Of a stretch of 64,000 bases of DNA, positions 1 through 64,000 are shown piece by piece. Location of the stretch: assembly GCF_001861355.1 (NCBI RefSeq), contig NZ_MASN01000029.1, forward strand, positions 62,001 to 126,000, written 5' to 3'. A program made the position numbers and the translations under genes. Within the stretch, counting starts at the first letter, position 1. The number at the start of each line of letters is the position of its first letter. The stretch is from Natrialba sp. SSL1 (GTDB lineage Archaea; Halobacteriota; Halobacteria; Halobacteriales; Natrialbaceae). Below the pieces are notes generated by a model, which saw only the letters and a program-made list of their open reading frames with translations, was not told the DNA's origin and made no database searches.

Positions 1-277
1 CGTGTTGCGTGCCCGCCTCGCCGATCTCGCGGATCGTCTCGAGGACGACCGGTGGCGGCACGACGACGACGGCCAGATCGAGCGGCGGTGCACTGGCGAC
101 GTCCGGATACGCCTCGAGGCCGAGAACGGCGTCGTGACTCGGGTTGATCGGCACGACCTCGCCGGTGAACTCCTGGTGGAGGTTCTCGAGGATCGCGCGG
201 CCGACCGCGCCCTCGCGCTCGGTTGCACCGATCACGCCGACAGTCTCGGGGGCGAACAGCTCGGATAACCGTCCCAT
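1..277 (-). CDS. CoA-binding domain of ADP-forming acyl-CoA synthetase family (partial)
   Basis: Only the first 92 or so codons are present; the gene runs off the left edge. The product begins MGRLSELFAPETVGVIGA. It shows a Rossmann-type turn (GVIGATEREGAVG, about residues 14-26), then a strand reading VVPINPSH and another reading VVVVPPPVV. This is the layout of the N-terminal CoA-binding domain of NDP-forming acetate/acyl-CoA ligases, which in archaea make ATP from acyl-CoA. The ATG at 277 is chosen because a TTTTAC element lies about 30 bases upstream (304-309, minus strand), as for a leaderless mRNA. Whether the full gene is a fused ligase or a lone CoA-binding protein cannot be told from this fragment. 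Confidence 0.75.
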   Translation of the reverse strand, partial: MGRLSELFAPETVGVIGATEREGAVGRAILENLHQEFTGEVVPINPSHDAVLGLEAYPDVASAPPLDLAVVVVPPPVVLETIREIGEAGTQH

Positions 278-430
278 CGGTCGGATTATTGTTGGCAGGG
301 GAAGTAAAACTGCACCCGACTTCCCGCGGGGTGGGAGCAGGGCTAGATGGAGCGTAGAGGGGATGGAACACCGGAGGCGGCTTCAATCAGTGTCTCCGGC
401 CGAGTCAGTGCCTCCTCGGCGATACGCGTC

Positions 431-1672
431 TCAGTGCATCGAAATCGCCGCCCCCGCCCGGTCGGAAACGAGGATCGCGAGTAGGTAGATCCCGATAGCG
501 GCGACGATGATCGACCCCCCAGTGGGAAGGCTCTGACTGAACGCGAAGGCGAAGCCGGCAACGATCGAGAGTTCGCCGAACAGGATCGAGAGGTACAGCG
601 TCTCACGGAAGCTCTGTGCAACCTGCGAGGCTGCGGCGACGGGGATGACGAGCATCCCGGCGACGAGGATCACGCCAAGGACCTGTATCGCGCCGACGAC
701 GACCACGGCGGTCATTACGACCAGCAAGGTATTGTACCGCGTGACGTCGAGCTGGGCGACACGGGCCGCCTGTTCGTCGAACGTGATGAACAGCAGCTGT
801 TTGTACGTGACTGCGACGACGGCGACGACAGCGACCGTGAGGATGGCCATCAGTCGAGCACCACCCGCGGTAACGACGCTCAGGCTTCCAAAGAGAAACT
901 CCTCGATGTCGACTGGGATGGCGACGATGTCGCGACTCCAGCTAATCAGCAATGTGCCGACTGCGAAACTACCCGTGAGCATGATCGCGATCGGAACGTC
1001 ACCGTACGTGCTCGTGTGTTCCGTGAGCCACTGGACGCCGAGTGCGCCGAGCACGCTCACGACGAGCGCGACGAGCAACAGCGATCCGTCCCAGCCGGTC
1101 AGTCCCGTAATCAGGATGCCGACTGCGATGCCGGCGAACGCGGTGTGGGCGAGCGTCTCGCCGATGAGTGCCATCTGCCGGTGGACAAGGTAGGTGCCGA
1201 CCAGCGGCGCGACGATGCCGACCAGAATTCCCGTCGCAACCTGCCGCCAGACGAACGCATGCTGGAAAAGGTTCGAGCCGAGCACGTAGTCCAGCCACAT
1301 GCCGGCGATCAGCACCTGCTCGAAGAGCAACTCTGCGGCCGGTCCGATTCCTGTTGTTGTATATACCGATTCGATCGACGGGTGCAGACCCGCGAGCGGG
1401 TAGTGTCGGAGCCAATCGATGAGCAAGAATCCGATCAGGAGCGCAGCAACTGCGCCGGTGAGCGCGATCCCTGTGAGTTCGATGCGCCGACGGAGCGAGC
1501 GTGTGGTGTGGCCCTGTCGGATCCCGTCCTCGTGTGACGGCGCGTCTGTTGTCGATGCTGCGTCAGTAGCTGGATCCGTGTTTGCGGTTGATTCCGGTTC
1601 CGCCACCGGTTCCGGATCCGACTCTGGCCCCGACTCCACATCCGACCCAGACGGCGTCTCTCTCCCGCTCAT
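431..1672 (-). CDS. znuB: Metal (Zn/Mn) ABC transporter permease, ZnuB/MntB family
   Basis: 413 aa inner-membrane permease of the ABC-3 family, which moves Zn2+ or Mn2+ delivered by a binding protein. After an acidic, low-complexity N-terminal extension (about residues 1-65) come 8-9 hydrophobic segments, including the family-typical GTYLVHRQMALIGETLAHTAFAG stretch near residue 160-185. Its ATG shares one base with the TGA of the ATPase gene upstream, so translation is probably coupled. The operon order is binding protein, ATPase, permease. The long acidic cytoplasmic N-terminus is not part of the usual bacterial family and is probably a haloarchaeal addition. Metal specificity is inferred from the His-rich neighbours, not proven. 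Confidence 0.85.
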   Translation of the reverse strand: MSGRETPSGSDVESGPESDPEPVAEPESTANTDPATDAASTTDAPSHEDGIRQGHTTRSLRRRIELTGIALTGAVAALLIGFLLIDWLRHYPLAGLHPSIESVYTTTGIGPAAELLFEQVLIAGMWLDYVLGSNLFQHAFVWRQVATGILVGIVAPLVGTYLVHRQMALIGETLAHTAFAGIAVGILITGLTGWDGSLLLVALVVSVLGALGVQWLTEHTSTYGDVPIAIMLTGSFAVGTLLISWSRDIVAIPVDIEEFLFGSLSVVTAGGARLMAILTVAVVAVVAVTYKQLLFITFDEQAARVAQLDVTRYNTLLVVMTAVVVVGAIQVLGVILVAGMLVIPVAAASQVAQSFRETLYLSILFGELSIVAGFAFAFSQSLPTGGSIIVAAIGIYLLAILVSDRAGAAISMH

Positions 1673-2412
1673 CAGTGGTGATGATGCACGACTGTTCCCG
1701 TCGCGCCGTAGGCTTCACTCAGCGCATCGCTCTCGACGAACGACTCCGTGTCGCCGTGATGGTACAGCTCCGTGTTGATACAGGCGATCCGATCCGCGCG
1801 GTCCGTGACGACGCCGATATCGTGCTCGATCAGGATGATCGCGATCCCGTCGTCGTTCAGCGACTCGAGTAGTTGGTAGAACGCATCCCGCGATTCGGCG
1901 TCGACGCCGACTGTCGGTTCGTCGAGCGCGAGCAGGTCCGCCTCCGAGGCGAGTGCACGTGCGATGTAGGCCCGCTGGCGCTGGCCGCCGGAGAGTTCGT
2001 TGACCCGCTGGTCTGCGAGGTCCGTGATGCCGACCGTCTCGAGTGCCTTCTCGGCGATAGCCTCGTCCTCGGCGGAGAGGCGAGCGTGACCGGCGTGGGC
2101 GAATCGGCCCATGCGGACGCACTCGCGGACGGTGACGGGCATCGTGCCGCCGCGACTGGTCGCCTGTTGAGAGACGTAGCCGATGCGGTTGCCCTGGTCA
2201 AAGTCGTCGACGGGCTGGCCGAACAGTTCAACTGAGCCCTCGTCGGGCGAGAGCAGACCGAGCATGAGGTGGAGGAGTGTGGTCTTCCCCGAGCCGTTCG
2301 GGCCGATGAGCCCGAGAAAGTCGCCCTGTTCGACGGTCAGACTAACGTCCGAGACGGCGGGCTGTTCGCCGTAGGCAAACGATACGCCATGGCAGTCGAC
2401 AACCGAACTCAC
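1672..2412 (-). CDS. znuC: Metal ABC transporter ATP-binding protein, ZnuC family
   Basis: 246 aa ABC ATPase that powers the adjacent permease. It has Walker A GPNGSGKTT (37-45), signature LSGGQ (140-144) and Walker B LLALDEP (160-166), with the switch His in LIEHD about 30 residues later. The protein ends in four histidines, which may touch the metal being handled, though this is only a suggestion. The stop codon overlaps the start of the permease gene. The 142-base gap to the binding-protein gene upstream holds no open gene and no clear promoter, so one transcript for all three is likely. Confidence 0.88.
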   Translation of the reverse strand: MSSVVDCHGVSFAYGEQPAVSDVSLTVEQGDFLGLIGPNGSGKTTLLHLMLGLLSPDEGSVELFGQPVDDFDQGNRIGYVSQQATSRGGTMPVTVRECVRMGRFAHAGHARLSAEDEAIAEKALETVGITDLADQRVNELSGGQRQRAYIARALASEADLLALDEPTVGVDAESRDAFYQLLESLNDDGIAIILIEHDIGVVTDRADRIACINTELYHHGDTESFVESDALSEAYGATGTVVHHHH

Positions 2413-2554
2413 TGTAGTCTCACTTCCTGTTGGGTGGTGCGTGCGTTTAGTTCTTCCAGTTCGTGATCGAGAAGACCGCGGCCAGCGTCCGGTTCTGAGT
2501 AGGTGATAGGCGACGAGATGACGGCGGCGAGAGATCGATTCCCGTGCACTGTGA

Positions 2555-3949
2555 TTACTCCGCCTCGAGTGCCTGCCGAAGCGCGGGCAGGTTCAGTTCT
2601 TCCATCTGTTCGATCCAGCCCCAGCCCTGCTCGTTCCACTCGGCGGTCGTTCCCTCGGTTGGACTGATCGCCTCGGCCTCAGTCGCCTGGCTGTTCTCGA
2701 GGAGGTGGTCGACCTCCCGGGGAACGTCACCCTCCGTGGCGTCGAACGGGTCGTAAAGGATCGTCTCGATACCTTGTTCGTCGATCAGGTCGATCGTGTT
2801 TGCCAGGTCGCCGGTCGTAATCTCTGCGTCAGGTGAGATCGTCGTCGGCGTGTGGATCTCGAACCCGTACCGCGTTTCGAGGTACTGGAACGAGTCGTGG
2901 CCGGCGAGAACGGCGATCTCTTTCGTCGCCTCGTCCGCAAGGGTCTCGAACTGCTCGTCAACTGCGTCGAGACGGTCGATGTACTCCGCGGCGTTCTCCT
3001 CGTACAGCGACGCACTGTCCGGGTCCAGCTCCGCGAGACCGTCCGCAATCGTCTCGACGATCTGCTGGGCGATCACCGGATCGACCCAGACGTGCGGGTC
3101 GTAGAACTCCGGCACGGAGTCGTCGTCGACCGACGGCTCGTCGACGACTTCGGCGGTCATGTTGTCCGCGCTCGTGTCCCAGATTACCTCGCCGTCGGCG
3201 ACGAGTTCGAAGACGACGCGCGTGCGGCCGGTCTCGAGGCCGTGGAAGACGATGTGGTCTCCCTGCGACTCGATTTCAACAACGTCGTCCGCTGCGCCCT
3301 CGGTTACTCGGGCGTCAATTCGGAACGGGTCGTCCTCGCCGAGCGGGAGGACACGCCCCTCGTCGTCCGTGAAGACGCCGTCGACCGTAGCGTAGTCGTC
3401 GACCGGAATTTCCGGGAGGCCCCCGTGCCAGTGATTAGCATCGCCGTGCCAGTAGGCGACTTCGGCGTCCGTTCGTCGGTTGTAGATGTCGAACTCTGTG
3501 ATCGTGATGTCGCCCGGGTCGTAGTCCGCGTCGGTATCCGGCTCTCGGTTGCCGTTCTCGCTTTGGGCCGGAATGAGACTGGACTCGAGTCCGTCCATCG
3601 CATCGATCAGCGTCACGTCGCTGCCGTCGGCTTCGATATCGGCAGCCACGTTTTGTGCCCACGAGAACTCGGCGGTGTCGAGATAGATGAAGACGTTCGA
3701 ACTGACGATATCGCGACGCAGATCCGCGGGCGGTTCCCAGCCGTGGCCCATCTCGCCGGTTTGGATTGGATTCTCGATCTCGAGTGCATCGCCACTGACG
3801 TGCTGTGCCCAGTCCCAGAGCGCGAAGAATGCAGCGTACCCACCTTCGGAGTCGGTAGCACCGTCAGGTTCACTCAGGCAGCCGGCCCCAGCCGCGAGGG
3901 CGGCGGTCCCCGCCCCGGCCGTGAGTACCGAACGACGTGACAGCTTCAT
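2555..3949 (-). CDS. znuA: Metal ABC transporter substrate-binding lipoprotein (ZnuA-like) with inserted His-rich domain
   Basis: 464 aa. The start at 3949 is chosen because it gives a Tat signal (KLSRRSVLTAG) and lipobox ending at Cys24; an upstream in-frame ATG would spoil the signal. The fold is a cluster A-I metal-binding protein: His69 in MGHGWEPP, His286 in DPHVWVDP, the GHDSFQYL histidine in the C-terminal lobe, and a late YDPFD acidic ligand. Between the two lobes, about residues 147-270, sits an extra domain with WHGDANHWHGGLPEIPVDDY and VEIESQGDHIVFHGLETG. This is homologous by eye to the whole mature part of the neighbouring lipoprotein (4194-4826). In typical ZnuA this place is only a short His-rich loop. 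A TTTTATT element about 25 bases upstream suggests leaderless transcription. Confidence 0.88.
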   Translation of the reverse strand: MKLSRRSVLTAGAGTAALAAGAGCLSEPDGATDSEGGYAAFFALWDWAQHVSGDALEIENPIQTGEMGHGWEPPADLRRDIVSSNVFIYLDTAEFSWAQNVAADIEADGSDVTLIDAMDGLESSLIPAQSENGNREPDTDADYDPGDITITEFDIYNRRTDAEVAYWHGDANHWHGGLPEIPVDDYATVDGVFTDDEGRVLPLGEDDPFRIDARVTEGAADDVVEIESQGDHIVFHGLETGRTRVVFELVADGEVIWDTSADNMTAEVVDEPSVDDDSVPEFYDPHVWVDPVIAQQIVETIADGLAELDPDSASLYEENAAEYIDRLDAVDEQFETLADEATKEIAVLAGHDSFQYLETRYGFEIHTPTTISPDAEITTGDLANTIDLIDEQGIETILYDPFDATEGDVPREVDHLLENSQATEAEAISPTEGTTAEWNEQGWGWIEQMEELNLPALRQALEAE

Positions 3950-3985
3950 AGCTATGAGTACGGTCGGTCGAATAAAAGGGTTGTT

Positions 3986-4001
3986 ATCCATGGCCCTGGA
4001 T
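3986..4001. promoter_or_regulatory. Palindrome upstream of the znuA promoter
   Basis: ATCCA-TGGCCC-TGGAT, a 16-base inverted repeat placed directly upstream of the TATA-like element (3970-3977). Its centre lies about 44 bases from the znuA start. A related palindrome lies at almost the same distance from the start of the next lipoprotein gene. It is a candidate metalloregulator operator; no regulator gene is next to it. Confidence 0.4.
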
Positions 4002-4193
4002 TTAATAATTCACCTGCATCAGAGCAGGGGTAGTTAGTAACGAGAGTGCAAACGAGGGACCGTCTCCGCAGCCGGTAGAGAAACAGGTGCCCAGTGGGAA
4101 GTCGACGACAGCCACGTGGCGCTGTCGTTGAACGGGGTGGCTACGCTCGAGATATCCCACGAGTGTATCGAGAGCGGGGGTCAGCAGGTCAGC

Positions 4194-4826
4194 TTAGTGG
4201 TCGTGGTCGTGATCGTCTTCGTGACCGTCGTCGTGGTCGGAATCATGCTCGTGGTCGTCGATATCTTCGACAACCTCCACCTCGAGCGCAGGTGACTCCC
4301 AGTCGGCGTGGTCGCCGTGCCAGATCTGGAAGACGAGATCGGTGAATCCCGTCTCCTCGCCGGAGATATCGAGGTGATCGCCGTGTGTCTCGATATCGAC
4401 AATCTCCTGCGCGCCGTCAGCGAACCGTGCGTTGAGCGTATACTCCTCATCATCGCCGAGTGCGAGCTCGTCTCCGTGGCCGTCTTCGACGTAGGCCGAA
4501 ACCGACACGAAACCGTCGACCGGAACGAGCAATGGGCCATCGTCCCAGTGGTCGTCGTGGACGTAGGCCGAGACGTCGTCAGTATCACGGTCTACGAGTT
4601 CGAACGTCTCGATGTCGATGTGACCGTGGTCATCGTCGTGATCGGAGTCGTCAGCACCGTTCTCGCTCTCGCCTCCGTCGTCACCGTTCCCATTCGCGTC
4701 ATTTCCGTTTCCGCCTTCGTCCTCTTCGTCGTCGTCGCTCAGGCACCCGGCGAGACCGAGCACACCGAGTGAACCAGTGGTTGTGAGCAGCGAACGGCGC
4801 GTCGTATCGCGTGGATCGATCGTCAT
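4194..4826 (-). CDS. His/Asp-rich Tat lipoprotein, predicted periplasmic-side metal chaperone
   Basis: 210 aa. A Tat signal (TRRSLL) and a lipobox ending at Cys28 are followed by a D/G/N/E-rich tether. The folded part (about 70-195) carries YVHDDHWDDGPLLVPVDGF and VDIETHGDHLDISGEETGF, and lines up with the domain inserted in the adjacent ZnuA-like protein. The C-terminus is a run of His and Asp (about 195-210), as in zinc-buffering proteins. Position upstream of the ABC genes on the same strand, and a similar palindrome before each, suggest that it collects metal outside the membrane and hands it to the binding protein. That role is inference. I cannot place it in a named family with certainty. 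Confidence 0.72.
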   Translation of the reverse strand: MTIDPRDTTRRSLLTTTGSLGVLGLAGCLSDDDEEDEGGNGNDANGNGDDGGESENGADDSDHDDDHGHIDIETFELVDRDTDDVSAYVHDDHWDDGPLLVPVDGFVSVSAYVEDGHGDELALGDDEEYTLNARFADGAQEIVDIETHGDHLDISGEETGFTDLVFQIWHGDHADWESPALEVEVVEDIDDHEHDSDHDDGHEDDHDHDH

Positions 4827-4861
4827 TGTTAGTGTCTACTCACCCAATACCACCCCTTAGT

Positions 4862-4877
4862 AATCAAGCCATTGATT
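4862..4877. promoter_or_regulatory. Palindrome upstream of the His-rich lipoprotein gene
   Basis: AATCAA-GCCA-TTGATT, perfect 6-base arms, centred about 43 bases from the ATG at 4826. It lies just upstream of the likely TATA (GATTACTAAG on the minus strand). The arms resemble those of the znuA palindrome (ATCCA/TGGAT against ATCAA/TTGAT), though the spacer is 4 rather than 6 bases. Confidence 0.42.
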
Positions 4878-4900
4878 TTGTTAATGATTCGGGCGAGTTC

Positions 4901-5377
4901 CTACTCCGCCACTGAGGCCGGCGAGGCGTCCGCATACCGTCGTAACCGGTCCGGATCGATCGGAAACACCGCCTCCGGCGTCCCCGCCGCCGCCCAGACC
5001 GTCTCGTACTCGAGTAGGGTCTCGTCGATCACGACGGGAACTGGCTGGTTGTGGCAGAACGGCGGGACGCCGCCGATGGACCAGCCGAGTGCTTCACGGA
5101 TGCGGTCGGCGTCGGCCATGGAAACGTCGTCAGTAGCGGCGTCGAACGTGTCCGCGAGTGCGGCTTCGCTAACGCGGTTTGCGCCGCTGGTGACGGAGAC
5201 GACCAGTGAGCCGTCGACGTCGAAGACGAGCGAACTGGCGATCTGGGCGACGTCACAGCCGACGGCCTCGGCGGCATCGGCTGCCGTTTTCGTCCCCTCG
5301 GGGAACTCCTCGACGGCGGGATCGAAGTCGAAGTCGGTGCGTGCCTGCTCCGTGAAAGACTGCGCGCGTGGATGCAT
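4901..5377 (-). CDS. YbaK/ProX-type aminoacyl-tRNA deacylase domain protein
   Basis: 158 aa, the usual length for the stand-alone YbaK/EbsC family, which hydrolyses mischarged tRNAs such as Cys- or Ala-tRNA(Pro). Visible family features are KTAADAAEAVGCDVAQIASSL (about 30-50), the VVSVTSGANRVS strand-turn, and GGVPPFCHNQPVPVVID (about 101-117). The family Lys usually found in the QI.KSL position is replaced by Ser here, so the exact deacylase specificity is open. It is separated from the neighbouring genes and probably transcribed alone. Confidence 0.8.
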   Translation of the reverse strand: MHPRAQSFTEQARTDFDFDPAVEEFPEGTKTAADAAEAVGCDVAQIASSLVFDVDGSLVVSVTSGANRVSEAALADTFDAATDDVSMADADRIREALGWSIGGVPPFCHNQPVPVVIDETLLEYETVWAAAGTPEAVFPIDPDRLRRYADASPASVAE

Positions 5378-5470
5378 CGCTCGTTGGAGCGATTCCCGGG
5401 AAGTCGCAAAAGTATTGCGCCGTGCTGACGTTCGACATGTCCGGAGAGAGCCAGCTGAGAGGGAAGGAGT

Positions 5471-5896
5471 TCAGTTCACGAGGCTGATCTCCATTCGGAC
5501 ACCATCGAGTCGATGGTACTCCGCGCGCTGGTCCGATTCGTCGGTGCGAACCACCTCGAACACGTCGAAGCGGATGACGAGTCGCCCCGGATCGATCGTC
5601 GCTCGCAGAACCGGCCCGCGGCTCGTGATGACGACGTACGGCGGCGCAGCGACCGGTTGTGCCTGTAGCTCGTACCCCGTCGCATCCACCGCCGACGCGA
5701 GAATCGTCGGGAGCGTTTCGAGGACGCCGGCCGACTCGAGTTCAGCGCGGAGAGACTCGACGAGCGTCTCGGGGTTCGTCGTTCGAGCGGTGTCCCACTC
5801 GTGAGTGATGCGCGTCGCACAGTCGTCGATGGCCGTAATCGTCTCGGGGTGGTCCGCGCGGAGGCGGCGTCTGGCGGCCCGGACTGGGTGAGACAC
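5471..5896 (-). CDS. Conserved haloarchaeal hypothetical protein
   Basis: 141 aa, no signal peptide or membrane segment. The first half is helical and charged (ADHPETITAIDDCATRITHEWDT). The second half alternates as beta strands (PPYVVITSRGPVLRATIDPGRLVIRFDVFEVVR). I recognise no catalytic motif. Codon use and amino-acid composition match the neighbouring genes, and the reading frame is well bounded, so it is very likely expressed. It lies 93 bases downstream of nothing obvious on its own strand, so no functional context helps. Confidence 0.65.
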   Translation of the reverse strand: MSHPVRAARRRLRADHPETITAIDDCATRITHEWDTARTTNPETLVESLRAELESAGVLETLPTILASAVDATGYELQAQPVAAPPYVVITSRGPVLRATIDPGRLVIRFDVFEVVRTDESDQRAEYHRLDGVRMEISLVN

Positions 5897-5979
5897 GGTG
5901 TGTAGAGCGTCGATAAGGCACGCACTAAGCTCTCTCGATTTGGGTGTCCGGACCGGGGTCTGAGGAAGCCGCGTCCGAC

Positions 5980-7116
5980 TCAGTCACCCCGCCGTTCGAC
6001 GACGCCAACACTGATCGAATCGACGTTCGAAAGCACCGCGTCCGCACGTTGTTTCCACGGTGGGTCGTCGATCGTATCTACCGTGCGCTGTAGCTCCGAG
6101 TTCTCCGCCTCGAGATCTCGTGTGAGCGATTCCAGGTGATTGACTCGATCTTCCAGTCGGTATCGGCGTGAACGCTGTGCTTCGAGGTCGTTTCGAAGCT
6201 GTGCGCGCTCGCGCTCGAGGCGCTCGATGCGTTCGGTGAGACGGGCTCGCTCACGCTGGGCGTCGTCGACGAACGGGTCGCGATCCGTCGCGGCGATCGA
6301 TGTCTCTGTAATCGAATCCTCGTCTTCGGGTACGAGACGGCCCGTCCCGACCGCGTTGATCACCGCGCCGACGAGCAGGATGAGGCCGCCGAAGTAGAGC
6401 CACGTCAGGAGGAGCAAGACGGCTCCGACGGGGCCGGCGGCTTCGGAGTCGCCCGCGAAGGAGACGTAGACCTGAAAGAGCGACTGGAGAGCGGTCCAAC
6501 CGATCGCGGCGACGGCGACACCCGGCAACACCTCGCGGGCGGTCACGTCGACATCCGGGAAGTAGTAGTACATCGGCAGGAATGCGACCGAGAGAACAAC
6601 GACGAGAATCAGCGGACTCGCTAGCCCGAGGAACGGAATATCCGGGAAGAACGTAAGCAGTAGGCTCGCCGCACTCGCGGCGATCAACGCGCCGCCGATC
6701 GCACCGAGGACGATACCGGCATCACGTAGTTGCTGAACGAACGAGCCCGTTCCACCCGTGTCGTAGATTTCAGAAAAGGCTGTGTCGAGTCCCCGGAAAA
6801 TCTTGAGCGCACCCCAGACAAGGACGACGACGCCGATCAGCGTCGATCCCGCAGTTGCGGGCGATTCGGCGATCGCATCTTCGATCATCATCTGCCCGCT
6901 TTCGGGTAGAAAGCCCCCCGTCGACGCTGCGACCTGACTCGCGAACTGCTCGTCGCCGAGAATCGTGACGACGAAGAAAATGAGCACGAGCAGCGGCAGT
7001 AACGAAATGAACGCCTGATAGGCGATCCCTGCGGCCATGAACGGCACGTTCTTCTCTTGAATCCCGGCTACGACAGTTTTCCCGAACGAGACCGCATCCC
7101 CGAAGTCAGTTGCCAT
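5980..7116 (-). CDS. YihY/BrkB family membrane protein
   Basis: 378 aa counted from ATG 7116 (MATDFGDAVSFGKTVV), the usual N-terminus for the family; in-frame codons further upstream give a Cys-rich, unlikely extension. Six hydrophobic segments cover about 30-265, including the characteristic GIAYQAFISLLPLLVLIFF and LVWGALKIFRGLDTAFSEIYD. The C-terminal 100 residues are a charged coiled coil (RERARLTERIERLERERAQLRNDLEAQ), probably cytoplasmic. Family members were once called ribonuclease BN by mistake; the real role, perhaps transport or envelope maintenance, is unknown. The coiled-coil tail is common in haloarchaeal members. Confidence 0.82.
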   Translation of the reverse strand: MATDFGDAVSFGKTVVAGIQEKNVPFMAAGIAYQAFISLLPLLVLIFFVVTILGDEQFASQVAASTGGFLPESGQMMIEDAIAESPATAGSTLIGVVVLVWGALKIFRGLDTAFSEIYDTGGTGSFVQQLRDAGIVLGAIGGALIAASAASLLLTFFPDIPFLGLASPLILVVVLSVAFLPMYYYFPDVDVTAREVLPGVAVAAIGWTALQSLFQVYVSFAGDSEAAGPVGAVLLLLTWLYFGGLILLVGAVINAVGTGRLVPEDEDSITETSIAATDRDPFVDDAQRERARLTERIERLERERAQLRNDLEAQRSRRYRLEDRVNHLESLTRDLEAENSELQRTVDTIDDPPWKQRADAVLSNVDSISVGVVERRGD

Positions 7117-7202
7117 ATCCGCGGTACAACAGCACGGCCAATAGGTGGTGTGCCTGGGTTCGCACGGCGCGAGCGGTTCGCGTCGAGAGTCTTGCGTTGG
7201 CC

Positions 7203-8246
7203 TCAATCGCTGTTCGAACGCTCTTCACGGAACCGTACGACCGCTTCGCGATCCGGCATTGCCGTCATCGCACCCCGCGCGGTCGTCGTTATCGCGGCGA
7301 CAGAACAGGCACTTTCGAGCGCTGCAGCGATCGAGACGCCATCACGAAGTGCCGAAATCGCTCCCGCGGTGAACGCATCGCCCGCTCCAGTCGTGTCTAC
7401 CGTGTCGGCCTCGACTCCAGCGTTTTCGACCACGAGCGGAGCCGAACCTGATTCCCGGTCTGTGTCGGTCTCCAGCCACGGCAACTCGTCGAGACACGCT
7501 CCATCTGCCTCCTGCCCGCTGCTTACAACCGCGACGGCACCCTCGCTTCCGCGCGTGACGAACACTATCTGGGGACCCGCAGCCTGCGCGAGCACGTCTT
7601 CACCGAGCGCTGCCGGCGTCTCCCCATCGAAGCCGAGCAACTCGAGTTCCCTCGCCGTCGCCTTGCACACATTCGTGGCTACGAGCGCCTGCCGGCAAAC
7701 CCGCCTGAGCGTTTCCGTCGACTCCCAGAGTTCCAGCCGTGCGTTCGGATCGAACGACACGGTACAGCCGGCGTCGGCGGCCCGGTCGACCAAATCGAGC
7801 GTCGCCGTCCTGGCGGGCTCACTCGAGAGCGTGACGCCGCCGACGTGGACCCACTCGAGTGCCGCGAGCGTCTCGTCGTCGATCCGACCGGGTTCGAGGC
7901 GGGTGTCTGCGGTTCCGTCGCGGTAGAAGGTGAACTCGCGGTCGCCGGCGTCGTCGTGGGTGACGAACACGAGCGTCGTCTTCGCGTCCGGGTCGAACTC
8001 GAGGTAACGCTCGGGCAGACCGTGGTCGACGAGCGTCGCGGCGAGAAAGCGACCGAACGGATCGTCGCCGACGCGGGTCCAGAACAGCGGCGGCGAGTCG
8101 AGGTGTGCGAGGCCGACAGCGACGTTCGCGGGTGCGCCGCCGGGCCGCCGGTCGAACTGATCGACATCGTCGAGCGGGCCACTCTCTGCCGGCAGAAAGT
8201 CCACGAGCGTTTCGCCGGCGACGAGCACGGGCGGGACAGTTCCCAT
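7203..8246 (-). CDS. PfkB family carbohydrate kinase (fructokinase-like)
   Basis: 347 aa from ATG 8246 (MGTVPPVLVAGETLVDF); an upstream ATG at 8279 is also possible. PfkB signatures are the substrate-side GGAPANVAVG (37-46) and the nucleotide-side DTTGAGDAFTAG with catalytic Asp near residue 290. The N-terminal GETLVDFLP pattern is like fructokinases and 2-keto-3-deoxygluconate kinases. In haloarchaea such kinases feed the modified Embden-Meyerhof or semi-phosphorylative Entner-Doudoroff routes. The sugar cannot be fixed from sequence alone. It is transcribed away from a lipoprotein gene, with an AT-rich TATA-like stretch (8324-8336) between them. Confidence 0.82.
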   Translation of the reverse strand: MGTVPPVLVAGETLVDFLPAESGPLDDVDQFDRRPGGAPANVAVGLAHLDSPPLFWTRVGDDPFGRFLAATLVDHGLPERYLEFDPDAKTTLVFVTHDDAGDREFTFYRDGTADTRLEPGRIDDETLAALEWVHVGGVTLSSEPARTATLDLVDRAADAGCTVSFDPNARLELWESTETLRRVCRQALVATNVCKATARELELLGFDGETPAALGEDVLAQAAGPQIVFVTRGSEGAVAVVSSGQEADGACLDELPWLETDTDRESGSAPLVVENAGVEADTVDTTGAGDAFTAGAISALRDGVSIAAALESACSVAAITTTARGAMTAMPDREAVVRFREERSNSD

Positions 8247-8360
8247 GTCCGTACTGAGTTCAACGCGCCCTATTGACATTCCGGTCCCCACCGGGATTCA
8301 GTCCGACCCTCGGTTGTCAATCGGATAGTATATTATGCAGTGACTGTAACCTATGGAAAC

Positions 8361-9548
8361 ATGCGTACCTCGTTCCCGCGACGCCGGTTGCTCGCGACGA
8401 CCGGTGCGATCAGCGCCCTCGCCATCGGTGCCGGCTGTCTCGACGATTCGGATTCAGAAGAGCCAGCCGACTCCGAAACGGAGTCGGACGGCACCACGAA
8501 CGGCACCGACGACTCGACCAGTAGCGTCTCGGCAGCTACCGATCTGCGCACACAGCTCCAGTGGCTCCCGGCCGCAGCCAGTGCAGACGGAGAGATAACC
8601 CTCCACTACGCTGATCTCGAGGCAATCCGCGCCCACGAATCCGAACTCAGCGACGACTTGCGCGAGTCGACGCAACTCGAGTTAGCCGACCTCGATATCG
8701 ACGATATCGACCAGTTTGGCGATGCAACGGCGATCGATGCCAGCCTCTCGTTCGGTACCAGCAGCAACGCAGCGAACGTTGCGTTCGCTGGTTCCTTCGA
8801 GCCGGACGCAGCCGACGCAGACCCGACGGAGACCGTCGGCGAGTTCAATCTCTTCGAACGCGAGAACGGAACCATCGCCGTCTCGGCAGAGTGGCTCCTC
8901 GCCAGTGATCCCGACGGACTCGGCGTCGAGGCACTCCTCGAGGCCGGCCGCGAGGAGACGGAGCTGCTGGTCGAGACGGACGAGACGACTGCGACGCTGG
9001 CGGGGGAACTCGAGTCCACCTCCATCGCGATCGGTCGGGTGACTGGAGCCGACGCGGCTGACGGCGAACTGGCGGGGGTTGGTCACGGTGCGACGCTCGA
9101 CAGTGAGACGTCGACAGTCACGTTCGTCGGGGTTGTTGGCGAGGGTGACGACCCCGACTCGTTCCGCGAGGAACTCGAGCGCTCGGGTGGCGGACTCGAG
9201 GACTTCACGATCGAAACGACGGAGTCGACTGCGGTGGGGGAAGGAACCGTTCCGACGGACGAGGTCCAACTACCCTCGCTCGGCGAGACGACTGCGCAAG
9301 AAGTACAGGCGGGCGTCTCGATCGACGTTGACCACGGGGAACAGGTGGCCGACGTATTCTTCACCTCGGGCGGAAACGCCGATTACGTCGAGGTCGAGGA
9401 CGATCTGAACCAGTCCAAGAGACTCGATGCGGTCGGTGACCGTGTAACGCTGACCTACGACGAGGGGGACGAGACGACCATCCGAGTGATCGCCGTCGCC
9501 GGCGACAGGAAGACGGTCGTCATGACAGAGGAGATCTCGTCCGCATAG
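8361..9548 (+). CDS. Tat-exported lipoprotein, unknown function
   Basis: 395 aa from ATG 8361. The Tat motif PRRRLLATT and a lipobox ending in AIGAGC mark an exported, lipid-anchored protein, followed by a D/S/E-rich tether. The middle 300 residues are acidic and beta-rich with no motif I know. The last 75 residues (SIDVDHGEQVADVFFTSGGNADYVEV ... DRVTLTYDEGDETTIRVIAVAGDRKTVV, read as two blocks) resemble the C-terminal beta domain seen after archaeal type IV pilin N-termini, where it is surface exposed. A surface or adhesion-linked role is possible but not shown. Confidence 0.7.
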   Translation: MRTSFPRRRLLATTGAISALAIGAGCLDDSDSEEPADSETESDGTTNGTDDSTSSVSAATDLRTQLQWLPAAASADGEITLHYADLEAIRAHESELSDDLRESTQLELADLDIDDIDQFGDATAIDASLSFGTSSNAANVAFAGSFEPDAADADPTETVGEFNLFERENGTIAVSAEWLLASDPDGLGVEALLEAGREETELLVETDETTATLAGELESTSIAIGRVTGADAADGELAGVGHGATLDSETSTVTFVGVVGEGDDPDSFREELERSGGGLEDFTIETTESTAVGEGTVPTDEVQLPSLGETTAQEVQAGVSIDVDHGEQVADVFFTSGGNADYVEVEDDLNQSKRLDAVGDRVTLTYDEGDETTIRVIAVAGDRKTVVMTEEISSA

Positions 9549-9618
9549 TCGTTTCTTCGTACATTTCCGCATCCACCTCGGTGACACGGAAGACAACGAA
9601 GTTGAGTGATTCAAACAC

Positions 9619-10026
9619 ATGCACCATTCGAAGCGTCTTGGTATCTGGGCCGCACTCGCAACTGCCGTGCTGGGGGCATCCCTCCCATGGATCAGGATCA
9701 ACCCGCACGCTGAGATGCAACTGCTGACTTACATCTCGGGAATGGGCTCCGGCCTCGAGACGTACGGCTTCCTCGTCGTCCCGCTCGTCCTCGTCGCGTT
9801 CGCCGGGACGGTACTCGAGTTCCCCGCGATCAGCACTGGTGCGTTCCGTGCGAGTGTCGGGGGTGCACTGGTTGCGCTCTCCCTGTGGTTTGGCTGGTGG
9901 ACTGGCTACGGCGTGAGCGGGCCACTCACCGTGGGAAGTGGCGTGTACGTGACGGTCGGCGGCGGCCTTGTGCTTCTCGTGCTGGAACGGCAGGCCGTGA
10001 GTCGGTTCGTGCCGGGGTCGGGATAG
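9619..10026 (+). CDS. Small four-helix membrane protein, unknown function
   Basis: 135 aa with four hydrophobic segments (about 8-25, 48-68, 78-100 and 105-122) and short loops. There are no charged residues within the helices and no motif I recognise. It starts 70 bases after the lipoprotein gene on the same strand, so co-transcription is possible. The following 227 bases to the convergent aldehyde dehydrogenase hold no gene and are made of loosely repeated ACTG/GTGACTGG-type short words. Confidence 0.6.
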   Translation: MHHSKRLGIWAALATAVLGASLPWIRINPHAEMQLLTYISGMGSGLETYGFLVVPLVLVAFAGTVLEFPAISTGAFRASVGGALVALSLWFGWWTGYGVSGPLTVGSGVYVTVGGGLVLLVLERQAVSRFVPGSG

Positions 10027-10253
10027 TTGGATCCAGACTGTGTCTGGGCCAGAAGCTGGGACTGGAACCGTGACTGGTAGTGCGACTGTGTGGATCGGTA
10101 CTCGAGTACTGCGGACAACTGAGTGTCCAGCACAGAATAGCCGCGAACGGTGTAGCCGAAAACAGTGTCGTCGAGAGCAGTGAGCGTGTGGTGGAAGACG
10201 AGAGAGACCGACGGCAGTGCCGCAGACGGTACAGACGGCGCAGACCGGCGCAA

Positions 10254-11723
10254 TCAGAGGATAATACTCTTCTTACGCAGCATCTCGTGAATCGAGGCGT
10301 CGAGCCCTTCGCGGCCGATACCCGAGTCCTTGTTGCCGCCGAAGGGAATATCGCCGAGACCGTGGGACGGCGCGCCGTTGATGCGAACCGCACCTGCGTC
10401 GACGAGGTTGGCAAGTCGCATCGCGCGGTCGTAGTCCGCGGTGAAGACGGCGGCATCGAGCGCCAGGTCGGAACCGTTGGCGAGGTCGACGGCCTCGTCT
10501 TCGTCCGCGAAGGAGGTGACGGCGGCGACGGGGCCGAACTGTTCTTCGTCGACGATACGGGCGTCGTGGGGGACGTTCGCCAGCAGCGTCGGCTCGAAGA
10601 ACTGGTCGGCGAGTTCGTCCGGCACGCCCTCGGGTGCGCGGCGCTCCCCACCGCGGACGAGGTCTGCGCCCTTTGCGACGGCGTCGTCGACGAGTTCCTG
10701 CACCCACTCGGCCTGTGAGTCGCTGATGAGCGGGCCGAAGGCAGTGTCCTCGTCGAAGAGGTTGCCTGCGGTCCAGGAATCCATCGTCCGGTCGATCCGT
10801 TCGACCAGATCGTCGTGGACAGACTCGTGTGCGAGCACGCGTGAGACGGCTGAACAGCGCTGGCCGGCGTACTTCAGCGACCCCTTCACACAGTTTCCTG
10901 CGACGTCGTCGAGGTCCGCGTCATCGAAGACGATCGCGGGCGCGTTGCCGCCCAGTTCCATGTGGAGATTGACCATCCCGCTCTCGCGGGCGACGTGCTT
11001 GCCGGCCCCCGAGGAACCGGTCATCGCGATGGCGTTGATCCGATCGTCGCCGGACATGAGATCGCCGATCTCGCTGGCGTTTCCGGGGACGAAGTGGAAC
11101 GCACCGTCCGGAATACCGTCAACGCTGGCGATGACATCGGCGAGGATCGCCGCCGAAATCGGCGTTTTGCTCGCCGGCTTGAGCAGAACGCTGTTCCCCG
11201 CGGCGAGCGCGGGAGCGACCTGTAAGGCCGTCGTTGCGAGCGGGTAGTTGTACGGCGTGATACACAGCACCGCACCGATCGGCTCGTGCTTGACGATCGC
11301 TTGCCAGCCCTCGTGGCCCGCGGTCGAACCCTCGCGGAACTCGCCCTTACTGACGATGTTGCGCGCCTCTTCTGCCGCGCGGTCGAATCGCTTGGCCGCC
11401 TGTTCGACCTCGCCGCGCGCCGAGGAAATCGGCTTGCCTGCCTCGCGGACGATCACTTCGGCGAGATCCTCCTCGCGCTCGCGAAGGCCAACCGCGATCT
11501 GTTCGCACCACTCGGCGCGCTCGACGACCGTCGTCTGGCGCAGTTCCGGCTTGATCTCGTGGGCCGACTCGAGTGCGGTCCGTACCTCTGCTGGGCCGGC
11601 AGCGGTGACCTGCGCGAAGGTCCCGCCGTCGGCGAGGTCCGAGACAGACAGGGTATCGTCGGTCTCGAGCCACTCGCCGTCGACGTAGATTCGCTCCCGT
11701 CGGTGTGCGGCTCTCGTTGCCAT
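10254..11723 (-). CDS. NAD(P)-dependent aldehyde dehydrogenase
   Basis: 489 aa from ATG 11723, the usual length. ALDH landmarks are PYNYP with Asn158, GNSVLLKP with Lys182, the dinucleotide turn MTGSSGAGKHVA, general base Glu256 in MELGGN, and nucleophile Cys290 in YAGQRCSAVSR. The GQRC context resembles lactaldehyde dehydrogenases and non-phosphorylating glyceraldehyde-3-phosphate dehydrogenases of archaea rather than betaine-aldehyde enzymes. Oxidation of a small hydroxy-aldehyde is therefore plausible but unproven. It is divergent from dpsA; the 200-base spacer is AT-rich and holds both promoters. Confidence 0.85.
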   Translation of the reverse strand: MATRAAHRRERIYVDGEWLETDDTLSVSDLADGGTFAQVTAAGPAEVRTALESAHEIKPELRQTTVVERAEWCEQIAVGLREREEDLAEVIVREAGKPISSARGEVEQAAKRFDRAAEEARNIVSKGEFREGSTAGHEGWQAIVKHEPIGAVLCITPYNYPLATTALQVAPALAAGNSVLLKPASKTPISAAILADVIASVDGIPDGAFHFVPGNASEIGDLMSGDDRINAIAMTGSSGAGKHVARESGMVNLHMELGGNAPAIVFDDADLDDVAGNCVKGSLKYAGQRCSAVSRVLAHESVHDDLVERIDRTMDSWTAGNLFDEDTAFGPLISDSQAEWVQELVDDAVAKGADLVRGGERRAPEGVPDELADQFFEPTLLANVPHDARIVDEEQFGPVAAVTSFADEDEAVDLANGSDLALDAAVFTADYDRAMRLANLVDAGAVRINGAPSHGLGDIPFGGNKDSGIGREGLDASIHEMLRKKSIIL

Positions 11724-11893
11724 AGGGAAGCTTTGGACCGCCACACTGAAAATGTTTACTCAGTCTCGAAAAAACGGCACAATTTTTGACCATCGGATCG
11801 GGCGACACGTCTGTCACGTTAGGATAACTATTGGCACGATAGGCAAAACTATATTTTCTAATCCGTAAAGAATTGTTTTGTGTTGGGGAAACC

Positions 11894-11899
11894 TTTAAG
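11894..11899 (+). promoter_or_regulatory. TATA element of dpsA
   Basis: TTTAAG lies 28-33 bases before the dpsA ATG, the spacing expected for a leaderless or nearly leaderless haloarchaeal mRNA. It sits in an AT-rich stretch (11836-11898) that stands out from the GC-rich surroundings. Confidence 0.55.
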
Positions 11900-11926
11900 T
11901 GGAATGCCGGTGTATCATCGAACGAG

Positions 11927-12472
11927 ATGAGCACTCAGAAAACCGTCCGTCAGTCGGCAGATACCGTCGAGGAGAACGAACTCCGCCTCGAACAGGAGAA
12001 GGCCGAGCAGATCGTCGACGCGCTGAACACCGAACTCGCGAACTCGTACGTGCTGTACCACCAGCTCAAGAAGCACCACTGGGTCGTCGAAGGTGCCGAG
12101 TTCCTCCCGCTACACGAGTTCTTAGAGGAGGCCTACGAGCACGTCGAGGAAGGCGCAGATGTCATCGCCGAGCGCGCCCAGGCGCTTGGTGGCGTCCCAG
12201 TATCGGGGCCAACGAATCAGGAACAGCGCGCCACTGTCGAGTTCGAAGGCGAAGACGTCTACGACGTTCGGACGATGTTCCAGAACGACCTCGAGATGTA
12301 CGGCGACATCATCGAGTCGATGCGTGACAGTATCGAACTCGCGGAGAACCTCGGTGACTACGCAACCGCCGAAATCCTCCGTGAGATTCTGGTCACGCTG
12401 GAGGAAGACGGCCACCACTTCGAACACTACCTCGAGGACGACACGCTGGTGCTCGAAGAGGCGACGAAGTAA
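11927..12472 (+). CDS. dpsA: DNA-protecting ferritin-like protein DpsA
   Basis: 181 aa. This protein stores iron in a 12-subunit shell and consumes H2O2 at intersubunit ferroxidase sites, protecting DNA. Visible ligands follow the Dps pattern: His51 in KKHHW, His63 in PLHEFLEE, Glu67, then Asp78 and Glu82 in EGADVIAERAQALGG. The start at 11927 is chosen from the TATA spacing and the family N-terminus MSTQKTVRQSADTVEENELRL; the earlier in-frame ATG would place the TATA element inside the coding region. It is monocistronic. Confidence 0.93.
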   Translation: MSTQKTVRQSADTVEENELRLEQEKAEQIVDALNTELANSYVLYHQLKKHHWVVEGAEFLPLHEFLEEAYEHVEEGADVIAERAQALGGVPVSGPTNQEQRATVEFEGEDVYDVRTMFQNDLEMYGDIIESMRDSIELAENLGDYATAEILREILVTLEEDGHHFEHYLEDDTLVLEEATK

Positions 12473-12623
12473 GCAGGCGACTGCGTCGACGATGAAGGCG
12501 GACTATTTTTTGTGGCGCTGACTACGCAGTATGCGAGCAGCGACCGGAACCGGGACGACAGTAGTCACTACTCTTGGCACTCTCAGCAGACGTCCTGTCG
12601 CCGAACTCGAGTGCGATCCAAAA

Positions 12624-12797
12624 TCAGGGTTCGAGATCGACGGTCAGATCGGTCGCGATCCAGCCGTCACTGTTGTCGCGCTCAGTAAAGACGGTCTTTC
12701 CAGGGCGCGTTTCGTGACAGGAGACGATTGCAGTTGGCTGCTCGGGTTCGAGTTCGGCGTCGGCATCAGCATCCGCGTTACGGGCGGGCACGTCCAT
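12624..12797 (-). CDS. 57-aa conserved haloarchaeal protein under apparent iron-box control
   Basis: A short gene of 57 codons. The N-terminal half is A/D/E-rich. The conserved part is RPGKTVFTERDNSDGWIATD followed by LTVDLEP. I have seen this pattern as a small haloarchaeal family (I believe DUF7331, not checked). A single Cys-His pair (SCHET) precedes the conserved block. There is no membrane segment. A CCTTTTTAGAA element sits about 29 bases upstream of the ATG, so the mRNA is probably leaderless. The TATA is flanked by two TTAGG-like palindromes, which suggests regulation by a DtxR-type metal sensor. Function unknown. Confidence 0.75.
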   Translation of the reverse strand: MDVPARNADADADAELEPEQPTAIVSCHETRPGKTVFTERDNSDGWIATDLTVDLEP

Positions 12798-12806
12798 CAC
12801 GAGAAG

Positions 12807-12820
12807 TTAGGTGGGCCTAA
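12807..12820. promoter_or_regulatory. Iron-box-like palindrome TTAGG-N4-CCTAA (proximal)
   Basis: TTAGGTGGGCCTAA, perfect 5-base arms. It lies between the ATG and the TATA element of the 57-aa gene, over the expected transcription start. The form matches what I know of haloarchaeal DtxR-family (SirR/Idr/TroR) operators; this family link is from memory. Confidence 0.65.
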
Positions 12821-12832
12821 TTCTAAAAAGGT

Positions 12833-12846
12833 TTTGGTCGGCCTAA
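12833..12846. promoter_or_regulatory. Iron-box-like palindrome (distal, one mismatch)
   Basis: TTTGGTCGGCCTAA, the same layout with one arm base changed, centred 26 bases from the proximal copy. The two copies bracket the TATA element at 12821-12831. The distal copy also lies about 100 bases before the divergent macro-domain gene, which could share control. Confidence 0.55.
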
Positions 12847-12945
12847 ACAGTAGCGAGCTGGATACTCACTCGAACCAACGTGTCGAGGGCACACAACGCA
12901 CTGCCAGGGATAGCATCAAAACGGTTGTCTGCCAAACGGTCGGGT

Positions 12946-13485
12946 ATGGAGTTCGACGTTATCCAGGGCGACATTGCCGCACAGTCTGCAGACGCACTCG
13001 TCAACGCCGCCGGGACCAGCCTCGAGATGGGCTCCGGCGTCGCCGGCGCGCTCCGCCGACGTGCCGGTGACGAACTCAACGATGAGGCAGTGGCGAAGGG
13101 ACCCATCGACCTTGGCGAGGTGGCTGTCACGGATGCCTACGACTTAGACGCCGAGTACGTCATCCACGCCGCCGCGATGCCCCACTACGGGGACGGCGAG
13201 GCCACCGAGAAGAGCATCCGCGACGCGACACGGAACACACTCGAGCGTGCGGACGAACTCGAGTGCGAGTCGCTCGTCCTGCCGGCGCTTGGCTGTGGTG
13301 TAGCGGGGTTCGAGCTCGATACTGGAGCGTCGATTATCGGCGAAGAGTTGGCGGCGTACGAACCAGAAACACTCAGCGACGTACGGTTCATCGCGTACAG
13401 CGACGAGGAGTACGATGCGATTCGGGCAGCGACAGGGAAGGCGGAGCAGTCGGAGATGAGCGAAGAGGGAGAAGCAGATCGTTAA
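12946..13485 (+). CDS. Macro domain protein (ADP-ribose binding)
   Basis: 179 aa from ATG 12946. The protein is a single macro domain: MEFDVIQGDIAAQSADALVNAAGTSLEMGSGVAGAL gives the I-x-G-D-I start and the N-A-A / G-GVAG loop that binds ADP-ribose, and LPALGCGVAGF is the second phosphate loop. Such proteins hydrolyse O-acetyl-ADP-ribose or remove ADP-ribose from proteins. The last 20 residues are an acidic tail. It is divergent from the 57-aa gene, sharing a 148-base spacer that contains the two iron-box-like sites. Confidence 0.88.
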   Translation: MEFDVIQGDIAAQSADALVNAAGTSLEMGSGVAGALRRRAGDELNDEAVAKGPIDLGEVAVTDAYDLDAEYVIHAAAMPHYGDGEATEKSIRDATRNTLERADELECESLVLPALGCGVAGFELDTGASIIGEELAAYEPETLSDVRFIAYSDEEYDAIRAATGKAEQSEMSEEGEADR

Positions 13486-13511
13486 AACCGCGAATAAGAA
13501 GCCGAGCAGCG

Positions 13512-14513
13512 TCAGGACAGCGACAACCCGCGAATCTCGACCGACTCGCCCTCCTCGACGCGACCGATGAGCTGGCCGTCAGTATCCGCGACGAGTGCCT
13601 CGGCACGCTCCTCGGAGAGCGCGACGACGAACCCGGTACCCATGTTGAACGTCCGGTGCATCTCCTCGTCGGTCACGTTGCCCTCCTCCTGTACGAACTC
13701 GAAAATCGGCTGTGCCGGAAGCGGGTCGTCGACCACGTACTTCCGGTCACCCATGCGCAGCAGATTCGTCCAGCCCCCACCGGTCACGTGGGCCGCGGCG
13801 TGGACACTGTGCTCGTGCATGGACTCGAGTAGGTCGGTGTAGATGCGGGTCGGCCGCAGGAGTTCCTCGCCGATGGTTCGGTCGGTGTCGTGTGGGAACG
13901 GGTCGTCGTAGTCGTGGTTCCGGGTGACGGCTTCGCGAGCGAGCGTGAGCCCGTTCGAGTGGATGCCGTTCGAGGCGAAGCCGACGAGTGCGTCCCCGAC
14001 CTGCGCGTCGCCGTCGAACACGTCGTCCTTGTCGGCGAGGCCGACGCAGGTGCCTGCGAGGTCGAAGCCCTCGACGACGTCGGGCATGACGGCGGTTTCG
14101 CCGCCGAGCATGGTGAGGTCGGCCTGTTCGAGGCCGACGGCGAGGCCTTCGCCGATCTCGTTGGTAAGCGTCTCGTCGGGGTCGTCGATCGCGAGATAGT
14201 CGACGAAGCCAACGGGGGTGACGCCGGCGGCGACGAGGTCGTTGACGTTCATCGCGATACAGTCGATACCGATCGAGGAGGCGTCGTCGACGGCTTCGGC
14301 GACGAGGAGTTTCGTGCCGACGCCGTCGGTGGCGAGCGCGAGGTAGCGGTCGCCGATGTCGAGCAGGCCGGCGTACTCGGTCGTGAGGTCGCTGCCGAAG
14401 GCCTCGAGGAGCGCGGCGGTCGCGTCCTCGCTGGCCTCGATGTCGACACCTGTGTCGGCGTAGGTGAGTTTATCCGAATCGTCACTGTTCCCGTCGTCCG
14501 CAGGCGCTGTCAT
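13512..14513 (-). CDS. purM: Phosphoribosylformylglycinamidine cyclo-ligase
   Basis: 333 aa from ATG 14513. The enzyme closes the imidazole ring in purine synthesis (FGAM to AIR, using ATP). Family blocks are LTYADTGVDIEASEDA at the N-terminus, ATDGVGTKLLVAE, CIAMNVNDLVAAGVTPVGFVDY, GGETAVMPDVV, and HVTGGGWTNLLR. A few extra acidic residues at the N-terminus are a haloarchaeal feature. It converges on the macro-domain gene with a 26-base gap. PurL, the enzyme of the previous step, is also in this window but 42 kb away, so the pathway is scattered. Confidence 0.94.
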   Translation of the reverse strand: MTAPADDGNSDDSDKLTYADTGVDIEASEDATAALLEAFGSDLTTEYAGLLDIGDRYLALATDGVGTKLLVAEAVDDASSIGIDCIAMNVNDLVAAGVTPVGFVDYLAIDDPDETLTNEIGEGLAVGLEQADLTMLGGETAVMPDVVEGFDLAGTCVGLADKDDVFDGDAQVGDALVGFASNGIHSNGLTLAREAVTRNHDYDDPFPHDTDRTIGEELLRPTRIYTDLLESMHEHSVHAAAHVTGGGWTNLLRMGDRKYVVDDPLPAQPIFEFVQEEGNVTDEEMHRTFNMGTGFVVALSEERAEALVADTDGQLIGRVEEGESVEIRGLSLS

Positions 14514-14591
14514 GTGGGAACGACCGCGCGGGGTGAGCAAAAGGTCACCGGTCCGTCGAGAGCGATGGCGAGAATCGACGTTGGTCGCCGA

Positions 14592-15221
14592 TCAGAACAG
14601 CCCGACGAACAACACGACGTAGCCCGCAAACAGGACACTTGGCACGAAGACGAGCGCGAAGACGCCCTTGTGCCAGTCGTAGACCGACTTGCCGTCGAGC
14701 GGCCCGAAGGGGATCATGTTGAACGCGGCCAGGAAGAGGTTGATCCAGACGCCCATCTGACCGATGACGCCGAGAATCCCGGGGAACAGCATCAGCGGGA
14801 GAAACATGAGCGCGAGCAGGTGGTTGGTAATCGGTCCAGCCAGCGCGATCATCGCGTTCTCCCGTTTGGTGATGCGCCCGCGGTGGTAGACGGCTCCCGG
14901 TGCGGCGAAGATGAAGCCGATCAGGGCGCTCATAATCGCCAGAAAGAGCATCTGGTAGTCTGCACGGAACTCTGCGAGCTGGCCGTACTCGATCGCGACC
15001 ACCTTGTGCGCCAATTCGTGCAACAGGAAGGCGACGCCGACGGTGACGAAACAGAGGCCGACCATCAGCGCAAAGTAGCCCACAGAGAGATCGAACCGGT
15101 GGATCGGCGCGAACAACAGTGCGAAGGCGACGCTCAGCGTCAGCCAGGCGATCGCGAGATCGAACAGCTCCTTGTCGCTAAAGGACAGCGAGGGCTCGGG
15201 ATGGTGCGTTCGGACGCTCAC
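14592..15221 (-). CDS. Site-2-protease-like membrane metalloprotease (M50)
   Basis: 209 aa with five or six hydrophobic segments. The zinc site is visible: HELAH (His68, Glu69, His72) within a membrane helix, and NMIPFGPLDG (168-177) giving the second-site Asp176. This small form without a PDZ domain is common in archaea. It cuts membrane-buried substrates, perhaps anti-sigma-like or misfolded proteins, but none is known here. Its ATG overlaps the stop of the TraB-family gene by 4 bases, so the two are translated together. Confidence 0.85.
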   Translation of the reverse strand: MSVRTHHPEPSLSFSDKELFDLAIAWLTLSVAFALLFAPIHRFDLSVGYFALMVGLCFVTVGVAFLLHELAHKVVAIEYGQLAEFRADYQMLFLAIMSALIGFIFAAPGAVYHRGRITKRENAMIALAGPITNHLLALMFLPLMLFPGILGVIGQMGVWINLFLAAFNMIPFGPLDGKSVYDWHKGVFALVFVPSVLFAGYVVLFVGLF

Positions 15222-17023
15222 GAGAGGGCCTCCAGGATCAGCTCGAGACTGTTTTCGGCACCCTGGAACAGCTCACCCATCAACGCGTCGACGCCGCCGA
15301 ACTCGGGACCTGCAAGCCACGGCAGGACGATCAGCGGGAACAGTACGGTCGCGATCAGGCTCCCGATGTTCGTCAACGCGACGATCATGATGAGTCGGAA
15401 CAGCGGCACGTTGAACATGTCATCGAGTGCGTCGCTGATCGGTCGCTCGGTGTCGCCGGCGATTTCGTTCAGCGTCTGGATGTCACGGACGTTGACCGGG
15501 CGGTGTTTGAGTTCGACGTAGCCGGCGAACCAGCCGGGTGCGAGCAGCGGGTTGATGCTCGTCAGCCAGGCGACCGCGCCGCCGACGCCGGCGCTGCTCC
15601 AGCGTGCGCCGGCGAGTCGCGCCAACGTGAACGCGAAGATCCCGTTAAAGAGGAACCAGGCGGCAAACAGCTGCAACAGGAAGGTGTTCTGGACGCCGGC
15701 CATAATCAACAGGAAGAAGAAGCCGAAGAAGCCGATCATGATCAGGTAGCCGAACACTTTCAGCGGCGAAAAGCGACGACTCGAGGCGGTCCCCGTCAGC
15801 GAGTCCATCGCGGGAAGCTCGGAGGGGTTCTCGAGATAGCGTTCGATGCCGGCTTTGTGTCCGGCACCGACGACGGCAACCACATCGTAGCCGTGTTTGC
15901 GCAGTTCGTGGAGGTTGTGTGCAATGTAGGCGTCACGTTCGTCGATCAGCGCGTTCGCACCGCGTGGACTGAAGCGACGGAACTCTTCCATCATCGCGGC
16001 GACGACGTCGCCGTCGGTCATCTCCTCGATATCGACCTCGTCGATGTCCTCGACATCGCCGCCGAGTGAATCGAGGATGAATCCGAGGAGCGCACCGATG
16101 GCGACGCCGACACCGAGTCCGGCGAGCATGCCAACCCCGCCGCGAATCGAGTAGATACCGGCGTTTTCGAACGTCGTCGCGGAGGCAGGTCCGACGAACG
16201 TCTCGGTTGCGACGAGTGCAAGTGCTCCGACGATCCCGACGCCGATTCCGGCGAGGACGCTGGCCGAAAAGCCGTTTAGCAGGTCGCCACCGTAGCGATC
16301 TGCGGCCTGAATGGATGGAATGAACAGCAGTCCGATGAACGCGCCGGCGGCGGCTCCGAGTCCGACCGCGCCGACGTACTGGAGCGTCGCGGTCTGGCTG
16401 ACGCCGAGCAAGAAGAGGTCACCGAACCCGAGGAAGGGGGCGAGAAATGCAGCAAAGACGAACCCGAGGAAGAGCCCGGCGACGGCACCGAAGGTCAGGC
16501 CAATCGTTCGGGGGTCGGTAATTCCGAGGGCGAGCCCGCCGACCATCTTGAGCTTCTCCGAGAACGAGAGGCGACTCCAGAAGCGCTGAATCGTTATTTG
16601 AATGTCGCGGTCGACCAGCGAGACGCCGCTGCCGTTTCGTTCGGCGGCCTCGATTGCGGCGCGCATGTCGGCACCGGGTTCGATATCGAACTGGTCGCCG
16701 AGTCGCGACTGGACGTACGAGAGCATCCAGTAGGCGAGAAACTGAAAGACGGTGTTGCCGGAGAGGAGATCCTTCGCTTCGATGTCGTCGGGGGTTCCAC
16801 CCTGCATCTGGCGATATCGTCCCTCATCGAGTTCGACGGCAACCACGTCGGGCTCTTCCCGATCGACGGTTTCGTGGACATCGTCGACGCTCGCCTGGGA
16901 GACGTGAGCCGTCCCGAGCACGTGAACGGAGCCGTCTGCATCCCCGGCAGAATCCGGGTCTGCAGCCGTCTCCGTGACGGGATCAGGGGGCTCCGGCACG
17001 TCGGCGTCGCCTGCATCACTCAT
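15218..17023 (-). CDS. TraB-family multi-pass membrane protein
   Basis: 601 aa from ATG 17023. An acidic N-terminus of about 35 residues is followed by the TraB/PrgY domain: VHVLGTAHVSQASVDDV with a GTAH motif, then VVAVELDEGRYRQMQ, and a later GAGHKAGIERYL. These GxxH and Glu motifs are those proposed as a metal site in the TraB/Tiki superfamily. The domain is interrupted by a block of glycine-rich hydrophobic helices (about 180-345) and followed by four or five more. In enterococci the relative PrgY limits peptide pheromone activity; in archaea the role is unknown. Coupling to the S2P-like protease gene suggests a joint membrane-proteolysis job (inference). Confidence 0.82.
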   Translation of the reverse strand: MSDAGDADVPEPPDPVTETAADPDSAGDADGSVHVLGTAHVSQASVDDVHETVDREEPDVVAVELDEGRYRQMQGGTPDDIEAKDLLSGNTVFQFLAYWMLSYVQSRLGDQFDIEPGADMRAAIEAAERNGSGVSLVDRDIQITIQRFWSRLSFSEKLKMVGGLALGITDPRTIGLTFGAVAGLFLGFVFAAFLAPFLGFGDLFLLGVSQTATLQYVGAVGLGAAAGAFIGLLFIPSIQAADRYGGDLLNGFSASVLAGIGVGIVGALALVATETFVGPASATTFENAGIYSIRGGVGMLAGLGVGVAIGALLGFILDSLGGDVEDIDEVDIEEMTDGDVVAAMMEEFRRFSPRGANALIDERDAYIAHNLHELRKHGYDVVAVVGAGHKAGIERYLENPSELPAMDSLTGTASSRRFSPLKVFGYLIMIGFFGFFFLLIMAGVQNTFLLQLFAAWFLFNGIFAFTLARLAGARWSSAGVGGAVAWLTSINPLLAPGWFAGYVELKHRPVNVRDIQTLNEIAGDTERPISDALDDMFNVPLFRLIMIVALTNIGSLIATVLFPLIVLPWLAGPEFGGVDALMGELFQGAENSLELILEALS

Positions 17024-17211
17024 TACCGGGTGTAACTCGGCCGCGACTTTTACCAGTATCGAACTGCGCGGTGGTAGCGAGTCACAGCGAGCCCCCGCCC
17101 ACAGCCTCGGACTCGCGGGATCGGTACGCCAGCCAACAGCATGGCTGAAACCACCACACACAGGCTCCGACGACGGCAAGACTGATTGCACTCGTGCGGA
17201 AAGAACGGGCA

Positions 17212-17652
17212 ATGACCGACCTCATGGAAACCCTCGTCGAGAACCGAGAGATGGTCCAGCCGAACCACGCCAACATGCTCGACTCCGCCCACGGTGGCAA
17301 CGTGATGAAGTGGATGGACGAAGTCGGCGCGATGTCGGCGATGCGATTTTCCGGGGAGACCTGCGTGACGGCTCGCGTCAACCAGATGAATTTCGAACGA
17401 CCGATCTCCGTCGGCGATACGGCCTATATTACGGCCTACGTCTACGATTCCGGCGAATCCAGCGTCCGCGTTCGACTCGTCACCGAGCGCGAGGACCTCC
17501 GAACGCGCGAACGCGAGAAGACGACCGAATCCTACTTCGTCTACGTCGCAATCGACGAGAACAACAAACCGACGAGCGTTCCCGAACTCACCGTCAGCAC
17601 CGACGAGGGCAAACGACTCCGGAAAACGGCACTCGACGGCGAGCGCGACTGA
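17212..17652 (+). CDS. Acyl-CoA thioesterase, hotdog fold
   Basis: 146 aa from ATG 17212. The hotdog signature HANMLDSAHGGNVMKWMDEVGAMSA contains the family Asn/Gly/Asp, followed by FERPISVGDTAYITAYV. This matches the YciA/BFIT-type acyl-CoA thioesterases that release CoA from medium or long acyl-CoA. The C-terminus has the extra STDEGKRLRKTALDG helix. It lies alone, divergent from the TraB gene and convergent with the LD-carboxypeptidase gene (7-base gap). Confidence 0.87.
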   Translation: MTDLMETLVENREMVQPNHANMLDSAHGGNVMKWMDEVGAMSAMRFSGETCVTARVNQMNFERPISVGDTAYITAYVYDSGESSVRVRLVTEREDLRTREREKTTESYFVYVAIDENNKPTSVPELTVSTDEGKRLRKTALDGERD

Positions 17653-17659
17653 GAGGCTC

Positions 17660-18748
17660 TCACCCCTCTTCGAACCGAATTGTCTCTTCCTGCGGATCGA
17701 TCTCGACCCAGCCACCGATCGGAATCGGCGTCGTCGGCCACGTATGCCCGAAGTCGACGTTGGTAACGACCGGTGCATCCGGGTTGTACCGCGCGAACAC
17801 GTCCTCGATCACCTGTCGCTGTTGGCTGCGATAGGCCTCGCGTTCGTCGACCGGCCAGTCCTCGAGATGCGTCCGTGCTGGCGGCCGTCCGACAAGCGCG
17901 CCGGCGAACCGCTCGAGTACCCCGCGCTCGCCGAGCGCCCGGAGGACGCCCGCGACCCAGTCGGCGTCCGGCAGTTCCTCGGACGTCTCGAGTGCGAGCA
18001 CGGTGCCATCGAGGGCGGCGTCGTCCGGGAGGTACCGGTCGACGATGAACTGCTGGTCGAGAATTTCGAGACAGCCACCCCAGAGACGCCCCGAGACGGG
18101 GTCGTCGCCGCCGGCCCACTGCCACCCCGGATTGGGTTCGGTTCCGCGGGGCTCCTCGAGTTGCTCCGGCGTCGCCCAGTCGCCGGGTTCGTCCGTGAAC
18201 GCTGCGGCAGGGCGGAGCTCACCGAGAGAGTCATCGAAGAACGCGCGTTCAGTGAACTCGATCGTGTGCTCGAACATGTGCCCGTCCATCGCGAGTTCGG
18301 TCATCACGCACGGGCCGTAGTAGGAGACGATGCCGAGGTTCCACAGGTAGAGCGCGAGATTCGTGTTGTCGCTGTAGCCGTAGAACCGGGTCGGATTAGC
18401 CCGGAGGACGTCCGGATCGAGGTGTTTCAGCATCCGGATCTGATCGTTGCCGCCGATGACGGCGATAACACCCGTTATTTCGGGATCTTCGAACGCGTCC
18501 ATCACGTCCTGTGCCCGCTCTTCGGGATTCTCGAGCAGATACTCGGCGTCACGTGTCGCCGTCGGATACTCGACTGGTTCGAGGTCGAACACCTCACGCA
18601 GGCGCTCGAGTCCCAGGTCGTACACCTCGCCGAAGTCGGTGCGCCGGTTCGACGCCGGCGCGATAACTGCGATTCGATCACCGCGCTCGAGTGGTGGCGG
18701 CGTGAGGAACGTGTCTGGCCGTCCGTTCTGTTCCATCTCCGAGTCCAT
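17660..18748 (-). CDS. S66 family LD-carboxypeptidase-like protein (MccF type)
   Basis: 362 aa. S66 serine peptidase landmarks are GDRIAVIAPAS at the N-terminus, VIAVIGGNDQIRMLKHLD, the nucleophile Ser in FYGYSDNTNLALYLW, and WGGCLEILDQQF. A late FGHTWP supplies the His. Haloarchaea lack murein, so the substrate is not peptidoglycan. MccF relatives cleave aminoacyl-nucleotide antibiotics such as microcin C, and detoxification of a peptide-nucleotide is a fair guess. No signal peptide, so it is cytoplasmic. Confidence 0.83.
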   Translation of the reverse strand: MDSEMEQNGRPDTFLTPPPLERGDRIAVIAPASNRRTDFGEVYDLGLERLREVFDLEPVEYPTATRDAEYLLENPEERAQDVMDAFEDPEITGVIAVIGGNDQIRMLKHLDPDVLRANPTRFYGYSDNTNLALYLWNLGIVSYYGPCVMTELAMDGHMFEHTIEFTERAFFDDSLGELRPAAAFTDEPGDWATPEQLEEPRGTEPNPGWQWAGGDDPVSGRLWGGCLEILDQQFIVDRYLPDDAALDGTVLALETSEELPDADWVAGVLRALGERGVLERFAGALVGRPPARTHLEDWPVDEREAYRSQQRQVIEDVFARYNPDAPVVTNVDFGHTWPTTPIPIGGWVEIDPQEETIRFEEG

Positions 18749-18912
18749 ACCACGTGACTGACCAGTTGGTTGTAAAACTCTTTCCCAGGTGTGAGACAGT
18801 CAGTCAGCCAGTTATTCACCGTCCCGTTCCGGCCTCGCGCCATCCGGTTCTCACGACACAGCGAGATCAGCAGTCGAGAAGTGATTTCAAAACAGCGATC
18901 GCAGAACAGTAG

Positions 18913-19698
18913 CTAAAGCAGCGACCCAACATCACCGAGCGACTCGAGTACGTGGTCCGGCGTGAGGTCACCCGTCGCCTCCTCGACAGCGGCCCGATCC
19001 GTAACCCCCGTCAGCACTGCAGCGGTCGTCATCCCAGCCCGATTCCCGAGCGCGATGTCCGTATCGAGTCTGTCGCCGACGACGAGCGTTCGCCTGGGAT
19101 CGCTCTCGAGTCGCTCGAGTGCAGTCTCCGCGGCGACCGCGGAGGGCTTGCCGAGAATCGCATCGGGTTCGCGGCCGGCGACGGCCTCCATCGCGGCCAG
19201 GATCGAGCCCGAACCGGGCATCGAACCGCCGTCGACGGGAATCGTCACGTCGGGATCAGTGCCGTAGAACGGCGTCCCGTTCTCGAGTGCCTGCAGAGAC
19301 TCCCACAGCATTCCGAAGGAGAACGACTTGTCGAACGAACCGAGGACGACCTCGGCTTCGTCGGGGTCCGTGGTGACGGTTATCCCTGCCGTTGTGAGGA
19401 TGGACTCGAGTGCATCCGAGCCGACGAGATACACCGTCTCGTCGGGATGGGTGTCGGCGAGGTAGGAGGCGGAGAGGGTTGCGGACGTGAGGATTCTGGT
19501 CGGGTCGACATCGATGCCGTGCGGTTCGAGGCGGTCGCCGTAGTGGTCGGTGCCGGTCGTGGGGTTGTTCGAGACGAGGAGTCGATCACAGCCGGCGCGC
19601 TCGAGGGCACGAACGCCCTGGTCTGCACCGGGGATAAGCGCCCCACCGCGGACGATCGTGCCGTCGACGTCGAGAATCGCGGCCTCGTAGTCGGTCAT
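18913..19698 (-). CDS. HAD-IIA family sugar phosphatase (NagD-like)
   Basis: 261 aa. HAD motifs are ILDVDGTIVRGG (motif I, the two Asp residues), LLVSNNPTTG (motif II), a conserved Lys in ILGKPS, and VVGDRLDTDIALGNRAGM (motif III/IV). The large C2-type cap between motifs II and III marks the NagD/p-nitrophenyl-phosphatase subgroup. Substrates in the family are sugar phosphates or nucleotides. The gene stands alone; 164 bases upstream of the LD-carboxypeptidase on the far side hold nothing recognisable. Confidence 0.85.
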   Translation of the reverse strand: MTDYEAAILDVDGTIVRGGALIPGADQGVRALERAGCDRLLVSNNPTTGTDHYGDRLEPHGIDVDPTRILTSATLSASYLADTHPDETVYLVGSDALESILTTAGITVTTDPDEAEVVLGSFDKSFSFGMLWESLQALENGTPFYGTDPDVTIPVDGGSMPGSGSILAAMEAVAGREPDAILGKPSAVAAETALERLESDPRRTLVVGDRLDTDIALGNRAGMTTAAVLTGVTDRAAVEEATGDLTPDHVLESLGDVGSLL

Positions 19699-19791
19699 TG
19701 ACCGGAGAGAGGGGCGAAGCGTGGTTCAGTGTTTGGATCGGTGAGTCGTATCGCGGCCGCAAGGCGGGAGTGACCGCCTGACACAGGTCGG

Positions 19792-20202
19792 CTACGAGCG
19801 CTCGAGCGAAAGTTCGGAGGTTTCGACATCCGCTTCGTCGGCGCGTTCGTTGGCGTCGATCAGCTGATCGAGTTGACGTTCGAACTCCGCTTCGGTGAGT
19901 TCGCCGGCGGCGTAGCGTCGCTGGAGCGTCGTCACCGGATCCGTCTCGCCCTCGGCTGCTGTAGTCGCTGTTGCTGTGTCTCGTTCGGCGGCTTCCCGTT
20001 CGCGTTTGCGCTCTTTTTCTTTCGAGCGCTCCATGAGATACCAGACGAGCACCACGCTGAGCACGAGCAGCGCCGTGATGGCGAGCGCGTACAGCGGTCC
20101 GGCGAACAGCAGCGCGGCGATGATGATGATGTCGGCCAGCACGAACTTGATCGCGAAGATCTCGGTGAGGCTGTAGTCCCGTCCCCCGTCGTCGCTGCCC
20201 AT
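19792..20202 (-). CDS. Small membrane protein with C-terminal SHOCT domain
   Basis: 136 aa. Two closely spaced hydrophobic segments (about 14-55) are followed by a basic-acidic helix (MERSKEKERKREREAAERD). A short C-terminal domain, TTLQRRYAAGELTEAEFERQLDQL, is the SHOCT motif (short C-terminal oligomerisation) common in haloarchaeal membrane proteins. It probably forms oligomers at the cytoplasmic face. Its exact job is unknown. Confidence 0.78.
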   Translation of the reverse strand: MGSDDGGRDYSLTEIFAIKFVLADIIIIAALLFAGPLYALAITALLVLSVVLVWYLMERSKEKERKREREAAERDTATATTAAEGETDPVTTLQRRYAAGELTEAEFERQLDQLIDANERADEADVETSELSLERS

Positions 20203-20399
20203 ATTCGTGTGTCCGTGTCAGGCCGAATAACTGTACGGGTACGACTGCGCCGAGTCGGAACGCCACTGTGCCGATCCACAATTCCACTGCGACGGGACGG
20301 AACTCTACTGCGACACATCGAACAGCCACCGCGCGCGAAGTCACCGCAGTACGCAGCACGACCGATGGTATTTACCCACCAGCGGCCCGAGCATCTCCC

Positions 20400-20870
20400 A
20401 TGACACTCGAGGTCGACACGCCAGCACCGCCGACGCTCGACTTCGTCGATCCGAACGAGTACGAGGATGCGACGATCAGCGCGAGCGGCACGGAAGAGAT
20501 CGATTATCGACGGGAAGAGCTACAGGAGTTCCTCGAAACCGGCGCGTGGGAGGAAGCCTTCGAGGAGTGGCGCGCCGACACCGATCTCGAGGAGCGCGAG
20601 TTCAGTATCGCGCGCGACCTCGATCTCTTCGCCGACTTTGACTTTTTCTGGGACGATTTCGCAGACCGGGTCGGGTATCACGCTCCCGGAATCCCGGAGG
20701 ACTGGCAGGCGCGGGAGTACCACCCCGAACTCGACACGTGGGGGACGGTTTCGGCCATCAACGCCGAACTAACGGAGTTCGGTCAGATCGTCTCGGTAAT
20801 TCTGAAAGAGGAGTACATCGACTGGGAAGCGGAGTACGAGCCGCCGGAGGATCTGCCGGACTTCGACTGA
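20400..20870 (+). CDS. Acidic conserved hypothetical protein
   Basis: 156 aa from ATG 20400, picked because a GTATTTAC element lies about 30 bases upstream. Very acidic and aromatic-rich, with a block reading DLDLFADFDFFWDDFADRVG and a C-terminus EYEPPEDLPDFD. It has no membrane segment, Cys or His cluster. I do not recognise the family. It is divergent from the SHOCT-domain gene and converges on a small zinc-finger gene with a 26-base gap. Confidence 0.62.
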   Translation: MTLEVDTPAPPTLDFVDPNEYEDATISASGTEEIDYRREELQEFLETGAWEEAFEEWRADTDLEEREFSIARDLDLFADFDFFWDDFADRVGYHAPGIPEDWQAREYHPELDTWGTVSAINAELTEFGQIVSVILKEEYIDWEAEYEPPEDLPDFD

Positions 20871-20896
20871 AAGTATAGGAGTCGGCACAACCCGAC

Positions 20897-21076
20897 TTAG
20901 CCTGCCCACTCACCTACCACATCGTCGCCGATATTCTCGCGCCAGAACTCGAACTCCGCCTCGCAGGTCGCGCTCTCGTGGATGTGGTCGACGAACCCAG
21001 CGCCAGGTGAGGCGAGTTCGTCGCCGCAGAACGGACACGCGATGGGATCGGTCCAATCGGTCGTAGTCACTGCCAT
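20897..21076 (-). CDS. 59-aa zinc-finger protein of haloarchaeal type
   Basis: 59 aa from ATG 21076. It shows CPFCGDELASPGAGFVDHIHESATC, a CxxC followed by H/H/C that suits a single zinc site, and a conserved C-terminal FEFWRENIGDDVVGEW. This is a small family widely seen in haloarchaea (I believe DUF7501, not checked). A TTTATATG element lies upstream (about 21103-21110, minus strand). The longer frame further upstream has unlikely composition and overlaps the promoter. Role unknown; DNA, RNA or protein binding is possible. Confidence 0.75.
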   Translation of the reverse strand: MAVTTTDWTDPIACPFCGDELASPGAGFVDHIHESATCEAEFEFWRENIGDDVVGEWAG

Positions 21077-21244
21077 GTGTGCCACCAAATATAATGAACT
21101 TTCATATAAAACCTGCCTGCTAGGGCACCAAACTGGTCGCAAGAATACTAGCCCCTTATACGGATTTTGCCCAGGTTGGGTCCGTCCGCTGCCGCGACCG
21201 GTGCATTCTCGTCGCCGGCCCGACCTACAGCGAATACGTACTGT

Positions 21245-22474
21245 ATGTCGGTTATGAAGAGGGTCCGGCGGCTCACACACTTTGACGTGCTCCTGGTAAC
21301 CGCCGGAATCTGGTTTCTGGCGAAGTTCCTACGGTACGTCTTCCCGCCGCTCTTCGGCTCGTTTCAGGAGACCTACGCCGTCTCGAACGCCGCCCTCGGC
21401 GCTGCGTTCACCGGTTTCATGCTGGTCTACGCCGCAATGCAGTTTCCCTCCGGCATGCTCGCTGACCGCCTCGGCTCGGTCACCGTCATCACGGCGGGCG
21501 TCACCGTCGCCGCCGCTGCCGCGTTCGCCCTCGTCGTCGACTCGTCGTTCGCGGTGCTCGTGGTCGCGATGCTCGTCATGGGCGCGGGCACCGGTGCGCA
21601 CAAAACCGTCGCAGTCCGGCTGCTCGCCCACGCCTATCCCGCCCGGACGGGGCGCGCACTCGGCATCCTCGACACGTTCGGGACCTTCGGCGGCGTCATC
21701 GCCCCCTGGGCCGTCGTGCTCGCGGCAGGGGTTCCGTTCGCACTCGGCGCGAGTTGGCGCGTGATCTTCCTCGCCGCGGGTGTCGTCGGCCTCGCGCTCG
21801 CTGTCCTGTTCTGGGTACGCGTGCCACAACGAGTCCCAACTGAGACGGAGGGCGACGGAACCAGCGGCGTCGACCTCGACGAACTCCGCCGGTACGCCGC
21901 GCTCTTTCGTGACTGGCGATTTTCGGCGTTCGCGCTCCTGACGGTGCTATTCGCGTTCACCTACAACGGACTCGTCGCGTTCGCGCCGCTGTACCTCACC
22001 GACGAGGCTGGACTCACGGCGGCGACCGCAAGCGTCCTCTACAGCGGGCTCTTCCTCGCGAGTCTGGTCCAGCTGGTCACCGGCGACCTGAGCGACCGGA
22101 TCGGCCGGCTCCCAATCATCACCGCGATGCTCGGTCTCGCAGCCCTCTCGCTCGTCGCGTTCGTCTCGCTGACTGACATCGCCGGCCCGGTCGTGCTCGG
22201 CGTCGCTCTCATCGCGGCCGGTATCGGCTCCCACGGCTTTCGTCCCGTCAGGGGCGCGTACCTGATGTCCGCGATTCCCGACGACCTGGCCGCCGGTGGG
22301 CTCGGCGTCGTCCGCACGCTCCTGATGGGGGCGGGAGCGATCGCACCCGCGATCATCGGCGCGATGTCCGAAACTGTCGGCTTTCGCCTCGCCTTCTGGC
22401 TACTCGCCGCCGCCGTATTCGGTGCGACGTTCCTCGCTTCCCTCCTCTGGGTCACCGACGAAGACGGAGCGTGA
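21245..22474 (+). CDS. Major facilitator superfamily transporter
   Basis: 409 aa with 12 predicted membrane helices. It has the MFS loop motif GMLADRLGSVTVITAG between helices 2 and 3 and a matching TGDLSDRIGRLPIIT in the second half. The SNAALGAAFTGFMLVYAAMQFPSG start of helix 2 resembles nitrate/sugar-phosphate-like or drug exporters, but substrate cannot be read. ATG 21245 is preferred, and a second in-frame ATG at 21254 is possible. The spacer to the divergent zinc-finger gene contains TATA elements for both directions (TTATACGG near 21155 for this one). Confidence 0.85.
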   Translation: MSVMKRVRRLTHFDVLLVTAGIWFLAKFLRYVFPPLFGSFQETYAVSNAALGAAFTGFMLVYAAMQFPSGMLADRLGSVTVITAGVTVAAAAAFALVVDSSFAVLVVAMLVMGAGTGAHKTVAVRLLAHAYPARTGRALGILDTFGTFGGVIAPWAVVLAAGVPFALGASWRVIFLAAGVVGLALAVLFWVRVPQRVPTETEGDGTSGVDLDELRRYAALFRDWRFSAFALLTVLFAFTYNGLVAFAPLYLTDEAGLTAATASVLYSGLFLASLVQLVTGDLSDRIGRLPIITAMLGLAALSLVAFVSLTDIAGPVVLGVALIAAGIGSHGFRPVRGAYLMSAIPDDLAAGGLGVVRTLLMGAGAIAPAIIGAMSETVGFRLAFWLLAAAVFGATFLASLLWVTDEDGA

Positions 22475-22528
22475 CGGTGCCTACCACACCATGGAAAGAG
22501 TTAACATAGAACACTGCCTAGGCCAGCT

Positions 22529-22660
22529 ATGGTGCTCGCCGAGCCACTCGAGTACGTGTGCGTCCAGTGTCGTCGCCGCGAGGCGGTCGACGACGCGCTC
22601 GTGAGTACCTGCCGGCAGTGCGGGGGCGAGATGCGAAACGTCGAGTTAGTGACCGACTGA
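22529..22660 (+). CDS. 43-aa zinc-ribbon protein (rubrerythrin-like domain)
   Basis: A 43-codon gene. It reads MVLAEPLEYVCVQCRRREAV, then DDALVSTCRQCGGEMRN. Two CxxC pairs, 17 residues apart, form a zinc ribbon of the rubredoxin/rubrerythrin type. Small proteins of this pattern are common in haloarchaea. It lies 54 bases after the MFS gene on the same strand. It probably binds a single Zn or Fe; function unknown. Confidence 0.72.
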   Translation: MVLAEPLEYVCVQCRRREAVDDALVSTCRQCGGEMRNVELVTD

Positions 22661-22844
22661 TCCCGCGTGGCGGCGGTACTCGTCGGGTTGTATGCGGACT
22701 GCGAGCGCACGCTGTCGTGGTTGTCCAGTCCGGCGAGTTGTGACCATGGCTGTAGACGTAGTCACGGATGCAGCATACAGTCGAAAACGAAGACGTGGAA
22801 TAGCCAGCCACAGCTTTTTGCGCACAATCGTTGGAGAGCTTCGC

Positions 22845-23234
22845 ATGTCGCTGTACTCGCTGGCCGACCTCGATGCAGTCGAGCCTCGGGACATCGAAGG
22901 CATCGCGCCGACACTGCTCCCGATCGGACCTGCACTCGAGTCCGAACAGTTGCGTCCGAGCGTCTGGCACTACGAGCGCGGCGAGGAGAACACGTACCAC
23001 CGCCAGGAGCAACAGGAGGAGTTCTATCTTGTACTCGAGGGGACCGTTGACGTGACCGTCGAGCGTGACGAGGAACGTGATGTCGTCACGCTCACGAAAC
23101 ACGAGTGCATGGTCGTGCCACCGGAATCCTGGCGACAGATAGCGGCGGTCGAGGAGAGTCGTGTGCTCGTCGTCGGCGCACCGAACGTTGCGGACGACGC
23201 CGTGCTGAAGGATGCGTCGGAGCCGCGGAGTTGA
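22845..23234 (+). CDS. Cupin-2 domain protein
   Basis: 129 aa from ATG 22845. A single cupin barrel: YERGEENTYHRQEQQEEFYLVLEGTVDVTV carries one His and two Glu of motif 1, and ECMVVPPESWRQIAA is motif 2, where the usual His is replaced (Trp/Arg region). The metal site may therefore be incomplete. Small cupins of this type serve as sugar isomerases, dioxygenases or binding proteins. It converges on the giant coiled-coil gene. Confidence 0.76.
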   Translation: MSLYSLADLDAVEPRDIEGIAPTLLPIGPALESEQLRPSVWHYERGEENTYHRQEQQEEFYLVLEGTVDVTVERDEERDVVTLTKHECMVVPPESWRQIAAVEESRVLVVGAPNVADDAVLKDASEPRS

Positions 23235-23271
23235 GCGGCGCTGACAGTCCAGGCGTCGATCCGTCTGTGCG

Positions 23272-26200
23272 TTAGCGGGTGAGCGCCACCGCCGCACCGA
23301 CCAGCACGAGGCCGAGCACCGCGATCACTGCGCCGATCGTTCCCGCGCCGGCTACTGAGAGGGCGACAGTCGCACCCGCGATGATGCCGGCACCGCCACC
23401 GCCGGCGAGCAGCGGACCGAGAAGCGTTTCCAGCGAGCGGCCCGTTCCTTCGTCTTGCTCGTCAGCCTCAGTCGTTTCGTCGGCTACGTTCAACTCCTCA
23501 GCCACGTCGGCCACCTCGTCTACCTCACGTTGCAGTTCCGACCGCAGCGACGCCAACTCGTCCGCCGTTACCAGCGGCTCCAGCTCCTCCTGGGTCACCT
23601 CGCCCTGCTCGTCCTCGAGTTCCCCGACCCGCTCCGCCAACTGTTCGTAGTCGGACTCGAGTACCGTCTGCTCAGCCGAAACGGAGGTCACGCGCTCGTC
23701 GATATCGTCGAGGCGCTGGTCGAGGTTTGCGACCGCTTCGGACTCCGCGAGGTCGTCGAGCCGCTCCGAAAGCGAGTCGACCGTTGCGGCCAGTGACGAG
23801 ACGGTTTCGTTGTCTGGAACGCCTTCGGGATCCGGCACGTCTTCGAGGGCCTCCGAGAGGGACTCGAGTTCGGTGTCGAGCCGGTCTACCTCAGCCGAAA
23901 CACTCGCTGTGTCGTCGGCCAGCGTCTCGATCGCTGCTGCCTGTTCGTCGATGGTTGTCGCGTGCTCGTCGACGGTCGCCGCCTGCTCGTCGATCGTCGC
24001 CTCCTGTGCAGAGAGACGCGTCTCGAGTTCGGCCGTGGTGTCGTCGACGGCAGAGACCGCTGATTCGACGCCCGCGAGCGCATCCTCGAGTTCGTCCACG
24101 TCAGCACTCGCCGTCTCAGCGGTTTCCTCGACATCCGCAGTGTGGCTCTCGACGGCGGCAACGTCGGCAGCGACGGCATCCAGTCGGTCGCCAGCGTCAC
24201 CGATCTGGTCGTCGAGCGCGTCGATGCTGGCACGCAAGTCGTCACTCTCGTTCTCGAGTGTCGCCTCGGTTTCGTCGAGTCGGTCCTCGAAGGTCGTTTC
24301 CGCTTCATCGAGACGGGTCTCGACTGTCGTTTCCGTCTCGTCGAGCTGTTCTTCCAGTCCCGTTTCTGCCTCCTCGAGTCGTGTTTCGAGATCAGACTCT
24401 ACAGAGCCGATCTGCGTTTCGAGCCCCGCTTCCGTTGACTGGAGCTGCGTTTCGAACTCCGATTCCGCTGACTCGATCCGCGAGTCGAGTTCCGACTCCG
24501 TCTCATCGAGACGGCTCTCGAGTGCATCGACGTCCTCGGCCTGCGTCGACACGGCTGCCTCCGTTTCGTCGAGTCGCGTTGTGAGTGTCTCCTCGGTTGC
24601 CTCGAGTGCATCTTCGATCGAGTCGACTGTTTCGGCTATCTCCGCAGCGTGTGTGTCGAGATCAGCTTTCACGTCCGCGACAGCTGACTCGGCAGATCCG
24701 ACGCGCTCGCTGACCGACTCGAGTTCGTCGTCGATCGTCTCGTCGACGGCATCGACGCGGGACTCGAGTGCGTCCAGTTCGGCCGCGGTCGCGGACTCGT
24801 CTGCCAGATCAGCAACAGTGTCCTCGAGAGCAGTAAGTGTCTCGCGGTCGGCCTCGAGTTCGGCCACCGTCTCGTCGAGATCGGATGCGAGGTCCGCGAG
24901 CGTCGTCTGGAGATCCGATATCTCGGCGTCTACCTCGTCGAACCGCGCGGTCGTGTGCGTCGAGTGCTCCTCGAGTCGACCCGCGAGTCCGTCGAGTCGA
25001 GTGGCTTGCGTCTCGAGTTGGGGTTCGAGTTCGTCGACCCGTGCGTCGGTCTCCGCAACAGTGGTAATCGCGTCCGCGCGGTCCGAAACGGTCTGCGAGA
25101 GGTCGGCAAGCCTGGCTTCGGCCTGCTCGAGTTCCTGTGCTACGCTCGCGAGGTCGTCCGTCCGAGCGGTCTCCTCGCGGATTGTGTCGAGGGTGGACTC
25201 GAGTGCGTCGAGGTCGTCGGCGAGCGCTTGAATTTCCTCGTCGCGATTGGCGAGACGGTCGAACAGGTGGTCGATGGCGTCGTTCGCACGGTCGTCTGTG
25301 GCTGGCTGTGTCTGTGCGTCGAGGTCGGCGGCGATGGCTGCGGCACTGTCACCGCCATCGTTGCCACTCGGACTGCTGGCGTCGCCGTTCGCTGGCTCCG
25401 ATGTCGTCGCCGAACCACCGTCGAGATCCCCATCCCCGTCGAACGAGAGCGTATCCGCCTCCTCGCTGCCCGTTCCTGACGCAGACTCGTCCCAGACGAT
25501 CTCCTCGTAGGCATCGACATCATCTTCGGCAGCGGCGAGTGCGCCTCTCGCGGCGCTCGCCTCGGGCTCTGGCGCGCGTCGGACGCCCCGAATCGAGATC
25601 GGGAGCCCCGCCGAATCGAATCGGCCACCGAGGAGGAACTCGAGTCCCTCGACCGCGCCCGAGCCGGCGACTGCGATTGGGACGGCAACGCCGCGCTGAA
25701 GATCGGCGGCCGCGGCCTGCTCGCCGAGGGCGTCGGCCAGTTCGGCGACGAGGTCGTCGTACGCTGCGGCGAGGGCGCGCTCGATCGGTCCGGTTGCGGC
25801 GTCGGGGTCGAGTTCGAACTCTGTGAGCACGCTGCGAACCTGTGCGCGCTCGTGGCCGGTTTCGCCAGCCGCCTGAGCGACGATCCAGTCGGTGCCGCGG
25901 GCGATGGAGAACGCGAGGACCGGCACGCCGTAGTAGGCGAGCGCGACGCTCGTGGTCTGTGCACCGAGGCAGATGCCGACGCCGGTGTAGTTGTCGCCGG
26001 CGAACTGATCGTAGACGACGGCGAAGCCCTGGCTAACTGGTGTAGGTGACTGTGAGTCGCTGTCTTCACTCGTTGCGGTCTCCGTCAACTCGTCGAGCAC
26101 CGAGGCAACCGTCTTGCGATGTGCCCCAGTCGGCGCGTCGGCGTCGACGACTGTCCCAGGCGTCGTGTAGGAGAGTGCCGTCGGCGAGACATCGTCAGGA

Positions 26201-26577
26201 AGAACGAGGTCGACGAGTGCCGAAAGCATCGCCTCGTCGTATTCTGCGGCGTCGAAGACGCCCTGCTGAAACGGGGTGTCGTGCTCGGAGATCGTCACGT
26301 CGCCACCGACTTCCGCTGCGATGGTCGTCGCTTCTGGACCGACGAGCAGCGTCTCGTCGTCAGTCTCGACGAGCGCGACCGCATCGGTGTCGGCCGCAGT
26401 GATCGCGTCCTCGAGTGCATCGTTCGTTGCACTCGCTTCGTCCCCAGTGTCTGTCTCCGTCTCCCCCGCTGTCGACACCGATACAACCCGCGTCGGCGTC
26501 GAACGGAGCGCGACCTCCCCCGAGCGGTCGCTTGCGAGCCGAATTGTGTCTGCCCCAATATCGAGACCGTATGCCAT
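23272..26577 (-). CDS. Actin/Hsp70-fold protein with long coiled coil and C-terminal membrane anchor
   Basis: 1101 aa, encoded in one unbroken frame. Residues 1-350 look like an ASKHA (actin/Hsp70/FtsA) domain: phosphate-1 YGLDIGADTIRLA (3-15), phosphate-2 GICLGAQTTSVALAYYG (201-217) and an adenosine-type loop IAVAGSGAVEGLEFLLG (301-317). A D/E/S-rich linker (about 360-430) follows. Residues about 435-1020 are an almost continuous coiled coil, including eight tandem 11-residue repeats (689-776). The end (about 1050-1100) is glycine-rich and hydrophobic, long enough for two membrane passes, and closes with ALTR. It is thus probably tethered to the membrane with a long rod and an ATP-binding head on the same side. 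A cytoskeletal or envelope-scaffold role is inference; I know no characterised protein with this layout. Confidence 0.75.
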   Translation of the reverse strand: MAYGLDIGADTIRLASDRSGEVALRSTPTRVVSVSTAGETETDTGDEASATNDALEDAITAADTDAVALVETDDETLLVGPEATTIAAEVGGDVTISEHDTPFQQGVFDAAEYDEAMLSALVDLVLPDDVSPTALSYTTPGTVVDADAPTGAHRKTVASVLDELTETATSEDSDSQSPTPVSQGFAVVYDQFAGDNYTGVGICLGAQTTSVALAYYGVPVLAFSIARGTDWIVAQAAGETGHERAQVRSVLTEFELDPDAATGPIERALAAAYDDLVAELADALGEQAAAADLQRGVAVPIAVAGSGAVEGLEFLLGGRFDSAGLPISIRGVRRAPEPEASAARGALAAAEDDVDAYEEIVWDESASGTGSEEADTLSFDGDGDLDGGSATTSEPANGDASSPSGNDGGDSAAAIAADLDAQTQPATDDRANDAIDHLFDRLANRDEEIQALADDLDALESTLDTIREETARTDDLASVAQELEQAEARLADLSQTVSDRADAITTVAETDARVDELEPQLETQATRLDGLAGRLEEHSTHTTARFDEVDAEISDLQTTLADLASDLDETVAELEADRETLTALEDTVADLADESATAAELDALESRVDAVDETIDDELESVSERVGSAESAVADVKADLDTHAAEIAETVDSIEDALEATEETLTTRLDETEAAVSTQAEDVDALESRLDETESELDSRIESAESEFETQLQSTEAGLETQIGSVESDLETRLEEAETGLEEQLDETETTVETRLDEAETTFEDRLDETEATLENESDDLRASIDALDDQIGDAGDRLDAVAADVAAVESHTADVEETAETASADVDELEDALAGVESAVSAVDDTTAELETRLSAQEATIDEQAATVDEHATTIDEQAAAIETLADDTASVSAEVDRLDTELESLSEALEDVPDPEGVPDNETVSSLAATVDSLSERLDDLAESEAVANLDQRLDDIDERVTSVSAEQTVLESDYEQLAERVGELEDEQGEVTQEELEPLVTADELASLRSELQREVDEVADVAEELNVADETTEADEQDEGTGRSLETLLGPLLAGGGGAGIIAGATVALSVAGAGTIGAVIAVLGLVLVGAAVALTR
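24250..24513 (-). repeat. Eight tandem 33-base repeats coding for 11-residue coiled-coil units
   Basis: Within the 1101-aa gene, residues 689-776 read as RLDETESELDS, RIESAESEFET, QLQSTEAGLET, QIGSVESDLET, RLEEAETGLEE, QLDETETTVET, RLDEAETTFED, RLDETEATLEN. There is no gap between units. A hendecad period favours a nearly straight or slightly right-handed coil, in contrast to the heptad parts on either side. Confidence 0.85.
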
Positions 26578-26735
26578 GCCGAGGAGAACCGAGAGCCACC
26601 CCTTGGTACTTCGCCCGTGAGTACCAGATGTGAAAATTAGCGGGCTGGAGGCTGTGCTGCTGTGCCGGTGTGTCGGCGTGTCGGTGAGCCGGTGAGCCGG
26701 TGACCGGTGTGACGGTGTACTGATCTGCTCTCAGG

Positions 26736-27680
26736 CTACTGTGCGAGTTCGTACGACTCGCCGATCGAAACCGCCGCTCCCGCCTCGAGCGTCTCGCCCC
26801 ACGACGACTCGGGGACCTTCGTATTCACCATCAGGCGGAAGTAGTGGTCGAACCACGCCTCGCCTGCCCACTCAGGAAGCGTCCGCTCGCGCTGCTCGAC
26901 GAACGTTTCCCGAAAGCCATCGGTCTCCTCGCCCGTATCCGGATCGCGCGTCGGCACGACACAGCGCTGGCACGGGTTGATCCCCGACAGTTCGACTCCA
27001 CCAATGTCGAACGCGACGGCGTGGCCCGGCGTCTCGTAGAGGCGATCCTCCCAAAACGCGGGCGCGTCGCCGAGTACGAGATTCGGACGAAGCCGCCGAC
27101 ACATCTCCGCCGCGTCGATCTCGGGATACCAGTCGGCGACGGACTCGAGTGTCGCCTGTGAGATGACGGTTGGTCCGGAGGCGTCGGTGTCGTCCGGGAA
27201 GCCGCCAGCGTCGTTGCGCACGAGTTCGACTGGGTAGCCGACGTACTCGGAGAGCCACTCGGAGAGGTGCTCGCGGTCGAGTTCGAGGTGGAAGGTCTGG
27301 CCGTCGGTGGTCGAGTCGGTTTCAGACTGGTCGGATCGGAGTGAGCCAGACTCGTCGTGCTGGGCTGAGCCGGTATCGCTGAGCGTCACCGTTTCGCGTT
27401 CGAGATCGTAGGTTGCACGTAACTGGTGAATCGCGGGTTCGCGTTTACCGTTGACGTAGTCCCCGACCGTCTCTGGGGTACCGTTTGGCCGGCCGGTCGC
27501 GCTCGTGGTGATTGCGCCGGTCCCGTCGGAGCGATTACTCGATGGGTCATCCGCCCGTTCGACGATGGCGTACCGACGATCCCAGGAGAGGACTCCGTTC
27601 CGTTCGATCGTCGCCGTCTGTACCGCCGCTGCGTCGAGAGATTTGATCGGATGAACGAGGATGCGATCCAGCGAGACCAT
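26736..27680 (-). CDS. MOSC domain protein
   Basis: 314 aa. An N-terminal MOSC beta-barrel part (VSLDRILVHPIKSLDAAAVQTATI and LSWDRRYAIVE) is followed by the MOSC domain, with the conserved Cys in INPCQRCVVPTRDPDTGEE near residue 235. Relatives such as YcbX and mARC bind molybdenum cofactor and reduce N-hydroxylated compounds. A poorly conserved insert (about 45-130, rich in S/T/D) lies between the parts. The 158 bases to the next gene downstream contain imperfect repeats of CCGGTGAG-type words. Confidence 0.83.
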   Translation of the reverse strand: MVSLDRILVHPIKSLDAAAVQTATIERNGVLSWDRRYAIVERADDPSSNRSDGTGAITTSATGRPNGTPETVGDYVNGKREPAIHQLRATYDLERETVTLSDTGSAQHDESGSLRSDQSETDSTTDGQTFHLELDREHLSEWLSEYVGYPVELVRNDAGGFPDDTDASGPTVISQATLESVADWYPEIDAAEMCRRLRPNLVLGDAPAFWEDRLYETPGHAVAFDIGGVELSGINPCQRCVVPTRDPDTGEETDGFRETFVEQRERTLPEWAGEAWFDHYFRLMVNTKVPESSWGETLEAGAAVSIGESYELAQ

Positions 27681-27932
27681 CGATGCTGCCGACGTGGTGC
27701 TGATGCTTATGTGTGCTCATTTCTCACACGACACGAGCGCGAACAACGGCGAGTCTTGCCCTGCGAGTTAGAATTATTTCTGATGTGAGTACCCATCATT
27801 ACATATGTGATTTCAGATACGTTCGTTCCGGAGAAAGATACCGTTACGAATTGGGAGTAGAGACGTATGAGCTGCCAAACATGAGATTCGGGTTGGGGAA
27901 GTCATGACACACACAGAGCAAAATCCTCCACG

Positions 27933-27938
27933 TTTATA
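27933..27938 (+). promoter_or_regulatory. TATA element of pckA
   Basis: TTTATA lies 27-32 bases before ATG 27965 (and 21-26 before the alternative ATG 27959), consistent with a leaderless mRNA. The 200 bases upstream are unusually AT-rich for this genome and contain a small palindrome ACATATGT, but no match to a TrmB-type TACT-N7/8-GAGTA site. Confidence 0.55.
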
Positions 27939-27964
27939 CATCAGGATGATGGTGGGTTATGTAT

Positions 27965-29476
27965 ATGTCCGAAACCGGGACGGAGCCCCGTCCGCTGGTC
28001 CGACAGCTTCCCGACCCAGTGACAGCGTCGAACGTCCGGCACAACCCCTCACTCGAGGAACTTCGTGAACTTGCGGCCCACGAGGAGACCACGACCGAAT
28101 TCGGTTCTCCTTCCTACGTCAGCGAGTACCGCTCGCGGAGTTCGGACCGGACGAAGAACAACATCGACGACGAGTTCGACGCGGACGACCACGCGCTCGT
28201 CGATGAGGCGATCGATCTCGCAGGCGAGCGCGAACTGCTCTGTGTCGACCGGCTGATGGGCCGTCACCCGGAAGCGACGTTCTGCTGCCGGCTGTTCGTC
28301 CCCGTCGAACACGCCCGCATCGCACTCGCCTGGGCGAACCTGTTCGAGCCGTCCGACGGCCGCGAGCCGGATCTCTACACGGTCCAGCTCCCCGACTACG
28401 ACGAGACGGCGATCCGAATCCTGCCTGAGGAGGGCTTCACCGCCGCTCTCGGTAGCGACTACACCGGCGAGGCCAAGAAGTCCTTCCTCCGACTGTTCAT
28501 GTTCCGCACCAAGCAGCAGGGCGGTCTCGGCCTCCACGCGGGTAGCAAGCGCGTCCGCGTCGAGGACGAGGACGGCGACCTGAACACCGTCGGCCAGGTG
28601 TTTATGGGCCTCTCCGCGACCGGTAAGTCCACCCTGACCTCCCACGGCTGCTGGCTCGAGGCGCCCGAAGACGCCTCCATGCGCCAGGACGACGTCTGTG
28701 CGCTCCTGCCGGACGGCTCCGTCGCCGGCAGCGAGGGGAAGGGACTGTACATCAAGACCATCGGCCTCGACGAGGAGGAACAGCCCGGCCTCTACCACGC
28801 CGCAACCGACGAGACCGCAATCCTCGAGAACGTCGACGTCGCCGAGGACGGCACCGTCGACTTCGACTCCGACCGCTACACCGCTAACTCGCGCGCGATC
28901 ATCCGCCGGGACGAACTCGAGAGCGCCGACGACGAGATCGACCTGAACGAGATCGATCAGGTATTCTTCATCACGCGCAACCCGCTGATGCCGCCGGTCG
29001 CGAAGCTGCGCGACGAGCAGGCCGCTGCCGCGTTCATGCTCGGCGAGTCGATCGAGACCAGCGCGGGCGATCCCTCGCGCGCCGGCGAGTCGATCCGCGT
29101 CGTCGGGACGAACCCGTTCATCGTCGGCTCCGAGGGCGAAGAGGGCAACATCTTCTACGACCTGATGGGCGCACTCGACGTCGACTGTTACGTCATCAAC
29201 ACCGGCTACCTCGGCGAGAAGTCCAAGGATATCGGCGTCACCGAGTCCGTGACGATCCTCACCGAGGCCGCCCGCGGGACGATCGAGTGGACCGACGACG
29301 ACCAGACTGGACTGACGATTCCCAAGTCGATTCCGGAACTCGACATCGAGGAGTACTACGTCCCTGACCACGTCGAAGACTACGACGAGGCCGTCTCGGA
29401 GCTTCGCGCGGAACGTCGGGAGTATCTGGAACAGTTCGGGGATCTCCGCGAGGAAATCGTCGACGCCGTTTACTGA
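27965..29476 (+). CDS. pckA: Phosphoenolpyruvate carboxykinase (ATP)
   Basis: 503 aa. The enzyme turns oxaloacetate plus ATP into PEP and CO2, the entry to gluconeogenesis. The kinase P-loop is GLSATGKSTLT (about residue 215-225), followed by the Mg/Mn site in RQDDVCALLPDGSV and KGLYIKTIGL. A later FFITRNPLMPPVAKL and NTGYLGEKSKDIGVTES are also typical. Two in-frame ATGs (27959, 27965) both fit; the second gives MSETGTEPRP. A hairpin with arms ATTGCC/GGCAAT (29505-29526) follows the stop and may help termination. No other sugar genes are adjacent. Confidence 0.92.
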   Translation: MSETGTEPRPLVRQLPDPVTASNVRHNPSLEELRELAAHEETTTEFGSPSYVSEYRSRSSDRTKNNIDDEFDADDHALVDEAIDLAGERELLCVDRLMGRHPEATFCCRLFVPVEHARIALAWANLFEPSDGREPDLYTVQLPDYDETAIRILPEEGFTAALGSDYTGEAKKSFLRLFMFRTKQQGGLGLHAGSKRVRVEDEDGDLNTVGQVFMGLSATGKSTLTSHGCWLEAPEDASMRQDDVCALLPDGSVAGSEGKGLYIKTIGLDEEEQPGLYHAATDETAILENVDVAEDGTVDFDSDRYTANSRAIIRRDELESADDEIDLNEIDQVFFITRNPLMPPVAKLRDEQAAAAFMLGESIETSAGDPSRAGESIRVVGTNPFIVGSEGEEGNIFYDLMGALDVDCYVINTGYLGEKSKDIGVTESVTILTEAARGTIEWTDDDQTGLTIPKSIPELDIEEYYVPDHVEDYDEAVSELRAERREYLEQFGDLREEIVDAVY

Positions 29477-29838
29477 GACGGTTCGTTGTCGTTCGGTCCC
29501 GGAAATTGCCGCCTCGTCGGGGCAATCGCCGGTAGAAGGCGACACCGGTCCGTATGCATCGACAACCGACGCTGTCACACGGTTTCGTCGCTGTTCTCTC
29601 GCTTTTCTCGTGCTCTTTCAGCACTTTTCTCGCGTTTGTTCACAGCCTTCCCGGCCACCTCGTGATGGTCGTGGATCGCCGAGTCTTGTCACTACCACAC
29701 GGCCGCAGGGATCGCTTCCCCTACCGTCACGAAAAATGAAACATGTACGAATTAGCCGGTCACTATCGGACGAACGCCAGTGGCAGAGCTTGCCGGACAC
29801 GAGTACTGTTATATGCGTCCAGTTCTCACCAGTGAGCA
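29477..29838. other. Intergenic region, no gene seen
   Basis: 362 bases between pckA and the HEWD gene. The first part holds the possible pckA terminator hairpin. The middle is T/C-rich (TCTCGCTTTTCTCGTGCTC type). The end holds the HEWD promoter. Short frames exist on both strands, but their composition is unlike the real genes (many Ser/Arg/Cys, few acidic residues). Confidence 0.6.
29809..29814 (+). promoter_or_regulatory. TATA element of the HEWD gene
   Basis: TTATAT lies 25-30 bases before the ATG at 29839, pointing to a leaderless mRNA and supporting that start. Confidence 0.55.
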
Positions 29839-30027
29839 ATGAGCGCACAGTTGCGAAAACCAACCGCGCGAGTATGCGAATCGTGCGGGCGTGCTGAGCA
29901 CTGGGACAACGACCTCGAAGCCTGGCAGATTGCACGCACAGACGGCACAAAACAGGTCGGCAGTCCCCATTGTCTCCACGAGTGGGACATCAACGGGACC
30001 TTCAACCCAGTTGCGACGGACGAGTAA
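29839..30027 (+). CDS. HEWD family protein
   Basis: 62 aa. It has CESCGRAEHW near the N-terminus and the name-giving CLHEWD near the C-terminus, so the Cys and His residues could hold a zinc ion. The family is confined to haloarchaea and uncharacterised. The start is fixed by the upstream TATA spacing. The gene appears monocistronic. Confidence 0.85.
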   Translation: MSAQLRKPTARVCESCGRAEHWDNDLEAWQIARTDGTKQVGSPHCLHEWDINGTFNPVATDE

Positions 30028-30197
30028 CGTCGACCTCTCCGCGCGTGTTTCTCTCCTCGTGGGGCCTTCGTGAGACTCGCCTAAGACACTGCTTATCAAC
30101 TGCAGATCCGTCTCCGTCACGCCATCCCCGAGACTCACTACCACCCTCGAGACCTACTATCTTTAAGCAACGAGAGAATCCCGGCGTTCACGCCGTC

Positions 30198-30243
30198 ATC
30201 AGAAATCTGTGATTTCTGATTGCCCGTCAGACGTAGTCTGACG
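30198..30243. repeat. Two adjacent perfect hairpins
   Basis: The first is ATCAGAAATC-TGT-GATTTCTGAT (30198-30220), with 10-base perfect arms. The second is CGTCAGAC-GTA-GTCTGACG (30225-30243), with 8-base perfect arms and possible GCC/GGC extension. Both contain TCAGA/TCTGA at matching positions. They lie 55 bases before the cutA start. They could be a bidirectional terminator, an attenuator, or a copy of a genome-wide palindromic repeat. Confidence 0.7.
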
Positions 30244-30297
30244 ACCGGGCGAGGATGTCACTCTCTTTGTGGCTCGGTCAACTACCTCCATACACCG

Positions 30298-30600
30298 ATG
30301 CCAACCGTCTACATTACCGCCCCACCAGACGCAGCCGATTCGCTCGCCAAAACCCTCGTCGAGGAGCGAGTCGCCGCCTGCGTCAACCGGCTCTCGACCA
30401 CCTCAACATACCGCTGGGAGGGCGAAATCCACCACGACGACGAGGCCGTCCTGCTCGCAAAAACGACCGACGACGCCTACGACGACCTCGTCGACTGCGT
30501 CCAGCGGGAACATCCCTACGACGTCCCCTGCATCGAACGGTTCGACGAGGCCGACGTACTCGAGTCCTTCGCGGAGTGGCGTGCGGAGAGCGTCGAGTAG
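30298..30600 (+). CDS. cutA: Divalent-cation tolerance protein CutA
   Basis: 100 aa, the normal CutA1 length. The protein is a trimeric ferredoxin-like fold linked to copper tolerance in bacteria. Family strands are PTVYITAPPDAADSLAKTLVEERVAACVNR and YRWEGEIHHDDEAVLLAKT, ending in HPYDVPCIERF. The start MPTVYIT matches the family; a longer frame would run through the hairpin pair upstream. Alone, followed by rpl11 after 132 bases. Confidence 0.93.
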   Translation: MPTVYITAPPDAADSLAKTLVEERVAACVNRLSTTSTYRWEGEIHHDDEAVLLAKTTDDAYDDLVDCVQREHPYDVPCIERFDEADVLESFAEWRAESVE

Positions 30601-30703
30601 CGGCTGTCGAGTGCAGCGACGGTGAGCTAAACTGAACCGAACTGGGTGAACGCGACGTGGTGCGTCAGTGCGTCACAGACGCCACTACGCGAAAAAGCAA
30701 CCC

Positions 30704-30709
30704 TTAAAA
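30704..30709 (+). promoter_or_regulatory. TATA element of rpl11
   Basis: TTAAAA lies 24-29 bases before ATG 30733, supporting a leaderless mRNA for L11. In this genome L11 therefore has its own promoter, away from the L1-L10-L12 genes. Confidence 0.6.
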
Positions 30710-30732
30710 CTCGCGCACGGGTTGTGACGGGT

Positions 30733-31206
30733 ATGGCTGGAACCATCGAAGTGCTCGTTCCGGGTGGCCAGGCCAACCCTGGCCCACCGCTCGGTCCCGA
30801 GCTCGGACCGACCCCCGTCGACGTGCAGGCGGTCGTACAGCAGATCAACGATCAGACGGAAGCCTTCGACGGCACGGAAGTGCCCGTCACCGTCGACTAC
30901 GACGACGACGGCTCGTTCGAGATCGACGTCGGTGTCCCACCGACGGCGGCACTCGTCAAGGACGAAGCTGGCTTCGAGACCGGCAGCGGCGAGCCCCAGG
31001 AGGACTTCGTCGCTGACCTCTCGGTCGAACAGGTCAAGACGATCGCAGAGCAGAAACACCCCGACCTGCTCGCCTACGATACGAAAAACGCCGCAAAGGA
31101 AGTCGTCGGCACCTGCGCCTCGATGGGCGTCACCATCGAAGGCGACGATGCCCGCGAGTTCAAGCAGAAGGTCGACGACGGCGAGTACGACGACACGCTC
31201 GCGTAA
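30733..31206 (+). CDS. rpl11: 50S ribosomal protein L11
   Basis: 157 aa from ATG 30733 (MAGTIEVLVPGGQANPGPPLGP). L11 binds the GTPase centre of 23S rRNA. The N-terminal PGGQANPGPPLGPELGPTPVDV block is diagnostic and the C-terminal half holds the RNA-binding YDTKNAAKEVVGTCASMGVTIEG. It is more acidic than bacterial L11, as in other haloarchaea. The 258 bases that follow contain no gene, only loose CAACCGC and CTCACAAC short repeats. Confidence 0.97.
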   Translation: MAGTIEVLVPGGQANPGPPLGPELGPTPVDVQAVVQQINDQTEAFDGTEVPVTVDYDDDGSFEIDVGVPPTAALVKDEAGFETGSGEPQEDFVADLSVEQVKTIAEQKHPDLLAYDTKNAAKEVVGTCASMGVTIEGDDAREFKQKVDDGEYDDTLA

Positions 31207-31464
31207 GCGAACCGTCGACTCGCGTCCGTTCCGTTTATCGGCGTTTTCCGCGGTTGTAATCGATGTCGTGATTGCAACTGCAACCGCGACCACAACCGCA
31301 AACGCCGACGTACGACCAACTGACCGTCACGAACGGTCCACCAGTTCTGTCGGATCATCCGATCCGTCATACTTTCACTCCTCACTGAGCACTGCCAGCG
31401 GTTGTGCCACCTACTCACTGTGACTGGCTGCTCACGGCCGATTCACGCCCGGCTCACAACGGAC

Positions 31465-32523
31465 TCACAACCTCCTCACAACCGCCTTACGACGGGCAAG
31501 CACGTCCAGATTATGCGCAACGAACTCGAGTACCCCGGACTCGAGTGCCGTCCGTCGCTGGTCGAGCCACTGTTGCTGTTCGGCTGACGAAAACGGCAGC
31601 GTCGTGGTAGGAATGTCTGCGAGAGCGTCGTCGATCGTGTGGAGAACGTGTTCGAGGACGAGTTGTTCGGATGCTGGATAGTGGGTAGTGGGGCTGCCGG
31701 TCTCGTCACCACCAGTGCTATTCTCACACGCCGGGCGAACGACCCAGTCCGACCCGCCGGCAGCGACCGTCTCCCAGTCCCGTCGGCGCAATGTCGTCAG
31801 TAGGTCGCGACCCGCGCGGCTGCTGCCGCCGTCTCGAATCTCGTCCATGTGATGGTGATACCAGCGCTCTATGTCTCGATCGAGCGGGTCTGTGGGGACG
31901 AAGCCGGTCCCGCCGTCGAAGGTAATCGGCGCGTAGAGCACTCCGTCCGGTTCGAGCAGCGTCTCGATGGACTCGAGTGCAGCCGACAGGTCGACGAGAT
32001 CTAGAAAGGCGGCTGCGACGACGGCGTCGGCCTGTGCTTCGATTTCGAAGGCGTCGGCGACGGTGAACGTGACGGTGAGAGTGGTGGTCGTAGTTGTGGC
32101 GGTGGCAGTAGCGGGCACGGAGTCAGTGTGCTCGAGCAGCCCTGGTGGCTCATCCCGTTCACGAGAATTGGCTCCAGTGGATTCGCGCGTTGCCACGAGC
32201 GTCGCGGACTCGGTGTCTCGGTCGTCACGCCAGCGGACGGTGTACCCCGCGTCCTCGAGTCCGGCGGAAACCAATTCGCGTGCGCGGGTGATACTCCCCT
32301 CGTCGCGGTCAACGAGTCGGTAGGTGACGCGTTCGGGAAGGCAGTCCCAGGCCGCGAGCCGAACGAGCATCGTTCCGACGCCGGCACCGAGTTCGACGAC
32401 GCTGATCGGGCCGTCGCGGGCTGTGAGTGCAGTCTCGAACTGCTCCAGCACGCGCCGATTCAGCGCACGGTCGTCGACGGTGCGCTTTGCTTCCAGATAG
32501 GCTTGCATGGACGGACCGGTCAC
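31465..32523 (-). CDS. Class I SAM-dependent methyltransferase
   Basis: 352 aa. SAM-binding motif I is VVELGAGVGTMLVRLA (about 41-56), with the acidic motif II in YRLVDRDEGSI. A low-complexity insert (about 140-160, a run of Ala/Thr) breaks the Rossmann domain before the motif reading ADAVVAAAFLDLVDL. The C-terminus has no known motif. The ATG overlaps the stop of the glycosyltransferase gene by 4 bases, so the two are coupled and probably act on the same product, such as a glycolipid or glycan. Substrate unknown. Confidence 0.78.
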   Translation of the reverse strand: MTGPSMQAYLEAKRTVDDRALNRRVLEQFETALTARDGPISVVELGAGVGTMLVRLAAWDCLPERVTYRLVDRDEGSITRARELVSAGLEDAGYTVRWRDDRDTESATLVATRESTGANSRERDEPPGLLEHTDSVPATATATTTTTTLTVTFTVADAFEIEAQADAVVAAAFLDLVDLSAALESIETLLEPDGVLYAPITFDGGTGFVPTDPLDRDIERWYHHHMDEIRDGGSSRAGRDLLTTLRRRDWETVAAGGSDWVVRPACENSTGGDETGSPTTHYPASEQLVLEHVLHTIDDALADIPTTTLPFSSAEQQQWLDQRRTALESGVLEFVAHNLDVLARRKAVVRRL

Positions 32524-33680
32524 GGCTGCTCACCGCCCGCAGATGGGCTCGAATCGTGACCGGCTGAGTCCGCGTGACGACCCAAATCCGAGAGTTCGAC
32601 CAGAAACGCTCGCAGCTTCTCGAACGTCGTCTCCCAGGACGGATGCGCCTCGGCCGTCTCGAGTGCAGCCGTCGCGAGCGATGCCAGCCGCTCGCGGTCG
32701 CGTGCGAGGTCGGTGACGATGGTTGCGATCCGTTCGGGATCGTCCGGCTCGACGACGAAGCCGTTGGTGCCGTCGGCGACGAACTCGCTCGCGCCACCAA
32801 CACCGCTTGCGATCGGGACGACGCCGGCCTCCATGGCTTCCAGATACACCATCCCGAAGCTCTCGTAGTGGGATGGGACAGCGAGTACGTGCGAGCGCGC
32901 GAGGGCGGACTCGAGTACGTCGTCGGTGACAGGGCCGTAGAACGAGACGCGGTGGGCGAGCCCCGAGGTACTGCTTTGTTCGCGGATCTGCCGGGTGTAG
33001 TCGGGGTCGGCCGTGTCGTCGCCGACGATAGTCAGCGTCCAGTCGACGTCGCGGTCGACTCGTGTGAGTGCCTCGAGCAGCGTCTCTACGTTTTTGCGCG
33101 GAATGACGTTCCCGACGAAGACGAGCCGGAGCGGCCCCGTCTCCGCTCGCTGGGCGATCTCGTCGGGTGTCAGTGGCGGTGTCGGATGCCGACCGGCCGG
33201 TGGAGCGACGTGCGTCGGGAGGTCGTCAGTGGCGAGTGTGGACACCTGCTCGCGTGTGAACTCGCTGGTGCAGACCGCTGCGTCGACCGACTCGAGATAG
33301 TGTCGCTCGTGCTCGCGACCGGGGGGAGTTGTGGTGGCGGGAGGAGTGGGAGTGGGATTGGGGTTGGGGGAGGGAGTGGGACTCGAGTCGTCCGCAGTGT
33401 CCCGCTCCGCTATGGGCCCAACATGTTCGAGGAGGTGGACGAGCGCAACGATGGTCTCGGGTTTCTCGAGCGCGGCGTTGCGGTCGACCAGCGCCGGGGA
33501 GCAGAGTTTGTCCTGCAGGAGCACGTCAAACGGACGATCCAGAGTGGGATTCTCGCCGGAGAGCGAACAGACGGTCACGTCGTCACCGCGAGCGTCGAGA
33601 GCGGAGACGAGTTTGCGGTCGTACCGGTATCCGCCGGAGAGCTGGTCGAGGTCGCCGGGAACGACGAGTCCAACGTGCAT
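32520..33680 (-). CDS. Glycosyltransferase family 4 protein
   Basis: 386 aa, GT-B fold. The N-terminal MHVGLVVPGDLDQLSGGYRYDRKLV holds the acceptor-side glycine loop. The C-terminal half has FVGNVIPRKNVETLLEAL and VPSHYESFGMVYLEAMEAGVVPIA with the paired Glu residues that hold the nucleotide sugar. A Pro/Thr/Asn-rich stretch (around residues 100-120) is inserted in the N-terminal domain and looks like a recent low-complexity expansion. It is first of a coupled pair with the methyltransferase, and 11 bases from the PTPS-family gene upstream. Confidence 0.87.
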   Translation of the reverse strand: MHVGLVVPGDLDQLSGGYRYDRKLVSALDARGDDVTVCSLSGENPTLDRPFDVLLQDKLCSPALVDRNAALEKPETIVALVHLLEHVGPIAERDTADDSSPTPSPNPNPTPTPPATTTPPGREHERHYLESVDAAVCTSEFTREQVSTLATDDLPTHVAPPAGRHPTPPLTPDEIAQRAETGPLRLVFVGNVIPRKNVETLLEALTRVDRDVDWTLTIVGDDTADPDYTRQIREQSSTSGLAHRVSFYGPVTDDVLESALARSHVLAVPSHYESFGMVYLEAMEAGVVPIASGVGGASEFVADGTNGFVVEPDDPERIATIVTDLARDRERLASLATAALETAEAHPSWETTFEKLRAFLVELSDLGRHADSAGHDSSPSAGGEQP

Positions 33681-33691
33681 TGTCGATACTC

Positions 33692-34072
33692 TTAGACCGT
33701 CCGTTCGTGTGCGACGCGCGCGACATCGTCTTCCTGGATCTCAATTCTGAGTTCGGAAACGGTCGCCGGAAGCGAGAGGGACTCGAGTAGCCGGTCACCG
33801 AAGACGCGGGCAAATCGCTCGGCGCTTGGGTTTGCGTCCTCGAACGCGGGGAGGTCGTTGAGCGTCCGGTCGCTGTAGAACGCAGCGGTGCGGTCCATCG
33901 CGGCGACGAGGTCGTCGATGTCGACGAGGTACTCGTGTGCGTCGAGTTCGGAGCCTCGCAGCGTTGCCTCGACGGTGAAGTGGTGTGAGTGAAGCTGGCC
34001 CTCCGGACCGGGATCCGGGACCGTCAGGAAGTGCTGGGCGACCACCGATCGAGAGACCGAGACGGCGTACAT
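33692..34072 (-). CDS. 6-pyruvoyl-tetrahydropterin / 6-carboxytetrahydropterin synthase family protein
   Basis: 126 aa from ATG 34072. The zinc-binding His residues are in place: His14 in VVAQHF, and His28 and His30 in GQLHSHHF. Later ANPSAERFARVFGDRLL and RIEIQEDD match the family. Relatives make preQ0 precursors (QueD) or tetrahydropterins. No queC or queE gene is near, so a link to archaeosine synthesis is not supported by context. It sits within a glycosyltransferase/phosphatidyltransferase cluster, which is unusual. Confidence 0.82.
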   Translation of the reverse strand: MYAVSVSRSVVAQHFLTVPDPGPEGQLHSHHFTVEATLRGSELDAHEYLVDIDDLVAAMDRTAAFYSDRTLNDLPAFEDANPSAERFARVFGDRLLESLSLPATVSELRIEIQEDDVARVAHERTV

Positions 34073-34186
34073 AGGATGGCCTATCACGAACGGTAATATA
34101 TGTCCTTGCCCGAGTCGTATGCGGCTGCTCGATTAGTAACAGAGGGCACCGAACTCAGCCAGATAATTGCACGGGCGTGCCAGCCA

Positions 34187-35221
34187 TCACTCGTAGGTAA
34201 ACAGCACCTGTACGACGTCGTCGGCACGCTTCTCGAGTAACTCGTACGCTGTGGCCGCGTCCTCGAGCGGGAACTCGTGCGTAAACAGCCGTTCGAGGTC
34301 GAGTCGACGGAGCCAGGACCAGGTGAGGTCGTGACGGCGCTCGCGCGACCAGCGCCCGGAGAGGCGGGGGTCGATGGTACTCACCTGGGTGCTTCGGATG
34401 CCGATCCGGTCGCGGTGAAAGCGGCCGCCGAGATTCGCCGTGGTGGGGTTGGTCCCGTACCAGGAGCCGACGAGAAGACGGCCGTCGAACCCCGTCACGG
34501 CGAGTGCGTCGTCGAGCGCGTCGGGGTTGCCCGAGAGTTCGTAGGTGAGGTCCGCTCGCGAATCCCCGGCTTCGAAGCTCCCGGCGATGGCGTCCGCAAA
34601 CGCCTCCTCGACCGCACACGCCGTCGGATCGAGCGTGTGGTCCGCGCCGATGGCACCGGCGTGCTGGCGGCGGTCGTCGTCAGGATCGAACGTCACCAGC
34701 GTCTCGATCGGTGTCCGGGCGAGCAGCGCCGTCGTCAGTAGGCCGACGACACCCTGTCCGAAGACGGCGACGTGCTCGCCGAGCAGCGGCTCGCCGTCGA
34801 GCAGGAAGGTGACGGCCGTCTCGAGATTGGCAAAGAGGGCGGCCTCGCGCGGCGTGACACCCTCCGGAACTGGAAGAAGAGTGTCCGGGTTCGCGAGGAA
34901 GTGGCTCTCGTGGGCGTTGTACGCGAAGACCTGTCGTCCGAGCCAGTCGTCGTCGACCTCGCTGCCGACCGCGTCCACCTCGCCGACTGCCGCGTAGCCG
35001 TACGAAAGCGGGAAAGAGAGGTCACCCTCGAGTGCATCGAGTTCGCTATCGGCGGGGAGGTCGGCGGGTGCCTCGCCGCGGTAGATCAGGCCTTCGGTGC
35101 CGGCGCTGACGGCCGAGACGCGCGTTCGGACGAGCACGTCTGTCGGACCAGGGTCTGGGATCGGCCGCGAACGAACCTCCACGGTTCGCGGACCGGTGAA
35201 GGAGAGGGTGCGGGCGGTCAC
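34187..35221 (-). CDS. Medium-chain dehydrogenase/reductase (zinc-type alcohol dehydrogenase family)
   Basis: 344 aa. N-terminal GroES-like part with TDVLVRTRVSAVSAGTEGLIYRGE, and a Rossmann part with VAVFGQGVVGLLTTALLA. The catalytic-zinc ligands of ordinary alcohol dehydrogenases (Cys and His-Glu) are not all present: the first-ligand position reads SAGTEG. This resembles the BchC/threonine-dehydrogenase-like subgroup. It could reduce or oxidise a sugar or pterin made by neighbouring enzymes. There are 114 bases to the PTPS gene downstream and 89 to the gene upstream, so it may be part of one long transcript. Confidence 0.8.
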   Translation of the reverse strand: MTARTLSFTGPRTVEVRSRPIPDPGPTDVLVRTRVSAVSAGTEGLIYRGEAPADLPADSELDALEGDLSFPLSYGYAAVGEVDAVGSEVDDDWLGRQVFAYNAHESHFLANPDTLLPVPEGVTPREAALFANLETAVTFLLDGEPLLGEHVAVFGQGVVGLLTTALLARTPIETLVTFDPDDDRRQHAGAIGADHTLDPTACAVEEAFADAIAGSFEAGDSRADLTYELSGNPDALDDALAVTGFDGRLLVGSWYGTNPTTANLGGRFHRDRIGIRSTQVSTIDPRLSGRWSRERRHDLTWSWLRRLDLERLFTHEFPLEDAATAYELLEKRADDVVQVLFTYE

Positions 35222-35310
35222 ACTGTGCGGGCGTTCGACGGGGGCCCACTTGGGCGTTTGTGCGGAAGGGGGTGCCTACCCGCCGAGGCGGACCAAACTC
35301 GAGTACGCCG

Positions 35311-36129
35311 CTATTCATCATCCTCCAGGTAGCCGGCGGCAACGAGCCAGTCGCGCCCGAAGTTCGCGAGGAAGGGGACTGCGACGACCGTCGCGAACGC
35401 GCGAGAGATGGCGGGGTCGACGACCGGGACGAGCGCGACGAAAATAGCGACCATTGCAAGCGCTCCCAGTACGCGCCGGACGTGACTCGGTGGCAACTCG
35501 GCAGTCGGGTGTCCGCGACGGTCGCGCCACCAGAGGCCGGCGACAAAGGCGTATCGCGCGCCCGCGACCGCGAGAAAGACGAGTGGGAGGACGCCGGCGA
35601 GCACACCCACGGTCGCGCCGATGAGGACGACGAGACCGTCCATCTCGAGATCCAGGCGCGCACCGAGGTCGGTGACGCTGTCGGTTCGTCTGGCGAGCCA
35701 GCCGTCGACGGCGTCGAGGAGGGCTGCGACAGCGAATAGAACTGCCGGTGCCCACCTGAGGCTGGCGTCAGTATTGGTGACCGTCGTCCCGGCGGTGGTC
35801 TCGAGTCCGCCCGCACCCGCCGCAAGTCCAGCGAATCCGCCGAGTCCCGCGACTGCTGCACCGCGTGCCACGGTCACCCACGTCGCGGATGTAAACGGCG
35901 GCGCTGACGGCCCTGTGTGTCCTAAAACAACATAATAGATTATCGTAGACGTGAGTGAAAAGACCAGAAACGACCCGGCGAGAAACGCTGCGGGAACGTC
36001 TCCCGACCACAGCGCGACGAGCGCGAGGGTAAGCAGCCCACTCAGCGCACCGAGTCCGAGCGTCGCACGACCCCACTGGCTGTGTGGACGGGGTGGACTC
36101 GAGTACCCTGGGCGATGATCGTCAGTCAC
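35311..36129 (-). CDS. CDP-alcohol phosphatidyltransferase family protein
   Basis: 272 aa membrane enzyme with about eight hydrophobic segments. The complete signature D-G-x2-A-R-x8-G-x3-D-x3-D is present: Asp142-Gly143, Ala146-Arg147, Gly156, Asp160, Asp164. The enzyme moves a CDP-activated lipid or alcohol to an acceptor, for example in archaetidyl-glycerol or inositol lipid synthesis. The N-terminal 130 residues are an extra membrane part, longer than in the minimal family. It overlaps the next gene by 8 bases. Confidence 0.87.
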   Translation of the reverse strand: MTDDHRPGYSSPPRPHSQWGRATLGLGALSGLLTLALVALWSGDVPAAFLAGSFLVFSLTSTIIYYVVLGHTGPSAPPFTSATWVTVARGAAVAGLGGFAGLAAGAGGLETTAGTTVTNTDASLRWAPAVLFAVAALLDAVDGWLARRTDSVTDLGARLDLEMDGLVVLIGATVGVLAGVLPLVFLAVAGARYAFVAGLWWRDRRGHPTAELPPSHVRRVLGALAMVAIFVALVPVVDPAISRAFATVVAVPFLANFGRDWLVAAGYLEDDE

Positions 36130-36478
36130 GGCGAGCGAGGAGGACGAGAAGGAGTGCGATCAGCAGGATCTGTGCGACTTTGTCGACGGCTTCGGCTGCC
36201 GAGAGGTCGGCGAGTGCAGTGGGTTCGTTGACGACGTACCAGAGGACGATCTGTCCGGCGGTGAAGGGAATGCCCAGCAGGTAGACGAGTCGTCGCCGGT
36301 AGTTCCGGATGACGAGCGCGATACCGAGGAGAAAGCCGGCGGTCGCGCCGAGAAACGCGACGCCCATCCAGTGGGGAAGAAACGAAACGCCGAGCACGAG
36401 GTGGACGAACGCGCTGACGGCTGCGAGGGCGATTGCCAGCCAGTGGGTCAGCGAGAGGGAACCGACAGAGCGAGCCAC
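36122..36478 (-). CDS. Small four-helix membrane protein
   Basis: 118 aa with four hydrophobic segments, few charges, and YVVNEPTALADLSAAEAVDKVAQ before the last. I believe it belongs to a haloarchaea-only family (DUF7475, not checked). It overlaps the phosphatidyltransferase gene by 8 bases and is probably translated with it. It may be a partner in the membrane. Confidence 0.72.
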   Translation of the reverse strand: MARSVGSLSLTHWLAIALAAVSAFVHLVLGVSFLPHWMGVAFLGATAGFLLGIALVIRNYRRRLVYLLGIPFTAGQIVLWYVVNEPTALADLSAAEAVDKVAQILLIALLLVLLARRD

Positions 36479-36654
36479 GATATGAACCTCTCAACGAGTG
36501 GGTAAAAACAGCTTTCGCCGAACTGGAGTGTGGGATGTGGGGGGGAATATGGAGTGTGCGCGTGTGGGTTATGAAATGTGGAGTATGAGCGGTGAGGTGT
36601 GCGCGCGTAGGGAGTGAGATCTTGCAGGAGAGACGAAAGAAACCAGTGTACCTC

Positions 36655-37260
36655 TCAAATCTTGTTCGCAGGCGGAATCGTGCGCTCGTCCGGCGCCGTC
36701 GTGGTGCCAGCGTGCAACAGCACGCGGACGAACGCGCCGATACCGAGCGACCCAGCCAGAGCGACGACGAGCACGGTGAGTGGGAGCGAAAACCCAGCGA
36801 GGCTACAGAGGAGGCTCCCCGCAAGAATTCCAGAACCGAGTCCATCGCGACCGACTCGTGCTGCGAGCGTGCGTCCGACGGCGACGAATCCGAGTGCGAC
36901 GAGCGGAAGGAGAACCGTTATACCGATCATAACGAGCGGGAGGCCGAAGAACGTCCCGACGCCGCGCCCGATTAGCACGTAGCCCGTGCTCGTCAGTCCA
37001 CTGGCGACAAGGAGACCCGGGAGGCCAATACAGAGCGAGATGATCGGGCTCCGGCGTGCGGTCCGCACCGTGCGAGCGCTGTACCCCTGAAGCAGTCCGA
37101 GAACGACGAGGCCGAGCAGCAGCGTCGCCGCGAACTGTACGCCGACGCGGCCGAGCGGCTCGAGTGCGTGGTACGCTTCGAGCGCCCCGCTCGCGGCGAG
37201 GTTCTCGAGTACCTCGTACCCGGTGGCTCCGTTTCCAGTATATAATTCTGCTGGCCGCAT
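36655..37260 (-). CDS. Polytopic membrane protein, unknown
   Basis: 201 aa with five hydrophobic segments. The N-terminal 40 residues are soluble (NGATGYEVLENLAASGALEAYHALEPLGR), and the C-terminus is short and polar. No motif known to me. It lies 176 bases from the next gene and may have its own promoter. It is divergent from the L1 operon. Confidence 0.62.
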   Translation of the reverse strand: MRPAELYTGNGATGYEVLENLAASGALEAYHALEPLGRVGVQFAATLLLGLVVLGLLQGYSARTVRTARRSPIISLCIGLPGLLVASGLTSTGYVLIGRGVGTFFGLPLVMIGITVLLPLVALGFVAVGRTLAARVGRDGLGSGILAGSLLCSLAGFSLPLTVLVVALAGSLGIGAFVRVLLHAGTTTAPDERTIPPANKI

Positions 37261-37400
37261 AACGCAATAGACGCGAGGGTGGACACATAGTGTTTCTGAT
37301 TAGTCACCGGATTCGAACGGAATCGGTAGGGCACCAGCGCCGTGTGACTGTGTCACCCGCCATCGCGCTTCGAGACGCGTCCTGCAGTTAGTTCGACGGG

Positions 37401-37493
37401 TTTAAGTTCGGCATGGCACTTCTCTTAACAGAGACAGGCGTAGCCTGTTTCACTGACCCGTAGGAGCACTCCTGCGTACTACGGAGGTGAACG
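37401..37493 (+). promoter_or_regulatory. Promoter and leader of the L1-L10-L12 operon
   Basis: A TATA element TTTAAG (37401-37406) predicts a start near 37430, which leaves a leader of about 65 bases. This is unlike the leaderless genes around it. The leader begins with a perfect hairpin ACAGGC-GTA-GCCTGT (37434-37448) and ends with a strong Shine-Dalgarno GGAGGTGA (37483-37490) four bases before ATG. In other haloarchaea the operon has a leader of about this size that binds L1 and blocks translation; the same is likely here. Confidence 0.7.
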
Positions 37494-38126
37494 ATGGCAG
37501 ATTCGGATATCGAAACCGCAGTGGCTCGCGCACTCGAGGACGCACCCGATCGGAACTTCACCGAGACGGTCGACCTTGCGATTAACTTGCGCGACCTTGA
37601 CCTGAACGAACCGTCGAATCGTGTTGACGAGTCCGTCGTCCTCCCGTCCGGCACCGGACAGGAGACGCGCATCGTCGTCATTGCCGAAGGAGAGACTGGA
37701 GTCCGCGCCGAAGAGGCGGCGGACGAGGTCCTTTCGGTTGACGATGTCGCAGATCTGGACGATGACGACGCCAAAGATATGGCGGACGAGACGGACTTCT
37801 TCATCGCCGAAGAGGCGATGATGCAAGATATCGCCCGGCACCTGGGTACCATTCTCGGTCCCCGCGGGAAAATGCCGGACCCGCTCTCGCCCGACGACGA
37901 CGTCGTCGAGACCGTCAACAGACTCAAGAATACCGTGCAGCTTCGCTCCGGCGACCGACGAACGTTCCACACGCTCGTCGGCTCCGAAGCAATGGATGCA
38001 GAAGACGTCGCCGACAACATCGACGTCATCCTGCGACGCCTGCACGCTGACCTCGAGAAGGGCCCCCAGAACATCGACGCCGTCTTCGTAAAGACGACGA
38101 TGGGCCCATCCGTGGAGGTGGCCTAA
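37494..38126 (+). CDS. rpl1: 50S ribosomal protein L1
   Basis: 210 aa, first gene of the operon. It binds 23S rRNA at the L1 stalk and, in archaea, its own mRNA leader. The [18 protein letters not shown] segment is the diagnostic L1 loop, and [19 protein letters not shown] follows. A strong Shine-Dalgarno lies just upstream. The next gene starts one base after the stop codon. Confidence 0.97.
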
Positions 38127-38127
38127 G

Positions 38128-39165
38128 ATGAGCGCACAGGCAGACCGCAAGACCGAGAACCTTCCACAGTGGAAGCAAGAGGAAGTCGACGAACTCGCGG
38201 AACTCATCGAGAGCTACGAGAGCGTCGGCATCGTCGGCATCGCCGGCATTCCCTCGAAGCAGCTGCAGGACATGCGGCGTGACCTGCACGGCACCGCCGA
38301 ACTGCGTGTCAGCCGCAACACACTGCAGGTTCGTGCGCTCGAGTCCGCCGGCCTCGGCGATCTCGTCGACGAGATCGGTGGCCAGGTTGGACTGATCGGC
38401 ACGAACGACAACCCGTTCGCACTCTACAAGGAGCTCGAGGCCTCGAAGACGCCCGCCCCGATCAACGAGGGCGAGGTTGCCCCGAACGACATCGTCATCC
38501 CCGAGGGTGACACCGGTGTCGATCCGGGGCCGTTCGTCGGCGAACTCCAGAGTATCGGCGCGAACGCACGCATCGAGGACGGTTCGATCCAGGTTATGGA
38601 GGACTCGACGGTCCTTTCGGCCGGCGAGGAAGTCTCTGCGGACCTGGCGAACGTGCTCAACGAACTCGGCATCGAGCCCAAGGAAGTCGGGCTCGACCTT
38701 CGCGCAGTCGTCGCCGAGGGCGTGCTCTTCGACCCAGAGGACCTCGACATCGACATCGAGGCCTACGAGAGCGACGTGCAGACGGCCGCCGCTCGCGCTC
38801 GGAACCTCTCGCTCAACGCACCGTTCCCGACCGCGACGACGGCACCGACGCTCATCGCCAAGGCCACGGGCGAGGCCAAGAGCCTCGGCCTGCAGGCCGC
38901 CATCGAGGACGAAGAACTCATGCCCGACCTCGTCTCCAAGGCCGACGCACAGCTGCGTGCGCTCGCAGCCCAGATCGACGACGAGGAGGCCCTGCCCGAG
39001 GAACTGCAGGGTGTCGAGGCGCCCGCTGCTGAAGCGGCCGCCGACGAGGGCGAAGACGAATCGGAAGCCGACCAGGACGCAGAGTCCGACGCTGACGACG
39101 ACACCAACGACGATGACGAAGACGACGGTGACGGCGCAGAAGGACTCGGCGCAATGTTCGGCTAA
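38128..39165 (+). CDS. rpl10: Acidic ribosomal protein P0 (L10)
   Basis: 345 aa. It anchors the L12 dimers to the ribosomal stalk base. The N-terminal rRNA-binding part ([24 protein letters not shown]) and [17 protein letters not shown] are typical, and the archaeal-type middle domain is present. The tail is an extended D/E-rich region ending in GLGAMFG, the motif shared with L12 and contacted by translation factors. Confidence 0.96.
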
Positions 39166-39189
39166 CTAACACTACTGGAGGATACAACA

Positions 39190-39531
39190 ATGGAATACGT
39201 TTACGCTGCACTCATCCTGAACGAATCGGACGAAGAGATCAACGAAGACAACCTCACCGACGTGCTCGACGCCGCTGGCGTCGACGTCGAAGAGTCCCGT
39301 GTCAAGGCGCTCGTCGCCGCACTCGAGGACGTCGACATCGACGACGCCGTCTCCGAGGCCGCAGCCGTCCCAGCCGCCGGTGCCGCCGCAGGCGGCGCTG
39401 CCGCAGCTGACGAGGCTGCTGACGAGGGTGGCGACGAGGAAGAGACCAGCGACGTCCCGGACACGACGGACGAGGACGACGACGAGGACGACGAGGCAGA
39501 CGGCGAAGGCCTCGGCGAACTCTTCGGCTAA
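39190..39531 (+). CDS. rpl12: 50S ribosomal protein L12 (P1-type)
   Basis: 113 aa. The N-terminal dimerisation helices ([22 protein letters not shown]) are followed by an Ala/Gly hinge and a very acidic tail ending in GLGELFG. This is the archaeal P1/P2-type stalk protein that recruits elongation factors. A GGAGG Shine-Dalgarno lies 9 bases before the start. It is the last gene of the operon. Confidence 0.97.
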
Positions 39532-39548
39532 ATCCTGAGTCGCTTCGC

Positions 39549-39599
39549 AACTCGCGCACGCGAGTTCGACACCGACGACACAGCCAATTTTGCTTTCTT
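39549..39599 (+). terminator. Likely terminator of the L1-L10-L12 operon
   Basis: A perfect stem AACTCGCG-CA-CGCGAGTT (39549-39566) lies 17 bases after the L12 stop. It is followed by a T-rich tract ATTTTGCTTTCTT around 39587-39599. Archaeal termination mainly needs the T tract; the stem adds weight. Confidence 0.6.
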
Positions 39600-39649
39600 C
39601 GACGCTCACCACCGATAGGTACTTCTCTATTGCCCGTGCCAACGCATTC

Positions 39650-40354
39650 GTGACAACCGCCGTGTACTTCGACCTCGACGGAACGCTCTGTACGTACGAC
39701 GAGTCGTTCGAGTCGCTGTTTCGGCAGACTGTCTCCCCCTACGACATACCGACTGCCACGGCATACGACGGCTACGTCGAACACCTGTTAGACGCACTCG
39801 ATCGCTGCGAGCCCGACCCGTACCGCCGCGCGTTTGAGACCATCGTGACGAAACACGATTTCGGGGCCAACGTGACGCCGGCCACACTCGCCGCCGACCA
39901 CTGCGAGCGCGAAATCGACGCGACAGTTACGATAGCCGGCGCGACGCAGGTACTCGAGTCCGTCGCCGCCACGAACCCGACTGGCATCATCACCAACGGC
40001 GACGGCGACCAGCAGCGCGCGAAACTCGAGTGCCACGGACTCGACGAGCGGGTCGACGAGGTGCTCGTCTCGAACGAACTGGGGGTTCGAAAGCCCGACC
40101 AGGAACTGTTCGCGACCGCGAAAGCACGCCTGCCGGCGGACGACTACGTCTACGTCGGCGACAGCTACGAGGAGGACATCGTCGGGGCCCGCGACGCCGG
40201 TTTCCAGACGGTGTACGTCACCGGTGCCGACGACTCCGATGTCGAAGAGCCCGCTGCTGCGGACGCCGTCGTCGAGGCGGTCGGCGAGTTACGTGACCCC
40301 GGTTCAGTTCCGGGCTCGCTTCCGAGAGTACTCGAGGATGTGTTCGGATCGTAA
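39650..40354 (+). CDS. HAD superfamily hydrolase
   Basis: 234 aa with a GTG start at 39650, chosen because the product then begins MTTAVYFDLDGTLCTYD, the normal place for HAD motif I. The earlier ATG would put 20 extra residues before it, overlapping the operon's terminator T tract. Motif II is GIITNGDGDQQ, with Lys in VRKPDQELF and the acidic motif YVGDSYEEDIVGARDAGF. The helical cap follows motif I (C1 type), as in phosphoglycolate phosphatase-like enzymes. Substrate unknown. Confidence 0.84.
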   Translation: MTTAVYFDLDGTLCTYDESFESLFRQTVSPYDIPTATAYDGYVEHLLDALDRCEPDPYRRAFETIVTKHDFGANVTPATLAADHCEREIDATVTIAGATQVLESVAATNPTGIITNGDGDQQRAKLECHGLDERVDEVLVSNELGVRKPDQELFATAKARLPADDYVYVGDSYEEDIVGARDAGFQTVYVTGADDSDVEEPAAADAVVEAVGELRDPGSVPGSLPRVLEDVFGS

Positions 40355-40485
40355 TCGGATCGTAATCGGATCGTGGTGGGTACCCGTCGACGTGAGAGTC
40401 TTGCCGGACCTCGTCGCCAGAGCCGACGAGCGAAATCCTCCCTACGGGCGCGAGTTTAAATCCGAAGCCGCAGCCAGATGGAGGG

Positions 40486-41727
40486 ATGGCCGTTGCCCCG
40501 GTCGAGTTCGTCACCGATCCAACGCTGACCCTCCAGTTGCTGGCCTGGACGCTAGCTGGTGCGTCGCTAGGGAGTCTGAGCGGGCTTGTACCCGGCCTCC
40601 ACGCGAACAACTTCGCGCTCTTGCTCGCCGGCATCGCGGCGTCGGTCCCCGGCCCGCCGCTGTTCGTCGGCTGTGCGATGCTCGCCGCGGGCGTCGTCCA
40701 TACCTTTCTCAACGCCGTGCCAGCGATGGCACTCGGCGTTCCCGATGCAGAAATGGCAGTCACTGCGCTACCGGGCCACCGGCTGGTGCTTGATGGCCGA
40801 GGCTACGAGGCGATCCGGCTCTCGGCGCTGGGCAGCATCCTCGCGGTACTCGTCGCTGTTCCACTCGCAATACCCGTGACCAGCGCCGTGACGGCAGTGT
40901 ATCCGACGCTTCGATCGAATCTGCCACTCGTGCTGGCGATGGTCGTCGTCGCGCTCGTCGCCTCCGAGTACACGTGGCGCGCCCGATTCGGTGGGCTGCT
41001 CTCCTTCTCGCTCGCGGCCGCGCTCGGTGTGCTGACGCTCGACCTCTCGCCGGACGCGCCACTCGAGGCCGGCGGGATGCTCGCGCCGCTGTTCGCCGGC
41101 CTGTTCGGTGCACCCGTGTTGATCGACGCGATTTTCGGGTCAGGAATCCCGCCACAGCGCGATGGGACGATCGAACTCCCGCGCTGGCTCGTGGGTGCGA
41201 CAGCACTCGCCGGCGCGCTTGCGGGCGCGGTCGTCGGCTACATTCCGGGGATTTCGGCCGCGATTGCAGCCGTTGCGGTGCTCGTACTGGTCCCGGGAAA
41301 TGCCGGCGACCGCGGCTACATCGTCGCGACGAGCGGCGTCGATACGGCGAATACGATTTTCGCGCTGTTCGCGCTCGTCGCGATCGGCCAACCCAGAACC
41401 GGCGTGATGGTCGCCTTCGAAAACGTGAACGCGCCGCTCGAACTTCCGATCCTGCTCGGTGCCGTGCTCCTCGCGGGCGTCTGCGGATTCGTCCTCGTGA
41501 TCGTCGTCGGCGAACGCTACCTCGAACTCGTCGGCCGCGTGGCGTACTGGAAGATTTCGACCGCCGTGCTGGGGCTGTTGCTCGTCCTCTCGTACCTGTT
41601 CACCGGCCCGCTCGGTATCGTCGTCTTCGTCGTCGCCACCGCAATCGGCATGGTGCCGGTCCGCCTGCGGGCACGACGAGTCCACCTGATGGGCGTGCTG
41701 ATCGGCCCGCTGATCGTCGGGATCTGA
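40486..41727 (+). CDS. TctA/DUF112-family membrane transporter
   Basis: 413 aa with 10-11 hydrophobic segments. The GSLSGLVPGLHANNFALLLAG block (about 30-50) and GYIPGISAAIAAV block repeat the Gly-Pro-Gly signature of the tripartite tricarboxylate permease family. The archaeal members occur without the TctB and TctC partners, and none is nearby here either, so it may act as a secondary carrier alone. Substrate unknown. Confidence 0.8.
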   Translation: MAVAPVEFVTDPTLTLQLLAWTLAGASLGSLSGLVPGLHANNFALLLAGIAASVPGPPLFVGCAMLAAGVVHTFLNAVPAMALGVPDAEMAVTALPGHRLVLDGRGYEAIRLSALGSILAVLVAVPLAIPVTSAVTAVYPTLRSNLPLVLAMVVVALVASEYTWRARFGGLLSFSLAAALGVLTLDLSPDAPLEAGGMLAPLFAGLFGAPVLIDAIFGSGIPPQRDGTIELPRWLVGATALAGALAGAVVGYIPGISAAIAAVAVLVLVPGNAGDRGYIVATSGVDTANTIFALFALVAIGQPRTGVMVAFENVNAPLELPILLGAVLLAGVCGFVLVIVVGERYLELVGRVAYWKISTAVLGLLLVLSYLFTGPLGIVVFVVATAIGMVPVRLRARRVHLMGVLIGPLIVGI

Positions 41728-41746
41728 ACTGCATTGGGAACTCGAG

Positions 41747-42592
41747 TTACCGGTCGCTCGGCGAGTGTTCGCGTGCCGCCTGAACGACTTGCTCAACGTG
41801 ATCCACCGAAACCGGGTTCGTCGTTTCACCATCCTCCTTGAGCGCCGTCCCGGCGATAGCGCCGTCAGCACCGGCAGCAACGCAGTCACCGACCGTGTCT
41901 GCGGTGACGCCGCTGCCGACGAACACCGGTGCCTGAAGGTCGTGAGCTGAAAGCTCAGCGGCAACGCGCTCGACGTCCTCGAGTGCAGTCTCGCTTCCCG
42001 TTCCGCTCCCGGAGACGATCACGCCGTCCGCCTTCCCGCGCTCGACCGTTTCGAGTGCGGCCTGCTCAATGGACGCCTCGCCGACTGGCGTGGCGTGCTT
42101 GACGTGCACGTCCGCGAGAATCCCCACGTCGGGTGCGATCCGCTCTCGGAGGCGGACCGTCTCGTGGGCCCGGCCCTCGAGTACCCCCTGATCCGTCGCG
42201 GCCGTGCCGACGTGGACGTTGGTACGGATGAAGTCGGCGTCGACGGCGGCTGCGATCGAGAGCGCCGCTTCGGCGTCGTTTCTGAGGACGTTGATCCCGA
42301 GCGGGACGTCGACGGCGTCTGCGACGGTGCTGGCGATGGCGGTCATATCGGCGACGACGTGGGGCGGAACGGTCTCGGGGTAGAACGGTGCGTCGCCGAA
42401 GTTCTCGAGCATGATCGCGTCGATGCCACCGGACTCGAGTCGAGTTGCATCCGTTCGCGCCCGCTCGTCGAGAGCGTCGCGGTCGCCCCCGAATCCGGGC
42501 GCACCGGGGAGCGCAGGGAGGTGAACCATGCCGATGAGCGGCCGTTCGTGGTCGAACCTGTCGAGGAGCGAGTCCTGCTGTGCTGTGGTCAT
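41747..42592 (-). CDS. BtpA/SgcQ family TIM-barrel protein
   Basis: 281 aa from ATG 42592. It has LIGMVHLPALPGAPGFGG at the N-terminus, then LENFGDAPFYPETVPPHVVADM and GSGVTADTVGDCVAAGADGAIAGTALK near the C-terminus, as in the BtpA family. BtpA was linked to photosystem I stability in cyanobacteria, while relatives in archaea are uncharacterised and may act on phosphorylated sugars or bases. It converges on the TctA-like gene with 19 bases between. Confidence 0.86.
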   Translation of the reverse strand: MTTAQQDSLLDRFDHERPLIGMVHLPALPGAPGFGGDRDALDERARTDATRLESGGIDAIMLENFGDAPFYPETVPPHVVADMTAIASTVADAVDVPLGINVLRNDAEAALSIAAAVDADFIRTNVHVGTAATDQGVLEGRAHETVRLRERIAPDVGILADVHVKHATPVGEASIEQAALETVERGKADGVIVSGSGTGSETALEDVERVAAELSAHDLQAPVFVGSGVTADTVGDCVAAGADGAIAGTALKEDGETTNPVSVDHVEQVVQAAREHSPSDR

Positions 42593-42751
42593 ACGTGGTG
42601 TGAGGGCGAGCGGCGGTAAGTGCGGTTCCATCGATCTGGCCCGCGTGCTGTCGCCATCTCACCCCACCGTGCGCCATGCCGACGTACTCGCAAATCGGCA
42701 AACACGTCGCCGTCCACGGGCGTTTTTGCCTCGCCGTCACTAGTCCGCCTG

Positions 42752-43852
42752 ATGGCAGACACCGACCTGTTCTCGCCGCTCACGCTGCGGGACCTCGAGA
42801 TTCCGAACCGGATCGCCGTCTCGCCGATGTGCCAGTACTCCTGTGACACCGACGGCCTGCCGACCGAGTGGCACCGCGTCCACCTCGGCAGTCGCGCCGT
42901 CGGCGGTGCCGGCATCGTCATGACCGAGGCTACCGCTGTCGAACCACGCGGGCGAATCACGCCCCACGACCTCGGCATCTGGACCAACGAACAAGCAAGT
43001 GCACTCGAGTCGATCACCGAATTCATCCGCGACCAGGGCTCGGTACCGGCGATCCAGTTGGCCCACGCTGGTCACAAGGCGAGCAAGCGAAAGCCCTGGG
43101 AGGGGAACGACCCGATTGCGCCCGAGGAGGGCGGCTGGGAGGTTCTCTCGCCGTCGCCCGAGGCGTATCCGCCGTTCGACGGCGAGCGCCCGGAGATGCG
43201 AAAGGCGACGGTGGATGACATTCAGGATGTTGTCGACGCCTACCGTGCCGCGGCCGAACGATCGCTTTCGGCCGGCTTCGAAATCGCGGAGATTCACGCG
43301 GCCCACGGCTACCTGCTTCACGAGTTCCTCTCGCCGGTGACGAACCAGCGCGAGGACGACTACGGCGGGAGCTTCGAGAACCGGACGCGGTTCGTCCGCG
43401 AGGTGACGGCAGCCGTTCGTGAAGTCTGGCCCGACGACAAACCAGTCTTCGTTCGCATTTCGGGTACTGACTGGCTGGACGACGAGCCCGAATCGTGGAA
43501 TGTCGAACAGTCCGCACGGCTTGCAGCCGACCTCGCCGAAATCGGTGCCGACCTGATCGACGTCAGCTCCGGCGGGCTCCACCCCGACCAGAACGTTGTT
43601 GGTGGGCCGAACTTCCAGGTGCCGCTGGCCGAGCGTGTGGACGACGGTGCGGATATTGCTGTGGGTGCCGTCGGTGGTATCACCGAACCCGAACAGGCCG
43701 ACGCACTCGTACGAAACGACCGCGCGGACCTCGTACTCGTCGGCCGTGAGTTCCTGTGCGACCCGTACTTCGGGCTGCGCGCTGCGGACGAACTCGCGGG
43801 TGAGGAGGCCCCCGCAGAGTGGCCGATTCAGTACCGGCGAGCGGTTCAATGA
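42752..43852 (+). CDS. Old-yellow-enzyme family NADH:flavin oxidoreductase (YqjM-like)
   Basis: 366 aa from ATG 42752. FMN barrel of the YqjM subgroup: IPNRIAVSPMCQYSCDTDG (with the Cys that tunes the flavin), QLAHAGHKAS (His and His for substrate), IHAAHGYLLHEFLSPVTNQREDDYGG, and the phosphate-binding DLVLVGREFLCDPYF. The enzyme reduces activated C=C bonds, using NADPH. It is divergent from the btpA-like gene. Confidence 0.9.
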   Translation: MADTDLFSPLTLRDLEIPNRIAVSPMCQYSCDTDGLPTEWHRVHLGSRAVGGAGIVMTEATAVEPRGRITPHDLGIWTNEQASALESITEFIRDQGSVPAIQLAHAGHKASKRKPWEGNDPIAPEEGGWEVLSPSPEAYPPFDGERPEMRKATVDDIQDVVDAYRAAAERSLSAGFEIAEIHAAHGYLLHEFLSPVTNQREDDYGGSFENRTRFVREVTAAVREVWPDDKPVFVRISGTDWLDDEPESWNVEQSARLAADLAEIGADLIDVSSGGLHPDQNVVGGPNFQVPLAERVDDGADIAVGAVGGITEPEQADALVRNDRADLVLVGREFLCDPYFGLRAADELAGEEAPAEWPIQYRRAVQ

Positions 43853-43886
43853 GTGACCGGTCCGGCGAGCAGAAATAGAGGGAAAA

Positions 43887-43914
43887 GCGAACTTATTCGT
43901 GCGAATATGTTCGC
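43887..43914. promoter_or_regulatory. 28-base near-perfect palindrome before the halocyanin gene
   Basis: Arms GCGAACTTATTCG and CGAATATGTTCGC flank a central TG. Twelve of 13 arm positions pair. It lies 74 bases before the halocyanin ATG and contains A/T-rich TTATTC/GAATA parts that could be the TATA region, so a protein bound here would affect transcription directly. Confidence 0.6.
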
Positions 43915-43987
43915 CACACTCCCACCTGTTGGGAACAACAACCGCTTTTCAACCCCTGCGAGTGCCAAGCGAGGAGTGACGACAACG

Positions 43988-44476
43988 ATGACCGACCAAA
44001 CCCACACTCGACGAACTGTCTTGCAGGCTGCAGGCGCGACATCCGTCGTCGCCCTCGCTGCCGGTTGTCTGAGCGACGATGAGGAGGAGAACGGTACCGG
44101 AAACGGCGGTGGAAACGGCGAGGAAGACGACGACATCGACCCATCGGAGTGGGAAGACGTCGACACGATCGAACTCGACGGCGCGACCGGCGGCTGGGAA
44201 GGCGTCGCGCCCGACATGATCGCCGGCGAGCAGAACCCGACGATCGTCCTCTTCGAGGGCCAAGAGTACGACTTCACCTGGTACAACCAGGACAGTGGTA
44301 CCCACAACATCGAGATCTGGGACGAAGACGAAGAGATCGTCGACGACTACGCAACGGACCAGGTCAACGACGACGAGCAGACACTTTCCGGCGTCGTTGC
44401 CTCCGAGGAGATGGCCTACTACCGCTGTGAGCCACACGGTCAGATGCAGGGCGAGATTCAGATCGAAAACGAGTAA
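43988..44476 (+). CDS. Halocyanin-like blue copper lipoprotein
   Basis: 162 aa from ATG 43988. A Tat signal (TRRTVLQAAG) and lipobox ending at Cys27 are followed by an acidic tether. The cupredoxin domain has copper ligands His106 (SGTHNIEIW), Cys147, His150 and Met153 (YYRCEPHGQMQG). It carries electrons at the outer membrane face between a quinol oxidising complex and terminal oxidase. A GGAGTG Shine-Dalgarno-like site at 43973-43978 suggests an mRNA with a leader. The 28-base palindrome lies upstream. Confidence 0.88.
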   Translation: MTDQTHTRRTVLQAAGATSVVALAAGCLSDDEEENGTGNGGGNGEEDDDIDPSEWEDVDTIELDGATGGWEGVAPDMIAGEQNPTIVLFEGQEYDFTWYNQDSGTHNIEIWDEDEEIVDDYATDQVNDDEQTLSGVVASEEMAYYRCEPHGQMQGEIQIENE

Positions 44477-44886
44477 CCCTAACCGGCAGCGTCGAGTCGA
44501 CTCGCGGCAGCGGCCCCGTTTCGACCGGCAACGAACGAACTCCACTGATCAAATCACATTCGCCACCCCATAGCACCTCACCGGTCCGTCGAGCACACAC
44601 CGTTACCAGAGGGCACCCCACCAGATCGCTCACACCGGGCCGTTACAGACGCTCTCCGAACCCGAACCGTCCGGATACGCCATCGAGGAGAACACCCCCT
44701 GCACCTGTCCCAACCCCGTTCTCACACGGCCCCCTCTCGACGGACCGCTTCGGCCCACCCATTTTGTCGCCCTGTCGAAGTACTCTCTCGCGACGACACC
44801 CTTCGCAGAACACTGAATTCGTCCACAGTAGCACGGATATCCCGCGATAACCGCATTCACGGACTCCATCTCAGTTCAGTTCCGAC
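44477..44886. other. Long intergenic region, no gene seen
   Basis: 410 bases between halocyanin (plus) and the thioredoxin-fold gene (minus), which face each other. It is C-rich on the plus strand. A minus-strand frame (44630-44869) could code 79 residues, but it is Gly/Ser/Arg-rich, not acidic, and has no promoter, so I do not call it. I see no tRNA, repeat or strong hairpin. Confidence 0.5.
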
Positions 44887-45447
44887 CTACGCCGCCGACC
44901 ACTTGATCGAACAGCCACGAGAGGGCTGCCACTCGAGTGCCACCTCCTCTCCTGCAAGCACTGATTCGATGGCCTCCCGGATGTGGAACCGGCTTGGCTC
45001 CTCGTCGGGGTTGAGCGCGTCGTCGAGGCGGCCCTGATAGGCGAGGATGAACTCACTATCCTCACGTCGGAACAGGAACGGGTCCGGCGTACAGGCCGCG
45101 CCGTAGGCCTCAGCGACGTCCTGTGACTCATCCCGAAGATAGGCGTCGTACTGTATCGTCCCGTCGTCGACGAGGTCCTGCATTCGCTCGAACGAATCGT
45201 CCGGATACTCCTCGGCGTCGTTGGGGTTGATCCCGACGACAGCAACGTCGTCATACTCGGCGGCCAAGTCGTTCAGCAGGTCGAATTTCGCCTTCGCGTA
45301 CGGGCAATGATTACAGGTGAAAACCAACAGCAGTGCCTCGTTGTCGGCGAACGACTCGAGTGTGTGGGTCTCGCCGTCGGTGCCCTCGAGTTCGAACGCC
45401 GGTGCCGCGTCACCTGCCGCAAGCTCGGTTTCGGATTCTTTGGCCAT
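44887..45447 (-). CDS. Thioredoxin-fold (AhpC/TSA-like) protein
   Basis: 186 aa from ATG 45447; starts at 45471 or 45474 would add eight or nine residues. The fold is peroxiredoxin/TlpA-like: APAFELEGTDGETHTLESF, then the active site TCNHCPYAKAK with Cys45 and Cys48, and VVGINPNDAEEYPDDSFE. The CxxCP pattern indicates a disulfide reductase rather than a one-Cys peroxiredoxin. There is no signal peptide, so it works in the cytoplasm. Confidence 0.82.
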   Translation of the reverse strand: MAKESETELAAGDAAPAFELEGTDGETHTLESFADNEALLLVFTCNHCPYAKAKFDLLNDLAAEYDDVAVVGINPNDAEEYPDDSFERMQDLVDDGTIQYDAYLRDESQDVAEAYGAACTPDPFLFRREDSEFILAYQGRLDDALNPDEEPSRFHIREAIESVLAGEEVALEWQPSRGCSIKWSAA

Positions 45448-45621
45448 ACGAACCGTTTTGTGGAGTGTCATCATATAGCTCTCGCTCCCGGAACCGGTTT
45501 TGAGGCACGGAGGGCGACGACAGAAAGGGAATCGAGGGACGATTCGAACGTCACGACAGTTCGACGAGCGAGTGTCACACGACGACCTACATATTTGTAC
45601 CAGCCGACGCATCGATGTGGT

Positions 45622-46251
45622 ATGAAGACACTCGAGGTCACCGACGAGCAGTACGAGTTCATCCAGCGCCTGCGCGAAGAAATTTCGAAAGACGTCGTCG
45701 GCCGCTACGGCTTCGTCCGCGAACAGGACGCCCTCCAGTTCCTGCTCGACAACATCGACGACGAGGTCGCGAACGCAATCGATCTCGAGGCCGAGTTCTC
45801 CGCGACCGACGATGTCGCGGCCTCCGTCGGCGCGGCGATCGAGGGCGAGGCAGATCCGCACGCACTCGAGGAGATCACCTACGACGAAGCCGGCGATGTG
45901 GACGGCGCGACGGACGAGGCGGCGAGCGATTCAGGCGCTGGGTCGAACCTGGATGAGTCAGCGGGCGACTCGTCCGACAAGGCGGACGATGAAGGCGCTA
46001 GCGATGAGGACAGTGACGGTGGTGACGAAGCCGGCGACAGCGACGATGACGACACCGACACCACTAGCGGCGAGGCCGACGACGACGACATGCTCGACGA
46101 GATGATGAGTCTCCTCGAAACCCACGACGACAAGTGGGAGGAATCCTCCTCGGCGGACTACCGATACACCGTTACTCTCCCCGACGGTTCGACCGAAGAC
46201 GTCCAGACCAAAGACGACGTGCGCGCGCTGCTGTTCAAAAATTACCGCTAG
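45622..46251 (+). CDS. Conserved haloarchaeal protein with acidic central linker
   Basis: 209 aa from ATG 45622. The N-terminal 60 residues (MKTLEVTDEQYEFIQRLREE, VGRYGFVREQDALQFLLDNID) look helical and conserved. Residues about 95-160 are a D/S/G/A-rich disordered linker. The last 45 form a beta-rich part, YRYTVTLPDGSTEDVQTKDDVRALLFKNYR. I do not recognise the function; the two-ended form suggests an adaptor. It precedes the Lrp regulator gene by 82 bases. Confidence 0.66.
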   Translation: MKTLEVTDEQYEFIQRLREEISKDVVGRYGFVREQDALQFLLDNIDDEVANAIDLEAEFSATDDVAASVGAAIEGEADPHALEEITYDEAGDVDGATDEAASDSGAGSNLDESAGDSSDKADDEGASDEDSDGGDEAGDSDDDDTDTTSGEADDDDMLDEMMSLLETHDDKWEESSSADYRYTVTLPDGSTEDVQTKDDVRALLFKNYR

Positions 46252-46303
46252 CGCCCGTCTCTCCCACGCCACCATTTGTCACGAAAAACAACAAAGAACA
46301 ACG

Positions 46304-46309
46304 TTTTTA
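46304..46309 (+). promoter_or_regulatory. TATA element of the Lrp-type regulator gene
   Basis: TTTTTA lies 25-30 bases before ATG 46334, in keeping with a leaderless mRNA that continues into the aminotransferase gene. Confidence 0.55.
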
Positions 46310-46333
46310 CACGCGGTCGCGCTTCGCAGAGAT

Positions 46334-46819
46334 ATGAGCGAACGCGAGGTGCTCGAGTTGCTTCGTGAGAACGCGCGCTATTCGACGGCCGACATCGCGC
46401 GAATGACCGACCTCGAGGAAGACGAGGTCGCCGCCGCGATCGACGATCTCGAGGCGGCGGGCGTAGTACAGGGCTACCAGGCCGTCGTCGACTGGGACGA
46501 ACTCGAGGAGGAACGCGTGCGCGCCGAGGTCGAGTTGAACGTCCGACTCGATCGCGAAACCGGCTACGACGACATTGCAGAGCGCCTCGCCCGATTTCCA
46601 GAGGTCACAGCCTTTCGACTGGTCAGCGGCGACTACGACTTCGACATGGAAGTCGAGGGCGACTCGATTCGCGAAGTATCGCAGTTCATCAGCGAGAAGG
46701 TCGCACCGGTGCCGGAGATCACGCAGACGGTCACTCACTACGTGATGACCTCCTACAAGGAGAACGGTATCGAGTTCGGCGACGGCGAGGAAGACGACCG
46801 CCTCTCGTTTTCGCCCTAG
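46334..46819 (+). CDS. Lrp/AsnC family transcriptional regulator
   Basis: 161 aa. N-terminal winged helix-turn-helix (LLRENARYSTADIARMTDLEEDEVAAAIDDLEAAGVVQGY) and C-terminal RAM domain (VRAEVELNV...FRLVSGDYDFDMEVEG) that binds amino acids and builds dimers and octamers. It lies 12 bases before the aminotransferase gene and is surely co-transcribed; it probably senses an amino acid that enzyme handles and may control its own operon. Confidence 0.92.
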   Translation: MSEREVLELLRENARYSTADIARMTDLEEDEVAAAIDDLEAAGVVQGYQAVVDWDELEEERVRAEVELNVRLDRETGYDDIAERLARFPEVTAFRLVSGDYDFDMEVEGDSIREVSQFISEKVAPVPEITQTVTHYVMTSYKENGIEFGDGEEDDRLSFSP

Positions 46820-46831
46820 GTGATCTGATCG

Positions 46832-47989
46832 ATGCCACTCGACCTCTCAGACCGCGTGCAGACGGTCCCGCCGTCCGGTATCAGACGCTTCTTCGAAATC
46901 GCAGAGGAGCGCGACGACGTCATCTCGCTCGGCGTCGGCGAACCCGACTTCGCGACACCGTGGGCGGCCCGTGACGCCGCCATCGCCTCCCTCGAGGCCG
47001 GAAAGACCTCCTACACGGCGAATCGGGGCAAACGCGAACTCCGTGAGCGGATCGCCGACTACGTCGCAGACGGCTTCGCCCTGGAATACGATCCTGCGGA
47101 CGAAATTATCGTCACCGCGGGTGCGAGCGAAGCCGTCGACCTGGCCTTTCGCACGCTCGTCGATCCCGGCGATACCGTCGCGATCGCCCAGCCGTCGTAC
47201 ATCTCCTACGAACCCGGTGTCATCTTCGCCGGCGGCGAGGTACTCTCCGTTCCGACCAGCAAGGCGGACGAGTTCACACTCACCGTCGAGGCACTCGAGT
47301 CGGCCGGCGCGGACGAGACCGATTTGCTCGTCCTCTGTTATCCTAACAACCCGACCGGCGCAGTGATGAGCGAGGCTGAACTCGAGCCGATCGCTGAGTT
47401 CGCTCGCGAACACGACCTGACGGTGCTCTCGGACGAGATTTACGCCGAACTGACGTACGATGGTGAGCACACCTCGATCGCGACACTCGAGGGGATGCGC
47501 GAGCGAACCATCGTCTTCAACGGCTTCTCGAAGGCCCACGCGATGACCGGGCTCCGACTCGGCTACGCGCTCGGCCCTGCGAAGGCGATCAACGCGATGA
47601 ACAAGATCCACCAGTACACGATGCTCTCAGCGCCGACGACGGCCCAGCACGCGGCAATCGAGGCGCTCGACTCGTGTGACGAGGAGGTGCGCGAAATGGT
47701 GGCCCAGTACGACCGCCGTCGACAGTTCGTCCTCTCGCGATTCCGCGAAATCGGGCTGGATGTCTTCGAGGCCAAGGGCGCGTTCTACTGCTTCCCCGAG
47801 GTTCCCGACGGCTGGACCGCAGAGGAGTTCGCGGAGGGCGTGCTGCGCGAGGAAGGCGTCGCGGTCGTCCCCGGCGATGTCTTCGGTGCGGGCGGCGAGG
47901 GTCACCTCCGTGTATCCTACGCGACTGGACTGACCGATCTCCGCGAGGCACTCGACCGGATCGAGACGTTCGTCGAGGAGCACGTCTGA
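46832..47989 (+). CDS. PLP-dependent aminotransferase (class I/II)
   Basis: 385 aa. Fold type I landmarks are GVGEPDFATP, VTAGASEAVDLAFR, LCYPNNPTGAVMS, LSDEIYAELTYDG, and the PLP Lys in FNGFSKAHAMTGLRLGY. An Arg near the C-terminus (GHLRVSYAT) binds the carboxylate. Closest in style to archaeal aspartate or aromatic aminotransferases; exact substrate not determinable. Paired with the Lrp regulator. Confidence 0.92.
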   Translation: MPLDLSDRVQTVPPSGIRRFFEIAEERDDVISLGVGEPDFATPWAARDAAIASLEAGKTSYTANRGKRELRERIADYVADGFALEYDPADEIIVTAGASEAVDLAFRTLVDPGDTVAIAQPSYISYEPGVIFAGGEVLSVPTSKADEFTLTVEALESAGADETDLLVLCYPNNPTGAVMSEAELEPIAEFAREHDLTVLSDEIYAELTYDGEHTSIATLEGMRERTIVFNGFSKAHAMTGLRLGYALGPAKAINAMNKIHQYTMLSAPTTAQHAAIEALDSCDEEVREMVAQYDRRRQFVLSRFREIGLDVFEAKGAFYCFPEVPDGWTAEEFAEGVLREEGVAVVPGDVFGAGGEGHLRVSYATGLTDLREALDRIETFVEEHV

Positions 47990-48042
47990 GTCGAGACCAC
48001 AGTTCAGGAACGTTCTTTTCCTCACCCCGACTTTCGCCCCGT

Positions 48043-49293
48043 ATGGTCGATTATCGCCCGCTTCGCGACGGCGAAGCCTTTCACGAGTTCCGGCAGTACG
48101 CGTTCGGGCCTTCTACCGGCATCGAACCGTACGATCCGGACGAACACGAGACGCCGCGGGATCGTCGCGGTGGCCGCCGTGCAATCTACGAACACGAGTC
48201 CGACGACGATGCCAATCCACGCAGTGTCTGCCGCCACTACTGGCTCGAAACACACGTCCGCGGGGACACCCATCCGACCGCCGGCCTCGCCTCCGTCGCG
48301 ACACCACCCGAATTCCGCCGACAGGGCTACGTCCGCGACCTCCTCGCCCACTCGCTCGAGGAGTACCGCGAGCGAAACTACCACTTTTCCGTCCTGTGGC
48401 CCTTCTCCTACGGCTTCTACAACACCTACGGCTGGGACACGAGCAACCGGCTCGCCCGCCACGCGTTCGACCCCGACCTGCTCTCGTTCGCGAGCGCAGC
48501 CCTCGACGCGAGTGCTGCCACCTACTCGTATCAGCCACTCGAGTCCGATGCGTTCGCGCGACTCCAATCAGTCTACGAAACCCACACCGAGCGGTACGCG
48601 CTCGCGATCGATCGCGGCGAGTGGTGGTGGCGGCATCGGATTTTCGAGGGCCACGACGTAGACCCGTACGTCTACGCCGCAGAGCGCGACGGCGACACGG
48701 TTGGCTACCTCGTCTACGGCTTCGACAGCCACGGCGACAGTGAACTCGGCGAACGGACGATGGTCGTCTCCGAACTGGTCGGCGAGGATCACGAGGCGTT
48801 CCTGGCGCTGCTCGCGTTCTGTCATCGTCACGCCTCGCAGGTCGAGGAGGTGGTACTCGAGTTACCCCCCGAAGCGCCGTTCCGGGAGGCGGTTCACGCG
48901 CCGGACGAGGTCGAGACGACAGTCGAGAACGGGCCAATGGTTCGAGTGGTCGACGTTGCGGAGACGCTCTCGACGCTGTCCTACCCACAGGGTGTGGAGA
49001 CGACGCGCTCGCTGTCGGTGACGGATCCGCTCGCCGACTGGAACAGTGGGACGTTCGAGCTCTCGGTTCGCGATGGAAGTGCTGCGTGTGAACGTGTTCA
49101 GGACGCAGGCGACGAGCGCGATTCTACTGCCGACGCCCGCCTCGGCATTGCCGCACTCTCCCAACTCGTCGTCGGCGCTCGCAGTTCCTCCGCACTTGCG
49201 CGAACGAATCGACTCGAGGCGGCAGACGAGGTCGTCTCGGAACTCAACCGGCTCTTTCCGGAGACCGGTGTCTACTTCGGCGACCACTTCTGA
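48043..49293 (+). CDS. Eis-like GNAT acetyltransferase
   Basis: 416 aa, much longer than a single GNAT domain. The first domain has the acetyl-CoA loop ATPPEFRRQGYVRDLLAHSLEEY and PFSYGFYNTYGWD, the Eis signature. A second GNAT-like fold and a C-terminal sterol-carrier-like part follow, ending in LNRLFPETGVYFGDHF. Members acetylate amines such as aminoglycosides or lysine side chains. It starts 53 bases after the aminotransferase and may be in the same transcript. Confidence 0.86.
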   Translation: MVDYRPLRDGEAFHEFRQYAFGPSTGIEPYDPDEHETPRDRRGGRRAIYEHESDDDANPRSVCRHYWLETHVRGDTHPTAGLASVATPPEFRRQGYVRDLLAHSLEEYRERNYHFSVLWPFSYGFYNTYGWDTSNRLARHAFDPDLLSFASAALDASAATYSYQPLESDAFARLQSVYETHTERYALAIDRGEWWWRHRIFEGHDVDPYVYAAERDGDTVGYLVYGFDSHGDSELGERTMVVSELVGEDHEAFLALLAFCHRHASQVEEVVLELPPEAPFREAVHAPDEVETTVENGPMVRVVDVAETLSTLSYPQGVETTRSLSVTDPLADWNSGTFELSVRDGSAACERVQDAGDERDSTADARLGIAALSQLVVGARSSSALARTNRLEAADEVVSELNRLFPETGVYFGDHF

Positions 49294-49355
49294 AGAAAGG
49301 CAGACGCTGAGTCCTTCCTCAGCGACACCGATGACTCACCGCCCACCCCCGCCGC

Positions 49356-49943
49356 TCACCGGTCGCCGGTCGCCCCGATCCGGTACCGGAGTTCGACCAG
49401 TCCGGTTTCGCGCGGCGTCGTCTCGAGTAACTCGAGTGCGTGGCGTGTCCCAGTTCCGTCGTCCCCGAACAGCGAGATGCCGCTGCCGAGCAGGATGGGA
49501 GCCAGCGTCAGTCGGAGTTCGTCGATGCAGTTCGCGCGCAGTAGCGACTGTGCGGTGGTTGCGCCGCCGACGAGCCAGATGTGGTCATGCTGCCGTTTCA
49601 GTCGGTCGACGAGTGCGGCTGGCTCGTCGTCAACCAGTTCTACGGCGTCGGTCGCCAGGGGTAACTCGCGGCTCGTGAGGACGTACGTTGGCCGGTCTTC
49701 GTAGGGCCACGCGCCGAAGCCGAGCAGCTGCTCGTACGTCGTCGATCCCATCACGAGGCAGTCGATGGTCGCGAAGAACACGTCGTAGCCGTCGTCTTTG
49801 GGCCCGTTATCGTCACTGGGTTCGCCGTCTGCGGACCCATCGGCTCCCGTGTCCGCGATCTCCTCAAGCCACGAGACGCCGCCGTCGTTGGTCGCGATGA
49901 AGCCGTCCACGCTGGCGGCGATGTAGAGGATGCAGTCAGCCAT
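49356..49943 (-). CDS. RibD-C/dihydrofolate-reductase-like protein
   Basis: 195 aa. DHFR-like fold: CILYIAASVDGFIATNDGGVSWL, CLVMGSTTYEQLLGFG, and IWLVGGATTAQSLLRANCIDELRLTLAPILLGSGISLFG. This is the RibD C-terminal subgroup that reduces a pyrimidine in riboflavin synthesis or unknown substrates. It is not the cell's main DHFR by length and motif. It is convergent with the acetyltransferase gene. Confidence 0.86.
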   Translation of the reverse strand: MADCILYIAASVDGFIATNDGGVSWLEEIADTGADGSADGEPSDDNGPKDDGYDVFFATIDCLVMGSTTYEQLLGFGAWPYEDRPTYVLTSRELPLATDAVELVDDEPAALVDRLKRQHDHIWLVGGATTAQSLLRANCIDELRLTLAPILLGSGISLFGDDGTGTRHALELLETTPRETGLVELRYRIGATGDR

Positions 49944-49992
49944 GTACTATGTCCTGCGATGAATTGCTAGGCACCCGTGATGAGACGCCCGC

Positions 49993-51171
49993 TCAGACCA
50001 CGTTCCGCTCCGTGCGCTCGGCGATCGTTCCGCTGGCGTCGTCCTCATCGAAGCGGGTACTCGAGAGCGCCTCGATATCGAGCAGCGAGGGCTCGCCCTC
50101 GAGCGCCAGTTCGGCGACGAGTTGACCGAGTGCGGGCGCGTGCTGGAAGCCGTGGCCGGAGAAGCCAGCGGCCGTGATGAAACCTGGGATCGTCTCCTCG
50201 ACGATCGCGTTATCGTCGGGCGTGACGGCGTACAGACCGGCCCAGCCGCGCTTGATCGCGGACTCGGGGCCGAAGTAGCTGGTCCAGTCGGCGGCGGCCT
50301 CGAGCGCGTCGATCGCCCACTCGAAGTCCATCGAACGGGTGTAGCCGTCGGGGTCGCGGGCGGGGTCCGTCTCGGCGAAGTGGCCGCCGACGAGTGCATC
50401 GCCGTTGCGCTCGGGGCGGAAGTACGAGCCACGATCGAGATCGATGGTGAGCGGGTCCGTCTCCGGCACCGGCGTCTCCGGCTCGGCGATGGCGATCTGG
50501 CGACGCTTCGGCGTAATCGGCAAGACGACGTTCGCCATCGCGGCGGCCTCGCGCGCCCACGGGCCGGCGGCGTTGACGACGGCGTCGGCATCGAGCCGTT
50601 CGTCGGGCGTTTCGACGCCCGTCACGCGCGGTTCGCCACTCGAATCGTCTCGGAGCACGTCGACGACGGGCGTCTTCGTTCGTACGTCGGCCCCTGCCTC
50701 TGCAGCGGCCTGCGAGTACGCCTGCAGCGCGAGATGGGGGTCGGCGAAGCCGTCGGTCGGCGAGTACGTTGCGGCGACGAATGTGTCTGCGTCGATACCC
50801 GGACAGTGCTCACGTGCCGCTTCGGGACTCAGAATCTCGCTCGGCACGCCGCAGTCGTTCTGCATCGCAACGGTGTCCTCGAAGGCGGCTGCGGTCTCCT
50901 CGCTGCGCGCGAGAAAGAGGTAGCCGTTCTTCCGGTAGTCAATATCTGTCCCGAAGCGCTCGTCGAACTCGTCCCAGACACGCATGCTCTCGCGTGAGAG
51001 CTCGACGTTGATCGGCGTCGAGAACTGCGCGCGGATGCCGCCGGCCGCGCGCTCCGTGCTTCCAGAACCGATCGACCCCTTCTCGCAGACAGTCACGTCA
51101 GCGCCGCGCTCCGCCAGTTCGTAGGCGCTCGCGAGGCCGACGATCCCTCCACCGATGACGACGACGTTCAT
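49993..51171 (-). CDS. FAD-dependent DAO-family oxidoreductase (sarcosine oxidase beta / proline dehydrogenase-like)
   Basis: 392 aa from ATG 51171. The FAD-binding GGGIVGLASAYELAERGADVTVCEKG is at the N-terminus, followed by STERAAGGIRAQFSTPINVELS, and the C-terminal GFSGHGFQHAPALGQLVAELAL typical of sarcosine oxidase beta and dye-linked proline dehydrogenase beta. It oxidises an amino acid or N-methyl amino acid. It is next to another DAO enzyme and near a ketimine-reductase family gene. Partner subunits (alpha, gamma) are missing, so it may act alone. Confidence 0.86.
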   Translation of the reverse strand: MNVVVIGGGIVGLASAYELAERGADVTVCEKGSIGSGSTERAAGGIRAQFSTPINVELSRESMRVWDEFDERFGTDIDYRKNGYLFLARSEETAAAFEDTVAMQNDCGVPSEILSPEAAREHCPGIDADTFVAATYSPTDGFADPHLALQAYSQAAAEAGADVRTKTPVVDVLRDDSSGEPRVTGVETPDERLDADAVVNAAGPWAREAAAMANVVLPITPKRRQIAIAEPETPVPETDPLTIDLDRGSYFRPERNGDALVGGHFAETDPARDPDGYTRSMDFEWAIDALEAAADWTSYFGPESAIKRGWAGLYAVTPDDNAIVEETIPGFITAAGFSGHGFQHAPALGQLVAELALEGEPSLLDIEALSSTRFDEDDASGTIAERTERNVV

Positions 51172-51222
51172 GTGGTGTCCAAACACACCACGACGAATAA
51201 GGATTCGCTCGCTCGGCTGGCA

Positions 51223-52440
51223 CTACAGCGAGTCCGATCGGAACCGTTCTGGACCCACCCGCTCTCGATGCTCGTGATCCAACTCGCCCGCAACTGCGTC
51301 GGCAACGAGGTCGGCCACCGCCGGCGCGAGCGTAATCCCGAGTCCCGTCAGCCCGCAGGCGACGACGAACCCCGACACCTTCGTTTCGCCGACGATCGGC
51401 CGCCCGTCCGGCGTCACCGTGCGGTAGCCGACCCACTCCTCGGTGATTGTCGCGTCGTCGTATCCGGAGACGAGACTGGCGACACCGGGTGCCTCGCTCC
51501 GGAACGAATCGGGGAGGTCGCGCTCGTCTAACTCGAGTACACTTCCCGCAGTGTACCCGGTGTTGAACTCGCCGACGACGGCGCGGGTCGGTGCTTTCGA
51601 GCCGTCTGCAGCGCCGGGTCTGACGTAGCGTTTGGATTCGAGGATGGTGAACGGTGTCGCCTTGGGGTTGGAGTTTGTGTTGGGCTGGGTGGAATCGACG
51701 TGCAGGGACGCAGCGGCGGGGCACTCGAGTTCGGCCATCGGGCCGACGGTGTGAGCGAGTGGGAGGGAGACGCCGACCGTGTTGTTCAGCTGTGGTGCCC
51801 AGGGACCGGCGGCGTTGATGACGGTATCAGCGTCGATCCGGCCGGTGTCGGTCTCGACAGCACGAACAGCTCCGTTTCGTGTTCGAATGGCAGTGACCTC
51901 GACACCGGTTCGAACGTCGACACCGGCGTCTCGGGCACAGTCTGCGAACCAGGAAGACACGGCGGCCGGATTGCACCGCAGGTCCGCGGTGGTGTGCAGT
52001 CCACCGACGAACCTGCTTGGGTCTCTGCCGTCGTCGAAATCCGTCGCGCCGTCGAACTCCGTGGGGTCGATACCGTACTCGGCGAGTTCGTCGGGCGCTC
52101 GAAACGCAGCATCGACACCGTGTTCGGCGAGCGTCACCGCGGAGCGCTCGAGGCGTTCGGCGTAGGCCGGCGTTTCGGCGAGGTAGAGCGTTCCGATCTG
52201 TTCAGCCTCGAGGGCACTCTCTTCGAAGAGTCGCTGGTAGGCCTCCCAGGCGCGGTTCCGGAGCCTCACGTCGAACGACGTCGCCTCGACCGCGGCGCGC
52301 ATGAGCATTCCCGCGGAGGCAGCCGTCGTCTCAGTCCCGATCTCGCCGCGCTCGATGAGCGTGACATCGTGGCCTGTCTGGCCGAGTCGCGCGGCGGTCG
52401 CGGTGCCGATAATGCCGCCGCCGACGATGACGATTTTCAT
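51223..52440 (-). CDS. FAD-dependent DAO-family oxidoreductase (D-amino acid / glycine oxidase-like)
   Basis: 405 aa from ATG 52440. FAD-binding GGGIIGTATAARLGQTGHDVTLIERGEIG and the second FAD strand TVINAAGPWAPQL, with a C-terminal WVGYRTVTPDGRPIVGETKVSGFVVACGLTGLGITLAP. It resembles D-amino-acid dehydrogenases or glycine oxidases. It is followed after 51 bases by the paralogue at 49993-51171, and faces an ornithine-cyclodeaminase-family gene. The two DAO proteins are only distantly alike, so they are not a recent duplication. Confidence 0.86.
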   Translation of the reverse strand: MKIVIVGGGIIGTATAARLGQTGHDVTLIERGEIGTETTAASAGMLMRAAVEATSFDVRLRNRAWEAYQRLFEESALEAEQIGTLYLAETPAYAERLERSAVTLAEHGVDAAFRAPDELAEYGIDPTEFDGATDFDDGRDPSRFVGGLHTTADLRCNPAAVSSWFADCARDAGVDVRTGVEVTAIRTRNGAVRAVETDTGRIDADTVINAAGPWAPQLNNTVGVSLPLAHTVGPMAELECPAAASLHVDSTQPNTNSNPKATPFTILESKRYVRPGAADGSKAPTRAVVGEFNTGYTAGSVLELDERDLPDSFRSEAPGVASLVSGYDDATITEEWVGYRTVTPDGRPIVGETKVSGFVVACGLTGLGITLAPAVADLVADAVAGELDHEHRERVGPERFRSDSL

Positions 52441-52571
52441 GCGTGAATGTACCACGGCATTTGTGAAACGCGCTTCTATTCCGGCGGACCCGGCGAACGC
52501 GTGGAGCGACGGGATGAGCCCGTCCGTCCGACATACACTGAAGTAGTCACCGAACAATGCACCAGTATATC

Positions 52572-53573
52572 ATGGTTCGCGTTCTCTCTGCTGACGACGT
52601 GGCGTCGGTCCTCGAAATCGACGACCTTCTGCCGGTCGTCGCCGAGGCGTTCGAAAAGCAATACGCCGGCGCGGTCGAACGACCCGACCGCCCGCACTAC
52701 CCGATCGGCACCGGCTTCGACGCCGACGCGCCTGAAGAGCCCACCGGCACGGGACTCTGCATGCCCGCCTACATCCACGGCGCGAACTACGCCGCGACGA
52801 AACTCGTCGCGGTCTGCGAGGACAATGCCGAGCGCGACCTACCGACGGTCACCGCACAACTCTCGCTGACCGACGCCGAAACCGGCCAACCCGTGGGCTA
52901 CCTCTCCGCTAACCGGATCACCAGCGCCCGCACCGGCTGCATCGGCGGCCTCGCCGCGCGCGAACTCGCCGCCGACGGCCCCATCAACCTCGGCGTCATC
53001 GGTGCCGGCACGCAGGCCCGCTGGCAAACCCGCGCTATCGCCGCCGCGACGGGCGGCGCACTCGAGTCCATCCGCGTCTACTCGCCGAGCGAGTCGCGGG
53101 TCGCCTGCGCGAACGACCTCGAGGAGGAGTTAGGCGTTCCCGCAGAGCCAGTCTCGAGTCCTCGCGAGGCGGTGTCGGACGCCTCGGTGGCCGTGACGGG
53201 GACGACGAGCACGGAGCCGGTGTTTCCGGGCGAGGAACTCGGGCCGGGGACGCTCGTGATTGCCGTGGGAGCGTACACCCCGGAGATGCGGGAGTTGGAC
53301 GACGAAACGGTCGAAGGCGCAGATCGGATCATCGGCGACGTACCAGACGAGGCGGCGGAGACAGGCGATTTGCGTGACCATTCGGATCGGGAGATTGTGC
53401 CGTTTGGGGCCGTCCTTGCAGGAGAGACTGGCCGACAACACGACGACGAGCGTATCGTCATGAAGAGCGTCGGCTCGGCGGTACTCGATGCTGCGAGTGC
53501 GGAGACGGTGTTCGACCGAGCGGTTTCGGATGGGGTTGGAACGACCGTTCCACTCACTGGTGATGCTGAATGA
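52572..53573 (+). CDS. Ornithine cyclodeaminase / mu-crystallin family protein
   Basis: 333 aa from ATG 52572. Rossmann turn NLGVIGAGTQARWQTRAI, and the family's SANRITSARTGCIGGLAAREL and GTTSTEPVFPGEELGPGTLVIAVG. Members are ornithine cyclodeaminases, alanine dehydrogenases or ketimine (pyrroline-2-carboxylate) reductases. Given two DAO oxidases on the other strand, reduction of an imine acid they produce is attractive, but inference. It is divergent from the DAO gene at 52440. Confidence 0.85.
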   Translation: MVRVLSADDVASVLEIDDLLPVVAEAFEKQYAGAVERPDRPHYPIGTGFDADAPEEPTGTGLCMPAYIHGANYAATKLVAVCEDNAERDLPTVTAQLSLTDAETGQPVGYLSANRITSARTGCIGGLAARELAADGPINLGVIGAGTQARWQTRAIAAATGGALESIRVYSPSESRVACANDLEEELGVPAEPVSSPREAVSDASVAVTGTTSTEPVFPGEELGPGTLVIAVGAYTPEMRELDDETVEGADRIIGDVPDEAAETGDLRDHSDREIVPFGAVLAGETGRQHDDERIVMKSVGSAVLDAASAETVFDRAVSDGVGTTVPLTGDAE

Positions 53574-53709
53574 GAGAAAAAGAGCGACGAGAGGGTGAGA
53601 GAGGAGAGGGTGAAAGGGTGACGAGCTGGGAAGAGTGGACGGCAGTGATGAGAGAGACGAGAAGGACGAGAGGGATAAGAAGGACAAGAAGAGAGACTGG
53701 AAAGAAATG
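53570..53709 (+). repeat. Polypurine tract
   Basis: About 140 bases with roughly 85% purines on the plus strand, made of GAGA, GAAGGAC and AGGGTGA words, starting at the stop codon of the cyclodeaminase-family gene. It fills nearly half of the 307-base gap before the sensor gene. The frame through it codes a Glu/Arg-only peptide, which I do not treat as a gene. It could fold as triplex DNA or code for a structured RNA. Confidence 0.6.
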
Positions 53710-53880
53710 CCTGAGCCAACACGTCTCGGCCTCGGCCGCGACACTGAAATATGGGCTTCGATAAGTACCCCTAGAGTAGTTGGGAATGGGTCGCACGAGT
53801 GTCGATTCTCCGGGAAGGGAATCACGGTGGTGGAACTGGACAGCCGGCTCGGGCCGGCTGAACGGATCGGGTGAGCGGTC

Positions 53881-55899
53881 GTGACGCTTCGCTCCGTTCC
53901 GGTCGTCGACCGGATCACGGACGCCTTTTTCGCGCTCGATACGGACTTTCGGTTTACGTACCTCAACGACCGTGCGGAGACGCTGCTCGAGCGATCTCGA
54001 GACGACCTCATCGGACGCGTCATGTGGGACGAGTTTCCACAAACCGTCGAGACACAGTTCCCGGACGGCTTTCACCGGGCAATGGAGAAGCAAGTCTCGG
54101 TCTCGTTCGACATCTATCACGCCCGACTCGAGACCTGGTTCGAGGCGACGGCCTACCCCTCCGAAACCGGCCTCTCGGTGTACATGCGCGACGTCACCGA
54201 GCGCAAGCAACAGGAGCGCGTGCTCGCACAGCACGCCGCCGTCGTCGAGGCGATCTCCGACGCCGTCATCACGCTCAATCGAAACCGCGAGATCGTCTCG
54301 GTCAACGAAGCCATGGAGTCGTTCCTCGGCGTCGATCGCGAGGAACTAACCGGCGAACACGTCGAAATCGTTACCGAACTGGCCGCTATTGACGACGAAG
54401 ACACCGTCGAGATCGGCCGCGCGATCACCGACGTCGACATCGGCACCGCCGACACGCGCCACGTCGAGGTCCCGTTCACCGACGCCCACGGAACGGACCG
54501 GATGGGCGAGTTCCGCTTCGTCCCCATCGAGGACAACAACGCAACCGTCGCCGGCATCGTTCGTGACGTCACCGACCAGTACGAGTACGAACGCGTCGCC
54601 GCCTCGCTCCACGAGGTCACGCGCTGGCTACTCGAGTCCGACGATCCCGAGGAGGTCTGCTCGATCGCGGTCCACGCCGGCAGCGACCTGCTCGATCTAC
54701 CGATCAGTGGGATCTGGCTGCTCGACGAGGAACAGGGGTATCTCGATCCCGTTGCGGGAACCGCGGGTGCATACGAGGAGTTCGGCGGGTTACCGCGGTT
54801 CAACCCGCCACAGGGGCTCGTCTGGGATGTCTTCGAAACGGGTGAGGTCGAACGGTTCGACGACCTCAGCGAGGTCGACGGGCTGTACAACGACGAGACG
54901 CCGCTGCAGTCAGAAGTCATCGCGCCGATCGGTACCCACGGCGTCCTGATGACCGGTTCGCTACAGCCAAACCGATTCGACGAAACCGATGTCGAGTTGC
55001 TCTCGACACTGGTGGAGAACACCCGCGCAGCGCTCGACCGCGCCGACCGGGAGCAACTTCTGCGCGAGCGCACGACTGATCTCGAACGCCAAACAGAGCG
55101 CCTCGAGGGAATCGCGGAAGTTCTTTCGACCGATCTGAAGCGCCAGCTCGACGCCGTCTCCGAGGCACTCGAGGACGAACGCTCGGGGACAGGTTTCGGA
55201 AGCGGAACCCAACACAACACAGGTACCGATAGCACCGACGACGCCTGGCAGTTCCCGCTCGCCGAGGACTCCGTCGAAACGATGCTCGACCGCACAGAGC
55301 GGCTCGTCGACGATGTCAGAGAGTTCGCCCGGAACGCGACTGCTGTCGGCACGCGAAACCGTATCCTCCTCGAACAGGCAGTCCACTCGGCAGCAACCGC
55401 GTCGCGGCTTGACGCGGATGCGGTGGCACTCGAGGAACCGGCCGTCCTCCGGGCGGACGCCGAGCGTTTTGCCCGACTGCTGGAGACGGCGTTCGACGAT
55501 ATTGCTGATCGATTCGACGAGAGTGAAGCGACGACTGGTGGCAAGGAAGCGAACGCTGATACTACAGGTGATGACCCCACCGTCCGTATCGAACTCCTGG
55601 GTGTTTCAAACGACGAACAGCAGACACCCGCCCAGCCACAGGCAGTGATCGGGAACGGATCCGACGACCGCCCGCGTGGGTTCGTTCTTGTCGACACGGC
55701 CGCATCGGAGCCGGTCGAGCCGTCGGATCGTGTGTTCGACGCCGATGCAGACGGTGACGATTCCGAGACGGTCGACGGACTTGGGCTCGCACTCGTCCGC
55801 GCGATTGCTGACGCACACGACTGGACGCTGTCGATCGAGTCAGCGGAGAACGGAACCCGTATCGAAGTTCGAGACGTGACGACGCTCGAGCCGCTGTAG
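53881..55899 (+). CDS. PAS-PAS-GAF sensor with degenerate histidine-kinase core
   Basis: 672 aa from a GTG at 53881. PAS domains cover about 10-105 and 115-235, a GAF domain 240-385, then a coiled linker and kinase-like core. The H-box, normally S-H-D-L-R-N-P, reads STDLKRQ with Thr417 where the phospho-accepting His should be. The N-box Asn is replaced (FDDIADR, Asp539), and the G1 box DxGxG reads DTAAS (605-609). Only the G2-type DGLGLALVRAIADAHDW (632-648) is kept. So it can hardly autophosphorylate and may bind ligand, form mixed dimers or act on a partner kinase. It converges on a HalX regulator gene with 22 bases between. Confidence 0.8.
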   Translation: MTLRSVPVVDRITDAFFALDTDFRFTYLNDRAETLLERSRDDLIGRVMWDEFPQTVETQFPDGFHRAMEKQVSVSFDIYHARLETWFEATAYPSETGLSVYMRDVTERKQQERVLAQHAAVVEAISDAVITLNRNREIVSVNEAMESFLGVDREELTGEHVEIVTELAAIDDEDTVEIGRAITDVDIGTADTRHVEVPFTDAHGTDRMGEFRFVPIEDNNATVAGIVRDVTDQYEYERVAASLHEVTRWLLESDDPEEVCSIAVHAGSDLLDLPISGIWLLDEEQGYLDPVAGTAGAYEEFGGLPRFNPPQGLVWDVFETGEVERFDDLSEVDGLYNDETPLQSEVIAPIGTHGVLMTGSLQPNRFDETDVELLSTLVENTRAALDRADREQLLRERTTDLERQTERLEGIAEVLSTDLKRQLDAVSEALEDERSGTGFGSGTQHNTGTDSTDDAWQFPLAEDSVETMLDRTERLVDDVREFARNATAVGTRNRILLEQAVHSAATASRLDADAVALEEPAVLRADAERFARLLETAFDDIADRFDESEATTGGKEANADTTGDDPTVRIELLGVSNDEQQTPAQPQAVIGNGSDDRPRGFVLVDTAASEPVEPSDRVFDADADGDDSETVDGLGLALVRAIADAHDWTLSIESAENGTRIEVRDVTTLEPL

Positions 55900-55921
55900 A
55901 CGGACACACGGAGAGAACGCG

Positions 55922-56527
55922 TTATTCGGATTCGTCAGCGTCTGTCGTGGTTGTCTTGTCTGCTTCGTCCGCCTCGCCAGCCGTCGTTGCCTTGTTCGCC
56001 TCGATTGCATCCGCGACCACCGTCGAAATCTCCACCCGTGACCCCGCCAGTTGTGCTTCGAGTCGCTCGTACGCCTCGCTGTCAGCGAGCTGTTCCGGCG
56101 TCTTCTCGGTGTCGAGCAACGCCTTCTTCTCTGCAAGTGTGAACAACTCCTGGAATTCCTCGTCGTACGTCGCACGCACCTCGAGTCGCTCGACTGCCTG
56201 TAGCAACTCGTCCTTTGACACTGGCTTGACAAGATAATCGTCGAACCCCATGCTGACGATGTCGAAATCCGGCTCGACCGCGGTCACCATCGCGACACGA
56301 CACTCTACCTCGCGCTCTCCGATCGTCTCGAGTACGGTGTCGCCCGAGAGTTCGGGCATCCGCCGATCGAGCAGGACGACGTCGACCGAGTCGTCGATCA
56401 GTTCGAGCGCCTCGGAGCCGTTCGAGGCCGTGTGGGTGTCGTACTCGTCGCCGAGCCAGACGGTGTAGAGATTCGCAAGATCGGGTTCATCCTCAACGAT
56501 CAGGACGGTCGGGGTGTCGGTAGCCAT
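55922..56527 (-). CDS. HalX-type response regulator
   Basis: 201 aa from ATG 56527. Receiver domain with acidic pocket EDE (12-14), phospho-accepting Asp54 in VVLLDRRMPEL, Thr81 and Lys100 (YLVKPVSK), all intact. The HalX domain follows (LLQAVERLEVRATYDEEFQELFTLAEKKALLD), a haloarchaeal output helix pair of unknown target, then a disordered A/T/D/E tail. No DNA-binding domain is present. It converges on the sensor-like gene, a common pairing even though not an operon. Confidence 0.9.
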   Translation of the reverse strand: MATDTPTVLIVEDEPDLANLYTVWLGDEYDTHTASNGSEALELIDDSVDVVLLDRRMPELSGDTVLETIGEREVECRVAMVTAVEPDFDIVSMGFDDYLVKPVSKDELLQAVERLEVRATYDEEFQELFTLAEKKALLDTEKTPEQLADSEAYERLEAQLAGSRVEISTVVADAIEANKATTAGEADEADKTTTTDADESE

Positions 56528-56685
56528 GAAGCGAGATCCTCCAGTGTGTCGTTGGGGAACGACAGGGTTGTCATGGCAGTTGAACTGAGAATATATCAAC
56601 ATACCGGGACCAGATTCGGAACAGGACGGTCCTCGGCGTTGGCGATCCAGTCCGAGAACAATGATCCACCGCGTGACGCGACGAC

Positions 56686-58890
56686 TTACTCGAGTTCGTC
56701 CTCGATCGTCGAGCGCAGATCGCGAATTTCGGTTGCGTCGACCGTGATCGTCTCGTCGCCGACGGTCAGCGAGAGGGTGCCGTCGGCAGTCGCCGAGCCA
56801 AGCGAGACAACCGGCGCAACGTCGTCGAACGCATCGCGGACGGCCGCAGGCGATTCGGTCTGAATCACTGCGCGGCCGGGCTGTTCGTGGAACAGTGCGC
56901 CCGCGAGGTCGCTCACGTCCGGAATCGAGATGTCGAGACCCGCATCGTCGGTGACCATCTCTGCGAGTGCACCCACGAGCCCGCCGTGGCTCACGTCGTG
57001 CACCGCGAGCGTCGCCTCGTCGTCTGCGACAGACGCGAGCGTGCTGACCAGCTCGGCTGCCTGCTCGTCCGATGGAAGTACGGGGAACTGATCGCTGCCG
57101 TCGAACTGTGCGAGGTACTCCGAACCGCCCAGTGCGAACGCGTCGGACTCGAGTGCGAGGTCGCCGACGAGGAGGAGTTCACTGTCACCCTCCGCTGTAG
57201 GCTGGACCTCGAGCGGCGGCGCGTCGTAGCCCGTCTTCGTGCCGACCATCGCAAGCGTCGGCGTCGGTGGGATCGGGCCGGCGACGGAGTCGTTGTACAG
57301 CGAGACGTTGCCGCCAACGACGGGCGTCGAGAGCGTCTCACACATGTCGGCGAGCCCGTCGACGATGCCCGTGAAGCCACCGTAGACCTCCGGCTTCTCC
57401 GGGTTGCCGCCGTTGAGGCAGTCGACTGCCGCGAGGGGGGTCGCGCCCTTGGCCGCGATATTCGTCGCGTTCTCGAGTGCAATCGCGCGCGCGCCGTCGT
57501 ACGGTGCGGTGGTCGTCCAGTTCGGGGCCGCGCCGGCGGAGATAGCGAGTCCGGTGTTGGCCTCTCGAACGGCGACAATAGCTGCGTCGTCGCCCGGCCC
57601 GACGCTCGTCCGCACGCCGACTTCGTGGTCGTACTGGCGGTAGACCCAGCGCTTCGAGGCCGTGTTCGGGCTGGAGACGACCGCATCGAAGGCCGCAGAA
57701 AGGTCGGCGTCCGGCAGGTCGGTCTCGGGTTCCGTGGGGTCGTTCGCCGGCAGATCGTTCATCGGCGCACCCTCACCCAGGAAGTACGCGTCAACGTCGA
57801 CGACCGTCTCTCCCTCGAAGGTACAGGTGTAGTTCTCCGCCGTGACCTCGCCGATAACCGAACAGCCCAGATCGAAGCGGTCTGCGATTTCCGCGACGCG
57901 GTCGACGTTCTCGGGCTCGACCTCGTAGCACATCCGCTCCTGGGACTCGGCGAGCAGGATCTCGAGTGCCGACATATTTGGCTCGCGCTGGTGGACACGT
58001 TCCAGTTCGATCGCTGCGCCGAGGCCGCCCTTGGCGACGAGTTCGCTCGAGGCACCGCCCAGGCCGGCAGCGCCGAGGTCGCGTGCGGACTCGATCAGGC
58101 CTTCGTCGACGAGTTGCTCGTTGGCCTCGATGAGCAGTTTCTCGGCGTAGGGGTCGCCGACCTGAACGGCGGGTCGGTCTTCAGTTTCGGCGTCCTCGGC
58201 CAGGTCCTCACTGGCGAAGCTCGCGCCGCCGAGACCGTCGCGGCCGGTCGCGTTGCCGACGAGGACGAGTTTGTTACCGGGCTCCTGGGCTTCGGCGGTG
58301 ACGAGTCGCTCCTCGTTCGTCAGGCCGACGCAGGCGACGTTCACCAGCGGGTTGCCCTCGTAGTCGGGATGGAAGTCGACGCTGCCCGCGACCGTCGGGA
58401 CGCCGATACAGTTGCCGTAGTGACTGATCCCTTCCACGACGCCCTCGAACAGGTACTTCGAGTGTTCGCGGTCGAACTCGCCGAAGTACAGCGAGTCCGC
58501 GAGCGCGATAGGGTAGGCACCCATCGAGAGGGTGTCCCGGACGATGCCGCCGACGCCGGTCGCAGCGCCATCGAACGGGTCGACGTAGGAGGGATGGTTG
58601 TGGCTCTCGATGCCCATCGTGATGTACGTCTGTGAGTCGTCTCCGTTCGTGTCCGCGTCCATGTCCGTCCCCTCGTCTTCGCTCTCGGGCAACGCGACGA
58701 CTGCCGCGTCGTCGCCCGGACCGATGACGACCTGGTCACCTTCGCTCTCGAACGCCGACAGCAACGGTCTCGAGGAGCGGTACGCGCAGTGTTCGCTCCA
58801 GAGGTTCTCGAACAGCGCCGCCTCCGCCGGGGTCGGCTCTCGACCCAGTTCCTCGACGACGAGTTCGTGATCCGAATCGGCAAGGCTCAT
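56686..58890 (-). CDS. purL: Phosphoribosylformylglycinamidine synthase subunit PurL
   Basis: 734 aa, the small (three-subunit complex) form. It makes FGAM from FGAR using ATP and glutamine-derived ammonia supplied by PurQ with PurS. Key parts are [19 protein letters not shown] at the N-terminus (conserved His), [34 protein letters not shown] and [16 protein letters not shown]. PurQ and PurS are not in the window. A short insert [17 protein letters not shown] in the first ATPase half is a local acidic addition. Confidence 0.95.
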
Positions 58891-59025
58891 TCACCTAGGT
58901 GATGAAAGTGCGGTGGTAAATGGGTTTCCATATCCACGTTCGTGTATATCGGAAGCGGCTACGGTCGTGACCGTGACAGCGCGCGGACCGAGGCGCTTTT
59001 GATCAATCGCCGTGAACACAGAGGC

Positions 59026-59712
59026 GTGCTGTCGGTCGAACTCCACGCCCACTCGGCGCTGTCGTACGACGGCCGTGATCCGGTCGAACTCATCTTAGAG
59101 CAGGCCGACGCCGTCGGGCTCGACGCGATCGCCGTGACGGACCACGACGAGATCGACGCGAGTCTCGCGGCCGCCGAGCGCGCGCCCGACTACGGACTGG
59201 TCGGCATCCCCGCCATGGAAATCTCGAGCAAAGCCGGCCACATCCTCGGCTTCGGACTCGAGGAGGCCGTCCCGCCGGGTCTCTCCTACGAAACGACACT
59301 CGAGGAGATCCGCTCACAGGGCGGTCTCGCCGTGATCCCCCATCCCTTCCAGGAGTCTCGACACGGCGTCATGGCTCGCATCTCACGCGAGCAACTCGCG
59401 ATGGGTGACGCTATCGAGGTCTACAACTCCCGGCTGCTGACCGGCCGCGCCAACCGCCAGGCCGAACGGTACGCCGAATCTCGAAATCTCCCGATGACCG
59501 CGGGCAGCGACGCCCACATCAGCGAGATGGTCGGCCAGGCCGTCACCCGCGTCGACGCCGACGACCGCTCCGCCGACGCCATCCTGCAGGCGATTCGAGA
59601 GGGTCGAACCACCGTCGAAGGCAAACGAACGCCGTGGCACATTAGCTTTCGCCAGGCCGCTGGCGGCGTCTCACGACGGGTCCGAAACGGCGTTCTGGGG
59701 CTATTTCAATGA
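59026..59712 (+). CDS. PHP domain metal-dependent phosphoesterase
   Basis: 228 aa with a GTG start at 59026, chosen because a CTTTTGA element sits about 27 bases upstream and the product then begins MLSVELHAHSALSYDGRDP, the first metal motif. Further metal ligands are AVTDHDEIDAS, LGIPAMEISS-type Glu, IPHPF and GSDAHISEMVG. Such enzymes hydrolyse nucleotide or histidinol phosphates, or 5'-3' DNA/RNA ends. It overlaps the asparagine-synthase-like gene by 4 bases (ATGA). Confidence 0.83.
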   Translation: MLSVELHAHSALSYDGRDPVELILEQADAVGLDAIAVTDHDEIDASLAAAERAPDYGLVGIPAMEISSKAGHILGFGLEEAVPPGLSYETTLEEIRSQGGLAVIPHPFQESRHGVMARISREQLAMGDAIEVYNSRLLTGRANRQAERYAESRNLPMTAGSDAHISEMVGQAVTRVDADDRSADAILQAIREGRTTVEGKRTPWHISFRQAAGGVSRRVRNGVLGLFQ

Positions 59713-60863
59713 TGCAGGACGAGTCTGGGTCGTCGGCCGCCTCCGCCTCAACACCCCCACTCCGCGGAACCGACCCCGACACAGTCCGAGCCACACTCGA
59801 GTCCGGCGAGCCACTGCCCGGCACGACCGGCTTCGCTGGCGTCGTCGACATCGACGGCCGAGACCACCTCGTTCGCGACGTTCTGGGCCGCGTGCCGCTG
59901 TTCGTCGAGCGCGATCAGCCCCCGACTGACGCGTGGGCGTACACTCCCGAGGAACTCGCCGACCCCATTGCGTTTCCCGCCGGAGCCGTCGCCACCCCTG
60001 ACGACAGTGCATCGCAACAGCGGTGGACCATCCCGGACCCCGACCCGATCGAGGATTTCGATGCAGCGCGAGCCGTACTCGAATCCGCCATCGAGACGGC
60101 AACCACCGAGGCCGCTGCAACGGACGCGGCTATCGCGGTCGCCTTTTCGGGCGGCGTCGACTCCGCGCTCGTCGCCGAACTGCTCGACGCGCCGCTGTAC
60201 GTCGTCGGCTTCCCGGATAGCCACGACGTCGAGGCAGCCCGCAGCGCCGCAGCGGCGATGGGCCGCGAACTAACCGTGGTCGAACTCGAGCCGGCCGATC
60301 TCGAGCGCGCCGTTCCCGAAATCGCGCGCGCGACCGGGCGCACGAACGCGATGGATATTCAGATCGCGCTGCCGTTGTACCTGGTCGGCGAACGCGTCGC
60401 CGCCGACGGGTTCGACGCGCTCGCGGTTGGGCAGGGTGCGGACGAACTGTTCGGCGGCTACGAGAAGGTAGTCAGGCTCGACCACCGCGTCGAGGCCGAG
60501 ACGACCCGTGGAGCCGTCCGCGAGCAGATTCGAAGCCTCTCCGAGCAGCTCCCACGGGACGTGCGTGCTATCGAGGCTGCCGGCCTCGAGCCGGTTGCAC
60601 CGCTGTTACACGACGAGGTCGTCGACGCGGCGCTCCGCTTGCCAGACGAGCTGCTCGCCGATGAGGAGACGCGAAAGCGCGGCTTCCGGCAGGTGGCGGC
60701 CGAGTATCTGCCGGAGGCGATCGCGGTGCGGGACAAAAAAGCAGTGCAGTACGGCAGTCTCGTCGCACGCGAACTCGACCGGCTGGCCCGCCAGGCGGGC
60801 TACAAGCGCCGAATGGACGACCACGTGACGAAGTACGTGGACTCGCTGCTCGAGGACGAGTAG
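59709..60863 (+). CDS. Asparagine synthase-like protein without glutaminase active site
   Basis: 384 aa. The ATP-pyrophosphatase P-loop is AVAFSGGVDSALVAEL (S147-S152), with DELFGGYEK and EPVAPLLHDEVV later, as in AsnB. The N-terminal 115 residues are only a remnant of the Ntn glutaminase fold: there is no N-terminal Cys (starts MMQDESGS), though GFAGVVD and VRDVLGRVPLF are left. It probably uses free ammonia or an amine, or makes a non-asparagine amide. Coupled to the PHP gene (overlapping start and stop), a pairing of unknown meaning. Confidence 0.8.
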   Translation: MMQDESGSSAASASTPPLRGTDPDTVRATLESGEPLPGTTGFAGVVDIDGRDHLVRDVLGRVPLFVERDQPPTDAWAYTPEELADPIAFPAGAVATPDDSASQQRWTIPDPDPIEDFDAARAVLESAIETATTEAAATDAAIAVAFSGGVDSALVAELLDAPLYVVGFPDSHDVEAARSAAAAMGRELTVVELEPADLERAVPEIARATGRTNAMDIQIALPLYLVGERVAADGFDALAVGQGADELFGGYEKVVRLDHRVEAETTRGAVREQIRSLSEQLPRDVRAIEAAGLEPVAPLLHDEVVDAALRLPDELLADEETRKRGFRQVAAEYLPEAIAVRDKKAVQYGSLVARELDRLARQAGYKRRMDDHVTKYVDSLLEDE

Positions 60864-60882
60864 CCGGGCAGCCGCTACCCAC

Positions 60883-61221
60883 TTAGGACGGTAACGGACA
60901 CAGACTCGCCGTAAAGACCACCGTCTCGTCGGTCTCGTTTTTCGCTCCGTGAGCGACGCCGCGTTCGTGGAGCACAGTTCCAGGTGCCTCGATCTGTTCG
61001 TGCTCGTCGTCCTGAATCACCGTCACCGTCCCCTCGAGAACGTGAAAGACGTTCGTGCTGTCGCCGTGTTCGTGCGCCTCGAGTTCAGCGCCGGGGCCGA
61101 GCGCGAACGCCTTCACCAGCACGTCGTCGGTGACGACGAGTTCGGTGGACTCGAGTTCCCCCTCGTCTGGATCGAGTGCTGCCAGTGCGTCGTCGTAGCG
61201 ATCGAGTGATGTCGGAGCCAT
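60883..61221 (-). CDS. Small cupin domain protein
   Basis: 112 aa from ATG 61221. One cupin barrel: GPGAELEAHEHGDSTNVFHVLEGTVTV keeps two His and a Glu-like position, and GTVLHERGVAHGAKNETDE gives motif 2 with His. The metal site looks complete, unlike the cupin at 22845. Convergent with the asparagine-synthase-like gene; 85 bases from the Mrp gene, which is upstream on the same strand. Function not recognised. Confidence 0.83.
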   Translation of the reverse strand: MAPTSLDRYDDALAALDPDEGELESTELVVTDDVLVKAFALGPGAELEAHEHGDSTNVFHVLEGTVTVIQDDEHEQIEAPGTVLHERGVAHGAKNETDETVVFTASLCPLPS

Positions 61222-61306
61222 AGCTCTCTGGGAGCTGATTCGTACGCTGAACAAATAAAACGAAACGACAGCCAACAACCTGTTGGCAGCGCAGTAGGGT
61301 ACTCTG

Positions 61307-62398
61307 TCAGTCTTCGAGTTCCGTCGGCAGCTTATCGGCTGGGTCGTCCGACGTGTTCGCGTCGACAGTTCGGCGGTTCGTCTCGCCGATCCGGTCTGCG
61401 ATGTTGGCGACGACCTCCTCGACGGCCTCCTGTACCGGGCTGTCGTCGTCCTTGACGAGTGCACCTTCACTTCCCTCTGCGCCGAAGTCAGGGTGGATTG
61501 GGATCTGGCCAATCATCGGCACGTCGTACTTGTCGACGATGGATTCTGCGCCATCGGTGCCGAATAGGCCGTGCTGGTCGCCACAGCTCGGACAGACGAA
61601 CGAACTCATGTTCTCGACGACGCCCAGCACCGGCGTGTCGTGCTTGTTGAACATCTGAATTCCCTTCCGGGTGTCCTCCAGGGCCATCTCCTGTGGCGTC
61701 GTGACGACGACGGATCCCGTGACCGGCATCGACTGCAGCAGATTCAGCGTCGCGTCACCGGTGCCCGGCGGCAGGTCGACGATGAGGTAGTCCAGCCGAC
61801 CCCACTCGACGCCCTCTAAGAACTTCAGCATGAACTTGTTGACCATCGGACCGCGGAGAATCGCCGGGTCGTCCTCCTCTTCCATCATGAAGCCCATACT
61901 GATAACGCGGACACCGTCGGATCGCGGTGGAACGATGTCTTCGCTCGGCGTCACGCCGGGTTCGCTCTCGACCGGCAGAATCTTCGGGATGTTCGGCCCG
62001 TGAATGTCGGCGTCGAGCAGTCCGACCATCGCGCCGCGTTTCTCGAGTCCGGCCGCGAGGTTCGCAGCGACGGTCGTCTTCCCGACACCGCCCTTTCCGG
62101 AGGCGACGGCGATGACGTTGCGAACGCGGGGGAGGACCTCGTCGTCGAAGCCGTGTTCCGCACCGGCGTGCGCACGCAGGTCGGCCTCGAGACCGGCTTC
62201 GTCACAGACCTCTCGAATGCGGTTGCCAAGCTCCATTTCGGAGGGCGCGTACGGCGTGTTGAACGCGAGTGAGATGCGAGCGGTTTCGTCCTCGATGGTG
62301 ACGTCGTTGACGAGTCCGAGCGAGATGATATCCTCGCCGATGTCCGGGTCCTCGATCCCCTCGAGCTTGATCTTGAGTTCGTGTTCTGTAATGCTCAT
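61307..62398 (-). CDS. apbC: Mrp/NBP35-type Fe-S cluster carrier ATPase
   Basis: 363 aa. The N-terminal 85 residues are a MIP18/DUF59 domain. The deviant Walker A is GKGGVGKTT (101-109), with VDLPPGTGD as Walker B. The Cys pair for the bridging Fe-S cluster is FVCPSCGD (Cys269, Cys272). The protein assembles and hands on [4Fe-4S] clusters in the cytosol. The C-terminal 25 residues are acidic and not conserved. No Suf genes are adjacent. Confidence 0.93.
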   Translation of the reverse strand: MSITEHELKIKLEGIEDPDIGEDIISLGLVNDVTIEDETARISLAFNTPYAPSEMELGNRIREVCDEAGLEADLRAHAGAEHGFDDEVLPRVRNVIAVASGKGGVGKTTVAANLAAGLEKRGAMVGLLDADIHGPNIPKILPVESEPGVTPSEDIVPPRSDGVRVISMGFMMEEEDDPAILRGPMVNKFMLKFLEGVEWGRLDYLIVDLPPGTGDATLNLLQSMPVTGSVVVTTPQEMALEDTRKGIQMFNKHDTPVLGVVENMSSFVCPSCGDQHGLFGTDGAESIVDKYDVPMIGQIPIHPDFGAEGSEGALVKDDDSPVQEAVEEVVANIADRIGETNRRTVDANTSDDPADKLPTELED

Positions 62399-62528
62399 AC
62401 TGAGTCTGTGTGTTACCTAGCGTACGGTTGCGAAGCGGGATACGTGTGATGGTTCGGATGTGAAACGAGGTGCAGCACGTGACGATCCGCCCGGCTGTCA
62501 CTGGTACAATGCGGTCGTGGAACGCCGT

Positions 62529-62729
62529 GAAGCAGAAGCGGAAGCGGAAGCGGATGGAACCGCAGTGACCCACAGAGCCAGCGATCCCGCTGTCAGCTGT
62601 GGTGTCGTCAAGAAATGGTGTGTCGTCATTGTCAATGCCGATTGCGGTTCGTGTGAACCGCATCGGTACCGGAGCCGGCATCGGCATCAGTACCAGTACC
62701 GGCACCGGGGCCGGTACCGGAACCGGCAC
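62529..62729. repeat. Hexanucleotide repeat tracts and a hairpin between two genes
   Basis: In the 342-base gap between the Mrp gene and the small membrane gene lie two tracts. The first is four GAAGCG-type units (62529-62552). The second is eleven units of consensus CGGNAC (62664-62729), such as CGGTAC, CGGCAT and CAGTAC. A perfect hairpin TGCGGTTC-GTGT-GAACCGCA (62643-62662) directly precedes the second. No gene is called here; frames through it give only repeats of two or three amino acids. Confidence 0.7.
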
Positions 62730-62740
62730 TCGAGTGGTCC

Positions 62741-63049
62741 TTACGGACCGGGTGCCGCGAGTGGTTCCGGCAGGCCGCCGTAGAAGACGACGCCGATGAT
62801 GACGGTCAGGATGAACATCCCGATCCACATCTGGGCCGTAATCCCGACGAGGTAGGAGACGCCGAGCAGGCCGGTCTTGCTATCGCGGGGCTGTCCGAGG
62901 AACCACGCTGCAACCATCACGTAGACGGGGACGAGAATGACCCCGAAGATAAGGTAGGTCCCGATGTTCGGGAAGCCCGTCACACCCTCGGTCCCATCGT
63001 AGCCGTGATAGAGGATGAACGAGAGCGCGGTGGTGAGCGCTGGAATCAT
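62741..63049 (-). CDS. Small three-helix membrane subunit next to NrfD-like protein
   Basis: 102 aa with three hydrophobic segments. The sequence begins MIPALTTALSFILYHGYDG and has an aromatic-poor, glycine-containing third helix. It overlaps the NrfD-family gene by 4 bases, so it is translated with it and is probably an extra subunit of the same quinol/electron-transfer complex. Function inferred only from this coupling. Confidence 0.72.
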   Translation of the reverse strand: MIPALTTALSFILYHGYDGTEGVTGFPNIGTYLIFGVILVPVYVMVAAWFLGQPRDSKTGLLGVSYLVGITAQMWIGMFILTVIIGVVFYGGLPEPLAAPGP

Positions 63050-64000
63050 GCTTCAACCTCCGGCTGCTCTGCACTTTCCTCTACCGGTTCGTGGTCGTGT
63101 TCGTGGCCGTGACCGTGGTCGCCACGAAGGTGTTCGACCGCGTGGAGCTCGACCACGGGGACGAGCTTCGACAGCACGAGGAAGAACAGCGTCACCATGC
63201 CGATCGTTCCGGCGATCGACAGCAGTTCGATTACGCTTGGGAAGTATTCTCCCGGCGAGCCGTCGTAGATGTTGAACGACGGATACCAGAAGCCAGAGAG
63301 GACGAAGTACGTCTTCTCGACCAGCGTCGCGGTCAGCACGAGCAGGCCAGCAGCGATCGCGCGGCCCTTACTGAACAACGACGGGCGGATCGTCTGTGCG
63401 AAGATGTACACAAGCACACCGAGCACCATTAGCATCGGACCGACGTACATTGGGTGCGAGAGCTTTGACGCAGTTGCGTACGAGTGGGTCGTCGTCGAGT
63501 GGAAGCTGCCCGTGGCGAGCTGCTGGAGCTGCAACCAGAGGAACAGCAGGCAGAAGAATCCAAGCCACAGGAGCAGGCCACGGAAGATGTCGTCAGTGAT
63601 GATGTGGTCCCAGTCGTACGCGCGACGGAATGCGTAGGACAGGAGGATCACGCCACTGATTGCCGACGTGAGTGCGATGGTCAGGAACTGTGGTCCCTGA
63701 ATGCCACCGAACCAGCTTGGGTAGTTCGGCAGGACGGCGAACAGCCACGGAATGACACCGCCGTGAAGCAGCAGTGGTGCCATGATGATGATCGCGAGTG
63801 CGACCCACCAGACCATCCGGTCGATGACCTTGTCTTCGGCCTTGGTGTAGCCGAGGGTCAGCACGTCGTAGACCGGTGCGAGAAGGTCTGGCAGCTGTTT
63901 TCCGCCCACGTTGGGCGAGAACGACGGCAGGTCATCACGCAGTCGTGCGATGTCGTATCGGAGCGTGAGTCCGAGATACGTCGCCGTCAGCACGAAGTAG
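63046..64000 (-). CDS. nrfD: NrfD/PsrC-family membrane subunit of a quinol-linked complex (partial)
   Basis: The gene runs off the right edge; 318 residues are visible and the frame is open upstream of 63993, so the true start is outside. Eight hydrophobic segments are seen, with loops such as DVLTLGYTKAEDKVIDRMVWW and GILVLTATLVEKTYFVLSGFW-type helices. This is the quinol-binding membrane protein of polysulfide/DMSO reductases and of alternative complex III. A His-rich tail (HLRGDHGHGHEHDHEP) closes the protein and might bind metal. The Fe-S and molybdopterin or cytochrome partners would lie beyond the window. Confidence 0.8.
   Translation of the reverse strand, partial: YFVLTATYLGLTLRYDIARLRDDLPSFSPNVGGKQLPDLLAPVYDVLTLGYTKAEDKVIDRMVWWVALAIIIMAPLLLHGGVIPWLFAVLPNYPSWFGGIQGPQFLTIALTSAISGVILLSYAFRRAYDWDHIITDDIFRGLLLWLGFFCLLFLWLQLQQLATGSFHSTTTHSYATASKLSHPMYVGPMLMVLGVLVYIFAQTIRPSLFSKGRAIAAGLLVLTATLVEKTYFVLSGFWYPSFNIYDGSPGEYFPSVIELLSIAGTIGMVTLFFLVLSKLVPVVELHAVEHLRGDHGHGHEHDHEPVEESAEQPEVEA

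Follow-up and report, generated by a model that had tools for sequence, protein, structure and literature searches.

Known actin-family proteins and the layout of the Natrialba protein

Volactin (VolA, HVO_2015; family PF25216) of Haloferax volcanii assembles into dynamic filaments that span the cytoplasm and touch the membrane with their tips (PMC10869688); the literature reports one volactin in this organism, and volA has been called its only identified actin homolog (PMC7617734). Canonical volactins end after about 340 residues, carry neither a rod nor a membrane anchor, keep the Glu and the glycine loop of the nucleotide pocket, and evolve slowly; they are also found in other archaeal classes, where they are always short. 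Salactin (PF25229), another actin relative from haloarchaea, constitutes a separate family, also without a rod. PF25229 additionally matches the H. volcanii genome, which served as a control, above the cut-off. Membrane attachment of an actin fold is found in FtsA, which uses a C-terminal amphipathic tail, and in MreB, which uses a loop or helix, but neither has a coiled-coil stalk of hundreds of residues between the head and the membrane. Mad28, a second actin that accompanies MamK in deep-branching magnetotactic bacteria and serves here as a working parallel, is described as forming heteropolymers with MamK and as required for proper positioning within the cell; it lacks transmembrane segments, and the coiled coils of that system are separate proteins (PMC12748827).

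The window analyzed in this work is a 64,000-nucleotide stretch of DNA from Natrialba sp. SSL1 (contig NZ_MASN01000029.1). Its minus strand carries an open reading frame at positions 23272-26577 (ATG start, 1101 amino acids) whose product, referred to here as rod-volactin, consists of a predicted actin-fold head, a linker, a coiled coil of approximately 610 residues, and a C-terminal tail that is hydrophobic and rich in glycine. This layout had been proposed in the first-pass annotation and is borne out by the PF25216 match, the periodicity of the rod, and the hydropathy of the tail. The individual features are as follows:

25513..26577, minus strand: head, residues 1-355, predicted volactin-family actin fold (PF25216, AlphaFold, match to MamK; dN/dS 0.14-0.20)
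26560..26562, minus strand: Asp6 of the phosphate-1 motif (GLDIG), present in 62 of the 64 rod heads
26029..26031, minus strand: residue 183, putative site of the hydrolytic Glu, Gln in this protein (residue comparison; hhalign on Escherichia coli MreB E143)
25300..25512, minus strand: residues 356-426, flexible linker of low complexity (low pLDDT; dN/dS 0.29-0.46, higher than in any other part)
25204..25299, minus strand: conserved neck motif TDDRANDAIDHLFDRLANRDEEIQALADDLDA, residues 427-458, start of the rod (recognizable in 59 of the 64 rod proteins of the family; dN/dS 0.04-0.15)
23467..25299, minus strand: predicted coiled-coil rod, residues 427-1037, heptads with a Leu/Val core and an Asp/Glu surface (period 3.5, composition of the a and d positions, register-keeping indels, helix prediction; dN/dS 0.23-0.40)
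24178..24630, minus strand: hendecad (11-residue) section of the rod, about residues 650-800 (period 3.61-3.65; 33-bp TRF arrays at 24253-24345 and 24408-24500)
23812..23841, minus strand: residues 913-922, where the rod is probably interrupted (gap in the helix prediction; proline-rich VPDPEGVPDN)
23275..23436, minus strand: tail, residues 1048-1101, putative glycine-rich hydrophobic membrane anchor (hydropathy; dN/dS 0.06-0.17; helix 1081-1100, low confidence)

All dN/dS values are from comparisons with the three closest relatives, which belong to the same genus and have heads 89-91% identical to that of the window protein. Judging from these comparisons, this is a real gene, because the start MAYGLDIG is common to all four proteins and dN/dS is low; the values, below 0.5 throughout, indicate purifying selection on every part of the protein.

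The head and its nucleotide pocket

The head is homologous to volactin across the full domain: residues 1-350 cover all 321 positions of the PF25216 profile, with E=4.2e-95 and a score of 319 bits (cut-off, 35). The same genome encodes a second, rodless volactin (G000:C29:162744-163706), which is 33% identical to the rod head in a BLAST alignment. Structure prediction for the N-terminal part and comparison with MreB and FtsA, a check suggested in the first-pass annotation, yielded an actin/MreB/MamK-like fold (AlphaFold model of residues 1-362 built from 47 sequences; pLDDT 87.3, pTM 0.88). The closest solved structure is MamK (PDB 5ljv; Z 26.4, rmsd 3.4 over 290 residues), followed by BeeR, MreB, FtsA, actin, and crenactin, all with Z values of 23-25. 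Sequence searches of the PDB gave no useful match with the single protein and only a weak match to the C-terminal part of FtsA with the alignment.

The ASKHA-type head proposed initially is thus retained as a predicted actin/MreB-type fold, but not as an Hsp70-type one, and the family to which it belongs already has a name. The Hsp70 profile PF00012 matches a single gene in the genome, a different one on contig C37, and is absent from the Pfam matches shown for the head. Salactin was likewise rejected as an identity for this protein: PF25229 has no match in its genome (E <= 1e-20) and is not among the Pfam matches of the head (E up to 10).

The nucleotide pocket was compared among 64 rod heads and 32 canonical volactins. 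The adenosine-site Gly305 is present in 64/64 rod heads and in all canonical volactins compared, and the phosphate-1 Asp is missing in just two rod heads. The phosphate-2 site differs: Gly207 is Gly in 32/32 canonical proteins versus 3/64 rod heads, where it is mostly Gln, and the window protein has GICLGAQTTS in place of DxGxGT (the position of the phosphate-2 Asp is occupied by Ser even in canonical volactin). The three ordered pocket motifs described in the first-pass annotation can therefore be recognized in outline, with the second one altered. The largest change is at position 183, which is Glu in all 32 canonical volactins and Lys (25), Arg (20), Thr (13), Gln (4), Ala (1), or Ser (1) in the 64 rod heads; five rod heads from other families likewise lack this Glu. 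Position 179, which is Glu in all canonical proteins but in none of the family's rod heads, was also considered as the catalytic residue and set aside in favor of 183, which falls on E143 of E. coli MreB in an hhalign alignment (a weak match overall), lies at the start of a predicted helix in the AlphaFold head model, and belongs to the canonical volactin motif INEG, which resembles INEP of Hsp70.

Rod heads are predicted to have lost ATP hydrolysis, because the Glu at 183 is replaced and mutation of E143 or D161 in MamK abolishes ATPase activity, resulting in static filaments (PMC5059902). The absence of the hydrolytic Glu of canonical volactin from every rod head makes the ATP-dependent head assumed earlier doubtful. 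It also comes close to the loss of pocket residues across orthologs that had been named as an argument against the original reading, from which the retained phosphate-1 Asp still departs. The window protein may still hydrolyze some ATP, as its Gln183 parallels Gln137 of actin.

These data bear on the possibility that rod-volactin is an active membrane-tethered actin that polymerizes by itself with ATP, similarly to MreB or FtsA on a long stalk. The intact predicted fold, the retention of the phosphate-1 Asp and of Gly305 in most or all heads, and the match of Gln183 to Gln137 of actin would fit such a protein, but the clade-wide replacement of the hydrolytic Glu, mostly by Lys or Arg, the lost phosphate-2 glycine, the two heads devoid of the phosphate-1 Asp, and the fast evolution of the head, unlike that of a self-polymer, make it quite improbable.

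The neck, rod, and tail

The rod begins with the 32-residue neck, its best conserved stretch (DDAIDxLFDRLANRDEEI; 25204-25299), for which no second convincing copy was found among the proteins of the same genome. Beyond the neck, the hydrophobic residues of the window rod recur with a period of 3.47-3.5 residues (power 23.8 versus a 99% level of 8.1 in shuffled sequences), and all 21 of the 21 rods tested have a period of 3.37-3.53 residues, well above shuffles. Core positions are mostly Leu and Val, and the remainder are mostly Asp, Glu, and Ala. Helices are predicted across residues 426-1037 with low confidence; the full-length AlphaFold model (7 sequences) is poor (pTM 0.23) and was used for helix limits only. 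Matches of the rod to SMC, Rad50, apolipoprotein, and other entries of Pfam and NCBIfam, nearly all under the cut-off, were dismissed as coiled-coil similarity. A straight, unbroken coiled coil of 610 residues would have a length of ∼90 nm (by arithmetic, at 0.1485 nm per residue), which is an upper limit for the rod because of the proline-rich break near residues 913-922.

In comparisons of close pairs, which are not independent of each other, 53 indels span at least 5 residues; 28 of them have a length divisible by 7 (∼8 expected by chance), 20 being exactly 7 residues long. Rod lengths of close relatives, in contrast, differ by as much as 158 residues. The alignments thus indicate that the heptad register is kept and the length of the rod is not. 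Tandem DNA repeats of 21 bp and 33 bp within the rod (23927-24006, 24253-24345, and 24408-24500) match the 7- and 11-residue protein repeats. Gain and loss of repeats seem to lengthen and shorten the rods. A spacer of fixed length was considered and rejected; since rod length varies freely, by more than 100 residues, among close relatives, the envelope spacing by a fixed length suggested in the first-pass annotation is unlikely.

The same features can be viewed in terms of an intermediate-filament-like membrane scaffold, in which the coiled coil would assemble along the membrane and the altered head would be only a dimerization or regulatory cap. The rod is the largest part of the protein, its register survives the indels, and coiled-coil-rich proteins are known as prokaryotic shape proteins (PMC10869688). 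Still, we consider such a scaffold unlikely: the rod is less conserved than both the head and the tail, and its variable length is unlike that of a packed filament backbone.

The tail is predicted to be a membrane anchor with one or two transmembrane segments. The C-terminal hydropathy maximum (19-residue mean) is at least 2.22 in 65 of the 65 complete rod-bearing volactins, and values in the rod never exceed 1.41; by hydropathy, the C-terminal hydrophobic segment is the sole predicted membrane segment in all 65, as in a tail-anchored protein. The tail has no convincing counterpart in the other proteins of its own genome.

Phylogenetic distribution and the putative role at the membrane

A search of 391 haloarchaeal genomes, including 101 from Natrialbaceae, with a rod-head profile detected 75 proteins of the rod form, all in Natrialbaceae and in 75 of its 101 genomes (330-524 bits; open frames of 649-1564 amino acids), including members of Natrialba, Natronorubrum, Natrinema, Haloterrigena, Halovivax, Halopiger, and other genera; canonical volactins score no higher than 283.5 bits with this profile, below the rod forms. 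Divergent long volactins with a rod and a tail were found in three genomes of family f7, two of f10, and one of f3, and no rod form was seen in the f4 or f5 genomes searched. In the phylogenetic tree, the rod heads of Natrialbaceae form one clade (SH-aLRT 100), with branches much longer than those of canonical volactins, which form another (99). Rod-volactin also departs from the canonical clade (short proteins with the INEG Glu and a GAG loop) in its length of 1101 amino acids and in the loss of that Glu and of the second glycine. Taken together, the sequence comparisons identify it as a paralogous volactin subfamily distinct from VolA, and hence a new architecture within an already known family; a partial search of the volactin literature, which is no proof of novelty, found no description of a rod-bearing paralog. 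Two or more near-identical canonical volactins are encoded in G142 (contigs C3, C4, and C5), G236, and G287, and G142 has an additional canonical copy split over two frames.

Because the f7 and f10 long forms are not resolved in the tree, the rod form may have had one or more origins. The rod itself was probably added within haloarchaea, because canonical volactin, which extends beyond this class, is short in every such genome seen, and no rod form was found there. In a search for orthologs and synteny, as proposed in the first-pass annotation, the locus was found to be syntenic, with a PEPCK gene in 37 loci and a MOSC gene in 35, pointing to vertical descent. The neighboring genes (MOSC domain, PEPCK, MFS, cupin) include none that is cytoskeletal and offer no functional clue.

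A rodless canonical volactin accompanies the rod form in all 75 rod-bearing genomes, and 25 of the 101 Natrialbaceae genomes encode canonical volactin only, so the rod form is dispensable. The co-occurrence is weak evidence for a joint function, because canonical volactin is present in nearly every member of the family. PF25229 is found in 186 of the 391 haloarchaeal genomes (in families f4, f5, f11, and f12) and in none of the 101 from Natrialbaceae, which raises the idea of a chromosome or cargo tether that has taken over the tasks performed elsewhere by salactin. This appears highly improbable: the pattern follows phylogeny and so reflects one or few events, 26 Natrialbaceae genomes have neither salactin nor the rod form, and salactin (L061) coexists with a divergent long volactin (L060) in one f3 genome (G038). 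The L061 salactin (L061:6035-7300) has an N-terminal extension that is longer than those of other salactins and has the appearance of a small helical domain.

The cytoskeletal tether proposed at the outset is still the best reading, with the amendment that its head is itself a volactin paralog. We tentatively suggest that rod-volactin is a membrane-tethered, hydrolysis-poor volactin paralog that anchors or caps canonical volactin filaments. Its hydrophobic C-terminal tail would insert into the cytoplasmic membrane, and the coiled coil, probably dimeric, would extend into the cytoplasm; the head, altered at the sites of ATP hydrolysis, would join or cap filaments of canonical volactin, which would thereby be held at the membrane. 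Membrane insertion, dimerization, loss of the ATPase activity, and binding to canonical volactin are all inferred here. Volactin filaments do require an anchor at the tip, as their tips contact the membrane in H. volcanii. The main weakness of the tether reading is that tip attachment in Haloferax uses something other than the rod form, given its absence from the f4 and f5 genomes and the single volactin of H. volcanii.

Archaeal actins described to date are rodless filament proteins, and rod-volactin offers a direct, testable candidate for the linker that attaches volactin tips to the membrane. It is possible, if rather doubtful, that canonical archaeal actin filaments are capped or captured at their ends by a catalytically altered actin paralog, carried on a coiled-coil stalk that is anchored in the membrane. 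Actin itself would then have been made into a dedicated linker between actin and the membrane; to our knowledge, no such linker is known in bacteria or eukaryotes. It would represent a duplication of an archaeal actin into a filament former and an accessory protein, in parallel to actin and the actin-related proteins of eukaryotes.
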